From Acidimicrobiia bacterium (GTDB lineage Bacteria; Actinomycetota; Acidimicrobiia; Acidimicrobiales; Aldehydirespiratoraceae): a DNA stretch of 64,000 nucleotides. Below, piece by piece: positions 1 through 64,000 of the stretch; position 1 is the first letter of the stretch; every line of letters starts with the position of its first letter. Location: positions 1 to 64,000 of the forward strand of contig JAJEEV010000048.1 of assembly GCA_022820805.1 (NCBI GenBank). The letters are read 5' to 3'. The notes under the pieces were generated by a model. That model ran no database searches, had not been told where the DNA came from, and was given only the letters and a program-made list of their open reading frames with translations. The position numbers and the translations under genes were made by a program.

Positions 1-85
1 CCTCGGTAGCCGGGTCGAGCACGTCGATGCGCTCGGAGTCGACGCCGTCGCGCCAGCGTCCGTCGATCAGCATCTGTGTCTGCAT
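1..85 (-). CDS. NAD-dependent aldehyde dehydrogenase, N-terminal fragment (runs off window start)
   Basis: Minus-strand translation from ATG at 85: MQTQMLIDGRWRDGVDSERIDVLDPATE..., typical aldehyde dehydrogenase N-terminus. Confidence 0.75.
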   Translation of the reverse strand, partial: MQTQMLIDGRWRDGVDSERIDVLDPATE

Positions 86-89
86 TGTC

Positions 90-1616
90 TCAGCCTCCCA
101 GTTTGGGGATCGTGTGGCTGCCGTGGGCGACGGCCACGTTCTTGGTCTCCATGTAGAAGTCGAAGCTCCAGTCTCCGCCGTCACGCCCGATCCCGCTGCG
201 CTTGGTGCCCCCGAAGGGCGTCGGCAGGTGGCGGACGTTCTGCGAGTTGACCCACACCATGCCTGCATCCACCGCGCCGGCCACGCGATGGGCCCGGCCC
301 ACGTCACCGGTCCAGACGTAGGCGGCCAGCCCGTAGTCGGTGTCGTTGGCGATCGCCACCGCGTCGGCCTCGTCGTCGAAGGCGATCGCGGTCAGCGCCG
401 GGCCGAAGATCTCCTCCTGAGCGATTCGCATGTCGTTGGTAGCGCCGGTGAACAGCACCGGAGCCACGAAGTTGCCCCCGGACGGCGCGCCGGCCCACGG
501 CGTGCCCTCCACGACGGTGGCGCCCTCGGCTCCGGCCGACTGGATGTAGCTGCGCACCTTGTCGCAGTGGCGGGGGTGGATCAGCGGACCGATGACGGTG
601 GCGGGGTCGAGGGGATGGCCCACACGGATGTTCCGCAGCTTGGCCGCCAGGCGCTCGGTGAAGTCGTCGTGGATGCTGCGCTGCACCAGCAGGCGGCTGG
701 AGCTGGTGCAGCGCTCGCCGTTGAGGCTGTAGATCATGAACACGACTGCGTCCAGGGCCCGGTCGAGGTCGGCGTCGTCGAACACGACCACCGGGTTCTT
801 GCCGCCGAGCTCGAAGTGGAGCCGCTTCAGGGTGGGCGCCGATTGGGCCTGGATGGCGGAGCCGGTGGCCGACTCGCCCACGAAGGCGATGGCCGCGATG
901 TCGGGATGCTCGGTGAGGGCGCGGCCGGCGCTCTCGCCGGTGCCGTGCACCACGTTGAGCACCCCGGGCGGCAGGCCCGCCTCCAGCGCGGTCTCAGCCA
1001 GCAGGCAGGCGGTGAGCGGGCTCCACTCCGCCGGCTTGTGCACGACCGTGCACCCGGCGGCCAGCGCCGGTGCGATCTTCCAGGTGGACAGCATGAACGG
1101 CGTGTTCCACGGCGTGATCACCCCCACCGGGCCGATGGCGCGCCGGCTGGTGTAGCTGAGGTGGTGCGCCGACGGCAGGGCCAGCCCGTCTGCGGCGGCC
1201 GGGGCCCGATCGGCGAAGAACCGGAAGTTCTCCGCCCCCCGCAGCGCGGCCGACGACATGAACCGGATGGCCTGGCCGGTGTCGACCGACTCCACCACCG
1301 CGATCTCGCCGGCGCGGGCCTCGATGGCGTCAGCCACCGCATGCAGGATGCGCTTGCGCTGCTCGCCGGACGTGCCCGACCATCCTGAGAAGCTCGCCCG
1401 GGCCGCCTCAGCCGCAGCCGCGACGTCGGTCGAGTCGCCAGCCGCCACATCCCCCAGGTGCATCCCGTCAATGGGCGAAGCGTTGGCGAACGTCTCCCCC
1501 GATGTGCTGGCCGCCGCCTCACCACCGATCAGGTGCAGGGTCGGCTCGGCCGCGAAGCGAGCCAGATGCCGCCCGGCGGCGGCAAGGTTCTCCTCGAAGC
1601 TGGCTACTGCTGCCAT
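90..1616 (-). CDS. hpaE: Aldehyde dehydrogenase, likely 5-carboxymethyl-2-hydroxymuconate semialdehyde dehydrogenase
   Basis: ALDH motifs (FELGGKNPVVVFDDADLD, GERCTSSSRLLVQ); next to CHM isomerase and HpaH-like hydratase. Confidence 0.85.
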   Translation of the reverse strand: MAAVASFEENLAAAGRHLARFAAEPTLHLIGGEAAASTSGETFANASPIDGMHLGDVAAGDSTDVAAAAEAARASFSGWSGTSGEQRKRILHAVADAIEARAGEIAVVESVDTGQAIRFMSSAALRGAENFRFFADRAPAAADGLALPSAHHLSYTSRRAIGPVGVITPWNTPFMLSTWKIAPALAAGCTVVHKPAEWSPLTACLLAETALEAGLPPGVLNVVHGTGESAGRALTEHPDIAAIAFVGESATGSAIQAQSAPTLKRLHFELGGKNPVVVFDDADLDRALDAVVFMIYSLNGERCTSSSRLLVQRSIHDDFTERLAAKLRNIRVGHPLDPATVIGPLIHPRHCDKVRSYIQSAGAEGATVVEGTPWAGAPSGGNFVAPVLFTGATNDMRIAQEEIFGPALTAIAFDDEADAVAIANDTDYGLAAYVWTGDVGRAHRVAGAVDAGMVWVNSQNVRHLPTPFGGTKRSGIGRDGGDWSFDFYMETKNVAVAHGSHTIPKLGG

Positions 1617-1644
1617 TCGGGCGCCTCCTGTCCGGCCTTCGAGG

Positions 1645-2040
1645 CTAGGTCCAGTCGGGCTGGGCGAGGTGGGTGCGGACGTGGTTGCGGTTGATGCGCA
1701 TGGTCGGGTCGATCAACTGCACTTCGGCGCTGATGGCGACAGGATGGTCGGACCGGGACGGTGTCAGCGCCTCGTCGACGGTGTCGATGAGCCGGGTCAG
1801 GAACCGCTCGATGGTCGCGGGCTCCCGGCCGGGACCGATCCGGGCGGTCACGTACACGAATCCGTAGGCCGGGTCGCCGTCGGCGATCCGGTAGTGCTGG
1901 CGGGCCACGGCCCGGGTGCGGAGCGCATCGAGGGCCGGCAGACCGTCGTCGAGGGCCGCAGCATGCACCGTGGCGACCAGCGCGTCGATGTCGATCACCT
2001 CGGCCACGTTGGCGGAATGCTCGATGATGATGTGAGGCAT
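1645..2040 (-). CDS. hpaF: 5-carboxymethyl-2-hydroxymuconate isomerase (CHMI/HpaF family)
   Basis: MPHIIIEHSANV... Pro-1 tautomerase-like N-terminus and CHMI-like body; start trimmed to ATG at 2040. Confidence 0.8.
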   Translation of the reverse strand: MPHIIIEHSANVAEVIDIDALVATVHAAALDDGLPALDALRTRAVARQHYRIADGDPAYGFVYVTARIGPGREPATIERFLTRLIDTVDEALTPSRSDHPVAISAEVQLIDPTMRINRNHVRTHLAQPDWT

Positions 2041-2102
2041 GATCAGCTCCGTCGGGCACGATTGTACGGTTCTGACCCTTCGCCGATCCCCCACGGACAT
2101 CG

Positions 2103-2981
2103 ATGCGTCTACTCAGCTACACCGCCGACGGAGCGTCCTCCTTCGGGCTGCTCACACCCGACGGCACCGGCGTCATCGACCTCGGCGGCCGTGCCGAGGG
2201 TGTAGCCGACCTGGGCGAGCTGATCGCCCAGGGCCGTGTCGCGGAGGCGGCCCACTGGGCGACCTCCGCCGCCGACCACGACATCGCCGACATCGTCTTC
2301 GAGCGCCTGCTCCCCCGCCCCGGCAAGATCATCTGCATCGGCGTGAACTACGGCGGGCGGGGCGCCGAGTACGCCCAGGAGCGCCGCGACGCCTACCCGA
2401 GCGTGTTCGTGCGCTTCCCCGAGACCCTGGTCGGCCACGAACAGCCTCTGCTGCGGCCGCCGGAGTCCGAGCAGTTCGACTACGAGGGCGAGATCGTGGT
2501 TGTGATCGGCACCGGCGGGCGCCGGATTCCCATGGACCAGGCTCACAGCCACATCGCGGGGGTGAGCCTCGGCAATGAGGGCACCATCCGGGACTGGCTC
2601 CGGCACGGGCGCTTCAACGTGACCCAGGGCAAGAACTGGCACCGCAGCGGGTCGGTCGGCCCATGGCTGGTGACCCTCGACGAGATCGGCGATCTGGGCG
2701 ACCTTCACCTCACCACCAGGGTCAACGGCGAGCTGCGCCAGGACGACCTGGCCACCAACATGCACTTCGGGATCGACTACCAGATCCACTACCTGTCCAC
2801 CTTCGTCGGCCTCGACGCCGGCGATGTGATATTCACCGGCACCCCCACCGGCGCCGGCGCCCGCTTCGATCCACCCATCTGGCTCAAGCCCGGCGACATC
2901 GTGGAGGTGACCGTCCCCGAAGTCGGCACCCTCAGAAACCCCGTGCAGGACGAGCAGGCCCTCCAGAGGCCGAGCCAGTAG
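2103..2981 (+). CDS. Fumarylacetoacetate hydrolase family protein
   Basis: KIICIGVNYGGRGAEY, FDYEGEIVVVIG, DVIFTGTPTGAG motifs. Confidence 0.9.
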   Translation: MRLLSYTADGASSFGLLTPDGTGVIDLGGRAEGVADLGELIAQGRVAEAAHWATSAADHDIADIVFERLLPRPGKIICIGVNYGGRGAEYAQERRDAYPSVFVRFPETLVGHEQPLLRPPESEQFDYEGEIVVVIGTGGRRIPMDQAHSHIAGVSLGNEGTIRDWLRHGRFNVTQGKNWHRSGSVGPWLVTLDEIGDLGDLHLTTRVNGELRQDDLATNMHFGIDYQIHYLSTFVGLDAGDVIFTGTPTGAGARFDPPIWLKPGDIVEVTVPEVGTLRNPVQDEQALQRPSQ

Positions 2982-3095
2982 ACATGCGGGTCGGCCCACC
3001 GGGGCGAGGCCGTGGCCCGAGCGGCCCGTGAGCGCAGCGAACAAGAGCGGGAAACACCGTAGCCTCGGGCCGGACCTAGAGCAGGAGGCGCGAGC

Positions 3096-4085
3096 ATGAC
3101 CACGGCAGCGGGCGGAACGAATGCGGCTGTTCAGATTGCTGAGACCGGCGATCCCGAGGTGATGCAACTGGTGCAGCGGGCCAACCCGGCAGCCGGCGAC
3201 GGCGAGATCACGGTGGAGGTGGCCGCGGCCGGGGTGAACTTCATCGACACGTATCACCGCTCAGGCCTCTACGACATGCCGCTGCCGCTGGTGCTGGGCC
3301 AGGAGGGGTCCGGGACCGTGCTCGAGGCCGGCGCCGGGGTCGATGGCTTCGCGCCCGGCGACCGGGTGGCCTGGGCCGGGTCGGTCGGCTCCTACGCCGA
3401 ACAGGCCGCGGTGAACGCCGCGGTGGCCTACAAGGTGCCCGACGGCGTGGATCTGGATGTGGCCGCGGCCATCGGGGTGCAGGGCCTCACCGCCCACTAC
3501 CTGGTCAGCGACTGCCCCCGGATCGGTCCCGGGGACCGGTGCCTGGTGCATGCCGGCGCGGGAGGCACTGGACGGCTGATCGTGCAGATGGCCAAGCTGC
3601 GTGGCGCGGAGGTGGTCGCCGCCGTCGGGTCCGACGCCAAGGTTGAGCTGGCCCGAGCCGCGGGGGCCGACCATGTCGTGAACTACTCGACCACCGACCT
3701 CGTGGCCGGCGTCGAGGCCGCGGTCGGTCCCGAGGCCATCGACGTGGTCTACGACGGGGTGGGCGCCGCGGTGTACGACGCCAGCCTGCAACTGCTGCGC
3801 GTGCGAGGGTCGATGGTGACCTTCGGCAACGCCTCGGGAGCGGTGGAGCCCAAGGCGCCGCTGCACCTGATGGGGAAGTCGCTGTGGCTGACCCGGCCCA
3901 AGCTTTGGGACTTCATCGCCACCCGCGAGGCCCTCGACGCCCGGACCGCCGAGGTGTTCGGCTGGATCGCCGCTGGCGACCTCGACGTGCGGATCGCGGC
4001 CCGGCTGCCGCTGGGCGAGGCGCCCGAGGCCCACCGGCTCCTGCAGGGCCGCAGCCTGGCCGGCAAGATCCTGCTCATCCCGTGA
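3096..4085 (+). CDS. NADPH:quinone reductase (zinc-free MDR family)
   Basis: GVNFIDTYHRSGLY, VLGQEGSGTV, VHAGAGGTGRLIVQMAK. Confidence 0.9.
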   Translation: MTTAAGGTNAAVQIAETGDPEVMQLVQRANPAAGDGEITVEVAAAGVNFIDTYHRSGLYDMPLPLVLGQEGSGTVLEAGAGVDGFAPGDRVAWAGSVGSYAEQAAVNAAVAYKVPDGVDLDVAAAIGVQGLTAHYLVSDCPRIGPGDRCLVHAGAGGTGRLIVQMAKLRGAEVVAAVGSDAKVELARAAGADHVVNYSTTDLVAGVEAAVGPEAIDVVYDGVGAAVYDASLQLLRVRGSMVTFGNASGAVEPKAPLHLMGKSLWLTRPKLWDFIATREALDARTAEVFGWIAAGDLDVRIAARLPLGEAPEAHRLLQGRSLAGKILLIP

Positions 4086-4113
4086 GCTGCCGGCGCGATG
4101 ACGGTGGCACCAG

Positions 4114-4947
4114 ATGACCGCCGCCTCCAAGCCGGGGGCGGCCGGATTGACCGACGCCGAGATCCGCGCTGAGGCCGAGCTGCTCGACACCGCCGAGCGC
4201 GACCGCAGGCAGGTTCGCCAGACGACGAGCGTCTACCCGCACATGACCATCGACGAGGCCTACCGGGTGCAGGCCGCGTGGCTGGAGATCCGGCTGGCCC
4301 GGGGCGAGCAGGTCGTCGGCCACAAGATCGGTCTCACCAGCCGGGCCATGCAGCAGGCCATGAGCATCGCCACCCCCGACTCGGGCTTCCTCACCGACGC
4401 CATGGTGTTCCCCGCCGGTGAGCCCGTCACAGCCGCCGACTTCTGCGACCTGCGCCTCGAGGTGGAGCTGGCCTTCGTGCTGGCTGACGATCTCTACGGC
4501 GCCGACCTCAGCGTCGACGACGTGCTCGACGCCACCGACCATGTGACCGCGGCGGTGGAGATGATCGCGTCGCGCACCCCCCGCACCGATCCCGCGACCG
4601 GCCGCACCCGCACGGTGGTGGACACCGTCGCCGACAACGCCGCCGACGCGGGCATCGTTGTGGGCGGCCTCCCGGTCGGGCCCCGCGACCTGGACCTGCG
4701 CTGGGTGGGTGCCATCGCCTACCGCAACGGCATCGTCGAGGAGACCGGTCTGGCCGCTGGGGTGCTCGACCATCCCGCCAATGGCATCGTCTGGCTCGCC
4801 CGCCGCTACGCCGAGCAGGGGCTCGCGCTGCGGTCGGGCGAGGTGATCCTGTCGGGCTCGTTCACCCGCCCTATGGAGGTGGCGCCGGGCGACGAGTTCC
4901 GTTTCGACTTCGGCCCACTCGGCTCCTTCGACATCCCGATCGCCTGA
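4114..4947 (+). CDS. hpaH: 2-oxo-hept-3-ene-1,7-dioate hydratase-like (HpaH/MhpD family)
   Basis: GHKIGLTSRAMQQAMSIATPDSGFLTDAMVF; LRLEVELAFVL; GNEVILSGSF-like motif. Confidence 0.85.
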   Translation: MTAASKPGAAGLTDAEIRAEAELLDTAERDRRQVRQTTSVYPHMTIDEAYRVQAAWLEIRLARGEQVVGHKIGLTSRAMQQAMSIATPDSGFLTDAMVFPAGEPVTAADFCDLRLEVELAFVLADDLYGADLSVDDVLDATDHVTAAVEMIASRTPRTDPATGRTRTVVDTVADNAADAGIVVGGLPVGPRDLDLRWVGAIAYRNGIVEETGLAAGVLDHPANGIVWLARRYAEQGLALRSGEVILSGSFTRPMEVAPGDEFRFDFGPLGSFDIPIA

Positions 4948-4983
4948 CCCCTGCCGATCCGGCAGCGAGCCCAGCGCCGGGTG

Positions 4984-5769
4984 CTAGCGCCGTTCGAACA
5001 CGCTCGACAGGCCGCCGATGACCGAACCCTCGCCCTGAGATCCGCCTGGCCGGATGTTGGCCATGACCCGGTCGGCGAGCCGGTTGAACGGCAGCGACTG
5101 GAGCCACACCCGGCCCACGCCGGTGAGGGTGGCCAGGAACAGGCCCTCACCGCCGAACACCATCGACTTCAGGTTGCCGGCCCGCTCGATGGAGTACTGG
5201 ATCTGAGGCTGGAAGGCCACGATGCAGCCGGTGTCCACGCGCATGGTCTCGCCCTGTAGCTGCTTCTCGACGATGGTGCCGCCCGCGTGCATGAAGGCCA
5301 GGCCGTCACCGGAGATGGACTGCAGGATGAAGCCCTCCCCGCCGAACAGGCCGGTGCCGAATTTGCGGTTGAAGACGATGTCGAGCTTGGTCCCTGACGC
5401 TGCGCACAGGAACGCGTCCTTCTGGGCCACAAGCTGCCCGCCGGCTGCGGCCAGGTTGATGGGCAGGATCTTGCCGGGATAGGGGGCGGCCATGGCCACC
5501 CGCTGCTTGCCCTGGGGGGCGCTGTTCATGAAGTGGGTCATGAACAGACCCTCGCCGGTAACGCCTCGCTTGGCCGCCGATTTGAGCTTGCCCCACGTGC
5601 CCTGGTCGGGATCGGAGCCGTCGCCCATCTTGGCCTCGAAGGTGATGCCCTGCTCCATGTACATCATGGCGCCGGCCTCGGCGACGACGACCTCGCCGGG
5701 GTCCAGTTCGATCTCCACGAACTGGAGGTCGTCGCCGTAGATCTGGTAGTCGATTTCGTGGCTTCGCAT
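4984..5769 (-). CDS. AIM24/TIGR00266 family protein
   Basis: [47 protein letters not shown]. Confidence 0.85.
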
Positions 5770-5872
5770 GGCTGCCTCCTAGCTGCCGGGGCCGACTGCG
5801 GCGAGACTAACCGTCACCAGGTAAGAGTCAGTCGATACCCGACGTGCCGTATGTCACACGGAAGGAGGCCTG

Positions 5873-6790
5873 ATGTCTCGACAGGTCTGCGAAGGGCAGG
5901 TGGCGCTGGTTACGGGCGCCAGCAAGGGGGGCACCGGCACCGCCATGGCGCTGCGCCTCGCGGCCGAGGGGGCCCGGGTGGCGATCACGGCCCGGAGCGT
6001 CGACGGCCTCGAGGCGACCTGCGACCGGATCCGCGAGATCGGCGGCCAGTGCGTGGTGCTGCCGTCGGATCTCAGCGACCCCCACGGTGCCCGCACAAAG
6101 CTGGTGGAGCGGACCGAGGCCGCGCTCGGCCCCATCGACATCCTGGTCAACAACGCGGCCGTCGGCGGCTACGGGCCCTTCGAGTCGGTGCCCGCGGAGC
6201 GCCTGGAACGGGCGCTGCAGGTGAACCTGTGGGCGCCGTGGCTGCTGACCGCCGAGGTGATCGGTGCGATGCGCGAGCGCGGCCGGGGCGCGATCCTGAA
6301 CATCACCACGTTCTCGGCCGAACTCCCGCCCGGGTCGCCGTTCCCGGCCAACAAGCCATCCAAGGCGGGTGCTATGTACGGCGCGACCAAGGCCGCCCTG
6401 AACCGGCTCACAGTGTCGGTGGCCAGCGAGTGCGAGGGCCAGGGCATCGCGGTCAACGCCCTCGCCCCGCAGGGCGCCATCGCCACACCCTCGCTGGTCG
6501 CCGCCGGCTGGGTCGAGGGCGTGATGTTCGAGCCGATGGAGACGATGGCGGAGGCGGCGGTGGCTCTCTGCACCGGGGACCCGGACCTACTGAACGGCCG
6601 CATCGCCTACAGCCTGCAGCTGCTCACCGAGCTGCAACGGCCGGTGTTCGACCTGCTCGGCGAGAACCTGGTCGAGGGCTGGCAGCCCGAGGACCTACCC
6701 GACATCATCGACCGCCAGGAGCAGAGCCTCGCCGGCCGCGGCTGGCCCGACGCCTACACCTTCGGCCGGGTCCACAGCCCCCGCCCCTGA
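5873..6790 (+). CDS. Short-chain dehydrogenase/reductase
   Basis: TGASKGGTGTAMA, NNAAVGGYG, MYGATKAALNRL (YxxxK). Confidence 0.9.
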   Translation: MSRQVCEGQVALVTGASKGGTGTAMALRLAAEGARVAITARSVDGLEATCDRIREIGGQCVVLPSDLSDPHGARTKLVERTEAALGPIDILVNNAAVGGYGPFESVPAERLERALQVNLWAPWLLTAEVIGAMRERGRGAILNITTFSAELPPGSPFPANKPSKAGAMYGATKAALNRLTVSVASECEGQGIAVNALAPQGAIATPSLVAAGWVEGVMFEPMETMAEAAVALCTGDPDLLNGRIAYSLQLLTELQRPVFDLLGENLVEGWQPEDLPDIIDRQEQSLAGRGWPDAYTFGRVHSPRP

Positions 6791-6848
6791 TCGCCGACCA
6801 GCCGGATCAGGGCCAGGACCAGCCGTGGGCAGTCCCGGCAAGGCTGCA

Positions 6849-7421
6849 TCAGTAGTCGATGCCCTTCTTGGCCACGATCCCGGAGTCGTAGGCGTGCTTG
6901 GTCTTGATCATCTCGGTGACGGTGTCGGCCATCTCGATCATCCAGGCGGGCGCGTCGCGCCCGGTCAGCACCAGCGACACCTGCTCGGGGCGGGCACGGA
7001 ACGTGGCCTCCACCTCCGCGGCGTCGATCCATCCCCAGTTGAGGGGGTAGGTGATCTCGTCGAAGACCACCAGCCGGTGCTGGCCCGCCTCCACCAGCGC
7101 CTTGCCGTGGCTCCACGCCTCGCGAGCCTCGGCCTCGTCGCGGGTCAGGTCGTCACTGTCCCAGGTGAAGCCCTCGCCCAGCGACCAGAAGTCGATGCCC
7201 AGCGGCTCAGCCATCAACTGCTCGCCGGTCACCCAGTCATCGGACTTCAGGAACTGCACCACGGCCACCGGCCAGCCCCTCGCCCTGGCCCGCAGCGCGG
7301 TGCCGAACGCGGCCGACGACTTGCCCTTGCCGTCGCCGGTGTTGACCACCACCAGGCTCCTGGCGGTGCGCATCCCACCCGGGCGGGGATCCTCCGTGAG
7401 CGGGGCGTCGGGGGTGGTCAT
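6849..7421 (-). CDS. cobO: Cob(I)yrinic acid a,c-diamide adenosyltransferase
   Basis: NTGDGKGKSSAAFGTALRARARGW P-loop; VLTGRDAPAWMIEMADTVTEM. Confidence 0.92.
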   Translation of the reverse strand: MTTPDAPLTEDPRPGGMRTARSLVVVNTGDGKGKSSAAFGTALRARARGWPVAVVQFLKSDDWVTGEQLMAEPLGIDFWSLGEGFTWDSDDLTRDEAEAREAWSHGKALVEAGQHRLVVFDEITYPLNWGWIDAAEVEATFRARPEQVSLVLTGRDAPAWMIEMADTVTEMIKTKHAYDSGIVAKKGIDY

Positions 7422-8242
7422 GGCTGGTCTCCATTCTGGGTTCCCGGCTCGGTACCGGACTGCGAACGGCCCGCCGCGGTGATGGGCACGATCACGGGAC
7501 CCTCGGGATCGTCGACGATGCGAACGGTCGCTCCGAAGTGTGCCGCGATGTTCTGCACGGTGAGCACCTCCGTGGGCGGGCCCGTCTGGGCGACCTTCCC
7601 CTGGGCAAGTATGGCGATGCGGTCGCCGTAGCGGGCCGCGAGAGTCAGGTCGTGCAGGGTGGCGATCACGGTCAGCCCGCGCTCGCGGCGCAGGGCGTCC
7701 ACCAACTCGAGCACGTCCTGCTGGTGGCCCAGGTCGAGGGCGGTGGTGGGCTCATCGAGCAGCAGCACATCGGCCTGCTGGGCCAGGGCTCGGGCCAGGA
7801 CGGCCCGCTGACGCTCACCGCCCGACAGCGACTGCACCGCCCGCTCTTCGAAGCCGCCCAGGTCGAGGCGTTGGAGGGTCTCGACCGCGATCATGCGGTC
7901 GTGGGCGGTCTCGGCCGCGAACACGCCCCGGTGGGGGGTGCGGCCGAGCAGCACGTAGTCGGCCACCAGCATTCCGGGAGGGATCACCGGAGTCTGCGGG
8001 ACGTAGGCCAGCTTGCGGGCCCGGGCCGCGCGGCGGTGCTGGTCGGTGAGCCCGTCGATGTCGATCTCGCCGTTGAAGGGCACCAGCCCGAGAAGGGCCC
8101 GAAGCAGCGTGGTCTTGCCCGCGCCGTTGGGTCCGATGACGTTCACCCACTCGCCCGCCGACGCGGCCAGGTCGATGCCGCGAAGCACATGGGTGCCGTC
8201 GAGAGTGACGTCCAGCGCCCGCACGCTCACCGCCGCGGTCAC
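7418..8242 (-). CDS. btuD: ABC transporter ATP-binding protein (BtuD/FepC type)
   Basis: Walker A GPNGAGKTT, signature LSGGERQR, Walker B LLLDEPT; operonic with BtuC/BtuF/CobO. Confidence 0.88.
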   Translation of the reverse strand: MTAAVSVRALDVTLDGTHVLRGIDLAASAGEWVNVIGPNGAGKTTLLRALLGLVPFNGEIDIDGLTDQHRRAARARKLAYVPQTPVIPPGMLVADYVLLGRTPHRGVFAAETAHDRMIAVETLQRLDLGGFEERAVQSLSGGERQRAVLARALAQQADVLLLDEPTTALDLGHQQDVLELVDALRRERGLTVIATLHDLTLAARYGDRIAILAQGKVAQTGPPTEVLTVQNIAAHFGATVRIVDDPEGPVIVPITAAGRSQSGTEPGTQNGDQP

Positions 8243-9309
8243 CAGATCTCCCGGCGGCTGGTCCTCAGCACAAGCACGAAGAACGGGGCGCCCAGGAACG
8301 CGGTCACCACGCCGATCGGCAGCTCGGCAGGGGCCAGCGCGGTGCGGGCGGCCAGATCGGCCAGCACCATGAACGCCCCCCCGAACAGCACCGACAGGGG
8401 CAGCACGGCCCGGTTGCTGGTGCCGAAGGCGAGTCTCACGGCGTGGGGCACGATGATCCCGACGAAGCCGATGAGCCCGCTCACCGAGACCGCCGCAGCC
8501 GCGCCCAGCGACGCGGCCAGCACCACGATCATCCGCACCCGCCGGGGTTCCAGCCCGAGCGCGGCGGCCTCCTCGTCCCCCACCGCGAGCACGTCGAGGG
8601 CCCGGCGATAGCGCAGCACCACCGCGGCGGTCACCACGAAGTAGGGCAGCATCAGCACCGGCTCAGACCATCCCGAGGTGGCGATGCGGCCCAGGATCCA
8701 GGCGAAGATCTGGCGGAAGGCGTCGCTGTTGGCCTGCAGCACATAGGTCTGGCAGGCGGTCAGGAAGCTGGCCACCGCGATCCCGGCCAGGATCAGCGAC
8801 GCGGTGGAGCGGCCCCCGAGGTGACCGGCCGCGTACGACACCGTCACCGAGATGAGCGCGCCCGCGAAGGCGGCCAGCGGCACCGGGTCGAGCGCGCCGG
8901 CGCCGTCGCCGAGGTTGCTGGTGATGGCGATGGTGGCCCCGAGCCCGGCCCCGGCCGCGATGCCCAGCAGGTAGGGATCGGCCAGGGGGTTGCGGAACGC
9001 GCCCTGATACGCCGCACCGCTCATCGACAGGGTGGCCCCCACCAGCAGCCCCAGCGCCACCCGGGGCAGCCGGATCTGCTCCACGATGGCCGCGTGGGCG
9101 TCGCTCAGGCCCGAGTCGAGCGCGACCCCTGGGAGTGCGTCCAGCAGCTGGAGGACCACCCGGTGGGCGGCGATGTGGACCGGCCCGATCGTCAGCCCGG
9201 CAATCACCGCCACCAAGACTGCGACCAGGCCCGCGATCAGCGACACGGGTCGCAACCCCGAGGCCTTCAGGGCCGTCCCTGCGGCGCCGGCAGGCTGAGG
9301 CTCGGTCAC
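8239..9309 (-). CDS. btuC: FecCD-family ABC transporter permease (BtuC type)
   Basis: LPRVALGLLVGATLSMSGAAYQGAFRNPLADPYLLGIAAGAGLGA. Confidence 0.92.
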   Translation of the reverse strand: MTEPQPAGAAGTALKASGLRPVSLIAGLVAVLVAVIAGLTIGPVHIAAHRVVLQLLDALPGVALDSGLSDAHAAIVEQIRLPRVALGLLVGATLSMSGAAYQGAFRNPLADPYLLGIAAGAGLGATIAITSNLGDGAGALDPVPLAAFAGALISVTVSYAAGHLGGRSTASLILAGIAVASFLTACQTYVLQANSDAFRQIFAWILGRIATSGWSEPVLMLPYFVVTAAVVLRYRRALDVLAVGDEEAAALGLEPRRVRMIVVLAASLGAAAAVSVSGLIGFVGIIVPHAVRLAFGTSNRAVLPLSVLFGGAFMVLADLAARTALAPAELPIGVVTAFLGAPFFVLVLRTSRREIW

Positions 9310-9326
9310 GGCCCCTGCTCGGCCTC

Positions 9327-10217
9327 TCAGCCCGCGGCGCCGACCGACACCAGCACCCCTGAGACGGCCGCGACGAAGTCCACGAGACGGGGGCCCCAGC
9401 GCGACACGATGTCATCATCGAGCTCGACGATCCGGCCGGCCCGCACCGCGGTCAGCTGGTCCCAGCCGGGCCGGGCCGCCACGGTCTGAGCGTCCTGGCC
9501 GCAGCACAGGGTGTCGGCCAGGAAGATGATGCCGGGGTCGGCGTCCACCAGGTACTCGTCACTGAGCTGCGGGTAGCCCCAGGCGCTGCCGTCGGCGTCG
9601 ACGGGGTCGGCCACGTTGGCCAGCCCGAACAGGCCGTAGACCTGTCCGATGAAGGTTCCGCTGGTGACGGTGTAGAGCGTGTTGTCGAGCTCGTGGTAGT
9701 AGGTGAGCCCGGACGCGTCCGGCGCCGCCGCGACCAGCTCGTCTATCCGGGACCGCATGTCGGTGACCAACGCGGCGGCCTCGGCGTCCTGTCCGGTGAT
9801 CTCGCCGAGCGACTCGATCTGGACGTAGACATCCTCGAACGCGAAGGGCGCGTCATGGGCCCAAACCTCGATGCCGAGGGCCTCGAGGCTCGCGCCCACG
9901 TCGCCGCTGGTCTGCATCAACACCAGATCGGGGTCGTAGGAGGCGATGGCCTCGATGTTGGGGTTCCAGCCGTCGAGATCGGTGACCGGGGCCTCCTCGG
10001 GGTAGTACGAGAACTGGTCGACGGCCACGACCCGGTCGCCCGCGCCGATGGCGAACACCATCTCGGTCGCCGTCGGGGAGATCGACACGATCCGCTGGCC
10101 TGCGCCCTGTGCGTCGTCCGGGGTACCGCTGCACGCGGCCGTCACAATGGCCATCGCGAGCAGTAGCAGCAGGAGCTTGGCCCGCAGCGGGGCCCGCCCG
10201 GTTGAAGTGGTGGTCAT
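9327..10217 (-). CDS. btuF: Cobalamin-type ABC substrate-binding lipoprotein (BtuF type)
   Basis: Signal peptide/lipobox (MAIVTAACSG), RIVSISPTATEMVFAIGAGDRVVAVDQFS; start trimmed to ATG at 10217. Confidence 0.85.
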   Translation of the reverse strand: MTTTSTGRAPLRAKLLLLLLAMAIVTAACSGTPDDAQGAGQRIVSISPTATEMVFAIGAGDRVVAVDQFSYYPEEAPVTDLDGWNPNIEAIASYDPDLVLMQTSGDVGASLEALGIEVWAHDAPFAFEDVYVQIESLGEITGQDAEAAALVTDMRSRIDELVAAAPDASGLTYYHELDNTLYTVTSGTFIGQVYGLFGLANVADPVDADGSAWGYPQLSDEYLVDADPGIIFLADTLCCGQDAQTVAARPGWDQLTAVRAGRIVELDDDIVSRWGPRLVDFVAAVSGVLVSVGAAG

Positions 10218-10284
10218 CAGTCTCTCCCTTCTGCTCGAGTTCGGGGCCGAGCAGCGGGAGTGCCACCGCACGAGCCTCCCCTTA

Positions 10285-10435
10285 CCTCGAGGGGTCGGAT
10301 CGTCATGCCGGCAGCCAGGCGATCGGACTCGTCTCGGCGGCCGGGGCCGTCGAGCATCACCGCTGCGGGACAGTGCCGGGTTCTCACCGGCTTCGCTGCC
10401 TGTCGGCGCGCCGGAGCCTAGCCGCTCCGGAAGTC
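10285..10435 (-). ncRNA. Cobalamin riboswitch (approximate bounds)
   Basis: Minus strand contains GCCGGTGAGAACCCGGCACTGTCCCGCAGCGGTGATG and a B12-box-like AGTCCGATCGCCTGGCTGCC, upstream of btuF. Confidence 0.88.
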
Positions 10436-10467
10436 GAGAACCGCGGGGACGGGTTGCTGGCGGGCGG

Positions 10468-12192
10468 TCAGCGACAGATGGGCTCGTAACGGAGGCCCCG
10501 ATCGGCCAGCCGCTCCAGAGCCATGTCCACGCCCTGCACCGTTCGGGAGCGGTCGCCGCCGCCGTCGTGCAGCAGCAGGACGACTCCGGGCCGGGCCCAC
10601 TGCACGATGTGGTCGGCGATCTCCTCGGGCGGGGGACGGAGCCAGTCCTGGGGGCTGGTGTCCCACATCACCAGGGCCAGTCCGTGGGCAGCGGCCCAAT
10701 CCCTGGTGGAGGGACCGACCGACCCGTACGGCGGCCGCAGGCACGGGGTGGCGAGATCAGCCAGGATCGTCTGGGTCCGGCCGACCGTCTCGTCGAAGGC
10801 CGCCCGGGACAGGCCGGCCAAGTCCTCATGTCTCCAGGTGTGGTTGGCGAGAGTGTGACCCTCCGCAGCGATGCGCTGGATGATGTCCGGATAGGCCTGC
10901 GCCAGCCGTCCCACAACGAAGAACGTTGCCCGAGCACCGTGGCGGGCCAGCACGTCGAGCAACTCGGGCGTGTACTCGGCGTGGGGGCCGTCATCGAAGG
11001 TGAGGTACACGACTGCGCCGTCGTCGTCGGGCGTGACCGGCCGGGGCGGTGGCACGATCGGGGCCGTCGTTGTCGTCGCAGGGCTGGTCTCGACCACCGG
11101 AAGCACCTCGATGGTCAACTCGTAGTCGACCTGCCCGGCTTGGGACGAGATCACCGTCACATGCCACAGACCGGTGGCGGGAAGATCCGTCTGCACGAGC
11201 TGTGACCGCTGTGGGGCCGAGGTGACTACCAGATCGTCGAGGCGGGCATCGAGCCACACACCGGGGGGCGCGTCGAGGGTGGCCGTTAAGGGTTGGCCCT
11301 CGGACGCCTGAACGGTGTAGGTCTGCCGCTCGCGGAAATCGATGGACCCGGACTGCACGACGCTGACCGCGCCCGGATCGAACCTGACGTCGATGACGGG
11401 ACGCTCCGGCCCGGGTATCGGCATGTCCTCGATGGGCTGGGTGCCGATCGCCGTGACCTGCGGCTCCCCGGCCGACACGTCGATCTCCAGAACGGTGTGG
11501 GTGGTGATGATCGTGAAGGGCTCGTCCGGCGCCCGGTCGAACAGAGACACCTCGATCAGCCCGTCCCTCACGGAGATGGAGTCCAGGACGATCCGGTCGC
11601 CTACCCATGCGGGCGGTCGGGCCACTGCCGTGCCCTCGTCGTTGATCACCGGCACGATGTAGTGGAAGACGCCGGTTCCCGCCGTGCGCCCGACGATGTG
11701 GGCAACCACGTCCTCGTCGCCGTCGCCGTCGAGGTCGCCCCGGGCGACGGGATCCTGCAGCGTGTAGGTGTCGGCCGAGGCGCCGCCGTGGGTCACGCTG
11801 GCCTGGCCTCCCTCGATTTGCACGGTGTCGCCCGACACCTCGATGGCGAGACGCTGGAGGTCCTCCCACTCGATGGGCCCCGGTTCCGATGGCACCGCGT
11901 CCGGCGGATCCTCGGCCGGTGCGGTAGTGGTGGGCGGCGCGGTAGTGGTGGGCGGCGCGGTTGTCGTGGAGGTCGTCGACGTCGTGGAGGTGGACTGGGC
12001 CGCCGTCGGAGCGGTCGTCTCGGTCGTTGCCGGAGCAGCGTCTGCCGGAGGTGGGGCGGATCCGGACGAACGGGTGCCGCTGCACCCTGAAGCGAGCAGG
12101 ACCAGACCGGCGGTGATCGCAATCGCTCGCGCCCATCGCCGCTGGACCCTCGGGGGCTCGCCGGAGGGCCGCGCCCGCGAGGGGTCAACCAT
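10468..12192 (-). CDS. Secreted polysaccharide deacetylase lipoprotein with Thr/Pro-rich linker
   Basis: Lipobox (LLASGCSG), T/P linker, NodB motifs YLTFDDGPH, NHTWRHEDL, LRPPYGS; start set to ATG at 12192. Confidence 0.85.
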   Translation of the reverse strand: MVDPSRARPSGEPPRVQRRWARAIAITAGLVLLASGCSGTRSSGSAPPPADAAPATTETTAPTAAQSTSTTSTTSTTTAPPTTTAPPTTTAPAEDPPDAVPSEPGPIEWEDLQRLAIEVSGDTVQIEGGQASVTHGGASADTYTLQDPVARGDLDGDGDEDVVAHIVGRTAGTGVFHYIVPVINDEGTAVARPPAWVGDRIVLDSISVRDGLIEVSLFDRAPDEPFTIITTHTVLEIDVSAGEPQVTAIGTQPIEDMPIPGPERPVIDVRFDPGAVSVVQSGSIDFRERQTYTVQASEGQPLTATLDAPPGVWLDARLDDLVVTSAPQRSQLVQTDLPATGLWHVTVISSQAGQVDYELTIEVLPVVETSPATTTTAPIVPPPRPVTPDDDGAVVYLTFDDGPHAEYTPELLDVLARHGARATFFVVGRLAQAYPDIIQRIAAEGHTLANHTWRHEDLAGLSRAAFDETVGRTQTILADLATPCLRPPYGSVGPSTRDWAAAHGLALVMWDTSPQDWLRPPPEEIADHIVQWARPGVVLLLHDGGGDRSRTVQGVDMALERLADRGLRYEPICR

Positions 12193-12832
12193 CCCCGCTC
12201 CGGAGGCCAGGCTCGATGCGCCGCAGGACCCGCAGCGAGCCGGTGACCGAGTGTTCGGTGAAGCGCCCGTCGGCCAGCGCTCGGCACCAGATCTCGTAGG
12301 GAGGGCGCCCGCCGTCGGCGGGATCCTCGAACACGTCGTGGATGGCGAGGAGGCCGCCCGGCGCCACATGGGGCGACCATCCCTCGTAGTCGCGGTGGGC
12401 CGGCTCGGCACCGTGACCGCCGTCGATGAACACCAGGGCCAGCGGTGTGGCCCACAGCGACGCAACCGTGGGCGAGTCGCCCACCACGGCGACGACCGTG
12501 TCCTCGAGGCCGGCATCGCCGATGGTGCGGCGGAAGAACGGCAGCGTGTCGATCACGCCCAGCTCGGCGTCCACCACCTCCGGATCGTGGTGCTCCCATC
12601 CGGCCTGGTTCTCCTCGGAGCCACGGTGATGGTCGACGCAGAACAGGAGCCTTCCCCCCTCTCGGGCCGCCGCGCCCAGATACACCGCCGACTTGCCGCA
12701 GTAGCTGCCCACCTCCAGCATCGGGCCGTCCGCCTCGATCGAGGCCGCGGCTTCGTACAGGGCCAGGCCCTCATCCGCGGGCATGAAGCCCCGGGCCGCT
12801 TCAGCGGCGCGGCGCAGCCGACCGTCCATCAC
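12185..12832 (-). CDS. Class I SAM-dependent methyltransferase
   Basis: MLEVGSYCGKSAVYLGAAAREGGRLLFCVDHH; VFIDGGH. Confidence 0.8.
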   Translation of the reverse strand: MMDGRLRRAAEAARGFMPADEGLALYEAAASIEADGPMLEVGSYCGKSAVYLGAAAREGGRLLFCVDHHRGSEENQAGWEHHDPEVVDAELGVIDTLPFFRRTIGDAGLEDTVVAVVGDSPTVASLWATPLALVFIDGGHGAEPAHRDYEGWSPHVAPGGLLAIHDVFEDPADGGRPPYEIWCRALADGRFTEHSVTGSLRVLRRIEPGLRSGDG

Positions 12833-12878
12833 CGCCGGACCCGCCTACGCAACACCGGCCCCATGACCCGCTCGCCGC

Positions 12879-13304
12879 TCATCCTTTCGTGGCATGTGGC
12901 CACATGACACGGTCGAGGAAGACGTACTTGGCCACCCACACCGTCCCGTAGGCGGCGAGATTCCCGAGGACCACGAAGACGGTCTCGGAAGTGAACTCCT
13001 CCACGGCCCGCACCGCGAGCGACGAGAGGACCAGCCCGATCAGCGCCATGATCCAGAACGTGAGCACCTCGCCGGTCAGCCGGTGGGGGCCGCTGCGCTG
13101 CCACACCCAGGCCCGGCTGAGCAGGTAGGCCGGAACCGTGCTGACCATCCAGGCGGCGAGGTTGGCTCCGACCGCGGGCCATCCCAGGATCCCGTGGCAG
13201 ATCGCCAGAACGCTGACCCCGACGGACACGTTCACCACCGACACGCCGCAGTAGCGCAGCGCCTTCAGACCATGCTCGGCCCTCAGCCGCTGCAGCGTGG
13301 ACAT
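12879..13304 (-). CDS. GtrA-like membrane protein
   Basis: RYCGVSVVNVSVGVSVLAICHG... NLAAWMVSTVPAYLLSRAWVW...; four predicted TM segments. Confidence 0.8.
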   Translation of the reverse strand: MSTLQRLRAEHGLKALRYCGVSVVNVSVGVSVLAICHGILGWPAVGANLAAWMVSTVPAYLLSRAWVWQRSGPHRLTGEVLTFWIMALIGLVLSSLAVRAVEEFTSETVFVVLGNLAAYGTVWVAKYVFLDRVMWPHATKG

Positions 13305-13392
13305 CGACGAAGCGGTCACTGGACCGCAGGCTATTGCAGGCTGCCACCGGCCGGGCGACCGCGGACTGGCGACTGCGGGGCATGATGGGCGG

Positions 13393-14235
13393 ATGCAGAC
13401 CGCGCTGGACAACGTGGTGGCCCTGCTCGACCTGGAGGCCATCGAGGTCAACATCTTCCGGGGCCGTTCGCCCGACGACGACCGGCAGCGGATCTTCGGC
13501 GGGCAGGTGGCCGGCCAGGCGCTGGTGGCCGCGGCCCGCACGGTGGAGCACGGCTCGGTGCACTCGCTGCACGCCTACTTCCTGCGAGCCGGCGACCCGA
13601 GGGCCCCGGTGCTGTACGACGTGGACCGCATCCGCGACGGGCGATCGTTCACCACCCGGCGGGTGGTCGCCATCCAGCACGGCCGGGCCATCTTCCAGCT
13701 CGCGGCGTCGTTCCATGTGGCCGAGAACGGCTACCAGCACCTGGAGCCCATGCCCGAGGTGCCCGCCCCCGAGACCCTCGAGTCCCGTGCTGAGCGCCTC
13801 AGGGCCGCCAACCCCGACCGGGACCATCCCGACCGCATGATGGCTCTCGACATCAGGTATGTGACCACGAGCCCGCTCGATCGCAGAGGTCCGCTGCCGC
13901 CCACCCAGAGAGTGTGGATGCGGGCCAACGGCACCCTCGGCGATGACCCGGTGCTGCACACCTGCCTGCTCACCTACGCGAGCGACCTGACCCTTCTGGA
14001 CACCACCCTGGCTCCCCACGGCACCAGCGCGGCACACCCGGGGATCATGATGGCCAGCCTCGACCACGCCATGTGGTTCCACGGCCCGTTCCGGGCCGAC
14101 GAGTGGCTGCTGTATGACCAGCACACCCCGGCCGCGAGCGGCGCCAGGGGCCTGGCCACCGGCCGGGTGTTCACCCGCGACGGCCGCCTGGTGGCGTCGG
14201 TGGTGCAGGAGGGCCTGATCCGGCCCGTCAGCTGA
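13393..14235 (+). CDS. tesB: Acyl-CoA thioesterase II (TesB family)
   Basis: RIFGGQVAGQALVAAARTVE..HSLHAYFLRAGDP; LDHAMWFHGPFRADEWLLY. Confidence 0.92.
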   Translation: MQTALDNVVALLDLEAIEVNIFRGRSPDDDRQRIFGGQVAGQALVAAARTVEHGSVHSLHAYFLRAGDPRAPVLYDVDRIRDGRSFTTRRVVAIQHGRAIFQLAASFHVAENGYQHLEPMPEVPAPETLESRAERLRAANPDRDHPDRMMALDIRYVTTSPLDRRGPLPPTQRVWMRANGTLGDDPVLHTCLLTYASDLTLLDTTLAPHGTSAAHPGIMMASLDHAMWFHGPFRADEWLLYDQHTPAASGARGLATGRVFTRDGRLVASVVQEGLIRPVS

Positions 14236-14247
14236 GGGTCACAAGAC

Positions 14248-15532
14248 ATGAGGGGCATACCGGCAAGGGCCGCGAACCATCGGCTCTGCCTGCTGTGGAT
14301 GGGCGCTGCGATCGCTGCCATTGCAGTTGCTGCGGGCGGGTGCGCCGCCGATGACGTGCTCACCGACCCGAGGCCTACCGTGCCGACCGGGACGGTAGGC
14401 CTCAGCGCGCACCGGCGGGCCCGAGTCGACGGATCCTGGCCAGGAACAGGACGGACCGCGGCCCGACGGGAACATGTTCGCCGCCGATGTGGGCGTCCAT
14501 GGGGTGATGACACTCGACGAGCCCATCGACATGGCGGTGGCCCCCGGCGACGACCTGGTCTGGGTGGCGGAACGGGCCGGCCTCGTCCTGCGGGTCGACA
14601 TGGACAACGGCGAGGTGGTGGAGACCGTCCTGGACATCACCGGCGAGACCGAGGCCACCGGCGAGCAAGGCCTTCTCGGGATCGCGGTCACCGACCGCTG
14701 GCTGTTCGCCAACTACACCGACCTCCATGGGGACACCCGTGTCGATGCCTTCGAGAGGGTCGGCACCGGCCTCGGCGACCGGCGCAGGACGATCCTGACC
14801 CAGTCCCAGCCGTTCAAGAACCACAACGGCGGGGACCTGGCCATCGGCCCCGACGGGTTCCTCTACGTCGGCTTCGGGGACGGCGGCTCGGGGGGAGACC
14901 CGCTCAATGCCGGCCAGGATCCGACAACCTGGCTGGGCGCGGTGCTGCGGATAGATCCGACGCCCGACGGGGCCGAGCCCTACGTCGTGCCCGCCGGCAA
15001 CCCGTTCGTCGCCGGCGAGGGACAGTCTCCGGCGGGACGGCCCGAGATCTTCCTCATCGGGGTTCGCAACCCGTGGCGCTTCTCGTTCGACCGGGCCACC
15101 GGCGACCTGTGGATCGCCGACGTCGGGCAGGACAGCTACGAGGAGGTGACCGTGCTGCTGGCGGACAACGGAGGCGGGCTGGGAGCCAATCTCGGCTGGC
15201 GCCTGCGCGAGGGCCTGCACGCCTTCGCCGGCGACGAGCCCTCCGGCCATGCCGACCCGGTGTGGGAGTACGGCCAGGACGACGGGTGCAGCGTGACCGG
15301 CGGGTTCGTGTACCGGGGGACGGCCATCGCCGACCTCTACGGCGCCTACGTGTTCGGCGACTACTGCACCTCGCGCCTGTGGGCGGTGCAGCTGTCCACG
15401 GGCGAGGTCGAGTTCCGCGACCTGGGAGTGGAGGTGCCCGGAGGCTCGCTGGCGTCGTTCGGCGAGGACGCGCACGGCGAGCTCTACACGCTGTCGCTGA
15501 ACGGTCCTGTCGCCCGGATCGTCCCGGAGTGA
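14248..15532 (+). pseudogene. PQQ-dependent sugar (sorbosone/glucose) dehydrogenase, with lipoprotein signal peptide in a different frame from the mature domain
   Basis: Frame 1 from 14248: MRGIPARAANHRLCLLWMGAAIAAIAVAAGGCAADD (lipobox). Frame 2 from 14399 onward: beta-propeller (QGLLGIAV, KNHNGGDLAIGPDGFLYVGFGDGGSGGDP, NPWRFSFDRATGDLWIADVGQ). Frame-2 TAG at 14396. Confidence 0.7.
14371..14402. repeat. Perfect 11-bp inverted repeat (AGGCCTACCGT / ACGGTAGGCCT, 10-nt loop) at the frame junction
   Basis: Arms 14371-14381 and 14392-14402. Confidence 0.95.
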
Positions 15533-15553
15533 AGAAGCGGCGCGGATTCTGGA

Positions 15554-16435
15554 CTAGCCGCTGTCGCGCAGGAACTGCTCGACCTCGGCCACCAAGCGGT
15601 CGGGGTCGTCGTGCAGGGACGCCTTCGGGCGGGACCGCTCCCGGCTGGCGTCCCAGGCCTTCTCGAGGCGGCCCACATACTCGGCGGTCTCGTCGTCCTC
15701 GGCCACGATCCGGGTGATCTCCTGCTCGTAGGTCTCCGCCCGCTGCTCGAGGTCGAAGGTCGCGGCCGGAGCCCTCATCACCGCGCACACCCGCTTCACC
15801 AGGGCCAGAGCGGCCTTGGGCGACGGCGCGGCCGGCATGTACGACGGCACCGCCGACCAGAACGAGGCCGTGGGGTAGCCCGCGGTCAGGAAGGCCGACG
15901 ACAGCACCCCGACGATGCCGGTGGGCCCCTCGTAGCCCGACGGGGTGAGGTCCAGCTCGGCCCGCAGCTCGCTGTCCTCGGTGGAGCCGTACACCTCCAC
16001 GTCGCGGCTGTGGGGCACCTCCGCCAGCAGCGCTCCCAGGGTCACGACCCGGGTCACTCCCAGCGAGGCGGCCAGGGCGATCAACTGCTCGGAGAAGGTG
16101 CGCCACCGCAACTGCGGCTCCGTGCCGATCAGGATCACGGCGTCGATGCCGGGTTCGGCCAGGCGCGCCACCCGCAGCTCGTTCACCGGCCAGGTGAGGT
16201 GCCGGGCCTTGCTGTCGTCGAGGCTGACCATGGGGCGGCTGGCGGTGAAGTCGAAGAACGGCTCTGGATCTATCTCGGCAACCGGCTCGCACCCCCAGCA
16301 GCCGGCCAGGTGGGAGGCCGCGGTGGTGGCCGCATCACCGGCGTCGTTCCATCCTTCGAAGGCGGCTATCAGAGTGGGGCGGTCAAGTTGAGGCTTGGGC
16401 CCCGACCACCGGACATGAATCGGCTCAATCGACAC
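15554..16435 (-). CDS. PAC2 family protein
   Basis: PTLIAAFEGWNDAGDAATTAASHL; GALLAEVPHSRDVEVYGS; GPTGIVGVLSSAF. Confidence 0.88.
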   Translation of the reverse strand: MSIEPIHVRWSGPKPQLDRPTLIAAFEGWNDAGDAATTAASHLAGCWGCEPVAEIDPEPFFDFTASRPMVSLDDSKARHLTWPVNELRVARLAEPGIDAVILIGTEPQLRWRTFSEQLIALAASLGVTRVVTLGALLAEVPHSRDVEVYGSTEDSELRAELDLTPSGYEGPTGIVGVLSSAFLTAGYPTASFWSAVPSYMPAAPSPKAALALVKRVCAVMRAPAATFDLEQRAETYEQEITRIVAEDDETAEYVGRLEKAWDASRERSRPKASLHDDPDRLVAEVEQFLRDSG

Positions 16436-16489
16436 GAGCGTCAGAATATCGTCAGTATCACCGCATCTGAGGCGCGGGCCATGGCGGCA

Positions 16490-18448
16490 TCAAGCCAGTT
16501 CGGGGCGGTCGCGGAAGTGCTCCAGGGCCTCGGGGTTGGCCATCGCCGAGGTGTTGTGGACGGGCCGCCCGCAGATCACGTCCCGAACGGCGGTCTCGGT
16601 CATCTTGCCCGAGCGGGTGCGGGGTATGTCGTCCACCGCGGCGATCACTGCCGGCACGTGCCTCGGGGACAGCTCCGAGCGGATGCGGGTCCGGATCGTG
16701 TCCTGCAGCTCATCGGTCAGCCTGTGCCCGGGAGCCATCCGCACGAACAGCACGACCCGGGTGTCGGCACCCCAGGGTTGACCGACGGCGATGCTCTCGG
16801 AGACTTCCGGCATGGTGTCGACCCGCCGGTAGATCTCGGCAGTGCCGATGCGGACCCCGCCAGGATTGAGGGTGGCGTCGGAGCGGCCCGAGATCACGAA
16901 CCCTCCCGACGGGGTGCGCGACGCGAAGTCGCCGTGGTGCCACACCCCGGCGATGCGCTCGAAGTAGGCAGCCCGGTAGCGGGCGTCGCCGGGGTCCTCC
17001 CAGAACCGCAGCGGCATCGACGGGAACGGGCTGCGGCACACCAGCTCGCCCTCCACTCCGGTGGGCAGGGACCGGCCCGAGGCGTCCACCACGTCCATGT
17101 CCATGCCCAGACCGGGGCGCTGGATCTCGCCCCGGCGCACCGGCGCGGTGGGGTCGCCGGCCACCAGGCATCCGCAGAGGTCTGTGCCACCCGAGATCGA
17201 GGCCAGGTGCACGTCGGCCTTCACGTTGGCGTACACCCAGTCGAACCCCTCGGCCACCAGGGTCGAACCGGTCGAGGTGATGGTGCGCAACGACGACAGG
17301 TCGTGGGTGGCCGCGGGCCGGATGCCGGCGTTGCCGCACGCGTCGATGAACTTCGCGGAGGTGCCGAACAGCGTGATCCGGGCGTCGTCGACAAGGTCGA
17401 ACAGCCGGTCGGCGCCGGGATGGGCGGGAGAGCCGTCGTACAGCACCGCCGCGGCGCCGCAGGCCAGCGTCGAGGCCAGCCAGTTCCACATCATCCAGCC
17501 GGTGGTGGTGAAGTAGAAGACCCGGTCGCCGGGTCGCACATCGCAGTGGAGGCGGTGCTCGCACAGGTGCTTGACCAGCAGGCCGCCGGCCCGGTGCACG
17601 ATGCACTTGGGCGGCCCGGTGGTGCCCGAGGAGTACAGCACGTACCAGGGGTGGTCGAAGGGCAGCTCCCGGAACACGGCCGGGGTGGGTCCGGCCCCGA
17701 ACCCGGCGCCGTAGCCGTCCAGCCAGCCGGGCTCCACCAGCACGGTGCGGTTGAGCGACGGCAGGTTGGCGGAGATCTCCCGCAGCCGCTCGGTGCAGTC
17801 GTGGCGGCGGCCGCCGTAGGGATAGTCGGCGCAGGCGAACAGCACCGTCGGGGAGATCTGGCTGAAGCGGTCCAGCACCCCGGTGGTGCCGAAGTCCGGC
17901 GACGTGGAGCTGAACACCGCGCCGAGCCCGGCCGCGGCGAGCATCAGCGCGTAGGTCTCGGGGCGGTTGGGCATCCAGGCCGCCACCCGGTCCCCGGGCC
18001 CGACGCCGGCGTCGATCAGCAGTTGCTGCACCCGGCCGGTCATGTCGTGCAGCTCGGCCCGGGTGAGTTCGGCGGCCTCGCCGTCCTCGCTGCGGAAGAT
18101 CACGGCAGTGTCGCCCGACACCGGGCCGAGCAGGTTCCGGGCCACGTTCAGGCGGGCGTCGGGCAGGAATCGGGTGCGCCGCAGCCGCTCGGCCGGGTCG
18201 GGACACTGGTCCTCGCCGGGGGCCTCCACGAGGCGCTCGCCCCGGTCGCCGTCGACCCCGCACCAGTCCCATACCGAGGCCCAGAACTCGCCGCGGTGCT
18301 GCGCCGACCAGCGGTGCAGGCCCTCGAAGTCGGGCGCGTCGACGCCGTGGCGGTCGAGCAGCCAGACCCGGAAGTGTTCGAGGTTGGAGCCGACCGCCCG
18401 CTCCGGTGACGGCGCCCACAGCGGGGCGGCAGCCTCGATTCCGGTCAC
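16490..18448 (-). CDS. Acetoacetate--CoA ligase
   Basis: [58 protein letters not shown]. Confidence 0.92.
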
Positions 18449-18912
18449 AGCGTGTAGCGGTAGACGTTCGACTCCCGCTGCTGGAACCCCATCCGGGAGT
18501 ACAGGCGGTTGGCGGCCTCCCGCGAGGGCCGGGACGTCAGATCGGTGCTGCGGGCCCCAAGCTGACGGGCCCGGTCGAGGGCGGCCTCGCTGAGCATCTC
18601 GCCCACCCGCCGGCCCCGCACCGTCTCGTCCACCACCACGTCCTCGATGCGAGTGCGCACTCCGGTTGGGATGCGGAACGCGACGAGGGTGAGCGCACCC
18701 ACGATGCGCCCGCGGTGCCGGGCCACGAACAGCGTGGTCGCGGGCGAGGCCACGATCTCGGCGAGCTCAGCCCGGCCCGGGGCCGGGTTCGACGACGACA
18801 GCTGCGGGATGAGCCGGTCCATGGCGTCCACGAGGTCGTCGGTGACGGCAACGCACTCATGAACCTCGATCTCGTCAGCTGGCGCCGCCAGGTCGTCGCC
18901 CGGTGTGGTCAC
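18445..18912 (-). CDS. GNAT family N-acetyltransferase
   Basis: Start trimmed to GTG at 18912; IEDVVVDETVRGRRVGEML, NRLYSRMGFQ. Confidence 0.85.
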   Translation of the reverse strand: MTTPGDDLAAPADEIEVHECVAVTDDLVDAMDRLIPQLSSSNPAPGRAELAEIVASPATTLFVARHRGRIVGALTLVAFRIPTGVRTRIEDVVVDETVRGRRVGEMLSEAALDRARQLGARSTDLTSRPSREAANRLYSRMGFQQRESNVYRYTL

Positions 18913-18919
18913 AGATCGC

Positions 18920-19642
18920 TCAGTTCCCCACGCCGGGGTCGCCCCGCCACGGCGGGTCGCGGGGGTGGTCGAACAGCACCTCCACCTCCTCGCCGCGAAT
19001 GGCTCGGAAGGCATGGGGGGCCCACATCTCGGGGCGTGCGGTGCGCTCGGGCAGCTCGCCCTCGGCGAAGAACCCCACGTCGGAGCACTCCAGCGGATGG
19101 GCTTCGAGCTCGCCGCCGAGGCTGCGGCAGTGGAAAACGATCGACACCAGCGGCACGCGGTGGAATCCGAGGCGCATCCCGTCGAGGATGGCGATGGGGC
19201 GGACGATCTCGCAGTCGATCCCGGTCTCCTCGCGTACCTCCTTGACGGCGACCTCCGACGGCGAGTAGCCCACGTCGGACCACCCGGTGGGATACAGCCA
19301 CCAGCCCGAGTCGGCCCGTTGCACCAGCAGGATGCGACCCTCGTCGTCACCGACGATGGCGCCGACGGTGATCTTGGGCGTGACGTAACCGGCGATGCCG
19401 GAGCCAACGCCGTCGAGCCAGTCCTGAACCTGCCGGCTGGTGTCGATCCCGACCGCGCTGTGGGACCGGATGTCGGCGGCCACGGCCAGGACCTCCTCGA
19501 AGCGCTCCTGCTCGTAGCGGCTCTCGGTGAAGCCGAGTCCGGTCTGGGCTATGCCGACCAGGCTCTCGGCCCAGCGCAGGATGTCGGCCTCGCCGGCCGG
19601 CTGTCGGGGCGCCTGTCCGTCACCGGTCGTCGGTCTTTCCAC
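18920..19642 (-). CDS. NUDIX hydrolase with N-terminal accessory domain
   Basis: Nudix box GWSDVGYSPSEVAVKEVREETGID; start trimmed to GTG at 19642. Confidence 0.85.
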   Translation of the reverse strand: MERPTTGDGQAPRQPAGEADILRWAESLVGIAQTGLGFTESRYEQERFEEVLAVAADIRSHSAVGIDTSRQVQDWLDGVGSGIAGYVTPKITVGAIVGDDEGRILLVQRADSGWWLYPTGWSDVGYSPSEVAVKEVREETGIDCEIVRPIAILDGMRLGFHRVPLVSIVFHCRSLGGELEAHPLECSDVGFFAEGELPERTARPEMWAPHAFRAIRGEEVEVLFDHPRDPPWRGDPGVGN

Positions 19643-19712
19643 GCCGGAACGATAACGCCGGTCGGGAGCCGGTACCGGATCGGTGCGGACGGCAGCCTCC
19701 GAAAGCTCGGGC

Positions 19713-20471
19713 CTAGTACGGCCAGCCTCCCGGGTGGCCGAGCAAGCGGGTGAGACGGCCCAACCGAGCCACGATGAGGCACTTGATGGCGAGGTTGCGT
19801 GCGAACCACGGCAGCTGGGAGGCCTGGCGGGCCCCGTCCACCAGCCGATCTCGAAACGAGAGTTCACTGCGGCGGTACTCGGCCAGCGAGCCGACCCGGC
19901 CCACGTACTTCCAGCCGCGGCTCAACGCGGTGGTCGACAGCAGGGCCAGGGTCACGCCCACCGAGCTGAAGGCGTCGTGAACCAGCATCGTGCCGGTGTC
20001 GCCCACCCGGTCGCCCCAACGCACGATGTCGTCGCGGGCCGGGCCGAGGCGATGGGCGCCGTCGACGAACAGCAGGTCCACGTCGCCGACAACGTCGCCG
20101 AAGGCACCCGACGACAGCTTGCGCACATGCCTGACCCGGTGGGACACCCCGGCCGCGGCCAGATTGCCGGTGAAGGCGGCGTGGTCGGCGTCACCTCGGG
20201 CAGCGTCGGGGGCGATCTCCTGGGGGCCGCGGTCACCGCCGCCATGGGGGTCGATGGCTACCACCTCGGTGCCGGCTGGGGCGGACGACGCCAGCACGAT
20301 GGTGGAGCGGCCCCTGAAGCTGCCGATCTCGACGACGGTCGACCCGGGGTCCAGAGTCCGGGCCGCTTCAAACAGTTTCCGGCCCTGCTCGGGCGTGAGC
20401 CAGCCCTCTACGGCGCCGGCACGCTCCCACACCGCCTCGAAGCCGGCGGGCTCACCGTTGTCGGCGCTCAC
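19713..20471 (-). CDS. Class I SAM-dependent methyltransferase
   Basis: VVEIGSFRGRSTIVLAS..., LLFVDGAHR; start trimmed to GTG at 20471. Confidence 0.78.
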   Translation of the reverse strand: MSADNGEPAGFEAVWERAGAVEGWLTPEQGRKLFEAARTLDPGSTVVEIGSFRGRSTIVLASSAPAGTEVVAIDPHGGGDRGPQEIAPDAARGDADHAAFTGNLAAAGVSHRVRHVRKLSSGAFGDVVGDVDLLFVDGAHRLGPARDDIVRWGDRVGDTGTMLVHDAFSSVGVTLALLSTTALSRGWKYVGRVGSLAEYRRSELSFRDRLVDGARQASQLPWFARNLAIKCLIVARLGRLTRLLGHPGGWPY

Positions 20472-20473
20472 TC

Positions 20474-21154
20474 CTAGCGCGTCCGTCCGAGGATCTCGTC
20501 TACCGGACCGACCAGGCCGGTCACGAAGGGGCCGAACTCGGCGTAGGCGGCCGAGGCCCGGTCGTAGCGCATCGTGTACACGGTCTCCTTGAGGGCACGC
20601 AGGTCCTCGCCGAACAGGGTCACGCCCCACTCCCAGTCGTCGAGCCCGGTGGACGCGGTGACGAGCTGCACGATGCGCCCCGCGAACTTGCGCCCCGAAG
20701 CCCCGTGCTCGTACATGAGCTCCTTGCGCTCGTCGAAGGGCAGCTCGTACCAGTTCTGGCCGACGTTGCGCCGCTTGGTCATCGGGTAGAAGCACCAGGC
20801 CGGCTTGTCGGGCGGCGGCAGGTTCGGGCGCAGACGCATCTGGGCCATCTCCGCGGGCAGGCCCAGGGCGTACTCGGACAGCTCGGTGATCGACACGTAG
20901 CTGTCCACCACGTCGAGGCCGGCACGGGCCAGGCCGGTCTGCAGGTCGCGCAGAACCCAGGCGTCGTCATGCAGTCCCATGAGGCACAGCTGAGCCTTGT
21001 GACCCAGCACCGCCACCGTCACCACCTGGCCGCCCGCCTCGTTGGCCTGCTTCACCGCGCCGAGCACCGCGGCGTCGTCGGTGTCGCGGGTGCGGGCGCA
21101 GAACAGGTGCACGACCGCCAGCCCGTCACCCACTCCCACCGGCTCGTGCATCAC
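20474..21154 (-). CDS. hemQ: Chlorite dismutase-family coproheme decarboxylase
   Basis: FYPMTKRRNVGQNWYELPFDERKELMYEHGASGRKFAGRIVQLVTASTGLDDWEWGVTLF. Confidence 0.9.
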   Translation of the reverse strand: MMHEPVGVGDGLAVVHLFCARTRDTDDAAVLGAVKQANEAGGQVVTVAVLGHKAQLCLMGLHDDAWVLRDLQTGLARAGLDVVDSYVSITELSEYALGLPAEMAQMRLRPNLPPPDKPAWCFYPMTKRRNVGQNWYELPFDERKELMYEHGASGRKFAGRIVQLVTASTGLDDWEWGVTLFGEDLRALKETVYTMRYDRASAAYAEFGPFVTGLVGPVDEILGRTR

Positions 21155-21180
21155 CGCAGTGTATGAACCCCGACCTGGAG

Positions 21181-21978
21181 TCAGCTGTCCACGTAGACGG
21201 TCATGGCGCCGCCCCGGGCGAAGCCGGCGAGCTGCATCCCGGCGGCCTCAGCGGTGGCCGCGGCCAGCGCGGTGGGGGCGCTGACAGCCACCAGAGCCCG
21301 GAAACCGCCAGCCCACGCCTTGTGGACCAGCTCGAAGCTGGCCCGGCCGCTGACCACCAATCCGAGCCCGGTGGCGGGGAGCCGGCCGTCGAGCAGGAGC
21401 CGGCCGATGAGCTTGTCCACCGCGTTGTGGCGGCCCACGTCCTCCCGCACCGTCGACACTGAGCCGCCGGGCCCGACCACACCGGCAGCGTGTACCGCTC
21501 CGGTGGCGTCGAACAGCTCCTGTCCGGGGCGGAGCTTCTCGGGAGCTGCGGCCAGGGCCTCCCACGGCACCGGGCCACCGGCGACCGGGGCCAGCTTGGT
21601 GACGAGCTCGTCGATCTCGCTGGTTCCGCAGAAGCCGCACGACGAGGTGGTGGTGGTGAGCCTCGGCCGGGGCGGCGGCGCCTTTCCGCCGGTGGACACC
21701 GACACCACGTTGAAGTCGGTGGCCGCCGCGGAGCCCTTGGCGCAGTACTTGACCTGGGTCACCCGGTGGCCGTCGAGCAGCCCCTCGGCGTAGCAGAAGC
21801 CGACGGCCAGCTCGAAGTCGTTGCCCGGGGTCCGCATGGTGGTGGCCACCCGCACGTCGTCGAGCTCGATGGCCATCGGCTCCTCGGAGGCCAGGCGGTC
21901 CGCCCGCCGGTTGCCGGCCGCCTCGTCGCCGGTCCAGGGCCGCACCAGCCGCTGCTGGCTCCTCGACTTCGTGGCCAT
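21181..21978 (-). CDS. fdhD: Formate dehydrogenase accessory sulfurtransferase FdhD
   Basis: CGFCGTSEID; REDVGRHNAVDKLIGRLL; VSGRASFELVHKAWAGG. Confidence 0.93.
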   Translation of the reverse strand: MATKSRSQQRLVRPWTGDEAAGNRRADRLASEEPMAIELDDVRVATTMRTPGNDFELAVGFCYAEGLLDGHRVTQVKYCAKGSAAATDFNVVSVSTGGKAPPPRPRLTTTTSSCGFCGTSEIDELVTKLAPVAGGPVPWEALAAAPEKLRPGQELFDATGAVHAAGVVGPGGSVSTVREDVGRHNAVDKLIGRLLLDGRLPATGLGLVVSGRASFELVHKAWAGGFRALVAVSAPTALAAATAEAAGMQLAGFARGGAMTVYVDS

Positions 21979-21987
21979 GACCCCAGG

Positions 21988-22476
21988 CTACGTCTGCTGG
22001 TGGGACAGTTCTGCTCGCACGTGGTGGATCAGTCCGGCCTCGCCGACCGCGGCCATCCACAGCTCCGACACCAGCGTCGGGCCGGCCAGCCTGAGCCGTC
22101 GCCTCACGGCGGTGACGGACTTGGCCGTCGGGGTGAGGCCGACCCGTCGGGACTCCAGCTCCACAACCAGACCGTCGGGACTTGCCGTCACCGTGCCGAC
22201 GTCCACTTCCACGATCCCCGACGGCTGGGCCACCGTCAGCTCCACGACACCGTCGGGCTGGGCCCGCAGGTACCCGGCTTCGGCGTGCAGCGGCTCGCCG
22301 GTCGAGAGGTCGCGGCTGCGCTGGACCATCGACAGGAAGGGCTTGCCGGCATGGCCGAAGACCAGTTCCTCGGTGTAGGCGAAGTCGTCGATGGTGGGAT
22401 AGCTGCCCTCGCCGGAGCCGCGCCAGGTACCGAGCAGCGGCGCGAGCGACGAGCACATCGGATGCAGCTCAGCCAT
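21988..22476 (-). CDS. Nitrobindin-like heme-binding beta-barrel protein
   Basis: LGTWRGSGEGSYPTIDDFAYTEELVFGHAGKPFLSMVQRS; start trimmed to ATG at 22476. Confidence 0.82.
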   Translation of the reverse strand: MAELHPMCSSLAPLLGTWRGSGEGSYPTIDDFAYTEELVFGHAGKPFLSMVQRSRDLSTGEPLHAEAGYLRAQPDGVVELTVAQPSGIVEVDVGTVTASPDGLVVELESRRVGLTPTAKSVTAVRRRLRLAGPTLVSELWMAAVGEAGLIHHVRAELSHQQT

Positions 22477-22570
22477 GCCTCGCACGCTACTGCGCACGAA
22501 CTTCAAGCAGTTAGCCACCTCTAGGGTGGTCAACCCATTGAAGTTGGCCGTGCGCGGAGGCCGGGGCGCG

Positions 22571-22606
22571 CAACAGCCCGGCCGAGGGGGTCGGGCCGGG
22601 CTGTTG
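22571..22606. terminator. Strong GC hairpin, candidate transcription terminator downstream of groEL
   Basis: Perfect 13-bp arms CAACAGCCCGGCC (22571-22583) / GGCCGGGCTGTTG (22594-22606); no obvious U-tract on the groEL strand. Confidence 0.6.
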
Positions 22607-22631
22607 TTGGGGGGATTGAGGGGACGGTGGG

Positions 22632-24275
<1,644 letters not shown>

Positions 24276-24309
24276 TCAGACGGGCCGGCAGTGTCTTGGT
24301 TTGCCTGGA

Positions 24310-24336
24310 TTGGCACTCTCGTGCCACGAGTGCCAA
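24310..24336. promoter_or_regulatory. CIRCE operator (HrcA-binding) upstream of groEL
   Basis: TTGGCACTC-N9-GAGTGCCAA: perfect 9-bp inverted repeat with 9-nt spacer. Confidence 0.93.
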
Positions 24337-24428
24337 GTCAACCGGCGCAGCCCCGCGATGACAACCCGCCGACCCCGAATATGGCGCCCGGATTCGGCCA
24401 GGAAGCCGGGATCGGGGAGGGGCTCGGG

Positions 24429-24710
24429 CTAGAAGTGTCCTCCGGCGACTGCGGGGACGATGCTCACGGTGGCGCCGTCGTCGACGGTGGTGCTGAGCCC
24501 GTCGAGGAAGCGCACGTCGTCGTCGCTGACGAAGACGTTGACGAAGCGGCGCAGTTCGCCCGCCTCGTCGAGGATCCTGTCGCGGAACCCGGGATGCGAC
24601 GACTCCAGCGACTCGAGAACCTCCGCGAGGGTGGCGCCGGCCACGGCCACCTCCGACGCTCCCGCGGTCAGCGCTCTAAGCGTGGTGGGCACTCGGACGG
24701 TGACGGCCAT
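24429..24710 (-). CDS. Ubiquitin-fold small modifier / CysO-like sulfur carrier with C-terminal -GGHF
   Basis: MAVTVRVPTTLRALTAGA...RRFVNVFVSDDDVRFLDGLSTTVDDGATVSIVPAVAGGHF*. Confidence 0.85.
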   Translation of the reverse strand: MAVTVRVPTTLRALTAGASEVAVAGATLAEVLESLESSHPGFRDRILDEAGELRRFVNVFVSDDDVRFLDGLSTTVDDGATVSIVPAVAGGHF

Positions 24711-24786
24711 TTCATGCTCCTCGCGGTGGTGTCTGACGCTCCAAGCGGACCGGGCCATGGTATAGGCCCGGCGCTAGGATCGACCC

Positions 24787-25008
24787 GTGCGATCGCCCAT
24801 GGAAAGACCGACACGGGGCGTCGTGGCGCGGCTGGACCGCCTGCCCCTGCCGGCCCTGGTGGTACTGGGAGCGCTGACGGTGGTGGGAGCGATCACCGTG
24901 GTGCAGTGGGTCGTGACCATCTTCGCCTGGCTGATCACCCTGCTGATGATCCTCGTGATACTGGTCGGACTGGCCGCGCTGGTCCTGACCGGGAGGCGCC
25001 GCCGCTAA
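24787..25008 (+). CDS. Small single-pass or two-pass membrane protein
   Basis: Short ORF with one long hydrophobic region and Arg-rich C-terminus. Confidence 0.55.
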   Translation: MRSPMERPTRGVVARLDRLPLPALVVLGALTVVGAITVVQWVVTIFAWLITLLMILVILVGLAALVLTGRRRR

Positions 25009-26009
25009 CAGGCTGCTCCGAGGGCGTCCTCGAGGGCTTCTCTCACGCAGCGGCACGGGTCGGCATGGGCCCGCTGCGAGCCGAACCGGGCGGTCAGGTC
25101 AAGCATTTCCAGGCCCTCGGGCACCGGCGCGACGGGATCGCTGCTGCCCACCACCGCCAACACCCTGGCGCCCGAGGAGGCCGCGAGCTCAGCCACTCCC
25201 CCGACGACCTTGCCCTGCACCGACGTGGCGTCGTAGCGGCCCTCGCCGGTGACGACCACATCGGCTTCGGATACGCGCTCGGGTAGACCGATCTCGTCGG
25301 CGACCAGCTCGAAGCCGTCGACCAGGCTGGCGCCCCGGGCGGCCAGACCGCCGGCCAGGCCCCCGGCCGCGCCTGCTCCCGGCATGGCCGCGACATCGAT
25401 CCCGAAGTCGCGTTCATACATCTCGGTGAGCGTTCTCAGGCGCCGGGTCAGCAGCTCGATCTGCGCGGGCGAGGCCCCCTTCTGGGGGCCGAAGACGGCG
25501 GCCGCGTCCACGAAGGCGGTTCTCACATCGCAGGCCACGATCAGCTCCACACCCGAAAGGCGGGCGGGCGACGGCAGGGCCCGCACCGCTCCGAGGCCGC
25601 CGTCGGTGGTGGCCGAGCCGCCCACCGCCACCAGCACCCGCCGGGCGCCGGCCCCGACCGCCTCGGCGATCAGCTCCCCGGTGCCGGCTGTGGTGGCGTT
25701 GACGGGATCGTTGCCGGATGCGCCTCCCGCGAGGGCCAGTCCCGAGGCGAGCGCCATCTCGATGACGGCCACGCCGCGGCTGAGCCGCCACGGCGCGTTC
25801 ACGGGCTCGCCCAGCGGTCCGGTGACCGCCGACATCCGGTTGGGCCCGCCCAGCGCGTCCAGGGTCCCCTCTCCCCCGTCGGCCATCGGCGCAGTGTCAC
25901 AGGACGCCGAGACGGCTGCGGCGGCCTGGGCGACGGCGGCGGCGATCTCGACGGCCGAGGCGGTTCCCCGGAACTTGTCAGGCGCGGCCAGCACTCGCAC
26001 AGCCGACAT
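25005..26009 (-). CDS. Glycerate kinase
   Basis: LAAPDKFRGTASAVEIAAAVA...PMADGGEGTLDAL; VVTGEGRYDATSVQGKVVGGVA. Confidence 0.92.
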   Translation of the reverse strand: MSAVRVLAAPDKFRGTASAVEIAAAVAQAAAAVSASCDTAPMADGGEGTLDALGGPNRMSAVTGPLGEPVNAPWRLSRGVAVIEMALASGLALAGGASGNDPVNATTAGTGELIAEAVGAGARRVLVAVGGSATTDGGLGAVRALPSPARLSGVELIVACDVRTAFVDAAAVFGPQKGASPAQIELLTRRLRTLTEMYERDFGIDVAAMPGAGAAGGLAGGLAARGASLVDGFELVADEIGLPERVSEADVVVTGEGRYDATSVQGKVVGGVAELAASSGARVLAVVGSSDPVAPVPEGLEMLDLTARFGSQRAHADPCRCVREALEDALGAAC

Positions 26010-26110
26010 TCTTGCGCCGTGACCGTGCTGGGAGAACCCCGCCCAGGCGCCAGCGAACAACTCGATGGCGTCTAGCCGGCTCTAGTCCTGGCGAGGTCTC
26101 GCGATCGCGC

Positions 26111-26725
26111 TCAGTTGGCGACCGGATCGGGATCCAGGATCACGTTGTCGGTCCCGACGACCACGAAGATGTTGAACGTCTCGAGGTCGGCCGGCGTCTC
26201 GGGGTTCCTGATCAACGTCATGATCGTCGCCGGCGCGGGAGTCAGCAGGTCCGGGGGCGCCCCCAGGGCGGAGGCGACGGCCTTGGCGTCGTCCCCGTAG
26301 CCGGGCCGGTAGTAGATGACCGACTCGCCGACCCGATCCTGCTGCGTGTTCTTGGCCGCGGTCACGTACCCGCTGGCGTTCAGAGTTCCCGCCGTGCGTC
26401 CGGCTCGGCCCCGGTCGCCGGTGCCGTTGGCCACGGCCACCTTGACCTCTCCGGGCGGGTGGGTGACCACCGGTGGGGCCGTCGTGGTGGTGGTTGTCGT
26501 GCTGGTGGTCGTCGTGGTGCCGTTGTCGGGGTCGTCCCCGTTGTCATCCTCGCCGTTGGAGCTTGGCTGCTCGGTCTCGTCCGGATCGCTGGTGGCGGTG
26601 GCGTCGTCGTCTCCGTCGAAGCCTCGGGCCAGCAGGAACGCACCCACTGCAATGGCGACGGCCACCAGCAGGATCGCCCGTCCCGCCGAGCCGCCTCCTG
26701 AAGAGTGACCATGGGGGGCTGTCAT
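26111..26725 (-). CDS. Membrane-anchored LytR C-terminal-domain protein with Thr-rich linker
   Basis: N-terminal TM, TTTTTSTTTTTTTAPP linker, VKVAVANGTGDRGRAGRTAGTLNASGYV. Confidence 0.75.
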   Translation of the reverse strand: MTAPHGHSSGGGSAGRAILLVAVAIAVGAFLLARGFDGDDDATATSDPDETEQPSSNGEDDNGDDPDNGTTTTTSTTTTTTTAPPVVTHPPGEVKVAVANGTGDRGRAGRTAGTLNASGYVTAAKNTQQDRVGESVIYYRPGYGDDAKAVASALGAPPDLLTPAPATIMTLIRNPETPADLETFNIFVVVGTDNVILDPDPVAN

Positions 26726-26785
26726 GACCCGCACCTTAGCGGGTGTAGCGCGACGCGTGTCGCACCGCTCCGACCCAGCCTGAAC

Positions 26786-28171
26786 TCACCCATCCGAGCC
26801 TCCCGAGGCGCCGTCGGACCCGCGCACCGAGCCCGACGCGTGCCCGGCGGCGAGGCGTCCGGCGGCCGTTCCGCTGCGGACCGCTCCCTCCATGGTGGCC
26901 GGCCAGCCGGTGTCGCACCAGGCACCGGCCAGGTACACGCCCGGCAGGCCGCACTCTGCACCGGCGCGGAGGCTGTCCGTTCCCGGCGCCCCGAAGAAGG
27001 TGGCCGAATGCTCTCGGGTGACGATCGACTCGGTGACCGTGGCGCCGGCCGCGGCCGGCAGCAGGCGGGCCAGCTCGGCGGTGAAGTGCGACACCAGGCC
27101 GTCGGCGGGCCGGCCGATGTAGGACTCGGCGGCCGACAGCGACACGGCCAGGCACTGGCGGCCGTCGTCGAGCCCGGCTCCCTCGGTGCGGTCGAACACG
27201 AACTGCGCGTCGGTCCCGACGCCGGCGAAGCAGGCCAGGTCCGTGACCGGCCGGTCATACACCAGATGGACGTTGACGATGGGCGAGGTGCCCAGCTCGT
27301 CCAGGCGGTCCTGGTAGGCGACCGTTCCCGGCGGCAGCAGCGCCCCGACGGCGTCGTGGGGCACGGCCACCACCACCGAGTCGGCCTCCAGAACCTGCCC
27401 GTCCGCTAGGACCTCCAGGCCTCCGTCCGGACCGGGACGCACCGCCGTCACCGGGACCCGGGTCGAGACCACGCCGCCGGCGGCCTCCAGGGCGCGCCGG
27501 GCTGCGTCGCCGTGCAGGGCCGAGAGCGGCACCCGGGCCCAGCCCAGGTCGGCCGCGGCGGCCTCGGTGAGGAGCCCGGTCACGAACACCTTGGCCGCCA
27601 GCTTGAGCGAGGAGTCGGCCGCGCTGGCGTTGACGGTCGGAAGCACGATCAGGTTCCAGAACGTCTCGACGGCAGCCCGGTCCTGCCCCCGGGCCTCCAG
27701 CCAGTCACCGAAGGCGGTGTCGTCGAGGGACGGATCGTCGGGGTCGAGGCGCCGCATGGCGAGCCCGGCGCGCAGCACGGCCGTCCTCTGGCGGAGGCTC
27801 AGGTGCGGGTAGGTCAGGAGGGCCGCAGCGAGATGCAGCGGGGCGGGGCCCGCGGTGCGCCTGATGGACCCGACCGGCCCGCCGGGCGCCAGCACGGGGA
27901 CGTCCAGGCGGCTCTGCATGAACACGCCGCCGGCTGATCCGATGCGCTCGAGGAAGGCCCGGTAGGCGGTGCAGCACCGCATGAAGACGTGCTGGCCGTT
28001 GTCGAACCACACGCCGTGGCGCTCGAAGGACCAGGTGGCGCCACCGAGGCGGGGCCGGCGCTCGAGCACTCTCACCTCGGCGCCCCGGTCGGCTGCCTCC
28101 AGGCCCGCGGACAGCCCGGCCAGGCCTCCCCCGACGACCACCACCCGTGGCCGCCCGCCTGAGAGGTTCAC
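26786..28171 (-). CDS. hpnE: Hydroxysqualene dehydroxylase HpnE
   Basis: VVVVGGGLAGLSAGLEAADRGAEVRVLERRPRLGGATWSF; overlaps hpnD by 4 nt; GTG start at 28171. Confidence 0.88.
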   Translation of the reverse strand: MNLSGGRPRVVVVGGGLAGLSAGLEAADRGAEVRVLERRPRLGGATWSFERHGVWFDNGQHVFMRCCTAYRAFLERIGSAGGVFMQSRLDVPVLAPGGPVGSIRRTAGPAPLHLAAALLTYPHLSLRQRTAVLRAGLAMRRLDPDDPSLDDTAFGDWLEARGQDRAAVETFWNLIVLPTVNASAADSSLKLAAKVFVTGLLTEAAAADLGWARVPLSALHGDAARRALEAAGGVVSTRVPVTAVRPGPDGGLEVLADGQVLEADSVVVAVPHDAVGALLPPGTVAYQDRLDELGTSPIVNVHLVYDRPVTDLACFAGVGTDAQFVFDRTEGAGLDDGRQCLAVSLSAAESYIGRPADGLVSHFTAELARLLPAAAGATVTESIVTREHSATFFGAPGTDSLRAGAECGLPGVYLAGAWCDTGWPATMEGAVRSGTAAGRLAAGHASGSVRGSDGASGGSDG

Positions 28172-29061
28172 GGGCGCAGCCCGCTGAGGCTGCGGGCGGC
28201 GACGAGGCCCTTCTCCCAGGCGGGCAGGCTGACGCGCCTCTCCAGCGGAGCGTCGGGCTGCGCCAGGATCCGGGCCAGCAGGCGCCGGTAGATGCCGGCC
28301 ATGGCCGCCGTGCAGGCCCGGCTGCGATGATCGAGATGCTCCAGCAGCACCAGGCCGCGCTCGAACCACACCACCGCCTGGGAGGCCACGAACTGCACCA
28401 GCGCGGCGACGCTCTCCGGCGGCGCCCACTGGCCGGGCACGATCCCGAACCGTTCCCGCTCCTGCTCAGGCAGGTAGACGCGCCCCATCCGGTGATCCTC
28501 GGCGATGTCGCGCAGCATGTTGGTCAGCTGCAGGGCCACGCCGAGGTCATCGGCGATCTCCTCGACCGGCCGCTCGGCACCCGGCCCGTATCCGTGGGCG
28601 CCGGAACGTCCCGCTGTCCTGGTCCCGAAGACCCCGAGAGACAGGCGCCCGACCGAGCCGGCCACCAGCCGGCAGTAGCGCACGGTGTCGTCCATGGTGG
28701 CGTAGGTCTCGCCCCGCACGTCCAGCTCGCAGCCCTCGACGATCTCGTGCAGGGCGGCCACCGGGATCGGGAAGTTGGCCGAGGCGTGCGCCACTGCGGC
28801 CAGCACCGGGTCGTCGGGATCGGCCGCCCGGCCGGACTCGAGAGTGTCGATGGCCGAGTGCAGGTCGCTCAACGCGGCCAGCTTGCGGTCCTGGGGCCAG
28901 TCGCCGTCGCCCACATCGTCGATGCGGCGGGCCATGGCGTACAGCGCGGCCATGGCTCTGCGCTTGGGGGGCGGCAACAGGCGGATGCCGTACGCGAAGT
29001 TGCGGGCCTCGGACCAGGTGATCTCCTCGCAGCGGCGGTAGGCCGCCTCGGCGTCGATCAC
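28168..29061 (-). CDS. hpnD: Presqualene diphosphate synthase HpnD
   Basis: MARRIDDVGDG (DxxxD-type), LTNMLRDIAEDHRMGRVYLP. Confidence 0.9.
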   Translation of the reverse strand: MIDAEAAYRRCEEITWSEARNFAYGIRLLPPPKRRAMAALYAMARRIDDVGDGDWPQDRKLAALSDLHSAIDTLESGRAADPDDPVLAAVAHASANFPIPVAALHEIVEGCELDVRGETYATMDDTVRYCRLVAGSVGRLSLGVFGTRTAGRSGAHGYGPGAERPVEEIADDLGVALQLTNMLRDIAEDHRMGRVYLPEQERERFGIVPGQWAPPESVAALVQFVASQAVVWFERGLVLLEHLDHRSRACTAAMAGIYRRLLARILAQPDAPLERRVSLPAWEKGLVAARSLSGLRP

Positions 29062-30029
29062 GCCGGGCCGGTCCCTCGCCGGACCAGGCTCGGCACATAC
29101 ACGCCGGCCAGGCGGACCAGCACCCTGGGCGGTCCGGCCTTGGGGGTCCGGCCGAGCACGTCGAAGCCGCAGGCCTGCAGGGCGTCAAGGTTGGCCAGCC
29201 CCCCGGCCACGAACCCGGCCACCGCCAGCCGGGCCGGTTCCCGCAGCGACGCCACCAGCGGCCTGCCCCGGTCGAGCAGGGCCCGGGCCCGGCTGGCCTC
29301 GTAGGCGACCAGGCCTCTGAGGCCGGCCGGGGCCGCCGGCGCCCTCAGGTCGTCGGCGGTGACGCCGAAGCGCTCCATATCGTCGGCGGGCAGGTAGACG
29401 CGGCCCGCGGCGGCGTCCTCGGCCACGTCCTGGAGGTGCTCGAGCACCTGCAGCCCGGTGCACACGTCGTCGGAGGCCGCGATGCGCTCGGGGGTTGAGG
29501 CATCGAACACGGCCAGCACGAGGTGCCCGACGGGGTTGGCCGACAGCTCGCAGTACTCGAGCAGCTCGTCGAAGTCCTCGTAGCGTGTCTTGTGCTGGTC
29601 GAGCCGGTTGGCGGCCAGCAGCCGGTCGAAGGGCTCGCGGCCCAGCCCGAAGCTCCGCACGGTGGGCGCCAGCTGGGCGAAGGTCTCGTGGCGGGGGGTG
29701 CCGGCGAAGAGGCTGTCGAGCTGGTCCTCGACCCAGTCGAGGGCTGCGTTCCGGTCGCCGGGGTACTCGTCACCGAGGTTGTCGACGAGCCGGGCGTAGC
29801 CGTAGATGGCCCTCAGGTGGTACCGCACCTCGCGGGGAAGCAGCCGCAGCGCTACCGGGAAGTTCTCACCGCCGGCCCGGGCCATGACCGCATCGAGCCC
29901 GACGTGGCGCTCGACCTGTCCGGCGGCCGACTCGCCGCCCGACCCCGCGTCCGGCATTCCGTTCGCTGACGGCTGGATGGCCACAGTCTCCCCGCTCAAA
30001 GAGGCGCCGTCGGTCGACATGACGGGCAT
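29058..30029 (-). CDS. hpnC: Squalene/hydroxysqualene synthase HpnC
   Basis: ENFPVALRLLPREVRYHLRAIYGYARLVDNLGDE; VLEHLQDVAEDAAAGRVYLP; first gene of hpnCDE. Confidence 0.9.
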   Translation of the reverse strand: MPVMSTDGASLSGETVAIQPSANGMPDAGSGGESAAGQVERHVGLDAVMARAGGENFPVALRLLPREVRYHLRAIYGYARLVDNLGDEYPGDRNAALDWVEDQLDSLFAGTPRHETFAQLAPTVRSFGLGREPFDRLLAANRLDQHKTRYEDFDELLEYCELSANPVGHLVLAVFDASTPERIAASDDVCTGLQVLEHLQDVAEDAAAGRVYLPADDMERFGVTADDLRAPAAPAGLRGLVAYEASRARALLDRGRPLVASLREPARLAVAGFVAGGLANLDALQACGFDVLGRTPKAGPPRVLVRLAGVYVPSLVRRGTGPA

Positions 30030-30110
30030 GCCCTCACCCCGTCGAAGCTATCACCCGGCCGCTGCGCACCCGTGGCGTACGGCCCTCCGGCCGATCCTCT
30101 CGGGCCCGGC

Positions 30111-30159
30111 AACAGGTTGAGAAAGGCTGTAAATCAATAGAAATTTCCAAAACAGGTTG
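30111..30159. repeat. Direct repeat AACAGGTTG x2 (30111-30119, 30151-30159; 40-bp period) within an AT-rich leader
   Basis: Exact 9-mer match at both positions; 30121-30180 is about 35% G+C by hand count. Confidence 0.8.
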
Positions 30160-30193
30160 CAATTGCCTATAAGTCTCCATTAGATGTTGCTCT

Positions 30194-31573
30194 ATGTTAT
30201 TTCGATCCCTTGGACTCTATATCCGTACCGCATCATTCGCATTGACAGCATCAGTCGCTGCGGACCGTCGGCACAGTCCCGCGGTCGCGGCCGTCCTCGC
30301 CCTTGGACTGTTTGCGACGGGCTGCGGCGCAGTCGGGAATCGGGGAGCCGAGACCCCGGCTGTCGAAACCTCCCCGTCCGCCGCCTCGGATGCGTCTCCG
30401 AGCAGGACCAGCGGCGCTCTGGGCTCCCCTGTCCTGGTCGCCCCGCCGGAGGCTGGCGCGGGAGCGGCGCGGCCAGTTCTGGCGCCAGCGGTCCCGTCCC
30501 CCGAGATTGCCGGGCAAGTGGTGGCTGCGGCCGCGGCCGCCGCACCGGAGTCGGCGCTGTCGCTGCAGGACTGCACCGATTGGATCGCGGATCGGGACCT
30601 CTCCCTGGAGTCCCCGCAGAAGCAGGAGTGCGCGGCCATTCTCGGCGCCGCGATCGACACGTGCCGGGAACTCGACTGCTTCTCGTCTCCCGACGACGCC
30701 ACATCCGCGATCTCCGCTCTGCTTGACCCGACTACTGCGACGACGCCGACGACAGACGCGGCCGGGCCCGCCACCACCGCGGCACTGGACGTGGAGTTGA
30801 CCCCCGAGGGCGGGCACCCGCCGGGGCCGGCCGCGGGCATGGTCCCCCGCAACGAGCCCTACTGGAACTACCCCACCTGCACCTCCGACCCGCCCTGGCC
30901 CTCGGACTGCTACCCGCCGTCGGAGTGGGAGACCCCTCAGGACCTGTCGGACTGCAAGCTGTCACCACTGCCCGACGAGGGGGTGGGCGGCATCTGCGCC
31001 TCACGGCGCCCCGATGGCCCGCATCACGCGGAGAGCCCTCGGCTGACGCGGGATGTCGCCGACTTCATCGAATGGTGCGGGGCGTCCTGGCATCCGCTGT
31101 CGTGCGAGTCCGTGCTGTTCCACATGAAGTGGTCGCTGGACTACCTGGGCGGGCACCCGTGGTGCGTCCTGCAGCAGTACTACGACCGCATCGCGGGCCA
31201 CGACGGCCTCTGGAACGGCGCTTCGGGCTCCATTGCGGGTCTTCGGGAGCGTCACGGCTGGCACGTCTGCCCGACGGTCATCGACCCGGTCGTGGCCGAC
31301 GGCTCCGGCCGGCGGCTGTCCGAGACGGGCGTCTCCCTGGCCGAGCAGTGCCGCATCGTGCTGCCACCCGACGTTCGCCTCGAGGACATTCCCCGGAGGA
31401 CCAGCCACGGCACCCAGCGGTTCGGGTCGGACTGCGACGCCTGGGCGGAGTGGGTCGAGAACCGGTCCTACTCCCGGCACTGGCGTGTCTGCGATCGATC
31501 GGCCCGGCTGGCCGAGGAGTGGATGGAGCACCACCACGGCACTCCTGAGCGCTACTCGAAGGTGTACTGCTGA
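30194..31573 (+). CDS. Large Cys-rich secreted (lipo)protein of unknown function, first gene of the Tad-like locus
   Basis: Signal region ALGLFATGCGAVG, low-complexity Ala/Pro stretch, more than ten Cys in the C-terminal half, terminal residue Cys. Confidence 0.7.
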   Translation: MLFRSLGLYIRTASFALTASVAADRRHSPAVAAVLALGLFATGCGAVGNRGAETPAVETSPSAASDASPSRTSGALGSPVLVAPPEAGAGAARPVLAPAVPSPEIAGQVVAAAAAAAPESALSLQDCTDWIADRDLSLESPQKQECAAILGAAIDTCRELDCFSSPDDATSAISALLDPTTATTPTTDAAGPATTAALDVELTPEGGHPPGPAAGMVPRNEPYWNYPTCTSDPPWPSDCYPPSEWETPQDLSDCKLSPLPDEGVGGICASRRPDGPHHAESPRLTRDVADFIEWCGASWHPLSCESVLFHMKWSLDYLGGHPWCVLQQYYDRIAGHDGLWNGASGSIAGLRERHGWHVCPTVIDPVVADGSGRRLSETGVSLAEQCRIVLPPDVRLEDIPRRTSHGTQRFGSDCDAWAEWVENRSYSRHWRVCDRSARLAEEWMEHHHGTPERYSKVYC

Positions 31574-31594
31574 CCCTTGCCGAAGGAGACGACC

Positions 31595-33262
31595 ATGACC
31601 AATCTCAACGCGATCCTCCGGCGGCGTGCAGCCCTGGTCCTGGCGGTGGCGGTGACGGTTGCAGCCCTCGGCGTGCCCGGCCCCGGCCCGCAGGCGGCCC
31701 GGGCCGAGGAGGAGTGCGACGCGGAGTGCTGGGCGATCCTCGCCTACCTCACCGAGCAGGGCCTCACCCCCGAGGAGATCGAGGATCTTGACGATTCGGG
31801 CATCCCACCGGACCGGCCGGCGCCACCGGTCACGACCACGACACTCGCGCCCACGACCACGACCGCCCCGGCGCCGCGCCCCACCACCACGACTGCGCCG
31901 ACGTGGCGGCCCACGCCGGCGACGACAACGACGACGGTCCCGCCGGCGGCGACTGAGGACGAGGTGTGCGGCAGGCCGGGGACATGGGCCTGCGACGAAG
32001 TCACGGCCGGCCGCGACGAGGGCTACCTCCCCGGAGGCTTCGACCCCCATGACGAAGCCGACCCCGAACAGGTGCGTCAGATCATCGAGGACTTCGGCAA
32101 GCAGAACCCGCACTTCGATGCGCAGGCCGCCCTGGCTGCCCTTCAGGACATGGGTGACGAGACCGAGCGGGGGGAGATGTTCAACGCCATCGCCGCCGGG
32201 CTGGGAATCCCGTACGACCCCGACGGCGACGGCAGCGAGTTGGCCGACGAACTGGGCGAACTCGGCATCGTGTTCGGCCATGACGGCGACCCGACCAACA
32301 ACCCCGTCGACGACGCCGACCCGAACTCTGTTCTGTTCAATGACCAGCTCGCGGCATTGCTGGACCGTGTCGAGGACGTCACCGTCCCCGGAGGCGGCGA
32401 CACCGGCGTCGTCAGCCCCGGAGGCGGCAATACCGCCACGCCGTGTGCCAGCGGCCAGCACCGTCACGCTTCCGGCGGCTCCTGTCATGCCCACCCGGAC
32501 CCGGGCTGCACCCCGTCCGGCACCTACAGCGCCGTGAGCGGATCCGGCCATAAGACCGTTGCCACCGGCGTCTGCGGGTCGAACCCGGACGGCGAGGCGT
32601 GCGCGAGCGGCCTGACGCTGACCGCCAGCGAGCGCACCGGGTTCGCCGACCAGTTGCGCTGGCAGACGCTGGTGCGGATCGAGGCCCACGGCGAACCGGG
32701 CGTGCGTTGGCCGCCGCACCCCGACCTCCCCGGCGGGGACGAGTTCCTGGTGGTGTCGCGGTCACCGGTGTGGACGGTGGTGGACAGCGGTGCACAGTGG
32801 GAGGTGACGGACGACTCCGACGGCTGCGTGTGGGTGGTAAGCAGCCTGGAGACGCACGTGTGGCAGATGCTGCCGTGGAGTACCGGCCACCGCCGGACGC
32901 TGGAGGCCGCCGGCACGTTCGGCGTGTACCTGAACCGTTGGGACGGGCTGAACCCGGACCGGCAGGCCCAGGCGATCGAGCGCCACCAGAACGGCGACGT
33001 GAACATGACATGCCCGTTGGCGACGGCGACGGTCAGCCAGGACGCCTATGACCAGTGCCGCTGGAGGTTGTCCGAGTCAGGGGTGTGGCGCTGGCAGGCC
33101 AGAGCCTGCTTCGAGGCGAGCGCCGGTGACGCCGTCTACCGGGAGTGCGAAGTCCTCGCCGAGGGCGTCGAGTGGTTCCTGGGGATCGGCGACTACACGT
33201 CGGGGATCACGGTGCAGGCCGGCGCTGGCCTCGGGCCGCGACACATGGCGCGGGCCCGCTAG
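31595..33262 (+). CDS. Secreted multidomain protein: signal peptide, Thr/Pro linker, Ca-binding-like DPDGDG motif, His/Cys-rich segment
   Basis: ATG at 31595 with AAGGAG upstream; VTTTTLAPTTTTAPAPRPTTTTAP; DPDGDGSELADE; CASGQHRHASGGSCHAHPDPGC. Confidence 0.7.
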   Translation: MTNLNAILRRRAALVLAVAVTVAALGVPGPGPQAARAEEECDAECWAILAYLTEQGLTPEEIEDLDDSGIPPDRPAPPVTTTTLAPTTTTAPAPRPTTTTAPTWRPTPATTTTTVPPAATEDEVCGRPGTWACDEVTAGRDEGYLPGGFDPHDEADPEQVRQIIEDFGKQNPHFDAQAALAALQDMGDETERGEMFNAIAAGLGIPYDPDGDGSELADELGELGIVFGHDGDPTNNPVDDADPNSVLFNDQLAALLDRVEDVTVPGGGDTGVVSPGGGNTATPCASGQHRHASGGSCHAHPDPGCTPSGTYSAVSGSGHKTVATGVCGSNPDGEACASGLTLTASERTGFADQLRWQTLVRIEAHGEPGVRWPPHPDLPGGDEFLVVSRSPVWTVVDSGAQWEVTDDSDGCVWVVSSLETHVWQMLPWSTGHRRTLEAAGTFGVYLNRWDGLNPDRQAQAIERHQNGDVNMTCPLATATVSQDAYDQCRWRLSESGVWRWQARACFEASAGDAVYRECEVLAEGVEWFLGIGDYTSGITVQAGAGLGPRHMARAR

Positions 33263-33270
33263 GGGACCTG

Positions 33271-33879
33271 ATGGCCTCGAACGCAGCTCCCCTGTCGGGT
33301 CAGGCCCAGAGATACGCGGCCGCGGCGCTGATCGTCGTCGTGGTGGCCGTGGCGGTGTGGTTCTTCGGGCGTCCCGAGCCCCCCGAGCCTGCGGTTCAGG
33401 TGGTGGCGGCCGCTGAGGACTGGGCGGCGCGGCACGAGCCGGGCGAGTTCGTCACCGTCGAGATGCCCGAGTCAGCCGCAGCACTGTTCGTGACCCCCGC
33501 GGAACTCGCCGGGCGCGTGCCGGCGGTGGCGGTGCCGGCCGGGACGGTGCTGTCGGGAGCATTGCTGGCCGCTCCCGGCGCGGCTGCCGCAGCCGATCCG
33601 TCGGCGGCGCTGCTGGCGGTGGCGGTCGACACGTCGCTGTGGCCCGATCCGGGTCCCGCGACCGGGGCGACCGCGGTGCTCGCCGCCGAGCCGGGAGGAT
33701 GCGCTGCTGCGGTGCTGCCCGTCGTGGGAGCCGGCGACGGCAGCGTGGTGGTCGAGGCCGGACCCGAGCTGGCCGCCCGGTTGGGCCCGGCCGTCTGGTG
33801 GATCTGGGAGTCGCCGGGCGCGGGATGGCCCGCCTGCCCGGACGGCGCGGCCTACACGGTCGTTCACCTCGAGGACTGA
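33271..33879 (+). CDS. CpaB/RcpC-like SAF-domain membrane protein
   Basis: N-terminal TM (AALIVVVVAVAVWFFGR) then EFVTVEMPESAAALFVTPAELAGRVPAVAVPAGTVLSGALLA. Confidence 0.6.
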   Translation: MASNAAPLSGQAQRYAAAALIVVVVAVAVWFFGRPEPPEPAVQVVAAAEDWAARHEPGEFVTVEMPESAAALFVTPAELAGRVPAVAVPAGTVLSGALLAAPGAAAAADPSAALLAVAVDTSLWPDPGPATGATAVLAAEPGGCAAAVLPVVGAGDGSVVVEAGPELAARLGPAVWWIWESPGAGWPACPDGAAYTVVHLED

Positions 33880-33885
33880 TGCGAA

Positions 33886-35667
33886 GTGTTGATGGTGTCG
33901 GCAGACCGCAATCTCGATCCCCATGTGGCGGGCTGGGTGGTCCGCACGATCATCGAGGGCGTCCAGGCTTCGGCGCCCGACACTGTGGTGGGCGAGTCGC
34001 TGGCGGACCGGGCCCTGGCCGCGGCGCCGGACCGGGCCGCGGTCGCGGCCGTCGACCCGATGGAGAGCGAGACCGTGCTACGGGCGGCTGCGGCTGCAGC
34101 CGCGGGGGTGGTCTGGGTGACGCACGGCTCGGGATCGGGGTTGCGCCGCCGGCTGGGCCTCGATGCGGGGCCGGCGTCGAGGGTGCCGATCGCGCTGGTC
34201 GTCGTATCCGACCACGACGTGGACACTGCCGAGCTGCGGCTGATGGCAGGAGTCCAGATGGTCAGGGCGGTGCCGCCCGCGCCGACCAGACGGTCCGAGC
34301 GGAGGCTGCATCGCCTGGGCCGCTCGCTGGGCTCGCTGGCTGCGGCGCCCCAGCGCATGGACGGCGCCGACGGGTCGGTGCGCCGCGAGTCCGCGGCTGC
34401 CGCGGCCGCCCATCGCCTCCGGGGCCTGATGGGAGAGAACGGCGTGGAGGAGTTCCAGATCCGCGGCGGGGAGTCGATGGTGGTCGAGTTCTCCGACGGA
34501 ACCCGTGAGAGTCGCTCATCGCCGTTCGATTCCGACGACGAGCTGGTGGCGGCGTGCCGCTTCCTTGCGGCCTACTCGGGAGGGCGTCCCCAGCGATTCG
34601 ACGAGCTGGACCCCCGCCTCGACACCCGCGTCGGCGGTCGCTGGCGACTCCACGCCGAGGCGTTCGTGTGCTCGCCGCCGACCTTGGTGCTCCGGTCCAA
34701 CCTGGCCGGAGGGCGGACCCTCGCAGAGTTGGGCCTGTGCAGCCAGGAGCTGGCTGCGGTGCTGGTGGAGGCGATCGCCGGCCGGGTCCGGGCCAACGTG
34801 GTGGTGGCCGCGGCCATGGGCGGCGGCAAGACCACTCTGTGCCAGGCGCTGCTGGCGCAGGTCCCCGCCGACGAGCGCGTCGACACCATCGAGGACACCC
34901 CTGAGCTGCGCCTGCGGGAGTACGGCATCCACCCCAACGCCTACGAGCGCCTCACCCGCGACGCCAACAACGACGGCGTGGGCAAGCACTCCATGGCCGA
35001 CCACGTGCGAGACGCCAAGAGGGCCAACAGCTCCAAGCTGGTGGTGGGCGAGGTTCGGGGCGAGGGCACCATGGCCCTGCTCGACGCCATGTCCTCGGGT
35101 CTCGACGGGTGCCTGGTTACGCTGCACTCCCCTCCTGGAGAGGGCGTGCTCGAGAAGCTCACGGCCTACGCCACCTCCGAGGGCGCCGACGAGGGTCTGG
35201 CCCGGCGCTCGATCGCCATCGCGGTGCACCTGCTGGTCTGGATGGGCCGCAACCATGCCGGTGAGCGGGTCATCGCCGACGTGACGCAGATCACCGGGGT
35301 GTCCCCAGACGGCGCCATCGGGACCCGCTGCCTGTGGCGGCTGGGGCCCGGCGAGCGGTGGGCCGGGCCCGTGGCCGCCCCCGAGGGTCGCATGGCCGAC
35401 GTGTACCGCAACGCGGGCCCTTCGGGCAGTCGCCTCGCCGCGGGCGGCGGCGCCAGAGCTCGTGTCCCCGCCGGCCGCTCCGGCGATCACGCCGTATCGG
35501 GCGGTGGGACGAGAGCTCGGATCCCCTCGCTGCAGTTGGGCGCCGGCGACCACCGCGCCGACGTCGCGGCTACTGGTCACAGCATCGCAGCCAGCAACGG
35601 CAGTGGAGCCGGCAACGGCAGCGGCAGGAGCCGCCCGGACGGCATGGTCAGCGAGCGTGTGCGGTGA
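33886..35667 (+). CDS. TadA/CpaF-family secretion ATPase with an atypical N-terminal extension
   Basis: VVVAAAMGGGKTTLCQALLAQVPADERVDTIEDTPELRL; SSKLVVGEVRGEGTMALLDAMSSGLDGCLVTLHS. Confidence 0.88.
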   Translation: MLMVSADRNLDPHVAGWVVRTIIEGVQASAPDTVVGESLADRALAAAPDRAAVAAVDPMESETVLRAAAAAAAGVVWVTHGSGSGLRRRLGLDAGPASRVPIALVVVSDHDVDTAELRLMAGVQMVRAVPPAPTRRSERRLHRLGRSLGSLAAAPQRMDGADGSVRRESAAAAAAHRLRGLMGENGVEEFQIRGGESMVVEFSDGTRESRSSPFDSDDELVAACRFLAAYSGGRPQRFDELDPRLDTRVGGRWRLHAEAFVCSPPTLVLRSNLAGGRTLAELGLCSQELAAVLVEAIAGRVRANVVVAAAMGGGKTTLCQALLAQVPADERVDTIEDTPELRLREYGIHPNAYERLTRDANNDGVGKHSMADHVRDAKRANSSKLVVGEVRGEGTMALLDAMSSGLDGCLVTLHSPPGEGVLEKLTAYATSEGADEGLARRSIAIAVHLLVWMGRNHAGERVIADVTQITGVSPDGAIGTRCLWRLGPGERWAGPVAAPEGRMADVYRNAGPSGSRLAAGGGARARVPAGRSGDHAVSGGGTRARIPSLQLGAGDHRADVAATGHSIAASNGSGAGNGSGRSRPDGMVSERVR

Positions 35668-36479
35668 GCGCTCCCGGATGGATTATCGCCCTCGGCGGAG
35701 CACTGGCGGTTGCGGTGCTGGTGTGGCCCGCGTCCGGGACTCGCTGGTCGATGCGAGTCAGGACCGGTCCCCGCCGGCGGACGGCTGTCCCCGCGGAGCC
35801 GCTGGCCGGAACTGCGGCCGCCGCCATCACCGTGGTCGCGGGCCTCGCGCCGGGCCATGCGGCTGCCGCGGCCATCGGCGCGGTGGTTTGCACCTCGGCG
35901 CTCAAGATCCTGCTGGCTTCGAGACGGTGGAGCGCCACCGCCGAGGGCGTGGCTCGACTCGCCGGGGTGCTCGCCAACCAGGCCTCCGTGGCGGTCACCG
36001 TCACCGACGCGATCGGACGGGCGGCACCCTTGGTCAGCGGCACGATCAGGCGGGCCGCGACGGCACTGGCCGCCGATTGCGAGGCCATCGGGGTGGAAGT
36101 GGCGGCCGAGCGGTTCGCGGCCCGTGTTCCTTCGTCGGCGGCCCGCTCGCTCGCCGATCTGATCGTCGTCTCCGCCGAGGGTGGCGGCCGGTGGGCCGAG
36201 ACGGTGGAGGTGCTCGAGCAGGAGGCGTCGCAGGCTGCGGCGACCGCCCGGATGTTCCACGCCCGCGTCGCCACCATCATGCCGACGCTCGCGCTCGTGG
36301 TTGTGCTGGGTTCCGGGTTGATCGCCGGCGCGGCCTGGAGCGCCGGCGATGTGGGCGCATGGCTGGCCGGCCCCGGCGGGGCCATGCTGCTTCTCGCCGG
36401 ATCCACAGTGGTAGCGGTGCTCAGTGCCCGGGTCCTGCTTCCCGCTCGGGCCATGGCCCGGGCCGGGGGCCGGCGATGA
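35664..36479 (+). CDS. TadB-like type II secretion F-family membrane protein
   Basis: GTG start overlapping the ATPase stop; multiple TMs; ARSLADLIVVSAEGGGRWAETVEVLEQEA. Confidence 0.7.
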   Translation: MSAPGWIIALGGALAVAVLVWPASGTRWSMRVRTGPRRRTAVPAEPLAGTAAAAITVVAGLAPGHAAAAAIGAVVCTSALKILLASRRWSATAEGVARLAGVLANQASVAVTVTDAIGRAAPLVSGTIRRAATALAADCEAIGVEVAAERFAARVPSSAARSLADLIVVSAEGGGRWAETVEVLEQEASQAAATARMFHARVATIMPTLALVVVLGSGLIAGAAWSAGDVGAWLAGPGGAMLLLAGSTVVAVLSARVLLPARAMARAGGRR

Positions 36480-36543
36480 AACGCCGCGACGCCTGCACGG
36501 CTCCGGTCACCGGCCTCTCAGCGGCCGGGCCGGTTGAACCGCG

Positions 36544-37266
36544 ATGATCTGGCTGACGGTTGTCGCCGGCACGACGGCTGCCCTACGGCTGGTATTGGTC
36601 CCCGCGCCCCGGCCGACCAGCACCGTCGAGCTTGCCGCGGTCGGGTGGCCCCCGGCGAGGCGCCGGGCCGCGACCGCGGCGACCACCCTCGCAGTCTCCG
36701 GGCTGGTCCTCATCGCCGGAGCAGCGCTGGTCGACGCCGGTACCAGCGCGCAGGCCGCGGTCGCCGTTGCGTTGTGGACCCCGGTGGCGGCCGGGCCGCT
36801 GCTGCGCGGCCTGGTGCTGGCCGGCTTCCGGTCCCAGAGGGACACGGCGCTGCTGGAGTGGCTGCGGCGCACCCGCCTGTACTGCGCCGCGGGCCGGCCC
36901 ATCAGCGCCGCCGCGGTGGCCGCCGCCGAGCGGGTGGAGGCGCCTGCCTTCGCTCCGGCGGCCACCGCCGTCAACCTCGCCCTGGCGGCGGGGCGGGACC
37001 CGCTCACAGCCGTGGTCGGGCACTTCACCGGCACGACAGCCGAGACGCTGGTGGCCACCCTGGCCGCAGCCGACCGCGGCGGTGCAGGGGCGACCGATCT
37101 GATCGACCGGCTCATCTCCCAGGCCGTCAAGGCCCTCGAGGACGACCGCCGGGTCCGTATCGAGACGCTTGGACGGGCCGTCACCGGCACCGCCACCCTC
37201 GTCGCAGTCACGGCCAGCGCGGTGATCGTCCTCGCGCTGCTCGCCAGTACGCGTATCGGCCTGTGA
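36544..37266 (+). CDS. TadC-like membrane protein
   Basis: Position after TadB-like gene; TM segments at both ends, DLIDRLISQAVKALEDDRRVRIE core. Confidence 0.6.
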   Translation: MIWLTVVAGTTAALRLVLVPAPRPTSTVELAAVGWPPARRRAATAATTLAVSGLVLIAGAALVDAGTSAQAAVAVALWTPVAAGPLLRGLVLAGFRSQRDTALLEWLRRTRLYCAAGRPISAAAVAAAERVEAPAFAPAATAVNLALAAGRDPLTAVVGHFTGTTAETLVATLAAADRGGAGATDLIDRLISQAVKALEDDRRVRIETLGRAVTGTATLVAVTASAVIVLALLASTRIGL

Positions 37267-37326
37267 GCCCGGGGGCCTCGGCCCCTCCCAGACAGTCATC
37301 GGAGCCCAATACAAGGAGACATCCCC

Positions 37327-37533
37327 ATGGACTCACCCATCGCCAAGATCATCATGCTCGCCGCGACGATCGCGATCACCGCCGCGGTGGTGCTCTTCGC
37401 CTGGAACGTGGTCGGCGAGAACACCCCCGACCCGGCTGCGGACCCCGCCGCCGACAAGGGACAGATCAAGCACGAGAACCTGTGCAAGGCCGTCGGCGGC
37501 ACATGGGCCTCGGCCACCAAGACGTGCTCGTAG
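37327..37533 (+). CDS. Small pilin-like protein
   Basis: 68 aa: MDSPIAKIIMLAATIAITAAVVLFAWNVVGE... with C-terminal CKAVGGTWASATKTCS. Confidence 0.55.
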   Translation: MDSPIAKIIMLAATIAITAAVVLFAWNVVGENTPDPAADPAADKGQIKHENLCKAVGGTWASATKTCS

Positions 37534-37581
37534 CCGGCCCCGCCTCGGCCGAGCCGGCAAGCGTGCGGACCTGCCGTCGCG

Positions 37582-37998
37582 ATGGACACTGCAATCGGGG
37601 CCCTGCGCACGGTGGGCGTGATCTTCGTCGTTGTGGCGGTGGCATTCGGCACCCACGTCCATCAGGTGGCCCGCATCACTGCGTCAGGTGCGGCCATGGC
37701 CGCGGCCACGGCGGCGGCCCAGTCGCTCGACTCCGCCGGCTGGGACTGCACCGGCTCCGGCGCGCCGTGGGACGCCGCCGTCGACGCGGCCGCCCGGGCC
37801 GCGGTGGCCCGCGCCGAGGCCAGTTCGGCGGCGACGGCCACCGACTACACGCTGGCCGTCGATTCCGGCTGCACGGTGGTGGCCTCGGTACGGGTTGGCG
37901 CGGCCGGGGCCCGCAAATGGCTGGAGGCGACCGCGGTCGCCTGCCGGCCCACCCGGGCAGCCGAGGCGGCCGGCTGGGCCCTGGCGCCGACGTGCTAG
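37582..37998 (+). CDS. TadE-like pseudopilin
   Basis: N-terminal TM followed by small Ala-rich Cys-containing domain; Tad-locus context. Confidence 0.5.
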   Translation: MDTAIGALRTVGVIFVVVAVAFGTHVHQVARITASGAAMAAATAAAQSLDSAGWDCTGSGAPWDAAVDAAARAAVARAEASSAATATDYTLAVDSGCTVVASVRVGAAGARKWLEATAVACRPTRAAEAAGWALAPTC

Positions 37999-38139
37999 CG
38001 CCTGGGTTCCGATCAACGAGGCTCGGTCCACTCCGGCCGCGGCCCGGCCAAGTGTGGAGCGCGGCCGTGGACGAGGTGATCAGTGGACGCCGACGGGCGA
38101 GGAGGCTCCACCAACGCCGACCGCGTGTGAGGCCCCGCC

Positions 38140-38514
38140 GTGGATGAGGCGGTGGCGCTGGTGGTGGCGGCCCCGGTGGTCGCCCTGGCTCTTTGGGCTG
38201 TGGCCTTCGCCGGCGGTCAATCCAGCAGCCAGGGCCGCACGGCCGTCGCAGCCGAGCTCGCGGCCCGGGCCGCGACCGATGCGGGACTCGAGGCAGCCGA
38301 CACGGCCGAGCGGATCGCGCTGGGCGCGACCCTCGCCGCCTGCACCCATACCGACACTGTGCTCGTCCATCACGATCCCGGCGTGTCAGCCGCGGTGACC
38401 GTCGCGTGTCGGATACCCGGCCCGCTGACCCACAACCGGGTGTGCGTCACCGGCTACGCCCAGGCCCGGCCGGCCGCGACCGGCCACGTCCCGGCTGCGT
38501 GCCCGGAGCCCTAG
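38140..38514 (+). CDS. TadE-like pseudopilin
   Basis: N-terminal TM (VALVVAAPVVALALWAVAFAGG), ARAATDAGLEAADTA region; Tad-locus context. Confidence 0.5.
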   Translation: MDEAVALVVAAPVVALALWAVAFAGGQSSSQGRTAVAAELAARAATDAGLEAADTAERIALGATLAACTHTDTVLVHHDPGVSAAVTVACRIPGPLTHNRVCVTGYAQARPAATGHVPAACPEP

Positions 38515-38523
38515 GAGGCCGCC

Positions 38524-38883
38524 GTGACCGTACCGATGCTGGTTCTGATGCTTGCTGCCGTAGTCACCGCCATGAGCGTGTCGCTAAGAGACCATGCAAC
38601 CCACAGCGCGGCCGTCGACTTGGCGAGGTTGCGGGCCGAGCATGCCGCCGACGCATTCGTGGCCAGCTGCCTCACCCACGAGGGATGCGACCCGCCCCGG
38701 ACCGGCAGCGTCGAGGCTTGCGCGGCGGGCGATGCCGGTGTGGCGGTGACGGCGCGGGTGTCGTGGGATCCGATCATCTGGACCAACCTGTCTCCCACCA
38801 ACGGCGAGCATGTGGTGGCCTACGACCGGGGACTGGGCGCCCAGGTCAAGGACCGGGCCCGAGCCGCCATCGGTGCCTGCTGA
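38524..38883 (+). CDS. TadE/TadG-like small membrane-anchored protein
   Basis: N-terminal TM, then ARLRAEHAADAFVASCLTHEGC; Tad-locus context. Confidence 0.5.
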   Translation: MTVPMLVLMLAAVVTAMSVSLRDHATHSAAVDLARLRAEHAADAFVASCLTHEGCDPPRTGSVEACAAGDAGVAVTARVSWDPIIWTNLSPTNGEHVVAYDRGLGAQVKDRARAAIGAC

Positions 38884-38966
38884 CCCCGTCCGGGCCGTCG
38901 ATCCCGCGCCCGCGCCACCGGCCCGGGAGTACCATTGTCCCGACCGCGATCAGCGGCCAGCCTCCC

Positions 38967-39041
<75 letters not shown>

Positions 39042-39128
39042 CACCGAACCGGCCCATCTCGTCGTTGCGCAGATCCGTTGACGCGGTGGAGGAGGTGCGG
39101 GTGGCAACTAGTGTGTATATTTGGGCGT

Positions 39129-39377
39129 ATGCCCAGGATGCAGGTGTACTTGCCGGAATCGCTGTATGCGGAGGCCAAGTCGCGCAAGCTCCCGGTCTCG
39201 GAGTTGCTCCAGGAGGCGATCCGTGTGGAAGTGCGGCGCAGGGAACTGCGCGAGGCAGGTGCGGACCACCTGTCGGATTTGCTCGCGGAGGTCGGGGAAC
39301 CCGGACCGGCGGATTCCGCGTGGGCACAGGACATGGCTCGGCGGCTGGCGCGCCGAGCCGAACGAGCAGCAAGCTGA
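39129..39377 (+). CDS. VapB-like antitoxin
   Basis: MPRMQVYLPESLYAEAKSRKLPVSELLQEAIRVEVRRRE (RHH-like) directly upstream of PIN toxin. Confidence 0.75.
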   Translation: MPRMQVYLPESLYAEAKSRKLPVSELLQEAIRVEVRRRELREAGADHLSDLLAEVGEPGPADSAWAQDMARRLARRAERAAS

Positions 39378-39389
39378 GAACCGCCCGCC

Positions 39390-39773
39390 GTGGCGCTCTT
39401 GCTCGACTCAGGTGCCGTGTCCTTCCTGGCGAGCCGCAACCAGCGGGCCGGCGCGCTGCTGGGCGCATTGCAGCACGAGGGCCTGTGGCCGCCCGTCGTG
39501 TTGTCGCCGGTGCTGGTGGAGTGCCTGCAGGGCGACTCCGGCAGAGACGCCAACGCCAACCGCCTGCTGAAGTCGTGCGACATCGTCACCGACATCGACG
39601 AAGCCGTCGCACGCCGAGCCGCGCGGCTGAGGGCTCGGGCCAGGCGCGGCTCAGCAATCGACGCGCTCATCGTCGCCTACGCCGAGCCAGCAGGCTCAGT
39701 GCTCACCGGCGACTCGGCCGACATCACAGCATTGGCCGCCAACGCCAGGGACGTCCAGGTGGAGCGCATCTGA
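39390..39773 (+). CDS. VapC-like PIN-domain ribonuclease toxin
   Basis: LLLDSGAVSFLA..., PVVLSPVLVECLQGD, GSAIDALIVAYAEPAGSVLTGDSADITALA. Confidence 0.85.
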   Translation: MALLLDSGAVSFLASRNQRAGALLGALQHEGLWPPVVLSPVLVECLQGDSGRDANANRLLKSCDIVTDIDEAVARRAARLRARARRGSAIDALIVAYAEPAGSVLTGDSADITALAANARDVQVERI

Positions 39774-39816
39774 TCTGACATCGACCATGTGGTCTACGGT
39801 CATCGGTCCACAACGG

Positions 39817-39861
39817 TCGCGTCGTGATCTCGGATTCGGCTGAACTAGTGTCACGACGCGA
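39817..39861. repeat. Perfect 11-bp inverted repeat TCGCGTCGTGA / TCACGACGCGA with 23-nt loop
   Basis: Arms 39817-39827 and 39851-39861, between vapC-like and adenosine deaminase genes. Confidence 0.9.
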
Positions 39862-39906
39862 GTGGCCGCCGGGAGCGGCCGCCGGTGAGTTGTCCCGGGA
39901 GGCGCC

Positions 39907-40935
39907 ATGGACGTGGAGACCGCACTGCGCAAGATGCCGAAGGCCGAGTTGCACCTGCACCTCGAGGGCGCGGTCGATGCGTCCACCTTCGCGGAGCTGG
40001 CCGCCCACCACGGGCTGGAACTCCCGCCCCACGATCAGGTCGCCGACCTGTACAGCTACGACAGCCTGGCCGACTTCCTCGTCATCTACTCGCTGGTGTG
40101 CCGGTCGATCCAGACCGAGGCCGACTTCAGGCGGGTGACCTACGAGTGCCTGGCCCGGTGCGCCGACAGCGGCGCCCGCTACGTGGAGCTCTTCCTCAGC
40201 CCCGAGTCGCACTTCGAGATGGGCGTCGAGTACCCGACCATGCTGGCCGGCGTGCTCACCGGCATGGCCGACGCCCAGGCCGAGCGGAGCCTGGAGAGCA
40301 ACCTGATACCGGCCATCAACCGGGAGCTGGGCCCGGCCCGGGCGGTCGAGTTCGTCGAGATGGTGGCCGCCCATCCCCACCCTCAGATCATCGGGGTCGG
40401 CCTGGACTTCAACGAGATCGGGTTCCCTTCGGCCGACTATGTGGACGCCTACCGGGCGGCCGCCGCGCACGGCCTGCACCGGACCTCCCACGCCGGGGAG
40501 GTCGGCCCGGCCGACAACGTGCGGGCCGCCATCGACCTGTTGGACTGCGAGCGGATCGACCACGGGTACCACGTCGTCGACGACCCCGACTTGGTGGCCA
40601 GCTGCGTCGAGTCGCAGATCGCCTTCACGGTGTGCCCGACCACCACCGAGTACACCACCGTCTGGCGCGACCTCAGCGCGCCGGACCATGCCATCAGGCA
40701 GATGTCCGAAGCCGGCCTCAAGCTGATGGTCAACTCCGACGACCCGGCCATGTTCGTGTCCGACCTGGGCAACGAGTACGTGCGCCTGCACCGCGAGATG
40801 GGCCTCAGCCTCGACACCCTCGCCGAGATGGCCCTCAACGGCATAGACGCAGCCTGGATCGACGACGCCACCAAGACGGCCTTGCGGGCCGACTGGTCAG
40901 CCGAGATCGACACCCTCCTCGCCGCCACCGCCTAG
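39907..40935 (+). CDS. add: Adenosine deaminase family protein
   Basis: MPKAELHLHLEGAVD; RTSHAGEVG; RIDHGYHVVDDPDL; NSDDPAMF. Confidence 0.93.
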   Translation: MDVETALRKMPKAELHLHLEGAVDASTFAELAAHHGLELPPHDQVADLYSYDSLADFLVIYSLVCRSIQTEADFRRVTYECLARCADSGARYVELFLSPESHFEMGVEYPTMLAGVLTGMADAQAERSLESNLIPAINRELGPARAVEFVEMVAAHPHPQIIGVGLDFNEIGFPSADYVDAYRAAAAHGLHRTSHAGEVGPADNVRAAIDLLDCERIDHGYHVVDDPDLVASCVESQIAFTVCPTTTEYTTVWRDLSAPDHAIRQMSEAGLKLMVNSDDPAMFVSDLGNEYVRLHREMGLSLDTLAEMALNGIDAAWIDDATKTALRADWSAEIDTLLAATA

Positions 40936-41368
40936 CCGGCGGCACGACTCGCTGGGAGTTCGCGGCGGCTGGTGAGCCAGCCGCCGAACAGCACCACGGC
41001 GATGCCGGCCCACTGCAGCGGCAGGACCACCTCCGAATTGAAGGCCGTGCCCAGCACCATGGCGACGATGGGGATGAAGTAGACGGCCACACCACCACGG
41101 GTTGCGCCCACCCGACCGACCAGCGCCGCCATGATCACGAAGGCGGCACCGGTGTTGACCACCCCGAGCACGGCCACCGCCACCACCGGTCCGATGCTCC
41201 ATCGCGAGCCGGCCAGGCCGGCCAGACCGAAGGGCGCAGGAACGAGGATCCCCAGATGAGCGCAACCCCGCACAGCAGGGCCCACTCCACCCATCCGAAC
41301 GACTCGAGTCTCGACCCCTGCGCGGTGGAGAACACCCGGGAGCCGGAGACGGGGGAATCCTGCGCCAC
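40932..41368 (-). pseudogene. EamA/DMT transporter remnant with internal deletion and frameshift
   Basis: First TM (ALLCGVALIWGSSFL) in one frame, last TMs (GPVVAVAVLGVVNTGAAFVIMAAL...LPLQWAGIAVVLFGGWLTSR) in another; middle domains absent. Confidence 0.75.
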
Positions 41369-41373
41369 GAGCT

Positions 41374-42441
41374 CTATTGGCTGCGCGGCTGGTCACCGGA
41401 GCGCTCGGCGGACAGCAGCCTCCGCTTGCGCTCCTCGCCCCACCGGTAGCCGGCCGTCGATCCATCGGCCCGAACTACCCGATGGCACGGGACTACCAGG
41501 GCTGCGGGATTGGCGCCACAGGCTCGGCCGACCGCTCGATGCGATGCCGGCCGTCCGATCCTGGCCGCCACCTCGCCATAGGTGGCGGTCGTTCCCGCCG
41601 GGATCGTTCGCAGCGCCTCCCACACCGCGACCTGGAACGTCGAGCCCTGTAGATCGAGCGGGAGATCGGCGGCAGCCGCGGGCCGTCCGTCGGCAAGGTC
41701 GCGCACGATGCTCGCCACAGGCTCGAGCATGTCGTCGCTGCGCTCAACCCGCGCTCGGGGGAACTCAGCCACCAGCTCCGCCACCAGTCCCTCCCGGACG
41801 TCGCCGATCCGCACCGCGCACAACCCGCGGCTCGTCGCTGCGACGAGAATCTCGCCCAGCGGACTGCCAAAGACCGTGTAGCGCACACAGACTCCCGGCG
41901 CTCCCTCACCGAACGCCGACGGAATGACGCCCATCTGCGACCCAGCACTCTCGTAGAACGCCCGCATCGAGCCGTATCCCGCATCGAGGACCGCTTCGGT
42001 CACGGGAAGGCCGTGTCGCAGCGCCCTGCGGACCCGCTCGCCCCGTTGGGCTCGCCGGTAGGCGGAGATGGTCACGCCGACGGTGTCCTTGAACATCCGG
42101 CTCAGATGACGCTGGGACCAACCCGCCTCTCTGGCCAACTGCGCAACGGAGGAATCGTCGTCGGGGCTCTCGATCCTCCGGCACACCGCAACCACGGCCG
42201 AGAGCGACGGACTGGTCACCCGCTCCTGATCAGGCCGGCAGCGCCGGCATGCCCGGAACCCGGCTGCAGCCGCCTCGGCTCCAGTCACAAAGAACACGAC
42301 ATTCCGACGCGACGGGCGCCGGGACGGGCAGGTCGGCAAGCAGTAGATCCCGGTGGTGCGAGTCGCGTAGAGGAACAGCCCTACGGCACCCTCTTCGCGA
42401 GCCTCGACCGCGGCCCATCGAACGTTGTCCAAGTCGTCCAT
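41374..42441 (-). CDS. ada: Bifunctional Ada: AraC-type activator / methylated-DNA cysteine methyltransferase
   Basis: TGIYCLPTCPSRRPSRRNVVFF...FRACRRCRPD; C-terminal PCHRVVRADGS. Confidence 0.93.
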   Translation of the reverse strand: MDDLDNVRWAAVEAREEGAVGLFLYATRTTGIYCLPTCPSRRPSRRNVVFFVTGAEAAAAGFRACRRCRPDQERVTSPSLSAVVAVCRRIESPDDDSSVAQLAREAGWSQRHLSRMFKDTVGVTISAYRRAQRGERVRRALRHGLPVTEAVLDAGYGSMRAFYESAGSQMGVIPSAFGEGAPGVCVRYTVFGSPLGEILVAATSRGLCAVRIGDVREGLVAELVAEFPRARVERSDDMLEPVASIVRDLADGRPAAAADLPLDLQGSTFQVAVWEALRTIPAGTTATYGEVAARIGRPASHRAVGRACGANPAALVVPCHRVVRADGSTAGYRWGEERKRRLLSAERSGDQPRSQ

Positions 42442-42559
42442 GACCCGACCCTACGACGTGCCTCACCAGCGCGGCTTCCCGGTATCGGACATCCAAACCG
42501 CTCTTCCGGAGCCTCTCGCGGTGTGGCGACGACGAGCCGTTCCACCTCCGTCTCGCCAC

Positions 42560-43852
42560 CTAGTCGGCGGGCACGACTCGTTGGGCCTTGCCGGCCGAGC
42601 GGGGAACCTCTCCCGGCTCGACAACCGCCACCTCCCCTGACACGCCGATGCTGCCCTTGATGTGCTCCCCGAGAGCGCTCGCGAGTTCCTCGACAGAGCG
42701 TCGGCTCGCCGGGTCCCGCTCGACCCGCACGGTGAGGGTGGCGAGGTTGGCGGAACGGTCCACGTGGATCTGGAAATGCGGGGTGAGGCCGTCCACCTTG
42801 AGGATCTCGGCCTCGACCTGGGACGGGAACACGTTGACGCCCCGCACGATCAACATGTCGTCGGAGCGGCCCGTCACCCGCTGGATGCGCCTCATCGTGC
42901 GGGCCGTGGGGGGCAGCAGCCGGGTGAGGTCGCGGGTGCGGTAGCGGATCACCGGCTGTCCCCGCTTGGTGAGCGCGGTCAGCACCAGCTCCCCGAAGGC
43001 GCCCTCACCAAGCACCTCGCCGGTGTCGGGGTCGATGATCTCGGGGTAGAAGTGGTCCTCCCACAGCGTCGGGCCGTCCTTGGTCTCCACGCACTCCTGA
43101 GCCACCCCCGGACCCATCACCTCCGACAGCCCGTAGATGTCGACCGCGTCCATGCCCAGGCGGGCCTCGATCTCGGACCGGAGTTCGTCGGTCCAGGGCT
43201 CGGCCCCGAAGATCCCGACCTGAAGCGAGCACGACACCGGGTCGATCCCCTGCCGGACCATCTCGTCGATGAGGTTCAGGCAGTACGACGGGGTCACCAG
43301 GATGATCCGAGGCTCGAAGTCGGTGATCAGGGTCACCTGGCGCTCGGTCAGCCCGCCCGACACCGGCACCACCGTGCATCCCAGCCGCTCCGCGCCGTAG
43401 TGGGCGCCCAGCCCGCCGGTGAACAGCCCGTAGCCGTAAGCCACGTGGGCCACGTCGCCGGGCCGGCCCCCGGCCGCGTAGATCGACCGGGCCATCAGCT
43501 GCGCCCACACGTCGATGTCCCCCGCGGTGTAGCCCACCACCGTCGGCTTGCCCGTGGTTCCCGAGGACGCGTGGATGCGGGCCACCTCGGCACGGGGCAC
43601 CGCGAACATCCCGAACGGGTAGTTGTCGCGCAGATCCGCCTTGGTCAGCAGCGGGAACCGGGCCAGATCCTCGAAGCCGACCAGATCACCGGGAGCGACC
43701 CCGGCGGCCGCGAACGAGCGCCGGTAGTGCGCCACGTGCTCAAAGGCGTAGGCCACGATCTCGCGCAGCCGCGCCAGTTGCAGGCTGCGCAACTCGTCGA
43801 CCGAAGCCCGTTCGATCGGCTCGTAACAGTCGATCTCACCGGTAGTCGTCAT
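42560..43852 (-). CDS. paaK: Phenylacetate--CoA ligase family
   Basis: IHASSGTTGKPTVVGYTAGDID; YGLSEVMGPGVAQEC; GRSDDMLIVRGVNVFPSQVE. Confidence 0.92.
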   Translation of the reverse strand: MTTTGEIDCYEPIERASVDELRSLQLARLREIVAYAFEHVAHYRRSFAAAGVAPGDLVGFEDLARFPLLTKADLRDNYPFGMFAVPRAEVARIHASSGTTGKPTVVGYTAGDIDVWAQLMARSIYAAGGRPGDVAHVAYGYGLFTGGLGAHYGAERLGCTVVPVSGGLTERQVTLITDFEPRIILVTPSYCLNLIDEMVRQGIDPVSCSLQVGIFGAEPWTDELRSEIEARLGMDAVDIYGLSEVMGPGVAQECVETKDGPTLWEDHFYPEIIDPDTGEVLGEGAFGELVLTALTKRGQPVIRYRTRDLTRLLPPTARTMRRIQRVTGRSDDMLIVRGVNVFPSQVEAEILKVDGLTPHFQIHVDRSANLATLTVRVERDPASRRSVEELASALGEHIKGSIGVSGEVAVVEPGEVPRSAGKAQRVVPAD

Positions 43853-43877
43853 GGGGTCACCCTACGCGCGGCCGTCT

Positions 43878-45242
43878 TTACAAACGTGGGGTCTGAGCGT
43901 GGTGGTCGGTCCTGTGTTGGAAGGCCTCGCCCACGGCCACGAGGGTGCGGTCGGCGAACGGGCGCCCGATGACCTGGAAGCCGATGGGCATCCCGTCGCC
44001 GGCGAAGCCTCCAGGCAGCGCGATGGCGGGCAGTCCGGCCGCGTTGACCGGGAACGTGAACTGTGTCGTGGCCGGGATCAGGGGGACGCCTCCCAGCTCG
44101 ACCGCGCCATGGTCAAGCACCTGGTTGGGGGTGACGGGCGCGACGATCAGATCGACGCCCTGGTCCTCGAACACATCGAGGCAGGCGCGCTCGAAGGACA
44201 TCCGCCGGGCTTGGGCCGCGGCCAGCGCGGTGCCCGGAATCGCGGCGCCGGAGTCCATGATCGCTCGGGGCTCCTCGCCGATGAGCTCGTTGCTCGAGGA
44301 CCGCAGCTCCTCCAGGAGGGCAGCCGACTCCGCGAACACGATGGCGGCGCCCGCGTCGAAGTGCTCCGCAGTGTTCGGCACCCGCACGGTGCGCACCTCC
44401 GACACCACCGATCCGAGCACGTCGACGGCCTCCTCCAGCACCGCCCGAACCTCGGGATCGGTCTCGAACCCCTCGTAGAAGCCGGAGTCGGGCACTCCCA
44501 GCATGAGCCCTGCCGGCGCCTCGGCGCCTGCGAGCGGCGTCTTGGAGGAGTACGGGTCCCGGTCGGAGAATCCGGCCATGACATCGAGCAGTGCCCCGCA
44601 GTCCGCGGCCGTGCGGGCCATCGGGCCGACCGTGTCGTAGGTCCACGAGATGAGGTGGACCCCGTCGCGGGGAACCGCGCCGCGGGTGGTCTTGATGCCG
44701 GTCGTCCCGCAGCAGCTCGACGGGATCCGCACCGATCCCCCGGTGTCCGTTCCCAGCGCCCCGAACACCTGCCGGGCGGCGAGGCCGGCGGCGCTTCCCC
44801 CGGACGATCCGCCCGTCATCCTGGAGGGGTTCCATGGATTGCGGGACGCCGGGCACGACACGCCGTAGGCCAGCTCGTGGGTGTTGGTCTTGCCGATGAT
44901 CACCGCGCCGGCGGCCTGCAGCCGGCTCACGACGGTCGCGTCGTGGTCAGGGGTGAACCCCTCGAGGGCCGCGCAGTTGGCTTCAGTGGGAATGCCCCGG
45001 GTGAAGATCAGGTCCTTGAGCGCGATCGGCACGCCGTGCAGCGGACCGCTCACCCCGCCGCGGTCGAGCCGGGCGGCCTCGGCCAGCGCCCCGTCAGCCT
45101 GCACGGACGCGAATGCGCCGACTGAGGCGTCGGTGTGCTCGATCCGGGCGAGGCACGCCTCCACCAGGTCGGTCGCGGTCACCCTGCCGGCCCTGACTGC
45201 TCCGGCGGCCTCGGTGAGGCTCATCTGTGTCAGCTCGGTCAT
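43878..45242 (-). CDS. Amidase (amidase signature family)
   Basis: MTGGSSGGSAAGLAARQVFGALGTDTGGSVRIPSSCCGTTGIKTTRG (Ser-cisSer-Lys motifs). Confidence 0.93.
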   Translation of the reverse strand: MTELTQMSLTEAAGAVRAGRVTATDLVEACLARIEHTDASVGAFASVQADGALAEAARLDRGGVSGPLHGVPIALKDLIFTRGIPTEANCAALEGFTPDHDATVVSRLQAAGAVIIGKTNTHELAYGVSCPASRNPWNPSRMTGGSSGGSAAGLAARQVFGALGTDTGGSVRIPSSCCGTTGIKTTRGAVPRDGVHLISWTYDTVGPMARTAADCGALLDVMAGFSDRDPYSSKTPLAGAEAPAGLMLGVPDSGFYEGFETDPEVRAVLEEAVDVLGSVVSEVRTVRVPNTAEHFDAGAAIVFAESAALLEELRSSSNELIGEEPRAIMDSGAAIPGTALAAAQARRMSFERACLDVFEDQGVDLIVAPVTPNQVLDHGAVELGGVPLIPATTQFTFPVNAAGLPAIALPGGFAGDGMPIGFQVIGRPFADRTLVAVGEAFQHRTDHHAQTPRL

Positions 45243-45263
45243 GGCTTGTTCCTCCTTGTCTTC

Positions 45264-45950
45264 TCAGATCAACAGCCGCCGGGCGACCCGGGCGGCCAGG
45301 CCGGGGTCCGCGGCCGGTCCGCCGTCGACGACCTCGCCCTTCTCGAGGACGATGAACCGGTCGGCGAGCCGCTTGGCCAGCTCAAGGTGCTGCTCGATCA
45401 GGAGCACTCCCCGCCCGGCATTCCTTGCCGACTCGATGTGATCGCCCAGCAATGCGACATTGGAGGGCTGCAGGCCCTCGGTGGGCTCGTCCATCACCAG
45501 CAGCGGCGCCTCCGTGGCCAGCGCGATGGCGGCGGAGAGCATCTTCTGCTCGCCGCCCGAAAGCGTGCCGGTGCGCTGGGAGCCCCGTCCGGACAGCGCG
45601 GGACCGAACGCGTCCAGTACCCGATGGTGGCTCTCGGAGCCGAAGCCGCTGAGACGGAGGTTGTCGCTGACGGTGAGAGCCCCGAAGAGCGGCCGTTCCT
45701 GGAAGGTCGCCCGCAGGCCTGCCCGTACCCGCCGCGAGGGGGGCAGCCGGGTGATGTCGACGCCGTCGAGGTGCAGTGAGCCGCCGGTGGCTCGCAACAC
45801 GCCCAGGACGGTCTTCACCAGCGTGGTCTTGCCCGCACCGTTGCGGCCCACCAGGGCGACGATCTCGCCGCTGGACACGGCGAAGCTCACGCCGTGGAGC
45901 ACGGGCACCGTTCCGTAGCCGGAGCGCAGCTCGGCGGCTTCGAGGCGCAT
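45264..45950 (-). CDS. livF: Branched-chain/amide ABC transporter ATP-binding protein LivF type
   Basis: GRNGAGKTT, LSGGEQKML, LLVMDEPTEGLQP; ATG at 45950. Confidence 0.9.
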   Translation of the reverse strand: MRLEAAELRSGYGTVPVLHGVSFAVSSGEIVALVGRNGAGKTTLVKTVLGVLRATGGSLHLDGVDITRLPPSRRVRAGLRATFQERPLFGALTVSDNLRLSGFGSESHHRVLDAFGPALSGRGSQRTGTLSGGEQKMLSAAIALATEAPLLVMDEPTEGLQPSNVALLGDHIESARNAGRGVLLIEQHLELAKRLADRFIVLEKGEVVDGGPAADPGLAARVARRLLI

Positions 45951-47683
45951 CAGTCGCCCACTCCCCCGTACACGGCCGCCACTTCGGGGGCGTCCTCGAG
46001 CTCCGCGACGGTGCCATCGGCGAGCAGCGAGCCTCGGGCCAGCACGGTCACGCGGTCGGCGACGGCCCGGATGAACGCCATGTCGTGCTCGACGATCAGG
46101 ACCGGCAACCGGTAGTCGGTGTGCACCTCCCGCAGAAGTTCGGCGGCCGCGAGGCTCTCCGACGCCGTCATGCCGGCCGTCGGCTCGTCCAGCAGCAGCA
46201 CTCGGCAGTTCCCGGCCATCGCCATAGCGATCTCCAGCCACTGCTTGTCGCCGTGGGAGAGGCCCCCGGCGCCGGCGTCGAGGCGTGCGTCGAGTCCGGT
46301 GCGCTCCAGGATCCGCAGCGACGCCTGCGGCACCCGGGCCACCGAGGAGGCGAGGCTCAAGCGCCAGGGAGACGGGTCGGCTCCCCACGCGGCCACCGCG
46401 ATGTTCTCGCCCACCGACAGGGAGTCGATGACCTGGGGCGACTGGAACTTGCGGCTGACGCCGTGACGAGCGAACTCCCAGGCCTTCAGGCCGGTGCAGT
46501 CCCGGCCGAGCATGGTGATGGAGCCGCCCTGACAGGCCTGCTGGCCGCACAGGATGTCCAGCAGGGTGGACTTGCCCGCGCCGTTGGGTCCGATGAGGCA
46601 GCGCAGCTCCGGCTCGTCCATGGTGAGCGTGACCCCGTCGAGAGCTCTGAAGAAGCCGTAGCTCTTGTCCACACCGGTCGCCTCGAACACCGCTGCGGCG
46701 TCACCGGCCGCCGGCAGGGCGGCGAGCAGTCCCGGGTCCCGGCTGCGCCGGGCCGGACGTCCGACCACCCGCAGCAGGCTCGGAACAAGTCCCTCGGGGA
46801 CGAGGGCGACGGCGGCGACGAAGATGGCGCCCGTCGCGAGCGTCCAGTACTGCAGCCACACGTCGGCGAGGGTCGCGGTGGCGAAGTTGATGGCCAGAGA
46901 GCCGACGACCGGCCCGATGATCGTTCCCCGTCCCCCGACGAGCGTCCACAGCACGACATTGGTGGCCAGGGCGAAACCGAAGATCTGCGGCGAGACGAAG
47001 CCGGTCCGGTGCACATAGAGCGCGCCGGCCAGACCGGCGACCGCGCCTCCGACGGTGAACACCCAGACCTTCAGGGCGACGGTGTCGTAGCCGAGCGCCT
47101 CCATGCGACGCTCGTTGTCGCGGACGCCGATGAGCACCGCGCCGATGGGCCGGCGCACAAGCAGACCCACTGCGACGACGACGAGGACCGCCAGGACCGA
47201 GATGAACAGGTCCTGGGCGCCGTCGGACCACTCCGACCCGAACGCGGTGATGCGGGGGACATCGGTAAGGCCGTTGAAGCCGCCGGTCACGTTGCGCCAC
47301 TGCTCCGCGACCTGCTCGAGGGTGAGCGACAGCACAAGGGTCAGCAGCCCGATCACGACCGGCGTGGGGCGGCGCCGGAACGCGGCCACTCCCACACCGG
47401 CTGCCACGGCCGCGCCGATCAGGGTCGCCAGCAACAGCGCCGGCAAGCTGAGAGAGGGTGCGGCGGCCGCGAGACGGGCAGTGGCGTAGGCCGCGACGCC
47501 GAAGGGAAGCAGCTGGCCCAGCGACAGGATCCCCGCGTAGCCCCACACCAGGTCGAGGCTCACCGCCAGGACGGCCAGGCTCAGGAACAGCGACAGCTGG
47601 CCGGCCCGGAAATCGCCCAGCCCGACGCTGGCCGCCGCAACGACCAGGACGGCAACGCCACCCGCACTCAGCGGCCGTTTCAT
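45950..47683 (-). CDS. LivM permease - LivG ATPase fusion protein
   Basis: N-terminal multi-TM LivM (ISLGQ-like SLGQLLPFGVAAY, GVRDNERRMEALGYD), C-terminal ABC domain GPNGAGKST, LSHGDKQWLEIAMAMAG; single frame. Confidence 0.9.
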   Translation of the reverse strand: MKRPLSAGGVAVLVVAAASVGLGDFRAGQLSLFLSLAVLAVSLDLVWGYAGILSLGQLLPFGVAAYATARLAAAAPSLSLPALLLATLIGAAVAAGVGVAAFRRRPTPVVIGLLTLVLSLTLEQVAEQWRNVTGGFNGLTDVPRITAFGSEWSDGAQDLFISVLAVLVVVAVGLLVRRPIGAVLIGVRDNERRMEALGYDTVALKVWVFTVGGAVAGLAGALYVHRTGFVSPQIFGFALATNVVLWTLVGGRGTIIGPVVGSLAINFATATLADVWLQYWTLATGAIFVAAVALVPEGLVPSLLRVVGRPARRSRDPGLLAALPAAGDAAAVFEATGVDKSYGFFRALDGVTLTMDEPELRCLIGPNGAGKSTLLDILCGQQACQGGSITMLGRDCTGLKAWEFARHGVSRKFQSPQVIDSLSVGENIAVAAWGADPSPWRLSLASSVARVPQASLRILERTGLDARLDAGAGGLSHGDKQWLEIAMAMAGNCRVLLLDEPTAGMTASESLAAAELLREVHTDYRLPVLIVEHDMAFIRAVADRVTVLARGSLLADGTVAELEDAPEVAAVYGGVGD

Positions 47684-48534
47684 ACAACCGCTCCGGCCGG
47701 GGTGGGGCGCCGGAACTGCAGCACCAGCACGGCCAGGGCCAGCGATGCGATCTGGGCCCACACCGCGTCGTAGAAGTGGATGACGCCGGTCTGGACCGCG
47801 GCCACCACGAACGCTCCCGCGGCCACACCCCAGAGCCGGTTGTAGCCGCCGACTATCACCACGAGGAAGGCGCCGGGAAGGTAGGCGAGCCCGGCCTGGG
47901 GCTCGACCGCGCCGAGCGGCGCCACCAGGGCTCCCGCGATCCCGGCGGTGGCCGCGCCCACACCGAACGCGCAGAGGTTGGTGACTCCCGTGCGGATTCC
48001 CGCCGACTCGGCCAGATCGCGATCGGCGACGATCGCCCGTACGACGAGACCGAAGCGGGACCGGGTGAACGCGAGCAGGGTGGCCGCCACGACCCCCGCC
48101 ACGATCACGATGAGCAGGTATCGGTACGTGGGGAACAGGACGCCGAAGGCCCTGGTGGCCCCCGGCACGGGGTTCGGGACGCTCTGGAAGTCCTTGCTGA
48201 ACACGAGCTCGGCGATCTGTCGCAGGCACACCGACAGCCCGAAGGTGGCCAGGATGGTCAGCTCCGGCCGGCGGTGGATGCGCCGGATGAGACCCACCTC
48301 GATCACCACGCCGACAACGAACAGCACGACCGCGGCCAGGGGCAGGCTCAGCCAGTGGCTGAGTCCGTTGGTGTGCGCGACGTAGGCCACGTAGGCGCCG
48401 AGCATGACGAACTCGCCGTGGGCGAGGTTGATCACGCCCATGAGACCGAAGACGATCCCGAGCCCGAGCGCGACGATTGCGAGGATCGCGAAGAGGCTGA
48501 CGCCGTTGAGCAGTTCGAGTGTCAGCGCGTCCAA
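47680..48534 (-). CDS. livH: Branched-chain/amide ABC transporter permease LivH type
   Basis: GLGIVFGLMGVINLAHGEFVMLGAYVAY; GVRAIVADRDLAESAGI-like motif. Confidence 0.92.
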   Translation of the reverse strand: MDALTLELLNGVSLFAILAIVALGLGIVFGLMGVINLAHGEFVMLGAYVAYVAHTNGLSHWLSLPLAAVVLFVVGVVIEVGLIRRIHRRPELTILATFGLSVCLRQIAELVFSKDFQSVPNPVPGATRAFGVLFPTYRYLLIVIVAGVVAATLLAFTRSRFGLVVRAIVADRDLAESAGIRTGVTNLCAFGVGAATAGIAGALVAPLGAVEPQAGLAYLPGAFLVVIVGGYNRLWGVAAGAFVVAAVQTGVIHFYDAVWAQIASLALAVLVLQFRRPTPAGAVV

Positions 48535-48646
48535 GTGCTCTCGCTCCGGTGTGTGCTGCGCTCAGGGTTCGAGCCGGTGCGGGCGCCTGCAGGACGCGGC
48601 GCCCGCACCGGCTCTCAAGGGGCTGCTGGGCGGGCCGCTTCCCCGA

Positions 48647-50077
48647 TCAGGCCGGATCGCAGGTCTCGTCGGGCTCCACCGACGGGAACGACTGCACGAT
48701 CAGCTGGGAGCCGTCCTGTTGGATCTCGGCCACGTAGATCGGCTGAGCCAGATGGCGGCTGCCGGTGATGGTGATCTCGCCGGTCGGTGTGGTCATCGAC
48801 AGCCCCTCCATGGCGGCCGCCACCGCGGCGGTGTCGGTGGTCCCGGCTGCGTTGGCCGCGGCCGCATACAGCAGCGCGGCGTCGTAGATGTGCGAGCTGA
48901 ACGTCATGTGGGGCGCGGCGTCGGCTCCGAAGCGCTCGAAGTAGCGGGCCACGAAGTCGTTGTTGAGGGCGCTGTCCACCTCCTTGAAGTAGCCCAGCGT
49001 GACCCGCATGCCTGCGGTGACCGCCGGTCCCATGGCTCCGAGGACGTTCTCCTCGTAGATGTTCGCCAGGCGCGGGATGGCGTCCTGGCCGATGCCGAAG
49101 TCCACGGCCTGGGTCTCGAATGCGATGGCGTCTCCACCGACCAGCGCCGGGAAGATCAGGTCGGCGCCGGATCCGGCGATTATCTGCGCCACCGACGAGA
49201 AGTCCTGGGTGCCCAGCGGGACGTACTCCTCGCCGACGACCTCGCCGCCCGCGGCCTCGATGTACTGGCGGGCCCACTCGAAGCTGCGCCGGGGCCACAC
49301 GTAGTCGTTGCCGAGCAGGAACCAGCTCCGGCCGCCGGTCTCCTCCATCATCCACGGGATGACCGGAGCCAGCTGCTGGCTGGGCACCTCGCCGGTGTTG
49401 AACATCACCGACGAGCACTCGCCGCCCTCGTAGAGGGCCGCGTAGATGTAGAGGACGTCGGCGTCCTCCGCGAGCGGCTTGGCAGCCTGGCGGGTGGCGC
49501 TGGAGTGGGTTCCGAGGACCACGTGCACGTTGTCGGAGTCGATCAGCTGCTCCATGGCCTGGCGCCCCACCGCGGGATCGGTGGCGTCGTCGGCCAGGAA
49601 CGTCTCGACGGGACGGCCGTTGATGCCCCCGGCGGCGTTGATGTCCTCCTCGATCAGCTCCGAGATGTTGGCTGTGGGCGGTCCGAAGACGCCGGCCGGG
49701 CCGCTGTTGGAGAACAGGATCCCGATCCGCACCGGCTCACCCGAGGGCGCAGCCGGCTCCTGGGCCTCTGCGGTGTCGGTGGGCTCCGGCTCGGCGGGAG
49801 CCTCGGTGGGCTCCGGCTCGGCGGGAGCCTCGGTCGTCTCCGGCTCGGCACCCTCCGGCTCGGCGGGAGCCTCGGTGGTCTCCGGCTCGGGCGCGTCGGT
49901 CGAGTCGCTCGGTTCAGCGGCGTCCGCGTCGGCCGCGGCCGGCGCCGCTGGAGCTGGAGCCTCCGTGTCGTCGTCGCTGTCTCCGCAGGCTGCGGCGACC
50001 AGCGCAAGCAACGCCACGAGCGAGGCCGCGAGCCATAGACGAGACCGCGAGCGGGAGTCCGGTACTGTTCTCATCAC
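48647..50077 (-). CDS. Amide/urea-type ABC substrate-binding lipoprotein with Glu/Pro/Ala repeat linker
   Basis: ALVAAACGDSD lipobox; EPTEAPAEP repeats; IGILFSNSGPAGVFGPPTANISELIEEDINAAGGINGRPVE; WFLLGNDYVWPR. Confidence 0.88.
   Translation of the reverse strand: MMRTVPDSRSRSRLWLAASLVALLALVAAACGDSDDDTEAPAPAAPAAADADAAEPSDSTDAPEPETTEAPAEPEGAEPETTEAPAEPEPTEAPAEPEPTDTAEAQEPAAPSGEPVRIGILFSNSGPAGVFGPPTANISELIEEDINAAGGINGRPVETFLADDATDPAVGRQAMEQLIDSDNVHVVLGTHSSATRQAAKPLAEDADVLYIYAALYEGGECSSVMFNTGEVPSQQLAPVIPWMMEETGGRSWFLLGNDYVWPRRSFEWARQYIEAAGGEVVGEEYVPLGTQDFSSVAQIIAGSGADLIFPALVGGDAIAFETQAVDFGIGQDAIPRLANIYEENVLGAMGPAVTAGMRVTLGYFKEVDSALNNDFVARYFERFGADAAPHMTFSSHIYDAALLYAAAANAAGTTDTAAVAAAMEGLSMTTPTGEITITGSRHLAQPIYVAEIQQDGSQLIVQSFPSVEPDETCDPA
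49778..49831. repeat. 27-bp in-frame tandem repeat (2 exact units, degenerate copies continue to about 49890)
   Basis: GGTGGGCTCCGGCTCGGCGGGAGCCTC at 49778-49804 and 49805-49831. Confidence 0.85.
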
Positions 50078-50108
50078 AAAGCCCTCCTATATGTGAGCAG
50101 TTATTGAC

Positions 50109-50137
50109 ATATTGTCGGATAGGAGGGGCGCGGTCAA
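50109..50137 (-). promoter_or_regulatory. Candidate sigma70-like promoter for the SBP gene
   Basis: Minus-strand TTGACC (50137-50132) - 17 nt - CAATAT (50114-50109); palindrome GACA-TAT-TGTC at 50106-50116 overlaps the -10. Confidence 0.5.
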
Positions 50138-50183
50138 GTCCCCGGCGAACGCCGCTGAAACAAGCAGGCGGGTTTGGCCTGCG

Positions 50184-51623
50184 CTAGGACGCTTGGGTGG
50201 CGGCGGGGAGTTCGTCCAGGACCCGGACGCCCGACGCGGTGGCCTCGCCCAGCAGCAGGGACTCGAGGCGTCCGCCGCGGGCGCAGCGACGGGGACCCTT
50301 GAAGCTGGACTTGCGCAGCCCGCTGAGCAGCGCGGTGGGATCGGTTCCCCCGCCGGCCCGGCACGAGCGGGCCCAGGTGTGGATCGCCTCGTACACGCCC
50401 TCCGCGGCCGCCGACACGGGCGGGGAGCAGGAGCCGAAGCGGTCGGCGTAACGGCGCAGGAACTCCCGGTTCTCCGAGGTGTCGAGGGCCACGAAGTAGC
50501 CCAGCGCGTTCCAGGTTCCCTCGCCGGACTCGCCGAGATGCTCGACGACGGCGTCGTCCATCAGCGGTGCGAAGGTCCGGATGCTCTCTCGGAGGCCGTG
50601 AGCGGCGAAGTCGCGCTGGAAGCAGACATGGTCCTGCCCGACGAAGCTCGACACGACATGGTCGACCCCGCTTCGCTGGATGGCGGCCAGTACCGGCTCG
50701 AAGGTCTGTGATCCCAGGGGCAGGTAGCCCTCGCCGGCGACGTGGCCGCCCATGCGCTCTATGACAGCCCTGGCGGTGGCGCCGATCGCTCGGGGCCACG
50801 AGTAGTCGTTGCCGGCCAGGAACCAGCGCGATCCGCCCGTCTGCGCGGCCATGCGGGGCAGGGCCCGGTGGAGTTGGTCCAGCGGTGTCTCGCCGAAGCG
50901 CACCAGCAGCGGGTGCGGCGCGGTCGGCTCGCTGGTCGGGGTGTACAGGTAGGGGATGCCCTCCGCGACCGCCATGGGGGCCGTGACCGCGTAGGTGGCC
51001 GACGAGTGCATGCCGACCACCGCGGCCAGGCCCGGCGTGCGGCTCAGACGGCGCATGGCGATCGCGCCGACCCCCGGGTCGGTGGCGTCGTCGGCGACGA
51101 CGAGCCGGACGTTGCGGCCCATCACTCCCCCGTCGGCGTTGATCTCCTTCACCGCCAGCTGAGCGCAGTTCACCGTCGAGCGGCCCAGGATCCCGGCCGC
51201 GCCCGACAACGAGATGAGCAGCCCGAGAGGCACCTGCCGCAGTCCGGCCTCGTAGCCGTCGAGCAGGCCCAGCTCAGCGCCGAGACGAGCCACCTCGCCG
51301 TCGTCGATCGTGATGCGGACCCGCAGCCGCGTGCCTCCGGTGTCGAGCGGGTCGAAGCGGCACACAACCCGGCCTGCCCACGGGGTCTCGTGGATCAGGT
51401 CGATGCGGCGGTTCGGCTGGTACGACAGCACCCGGGCGGTGCCCGGCGAGCGGGCCAGCCCCCCGAGGGGGAGGGCCAGGCGGACCAGCGAACCGGGCCT
51501 CAGCCGCGGTGCCTCGGCTCCGAACAGCCAGCCCAGCGACGGATCGCCGCTGCCGAACAGCGCGAACAGCTCGCTCGGGCCGACCGCCAGCTGCGTCTCG
51601 TTGTTGAGGACGAGCTCACCCAT
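50184..51623 (-). CDS. SRPBCC/AHSA1-like domain fused to AmiC/UrtA-like periplasmic-binding-protein fold; no signal peptide
   Basis: N-term MGELVLNNETQLAVGPSELFALFGSGDPSLGWLF... (SRPBCC-like); C-term VPLGLLISLSGAAGILGRSTVNCAQLAVKEINADGGVMGRNVRLVVADDATDP...WFLAGNDYSWPR. Confidence 0.8.
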   Translation of the reverse strand: MGELVLNNETQLAVGPSELFALFGSGDPSLGWLFGAEAPRLRPGSLVRLALPLGGLARSPGTARVLSYQPNRRIDLIHETPWAGRVVCRFDPLDTGGTRLRVRITIDDGEVARLGAELGLLDGYEAGLRQVPLGLLISLSGAAGILGRSTVNCAQLAVKEINADGGVMGRNVRLVVADDATDPGVGAIAMRRLSRTPGLAAVVGMHSSATYAVTAPMAVAEGIPYLYTPTSEPTAPHPLLVRFGETPLDQLHRALPRMAAQTGGSRWFLAGNDYSWPRAIGATARAVIERMGGHVAGEGYLPLGSQTFEPVLAAIQRSGVDHVVSSFVGQDHVCFQRDFAAHGLRESIRTFAPLMDDAVVEHLGESGEGTWNALGYFVALDTSENREFLRRYADRFGSCSPPVSAAAEGVYEAIHTWARSCRAGGGTDPTALLSGLRKSSFKGPRRCARGGRLESLLLGEATASGVRVLDELPAATQAS

Positions 51624-51633
51624 GACAGCGGGA

Positions 51634-51996
51634 TCAGGCGCTGCGCTCTTCGGCCCGGTCGGAGGGGGCCTCCCCCGCCGCGGAGGCGTCCTGCACGGCT
51701 GAGGCCAGCTGCTCGAGTGAGTTCTGGTACACGGAGGTCAGGAAGGCCACCACCGCGTCCGCCGGGGTCGGCGTGACCGAGTAGTGCCTGAAGCGACCGT
51801 CGCGACGCTCCGACACCAGTCCGGCGAGACGCAGAATCCGCAGATGCGACGACACCGCGGTACGGCCCAGGGTGTCGAAATGGGCTGCGATCTCGCCCGC
51901 AGCGAGCTCCTCATGCTCGCCGATGAGGCTGAGGATGGCTCGACGCGTGGGATCGGCAAGCGCTGAGAAGATGGCATCGCTGTCAGAAGGAGACAT
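51634..51996 (-). CDS. ArsR-family winged-helix transcriptional regulator
   Basis: IFSALADPTRRAILSLIGEHEELAAGEIAAHFDTLGRTAVSSHLRILRLAGLVSERRDGRFRHYSV. Confidence 0.92.
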   Translation of the reverse strand: MSPSDSDAIFSALADPTRRAILSLIGEHEELAAGEIAAHFDTLGRTAVSSHLRILRLAGLVSERRDGRFRHYSVTPTPADAVVAFLTSVYQNSLEQLASAVQDASAAGEAPSDRAEERSA

Positions 51997-52225
51997 CGCC
52001 GCTCCCGTGTCGGCTTGTCAATACTTGCGCACACATCGTGCCACACCGGCGCGGGGCGTGTACATCCTCACCGGCCCGACCCCACCGCCGGCGAGCCGCG
52101 ATCGCAGCCGGCCGGAGTCTCCACCTGCCACGGGCTCGGCGGATCCGGCGCGGTATATTGCTGCCCCTACCCTGGCTGATCGCGATCAGACCAGCGTCAA
52201 CTGCCTCCTCGCGAGGTAGGAGTCC

Positions 52226-54328
52226 GTGAAGCTCTTCTCCCACCGCAGGCGACCGGTCCATCTCGGGCCGTACCCGCTGGAGCGCCTGCCCCGCCTCGGT
52301 GCGGCCGGCGCCCGTCCTCCGGGCGCGGACTCCGAGCGGTTGCCGCCCCGGCCGGCTGAGGCCGAGTCGCCCGGCCCAAGATCGGCGACTCACGCCTACG
52401 GGCCTTATCGGGACCTGTTCGACGGGCAGCGCCTCGGGAACGCCGCTGCGGAGGCGCCCGTTCCGGCCGACCCGGTCGAGGTCTCCAACAACCTCAAGGC
52501 CGGGCTGTACTTCCTCGACGCCGACATGGTCGGGTGCGGGCTGATCGGTGAGGACGCGTGGACCGGTGAGCACAGGGGCCACCGGTACGCCGTGGTCACC
52601 CTCATCGCCTTCAGCCGCAAGCTCTCGAAGGCATGCCCCGGCGACGACTGGATAGACGGGACCCGCCAGATCAACGCCGACCTGCGAGCGGCGGAGCTGG
52701 CGGTGATCACGGCCTCCTACATCCGCAACCTCGGCCACGACGCGGTAGCCCACACACCCGGCGGCACCGACTTAGACCTCGATCGGGTGGCCTTGCAGGC
52801 GGGGCTGGTGGAGGTGAGGGGATCCGAGCTGAGGGCACCCTTCCTGAAGGGCGGGTTCACGCTGTCGGTGGTGAGCACCGACTGGGAGCTGGCGCCCGAC
52901 CGCCCGCTGGCCCGTCGAGGGCTGCTGAGCGCCCTGCGTAGCACCGCCAGCCCCGGCTGGCTGCTGGGCCGGGGCGGCACCCGGGCCGGCATCGGCCGTC
53001 TCAACGGCGACCACCGGCCCCTGCACATGGGCCGGTACCCGATGGAGCGCATCAAGCGGGTGGACGAGCCCACCACGCTGATCATCGAGGACGAGGTGCC
53101 CAGGGTGCCGGTGCGGGCCGGAGGCTTCCCGCGGGCGGCCAACGGCGACATGGGCCCCAAGTTCCTCGCCGACGTGAAGGTGTTCGCCTGGAAGACGCCC
53201 CAGGCGCAGGCCTACGAGCACCAGATCGACGCCATGGTCGCCTACCAGGACGGTCAGCGAGCACCTGCGGCCGATCCGGACAGCGGCGACCCCCAGCGCA
53301 ACACCGACGCCCTCAAGGCGCTGGCCCACCACCTGGGCGGCGACATGGCCGGGGTGTGCCGGGTGCCCACCTACGCCTGGTACTCGCACCGCGGCGACGG
53401 CACCCCGATCGAGCCCTACCATCCCAACGCGCTGGTGATCCTGCTCGATCAGGGCTATGAGACCATGGAGGGAGCGAGCGGGGACGACTGGGTGAGCGGC
53501 GCCCAGTCGATGCGGGCCTACATGCGGGGCGCGCAGATCGCCGGGATCATCGCGGCCCACATCCGCTCACTGGGCTACCACGCCCGCAGCCACACCAACA
53601 GCGACTCCGACGTGCTGCACATCCCGCTGGTGCTGCACGCCGGGCTCGGCGAGCTGAGCCGCATCGGCGAGCTGGTGCTCAACCCGTTCGTGGGCCCCAG
53701 GTTCAAGTCGGTGGTGGTCACCACCGACATGCCGGTCACGCCCGACCGCCACATCGACTTCGGGCTCCAGGACTTCTGCTCCAAGTGCACCAAATGCGCC
53801 CGGGAGTGCCCGTGCGCGGCCATCCCCTTCGGCGACAAGGTCATGTTCAACGGCGCCGAGATGTGGAAGCCCGACGTCGAACGGTGCACCAAGTACCGCC
53901 TCGGCAACCTGCGGGGGTCGGCCTGCGGGCGGTGCATGAAGACCTGCCCGTTCAACATCGAGGGCGTGCTGGCCGAGCGGACTCTGCTGTGGGCGGCCAT
54001 CAAGCTGCCGTTCACCCGCCGCTGGCTCGCCCGCCTCGACGACAGGGTCGGCAACGGCTCGATCAACCCGACCAAGAAGTGGTGGTGGGACCTGGAGTGG
54101 CGCGACGGTCGCGCCATCGTGCCGCCCAAGGGCACCAACGCCCGCAACCTCGACCCCGACGGCGACAAGGTGGCCGCCCGCCAGCAGATCGCCCTCTACA
54201 CCGCCGACATGCTGCCGCCGGGGGACGCCGTCGGCGTTCCCGTCAAGCTCGTCCGCAAGGAGGCCATCGCCCGCGCCGAGGACGCAGAGTCGCCCTCTGC
54301 GGCCCGCAGCCGCATCGGACGCCGCTGA
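52226..54328 (+). CDS. Reductive dehalogenase-family protein (catabolic/cytosolic type) with duplicated N-terminal half
   Basis: VLHAGLGELSRIGELVLNPFVGPRFKSVVVTTDMPVTPDRHIDFGLQDFCSKCTKCARECPCAAI...CGRCMKTCPF; no Tat signal. Confidence 0.88.
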   Translation: MKLFSHRRRPVHLGPYPLERLPRLGAAGARPPGADSERLPPRPAEAESPGPRSATHAYGPYRDLFDGQRLGNAAAEAPVPADPVEVSNNLKAGLYFLDADMVGCGLIGEDAWTGEHRGHRYAVVTLIAFSRKLSKACPGDDWIDGTRQINADLRAAELAVITASYIRNLGHDAVAHTPGGTDLDLDRVALQAGLVEVRGSELRAPFLKGGFTLSVVSTDWELAPDRPLARRGLLSALRSTASPGWLLGRGGTRAGIGRLNGDHRPLHMGRYPMERIKRVDEPTTLIIEDEVPRVPVRAGGFPRAANGDMGPKFLADVKVFAWKTPQAQAYEHQIDAMVAYQDGQRAPAADPDSGDPQRNTDALKALAHHLGGDMAGVCRVPTYAWYSHRGDGTPIEPYHPNALVILLDQGYETMEGASGDDWVSGAQSMRAYMRGAQIAGIIAAHIRSLGYHARSHTNSDSDVLHIPLVLHAGLGELSRIGELVLNPFVGPRFKSVVVTTDMPVTPDRHIDFGLQDFCSKCTKCARECPCAAIPFGDKVMFNGAEMWKPDVERCTKYRLGNLRGSACGRCMKTCPFNIEGVLAERTLLWAAIKLPFTRRWLARLDDRVGNGSINPTKKWWWDLEWRDGRAIVPPKGTNARNLDPDGDKVAARQQIALYTADMLPPGDAVGVPVKLVRKEAIARAEDAESPSAARSRIGRR

Positions 54329-54416
54329 CCGTCACCGGGCCGCAGCCGCCGCCGGACCGCTGGCACAACCGGGCCAGCTACCGTGTGGCGCCGCTCGCCA
54401 GCACGCCGAGGTACAG

Positions 54417-55610
54417 ATGACCGTGGACAGGCACTACTACATCGACTCGTTCGACACCGTCGCGCTGAGTTCGTTCCGGGTGGAGCAGTCACCCTTCGCT
54501 CACCACTACATGACCGACCAGACGGTCTTCTGCATGTACTGCGACCGTCTCTACCCGGTCAAGCTGACCCCTGACGAGGACCCCGTTCCCAGCTACTGGA
54601 AGCTGCGCCGCGGCGTGATGCTCTACGACGTCCCGGAGAGGCCGCTGGAGATCGTCGGCCCCGACTCGGCCCGCCTGCTGGAGCGGGTGCTGGTGTGCCC
54701 GGTCGAGTCGCTCGCCGCCGGGCGGGCCCGCTATGGCATCGCCTGCAACGAGGACGGGACCGTGCTGATGGACGGCGTCGTCATGCGCCTCGGGCCGGAT
54801 CGCTTCTGGTATGTCAAGGCCAACGGCGAGTTCATGAGCTGGCTACGGGCGGCCGCCATCGGGCTCGATGTGGAGGTCCGCGATCCGAACTCCCGGGTGC
54901 TGCAGATCCAGGGACCGAAGTCGCTCGACGTGCTGGATGCAGCCGTCGGCGGGGGGCTGCCGGCCGACTTCAAGTACTTCCACGCCCGCTTCTTCGAGGT
55001 CTGCGGCCAGACGCTGTGGGTGTCGCGCACCGGGTGGACCGGCGAGGCGGGCATCGAGATCTACTGCAACAGCGGCCCCGAGCCCACCGACCACGACGCC
55101 CTCTGGGACGGCCTTCTCGCCGCGGGCGAGCCCTTCGGGATGGAGTTCAGCTCGTCGTCGTCGATGGGGATCCGGCGCGTCGAGGCGGGGATCCTCGACA
55201 ACGGCACCGACATCGAGCCCGACCTGACACCGTTCGGTGCCGGCGTCGGGCAGTTCGTCCGCTTCGACAAGGAGGACTTCATCGGCCGGGCCGCGCTCGA
55301 GGACGCCGACCGCAGCCAGTTGCTGTTCGGCCTGACCTGTGAGACCGCCGCCCCCGAAGCGGGCATGGGTGTCCACTTCGACAACGGCCCGGTCGGGCAC
55401 ATCACAATCGGCACGTGGTCGCCGACGCTGGACCGCGGTGTCGGCTACGTGCGCTTCGACCGGCCCCTTCCCGGCGGCGACTGGCTCGCCACGGCGGTCA
55501 TGCTGCACGATCGCGACGGAAGGCCCCACGCCGCGACCGTCGACACCCTGCCGTTCGTCGACAAGGAGAAGCAACTCCCTCGCGTCCCATGGCGCGGCCC
55601 GACCGGCTGA
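54417..55610 (+). CDS. GcvT/LigM/DmdA-type folate-dependent aminomethyl-/methyltransferase
   Basis: GVMLYDVPERPLEIVGPDSARLLERV; GRARYGIACNEDGTVLMDGVVMRL; VSRTGWTGEAGIEIYC; RRVEAGILDNGTDI. Confidence 0.85.
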   Translation: MTVDRHYYIDSFDTVALSSFRVEQSPFAHHYMTDQTVFCMYCDRLYPVKLTPDEDPVPSYWKLRRGVMLYDVPERPLEIVGPDSARLLERVLVCPVESLAAGRARYGIACNEDGTVLMDGVVMRLGPDRFWYVKANGEFMSWLRAAAIGLDVEVRDPNSRVLQIQGPKSLDVLDAAVGGGLPADFKYFHARFFEVCGQTLWVSRTGWTGEAGIEIYCNSGPEPTDHDALWDGLLAAGEPFGMEFSSSSSMGIRRVEAGILDNGTDIEPDLTPFGAGVGQFVRFDKEDFIGRAALEDADRSQLLFGLTCETAAPEAGMGVHFDNGPVGHITIGTWSPTLDRGVGYVRFDRPLPGGDWLATAVMLHDRDGRPHAATVDTLPFVDKEKQLPRVPWRGPTG

Positions 55611-55646
55611 TCCGCCCGGAGCCGTCTGGGGCTCGGGCCGGCCGGC

Positions 55647-56621
55647 TCAGGGGCCGCCGGTGATCTCGGCGGCGAGGGACAGATCGTCGGACGCCGAGTG
55701 GAGGTCGTTGACCGAGACCTGGAACTCGTCGATGCTGTGAGCCGCCACCAGGGCGCTGAGCTCGGCGCGACACTCCCGAACCGTCCCGGAGATCACGAAG
55801 GCGTCGATCCACTCGTCGCGCACCAGATGGGCCGCGGCCGCGGGCCCGCCGTCGGCAAGGCCCTGACGGATGCCGGCCTCGGTGGCGGGGTCCAGCCCGA
55901 TGCGGGCCTTGACGGTGTCGGGGGAGTCGACGAGCCGGAAGGTGAGGCTGGCCCTGGCCGCCTCCCGAGCCCGGTCGGTGGTGGCCAGGATGGTCATGTA
56001 GCACAGCCTCGGACGGGGTCGGCCATGCTCGGCGGCGGCGTCCCGGATGGCGGCCGCGTGCTCGCCGATCAACTCCTTGTGGACGAACGACATGATGAAA
56101 CCGTCGGCCAGCTCCCCGGCCAGGCGCATCACCCGCGGCCCTCGCCCGGCCACCCAGATCGGAATGTCGGCCCGGCCGAAATCGAGGCGGGCCCGCCGGA
56201 ACCCGCCGGCCACGCCGTCGCAGTCGACGGTCTCGCCGGACCACAGCGCCCGGCTGGTCGTCACCAACTCCCGCATGGCCGCGATCGGCGCGCGGCGCTC
56301 GATGGCCAGCGCCGTCAGCGTGAGGGCTCCGCCCGCGCCGATCCCCAGCGCGGCCCGCCCGCCCGACGCCTCGTCCAGGGTGGCGACCGCGGCCGCGGTC
56401 ATCCCCGGATGGCGTGTGTAGGCGTTGGTGATCCCGGTGCCCACCTCGACCGAGCCCGTGGCCGCGGCCACCGCGCCCAGCGTCACCCAGCACTCCCGGG
56501 CGGCCAGGCCCTCGTCGGGGATCCACACCCGGCTGCATCCGAGCTCCTCGGCCGACATCGCGGCGCGTACCACCGCCCCGACCGGCCCCTCGGGCATCAC
56601 CATGCAGGCCAGCTGGACCAC
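55647..56621 (-). CDS. LLM-class (F420/flavin) oxidoreductase
   Basis: SAEELGCSRVWIPDEGLAARECWVTLGAVAAATGSVEVGTGITNAYTRHP; GTG start at 56621. Confidence 0.88.
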   Translation of the reverse strand: MVQLACMVMPEGPVGAVVRAAMSAEELGCSRVWIPDEGLAARECWVTLGAVAAATGSVEVGTGITNAYTRHPGMTAAAVATLDEASGGRAALGIGAGGALTLTALAIERRAPIAAMRELVTTSRALWSGETVDCDGVAGGFRRARLDFGRADIPIWVAGRGPRVMRLAGELADGFIMSFVHKELIGEHAAAIRDAAAEHGRPRPRLCYMTILATTDRAREAARASLTFRLVDSPDTVKARIGLDPATEAGIRQGLADGGPAAAAHLVRDEWIDAFVISGTVRECRAELSALVAAHSIDEFQVSVNDLHSASDDLSLAAEITGGP

Positions 56622-56741
56622 GGCACCGACACTAGGGGCGCAGCGACCGGGGGTCGAAGCGCGCCGGCTGCGGCCGATGTCGTCGCGAACCGCCCCGCCC
56701 GGCTGGAACCGCGTCGCAAGCGCTCTGCCATGCTGTAGCGG

Positions 56742-57512
56742 ATGGAGCTTCCAGGACGGGTCACGCTGGTGACCGGCGGCGCCCACCGCGTCGGCCGGGC
56801 CATCGCTCTCGCGCTGGCATCGGCGGGCGCCAAGGTCGCCATCGCCTACCACCGGTCGGCCGAGCAGGCAGCCGGGACCGTCGAGGAGCTGCGCGACTGC
56901 GGTGTCGATGCCGCCGCGTTCTCAGCGGACCTGGCCCAGCCCGACGAGGCCGCCGGGCTGGCCGGGGCGGTGGCTGACCGTCTCGGGCCGGTGGACGCCC
57001 TCGTCAACAGCGCGTCCTGGTTCGCTCGCGACGAGTTCCCCACCGACGACACCGCCACCTGGTACCAGACCCTCGACGTGGTGCTGAACGGGCCGTTCCA
57101 TCTCATCAACGCGGTGGCGCCGTCGATGCTGGAGCGGGGCGGCGGCGCAGTGGTCAACATCGTCGACCTGTCGGCCTGGCAGCCATGGCCCGGACGGGCC
57201 GCCCACAGCGTGGCCAAGGCCGCGCTGCTGGCCCTGACCCGCCAGGTGGCGGTGGAGTTGGCCCCGACCGTGCGGTGCAACGCAGTCGCGCTCGGACCGA
57301 CCATCGAGCCCGCCAAGTTCGGACCCGACCAGATAGAGAGACTGCGACGCCGCACCCTGCTCGGCCGCTGGGCCGGCGGCGAGGAGGCGGGCCGAGCGGT
57401 GCGCTACCTCCTCGAGGCCTCCGCCGTCACCGGCGAGTGCCTCACCGTCGACGGCGGCGAGCAGTACGGCCACGGACGCGACCGCTTCACCGACACCGCG
57501 ACCGACCGCTGA
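56742..57512 (+). CDS. SDR oxidoreductase, pteridine reductase-like
   Basis: TLVTGGAHRVGRAIALALASAGAKVAIAYHRS; NSASWFARDEF; HSVAKAALLALTR. Confidence 0.82.
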   Translation: MELPGRVTLVTGGAHRVGRAIALALASAGAKVAIAYHRSAEQAAGTVEELRDCGVDAAAFSADLAQPDEAAGLAGAVADRLGPVDALVNSASWFARDEFPTDDTATWYQTLDVVLNGPFHLINAVAPSMLERGGGAVVNIVDLSAWQPWPGRAAHSVAKAALLALTRQVAVELAPTVRCNAVALGPTIEPAKFGPDQIERLRRRTLLGRWAGGEEAGRAVRYLLEASAVTGECLTVDGGEQYGHGRDRFTDTATDR

Positions 57513-57520
57513 GAGCCGAG

Positions 57521-58567
57521 CTATGCGGAGTCCCGCACCACCAACTCGGTGGGCAGCACCACCTGGTCAGGCCGAACTGCGGGCTGGTCGATCAGCTGTT
57601 GGAGAGCGGCCGCGACGGCTTCTGCGAGAAGGCCCACGTCGAGGCGGATCGTGGTGAGCGACGGGGTCACGAGGGTGCCCGACTCGAGGTCGTTGCAACC
57701 GACGACTGCTACGTCATCAGGCACCCGCCGGCCGAGGGCTTGAGCCGCGCCGATGGCACCGATGGCCACCAGGTCGTTGCAGGCCAGGATCCCGTCGAGA
57801 TCGGGCCTCATCTCGAACAGCTGCTCCAACCCCGCCGCGCCGCCGTCGACGGTGGGCTGCACCCGCACCAGTTGAGCCCGGGCGTCGGCGGCGGACGTGA
57901 GGAGTTCGCTCAAGCCCTCCTCACGATGACACAGGGCATGGGACGGCGCGACCGAACCGATGATGCCGATGCTGCGTCGCCCGGCATCCAACAGGTGCTG
58001 GACACCGAGCCGGAAGCCGGTCTCCAGGTCGAACACCACCGACGCCACGTTGTGGGCATCGACGAGACTGCCGACCACGACGATGGGCACGCCGCGGCGG
58101 CTGTAGTCGACCAGCTGGCGCGCTGAGTCCGCCACCGGGGCCACGATGATGCCGTCCACGGCATGGGACCACAGCGACTGCAGCACCTCGCCCTGGCGGT
58201 CGGCGTCGTTGCCGGAGCTAGCGAAGAACATGCTCCGGTCCTGCCTGCGGAACACGTCCTGGGCACTCGCGGCCAGTGCCAGCAGCAGCGGGTCGGTGAG
58301 ATTCCCCACGACCAGCCCGACAGTGCCGCTTCGGCGGGTGATCAGGCCGCGGGCCAGCAGATTGGGGCGGTAGCGCAACTCCTCGATGGCATCGAGGATC
58401 CGCTGGCGGGTTGCCGCCGAGTATCCGCCCTCGTCGTTCACCACCCTCGACACGGTGCGCGGCGCCACGCCTACTCTTCGAGCCACGTCGTGAAGCGTCG
58501 CCGCCTTGCCGGAACGACCCGACCCGGCGGCCTCGCCCGCACCGGGAGCTAGTTCAACGTCGCCCAT
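57521..58567 (-). CDS. LacI-family transcriptional regulator
   Basis: ATLHDVARRVGVAPRTVSRVVNDEGGYSAATRQRILDAIEELRYRPN; ends ELVVRDSA. Confidence 0.93.
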   Translation of the reverse strand: MGDVELAPGAGEAAGSGRSGKAATLHDVARRVGVAPRTVSRVVNDEGGYSAATRQRILDAIEELRYRPNLLARGLITRRSGTVGLVVGNLTDPLLLALAASAQDVFRRQDRSMFFASSGNDADRQGEVLQSLWSHAVDGIIVAPVADSARQLVDYSRRGVPIVVVGSLVDAHNVASVVFDLETGFRLGVQHLLDAGRRSIGIIGSVAPSHALCHREEGLSELLTSAADARAQLVRVQPTVDGGAAGLEQLFEMRPDLDGILACNDLVAIGAIGAAQALGRRVPDDVAVVGCNDLESGTLVTPSLTTIRLDVGLLAEAVAAALQQLIDQPAVRPDQVVLPTELVVRDSA

Positions 58568-58688
58568 GGGCGCTCTCCAGAGGCCGGTGCCCGGGCCCTC
58601 CGTACATGGCTGTCAATAGTAGGACTGTCACGAATGATCGAGCTACCAGCCGGGCGATGCGGCAGGACATCAAAGGCGAGCGGCCCGC

Positions 58689-59546
58689 TCACGCCGACTG
58701 GCGCACGACCAGCTCGACGGGCACGACGCCGATCTCCGGGATCAGGCCCGGCGCGTCGCGGAGCCGGCCCAGAGCAGAGGTCACGGCTTCCACGAGACGT
58801 TCGTTGTCAGGCCGCACGGAGGTCAGGGCAGGGGTCACCAGCCCGCTGTGCCCCATGTCCTCAGCACTGATCACGGCGACCTGGTCGGGCACCCGGATAC
58901 CCAGGTCCGCGGCCTCGCGGACGGCACCGACAGCCATGAGATCATTGTGAGCCACGACCCCGTCCATACCCGGGAATCCCTCAATGAGGCCACGGAGAGC
59001 GGACCCGCCTCCGTCGACGGTCGCCTGTGCCCGCACGATCGCACCCTTCAGGCCGGCGTCGTCCACCGCGGCCAGGAAGTCGCGCTCGCCGGCGCTGTGC
59101 CCCGGCGAGCCGTGCGAGGGGGCGATCATCCCGATGCGTCGCCGCCCCGACCGGGCCAGGCGGTCGATGGGCAGGCGGGCCACCATGTCGGGATCGAGGA
59201 TCACCCGGGCCACGTTGGGAACCTCGACGCCGTCGCCGACCACCACCACTGGCAGGCCGCGACGCGCGAAGCGTGACACGTCATCGGGCCGGTCCACGTC
59301 GCCGAGGACGACAACCCCCTCCGCCGGCAACGACCAGAACGACTCCAGCACCTCTCCGAGCCGGTCGCCGTGCCAACTGGCCAGCAGCACCCGGCGAGCG
59401 TCGCCGATGGCATGCTGTAGGCCCTCGGCCAGGTCCACGAACACGGGGGTGTTCAGATCGCGGCCGACCAGGCCGACGACACCCGCGCCGGCCCCGAACC
59501 GCTCGCCCGCCGGTGCTCTCATCGGGTGATTCCGTCCAACTGTCAC
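58689..59546 (-). CDS. LacI-type ligand-binding domain protein lacking the HTH (truncated regulator or pseudogene)
   Basis: GVVGLVGRDLNTPVFVDLAEGLQHA... ends ELVVRQSA; no HTH upstream on this strand. Confidence 0.75.
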   Translation of the reverse strand: MTVGRNHPMRAPAGERFGAGAGVVGLVGRDLNTPVFVDLAEGLQHAIGDARRVLLASWHGDRLGEVLESFWSLPAEGVVVLGDVDRPDDVSRFARRGLPVVVVGDGVEVPNVARVILDPDMVARLPIDRLARSGRRRIGMIAPSHGSPGHSAGERDFLAAVDDAGLKGAIVRAQATVDGGGSALRGLIEGFPGMDGVVAHNDLMAVGAVREAADLGIRVPDQVAVISAEDMGHSGLVTPALTSVRPDNERLVEAVTSALGRLRDAPGLIPEIGVVPVELVVRQSA

Positions 59547-59723
59547 CAGTCCGTCGCTCCCCTGTGGCGCAAGGCTTACGGATATTTTGGATTCTTCTGA
59601 CGTTGTGGGTGCGCCAACGTTGACGTGACGATACCGCCCTACAGCACGAGGTGGCTTGAGGCTGGCGCAAGTCGCCCGGCGTCAGGACTCGTCGTCGGGG
59701 AACTTGTCGTCAGGGACTCGGCG

Positions 59724-61319
59724 TCACGGGCCGGTGGCGCGACCGCGCAGGATGTCGTCGAAGCCCCGGACCAGGGGGTGCTCGGTCTCCTGCACATCCT
59801 CGGGACTGGCCGCGAAGTAGCCGGTGGCCATCCCCATGTCGGCCGCGGCGTCCAGGAACTCCGGGACGCTCGACAGGTACAGGCAGTCGTAGAGGTCCAC
59901 CGACATCACCCGGCGGGTTGCCTCGAACAGGGGCCGCTCGGGGAGCGCGGCGCCCACGTCCCCGCTCACCATCCAGGAGGACACCGAGTCCTCCAACTGC
60001 GCCATGCGCCGCAGCCGCATGCCCCATTCCCTCGGCTGGTTGCCGACGGCTGCTACCGGCAGACCCCGGCCCGCGACCGCGTCGAGGAACGGGTGCAGGC
60101 CCGGCACCAGCTTGAACGACGACAGGTAGCGGGTCTCCACCTCGCGCCCGATCGGGCCGAGGCCCAGGTCGCTCCAGAACTCCTCCGGCGTCAGGCGGCC
60201 CAGCACCAGCTTGCGGTGCCGGTCGCGCACCAGGTCCGCGTCCACGTCAGGGTTCTCGGCCTGGATGACCGGCAGCAGCGGGCCCTCCAGCGGGTGCGTG
60301 GGCCGCACGATCACGCCGTGCACGTCCACCACCAGCAGGCGCAGCAGCCGCTTGCGGGGTCGGCTGGCCTCGGCCTCACGGGCCGCGGCCCGTTGCTGGC
60401 GCCGGCGGGTGGCCCGGCGGCCCCGTCCCTTCGGCGTGCGGACCAGGGTCACCAACCATGCCACTGCCAGGCCCAGCACCACCAGGCCGAAGCCGAGCGC
60501 CGCGGCCCTCGCGATGTTCAGCCACAACGGCGCGAGGGTGTCCTGCACGGTGTTGGATGCGCCGATCCGCACCTGCGGATCCCCGTAGGAGAACCGCCAG
60601 GTGGCGGTGGATCCCTCGATCTCGGGCTCCGCCAGAACCGGCCCGCCCTCCGTCGCCGGGTCGGGGCCGGTGGTGGCGCTGAAGGCCCCGTCGGAGTCCA
60701 GCAACCGCAGCGAGAACTGAAGGCCCAAGGAGTCCCGGGGCCGGCCGGCCTCGGCGATCAGGTCCTCGAGAGGCCGCCCGAAGGGCTGGCCGTCGAAGAT
60801 CGCGGCCAGGGCGTTGTCGCTGAAGGCCTCGACCGGCGGTGTCGGATCGATGACGAGACTGAACTCGTAGGCGCTCTCTGCGAAGGACCGGGTCTGCTCG
60901 AGGATCAGGTCCGAGAAGATCACGCCCTCTCCGGCAACCTCCGCCAGCACTACCGGAAGCTGCGACGAGGACGCGTACGCCTTGACTGCCCGGATCTCGA
61001 CCCCCCCGTCGCTGTGAGAGATCGGGCCGTTCACGGCCCAGCCGGCGTCGCGCACATCGTCGAGCCGCAGACCCTCGGCCAGCTCCGGGACACGGGCCAC
61101 CGCGTCGGCGTCGGCGGTGAACACCACGGTCACCACACCCGAGCCGTCGTCGTTGACCGCCACCTGCACCGCGGTGTCCACCCGGCAGGCGGCCGCAAGC
61201 ACGGCGACCGCGGCAACCAGCAGCACCGTCCGGCATCGAACCGCGAACCGGCCGCCGCCCCAGCGCGCCCTAGCTGCCCTCGCGGGGGCGGGCATCAGCG
61301 TCCGGAACCGGCAGGACAC
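59724..61319 (-). CDS. Lipoprotein extracellular domain - TM - HAD-like domain fusion
   Basis: Lipobox VLAAACRVDTAVQVAVNDDGSGVVTVVF; TM AAALGFGLVVLGLAVAWLVTLV; C-term LLVVDVHGVIVRPTHPLEG... HAD-like. Confidence 0.7.
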   Translation of the reverse strand: MSCRFRTLMPAPARAARARWGGGRFAVRCRTVLLVAAVAVLAAACRVDTAVQVAVNDDGSGVVTVVFTADADAVARVPELAEGLRLDDVRDAGWAVNGPISHSDGGVEIRAVKAYASSSQLPVVLAEVAGEGVIFSDLILEQTRSFAESAYEFSLVIDPTPPVEAFSDNALAAIFDGQPFGRPLEDLIAEAGRPRDSLGLQFSLRLLDSDGAFSATTGPDPATEGGPVLAEPEIEGSTATWRFSYGDPQVRIGASNTVQDTLAPLWLNIARAAALGFGLVVLGLAVAWLVTLVRTPKGRGRRATRRRQQRAAAREAEASRPRKRLLRLLVVDVHGVIVRPTHPLEGPLLPVIQAENPDVDADLVRDRHRKLVLGRLTPEEFWSDLGLGPIGREVETRYLSSFKLVPGLHPFLDAVAGRGLPVAAVGNQPREWGMRLRRMAQLEDSVSSWMVSGDVGAALPERPLFEATRRVMSVDLYDCLYLSSVPEFLDAAADMGMATGYFAASPEDVQETEHPLVRGFDDILRGRATGP

Positions 61320-61365
61320 GGCTCCAGCCCCCAGCCCTCGCTCGGAGCCAACCCCGAGCGTGAGC

Positions 61366-63894
<2,529 letters not shown>

Positions 63895-64000
63895 CGCTCA
63901 CACCTCCCGGCCGCCCACGCTGCCTCATCGGCGTCAGTGTAACCCGGCGCTCTGACATGAGTGGCGTCGTGGTCTCGGCCTGCCGTGTGACATGGGACAC

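Follow-up and report, generated by a model that had tools for sequence, protein, structure and literature searches.

The window, by which we mean the whole 64,000-nucleotide stretch of Acidimicrobiia DNA that was analysed, contains a run of genes that all lie on the minus strand and follow one another, in the order of transcription, as an ArsR regulator, an SRPBCC–PBP fusion, an SBP, a UrtB-like permease, a UrtC–UrtD-like fusion, a UrtE-like ATPase, an amidase and PaaK. The regulator (51634–51996) is an ArsR/SmtB-family repressor of 120 amino acids (HTH_20, 3.2e-11; HTH_5, 1.8e-9; NCBIfam HTH_metalloreg above its cut-off) and the proposed NhlD-like partner of the fusion protein, which is encoded by an open reading frame of 479 amino acids at 50184–51623. 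These coordinates, and the position of the ArsR gene directly upstream on the same strand, agree with the initial annotation of the locus. The SBP gene (48647–50074; Peripla_BP_6, 5.7e-94) is UrtA-like and its product carries a lipoprotein-type leader (LVALLALVAAAC, LVAAAC), as expected of the secreted transport component previously placed downstream of the fusion. It is followed by a UrtB/LivH-like permease (47680–48534; BPD_transp_2), a UrtC- and UrtD-like permease–ATPase combined in one protein (45950–47683), the ATG of which at 47683 overlaps the urtB stop, and a UrtE/LivF-like ATPase (45264–45950; ABC_tran) with a probable ATG at 45950, so that gene ends overlap from urtB through urtE. 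The importer genes are closest to the models of the urea transporter UrtABCDE, but all score below the curated NCBIfam cut-offs (UrtA, 252 against 493 bits; UrtB, 225 against 250; UrtD, 233 against 304), and the operon has an amidase in place of urease. This amidase-signature hydrolase (43878–45242; Amidase, 5.7e-101) retains the motifs of the Ser-Ser-Lys family (Lys76, GGSSGGS and GSVRIPSS), and its best NCBIfam model is indoleacetamide hydrolase, at 293 bits against a cut-off of 532. The phenylacetate-CoA ligase gene PaaK (42560–43852; TIGR02155, 668 bits, above the cut-off of 646) begins 25 bp past the amidase gene and occupies the same position in three related loci (L037, L038 and L039). 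The gene after the amidase belongs to the PaaA/PaaC family in two others (L046 and L049), and a Rieske aromatic hydroxylase/oxygenase (L041) or an oxidase (L054) stands beside the pair instead of PaaK or Paa genes in two more; the window genome has its PaaA/PaaC-family genes on a different contig.

The fusion comprises two domains and its repressor is a separate protein, for which reason the earlier label of a one-module sensor is misleading. Its start codon lies 10 bp past the ArsR stop, right at strand 1 of the SRPBCC domain, and the translation start is conserved among relatives. The protein therefore lacks a signal peptide, as had been claimed; an overlooked one was ruled out, the room upstream being too small. 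Compared with relatives, dN/dS is 0.08–0.20 for the N-terminal domain and 0.08–0.13 for the PBP half, the latter being the lower in four of the five comparisons made. Purifying selection acts on both halves, so neither is decaying. The N-terminal SRPBCC domain (residues 1 to about 120; 51264–51623) is weak by sequence. Residues 1–129 gave no Pfam match above threshold, Polyketide_cyc2, a model of the SRPBCC superfamily, reaching E = 0.048, and the AHSA1 model PF08327 gave none above threshold with this domain. Among nine isolated N-terminal domains three matched Polyketide_cyc2 (best 1.1e-5), with scores below the curated cut-off, and the homologue from genome G602 matched it at 1.5e-4 as a whole protein. 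A profile search of PDB sequences with the N-terminal domain returned no useful match, and fold comparison was therefore used. In the AlphaFold model of the domain (pLDDT 78, pTM 0.73) the predicted elements run strand–helix–helix–five strands–helix, the arrangement of a helix-grip fold, with a short C-terminal helix. The best PDB matches of this model in Foldseek were SRPBCC/AHSA1/START/Bet v 1-type proteins, with structural-genomics entries among them (best E = 8.8e-6, probability 1.00; TM-scores moderate, 0.43–0.59), and ligand-bound structures occur among these neighbours. By predicted structure the fusion clearly begins with an SRPBCC fold, which upholds the original assignment of this domain.

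The remainder of the fusion is a PBP type I domain of the UrtA/AmiC-like kind (residues 130–445; 50289–51236), for which Pfam gives a Peripla_BP_6 match over residues 131–445 (E = 1.6e-73). Among solved structures, urea-binding proteins from Caldicellulosiruptor, Prochlorococcus and Synechococcus match it best in both sequence and fold, and AmiC with amides comes next; the structure model of the whole fusion is of moderate quality (pLDDT 72). AmiC/UrtA-like motifs are retained (GNDYxWPR; the invariant Ser208, Tyr274 and Trp276), and the complete AmiC/UrtA-like fold described from the sequence alone is thus confirmed. The PBP half and the downstream SBP share 37% identity (E = 2e-59), including both of the sequence blocks quoted when their kinship was first noticed. 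That kinship had been explained by capture of a duplicated transport SBP. In a PBP tree of 51 rows (L026 was left out, its sequence being too short), the PBP halves of the fusions all group in a single clade (support 100/99), whose sister (98/93) is made up of cytosolic, bare AmiC-like PBPs of other actinobacteria together with a Pleomorphomonas plasmid protein. Outside both groups stands a further clade (100/97) of the secreted SBPs adjoining the fusions, except that of locus L055, which is placed elsewhere; AmiC itself is a long branch whose placement is unsure. Since the fusion PBPs have a clade of their own and the neighbouring SBPs fall outside it, the tree indicates a single, ancient origin of the fusion, and local duplication or recent capture of the neighbouring SBP is not supported. 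A MarR gene adjoins all nine AmiC-like proteins checked by hmmscan (L026–L032, L074 and L061; the scan did not include L033). These MarR-linked proteins, which we take to be of the NhhC/NhhD type, resemble the fusion in being cytosolic PBPs encoded beside a DNA-binding regulator, but MarR replaces ArsR and the SRPBCC domain is absent. Domain composition thus appears to track the partner across the tree, bare PBPs going with MarR and SRPBCC–PBP fusions with ArsR. At L061 (5294–12855, on the Pleomorphomonas plasmid) a MarR gene, a bare AmiC-like protein, a second AmiC-like/SBP gene, a Liv transporter and an amidase are found together, with urease genes adjoining; the layout is a MarR version of the arrangement of ArsR, fusion, importer and amidase.

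A scan of 84,980 species genomes yielded 19 orthologues, which come from metagenome-assembled genomes labelled Acidimicrobiia or its families, the two exceptions carrying the labels Acidobacteria and simply "bacterium". The ArsR gene lies 9–12 bp upstream of the fusion in 20 of 20 loci of the Acidimicrobiia type and directly upstream in every full-length homologue elsewhere, namely L056, L079 and those on the Rhodococcus and Paenarthrobacter plasmids, so that the linkage proposed from a single locus is fixed. Linkage to transport and hydrolysis genes holds as well. Wherever the locus sequence is long enough, amide/urea-type importer genes and an amidase follow the pair or, in two loci (L038 and L039), are divergent from it. 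In L045 (7094–12765) and L047 (4308–10721) about 6 kb of other DNA lies between the SBP gene and urtB–urtCD–urtE. L055 is a second pair in genome G265, which also holds L053; its importer and amidase are different, only about 30–40% identical, and three operator-like sites occur there (8458–8485, 9608–9635 and 11517–11544). Outside the class, a full-length pair in G602 (L056) has an acyl-CoA ligase as its next gene, and one in G1069 (L079), an actinobacterial genome of another class, stands divergent from SBP–urtB–urtCD–urtE–amidase, its amidase scoring 506 against the cut-off of 532 for the indoleacetamide hydrolase model. Full-length pairs on Rhodococcus plasmids and on a Paenarthrobacter aurescens TC1 plasmid accompany nitrile hydratase and amidase genes. 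The pair is rare: besides the window genome, it occurs in one of 397 sampled genomes of the phylum and in one of 395 in the class of G543. The ArsR–fusion pair is old, and we propose from these distributions that it is probably a transferable amide switch of Actinomycetota.

The pair had been put forward as a new sensor. In R. rhodochrous, however, the same two-gene arrangement, with homology along its whole length, precedes genes for nitrile hydratase and an amidase: strains BAA-870 and BX2 have the order ArsR, fusion, nthB, nthA, accessory protein, cobalt transporter and amidase. We take this to be the order of the low-molecular-mass nitrile hydratase cluster of strain J1 (nhlD, nhlC, nhlB, nhlA, nhlE, nhlF and amdA). 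The regulators of that system in R. rhodochrous are the subject of Komeda et al. (1996, J Biol Chem 271:15796). There nhlD, which is ArsR/CadC-like, is reported to act negatively, and nhlC, which is AmiC-like, to be needed for induction by amides. Both in the window and in BAA-870 the ArsR gene is followed directly by the AmiC-like gene; the window fusion and its Rhodococcus homologue are 36.8% identical over residues 3–445 and fall in one clade of the PBP tree, and a palindrome is present at both promoters. Because the Rhodococcus gene order matches the nhlD–nhlC cluster, we infer that the Rhodococcus proteins are NhlC and that the window pair is probably a variant of the NhlD/NhlC regulators. 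The SRPBCC half of NhlC has, to our knowledge, not been described previously. The systems differ in their targets, which in the window are an ABC importer, an amidase and PaaK rather than nitrile hydratase; no nitrile hydratase genes occur in the window cluster. Nitrile hydratase beta- and alpha-subunit genes lie on another contig of the same genome (C23, 141898–142440; L071, 7137–8459), among an AmiS/UreI-like channel, two lyases and an AllG-family gene, with the ArsR–fusion pair absent. We do not claim that they belong to the same regulon, the best site before the beta-subunit gene scoring only 6.4. AmiC of Pseudomonas aeruginosa, through which amide input is received (PMC3369936), serves well as the functional analogy drawn at the outset: it is a cytosolic PBP-fold amide receptor without a signal peptide, it controls an amidase operon and it is among the nearest solved structures to the PBP half, albeit with only about 24% identity. 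AmiC has no SRPBCC domain, however, and its partner AmiR is an RNA-binding ANTAR antiterminator, whereas the partner gene in the window encodes an ArsR repressor.

A conserved palindrome resembling ATGTCA-N8-TGACAT, newly reported here, stands in front of the target operon as well as the ArsR gene in genomes ranging from Acidimicrobiia to Rhodococcus. In the window a matrix scan places it before the ArsR gene at 52011–52038 (CGATGTGTGCGCAAGTATTGACAAGCCG on the minus strand) and before the SBP–importer–amidase operon at 50087–50114 (CAATATGTCAATAACTGCTCACATATAG on the minus strand); CAATATGTCA-N8-TCACATATTG or a close variant stands before the SBP gene in nearly all Acidimicrobiia loci. The matrix is symmetric, was built from seven distinct Acidimicrobiia sites before the SBP gene and was applied to sequences outside this training set. 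The SBP-promoter palindrome is the best site of the 64 kb, at 46 bits (44.7 with its own sequence type left out of the matrix), and the ArsR-promoter palindrome is the second best, at 10.6 bits (11.4 with that sequence type left out), the next unrelated site scoring 4.1 (5.3 with it left out). Further afield, the ArsR and nthB promoters are the two best sites of L058, the acyl-CoA ligase and ArsR promoters the best of L056, and the three best sites include the amdA–nthBA and ArsR promoters in L057 and the amidase–nthBA and ArsR promoters in L059. Column-shuffled matrices equalled the scores of the real sites 0–2 times in 60. At the L060 ArsR promoter the matrix fails, and it performs weakly in L079, where, as judged by eye, both promoters have a different variant in common. 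In a genome-wide pattern scan the SBP-promoter site was the only ATRTSA-N8-TSACAT with zero mismatches among the matches listed; matches with two mismatches were numerous (77 forward, compared with 10 for the reversed control), and therefore only the single zero-mismatch site was counted. The palindrome sits where the promoter of the SBP gene is expected, with TTGACC about 17 bases before it. These sites argue strongly that, in several genera, the two promoters answer to a single DNA-binding protein, for which the linked ArsR is the simplest candidate.

From the architecture, the predicted folds, the conserved gene pairing, the palindromes at both promoters and the clade structure, we propose, with a probability of roughly 0.68, that ArsR and the fusion form a switch of the NhlD/NhlC type responding to amide inside the cell, in which ArsR repression is relieved by the amide-bound fusion protein. 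ArsR would repress its own promoter and that of the importer–amidase(–PaaK) operon through the conserved palindromes. The fusion would stay in the cytosol, where its UrtA/AmiC-like half would close on imported amide; ligand binding would then alter the contact between SRPBCC and ArsR such that ArsR leaves the DNA, and the derepression that probably follows would raise import and hydrolysis until the amidase removes the signal. As a phenylacetate-CoA ligase follows the amidase, and PaaK or PaaA/PaaC-family genes do so in several relatives, the ligand favoured for the window lineage is phenylacetamide or a similar arylacetamide, an assignment that we make tentatively and at somewhat short of even odds; simple amides or urea derivatives are possible signals too. 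The gene pairing of AHSA1 with ArsR, together with the PBP tree, suggests that the SRPBCC half is the part that would contact the ArsR dimer. That pairing, invoked when the locus was first described, does recur as a background pattern in this order: across 13 related genomes, nine of 12 AHSA1 genes have an ArsR gene within about 500 bp on their own strand. Such pairs resemble the present one in that an SRPBCC protein is encoded directly with an ArsR regulator, and differ in that they have no PBP and that PF08327 falls below threshold for the fusion N-terminal domain. The SRPBCC half might even be a dedicated adaptor linking the sensor to ArsR, amide-binding PBPs with MarR partners being bare and those with ArsR partners carrying SRPBCC; we regard this as an arguable possibility that is somewhat more apt to be wrong than right. 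If true, it would explain why stand-alone AHSA1/SRPBCC genes are so frequent beside ArsR genes, and docking of ArsR by the SRPBCC half would supply a mechanism for the widespread ArsR–AHSA1 pairs and a modular means of coupling binding proteins to ArsR repressors. In two of the nine ArsR-adjacent cases (G1149, C42, 65733–66419; G1150, C53, 1589–2266) the ArsR and AHSA1 domains are apparently one open reading frame.

The roles of the two halves could also be reversed, with the SRPBCC half holding the effector, for instance a hydrolysis product or an aryl-CoA, and its pocket releasing or recruiting ArsR, while the PBP half only tunes the response or stores amide. SRPBCC folds are cups that often bind ligands, as in the ligand-bound Foldseek neighbours, and AHSA1 genes pair with ArsR without any PBP. 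We nevertheless consider the reversal unlikely, given that the PBP half is overall the more constrained in dN/dS, that it keeps its AmiC/UrtA-like motifs and that a PBP by itself presumably suffices for regulation in the MarR-linked sister proteins. A different division of labour, in which the fusion acts as activator or co-repressor, aiding DNA binding by ArsR without amide or making ArsR an activator, would accord with the constant co-encoding of the two proteins, and the sequence data fit either direction of the effect. The position of the palindrome at the expected SBP promoter is repressor-like, however, and the reported genetics, negative for nhlD and with nhlC needed for induction, run against it, so that we hold this very improbable.

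ArsR might, finally, be an ordinary metal sensor and the fusion merely a co-transcribed cytosolic amide buffer. ArsR/SmtB proteins mostly sense metals, and in Rhodococcus a cobalt-sensing ArsR protein, CblA, controls a nitrile hydratase (PMC7689651). The window ArsR and its Acidimicrobiia orthologues, however, contain no cysteine at all and few histidines. They therefore have no thiolate metal site: the cysteine site of metal-sensing ArsR/SmtB proteins is absent, and His-only sites are possible. The targets in the window lineage are not metal genes, moreover, and ArsR remains paired with the fusion in different classes and gene contexts, which makes metal sensing a highly improbable account. 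For a regulator pair known mainly from industrial nitrile-hydratase strains, the preferred reading of an amide switch supplies an architecture open to testing, together with target sites and a candidate class of ligand; the palindromes predicted here lend themselves to direct experiments in Rhodococcus.

Further operator-like sites were seen on two plasmids. On the Paenarthrobacter plasmid (L057) a strong site lies past the fusion gene at 10461–10488; resolvase-like fragments come next, on the opposite strand, and the target gene of this site may have disappeared. The R. pyridinivorans 4-4 plasmid (L060, 1747–2155) carries a second, closely similar ArsR gene with no fusion beside it, which has an operator-like site of its own (2128), and another such site (1164) precedes a CoA ligase gene.
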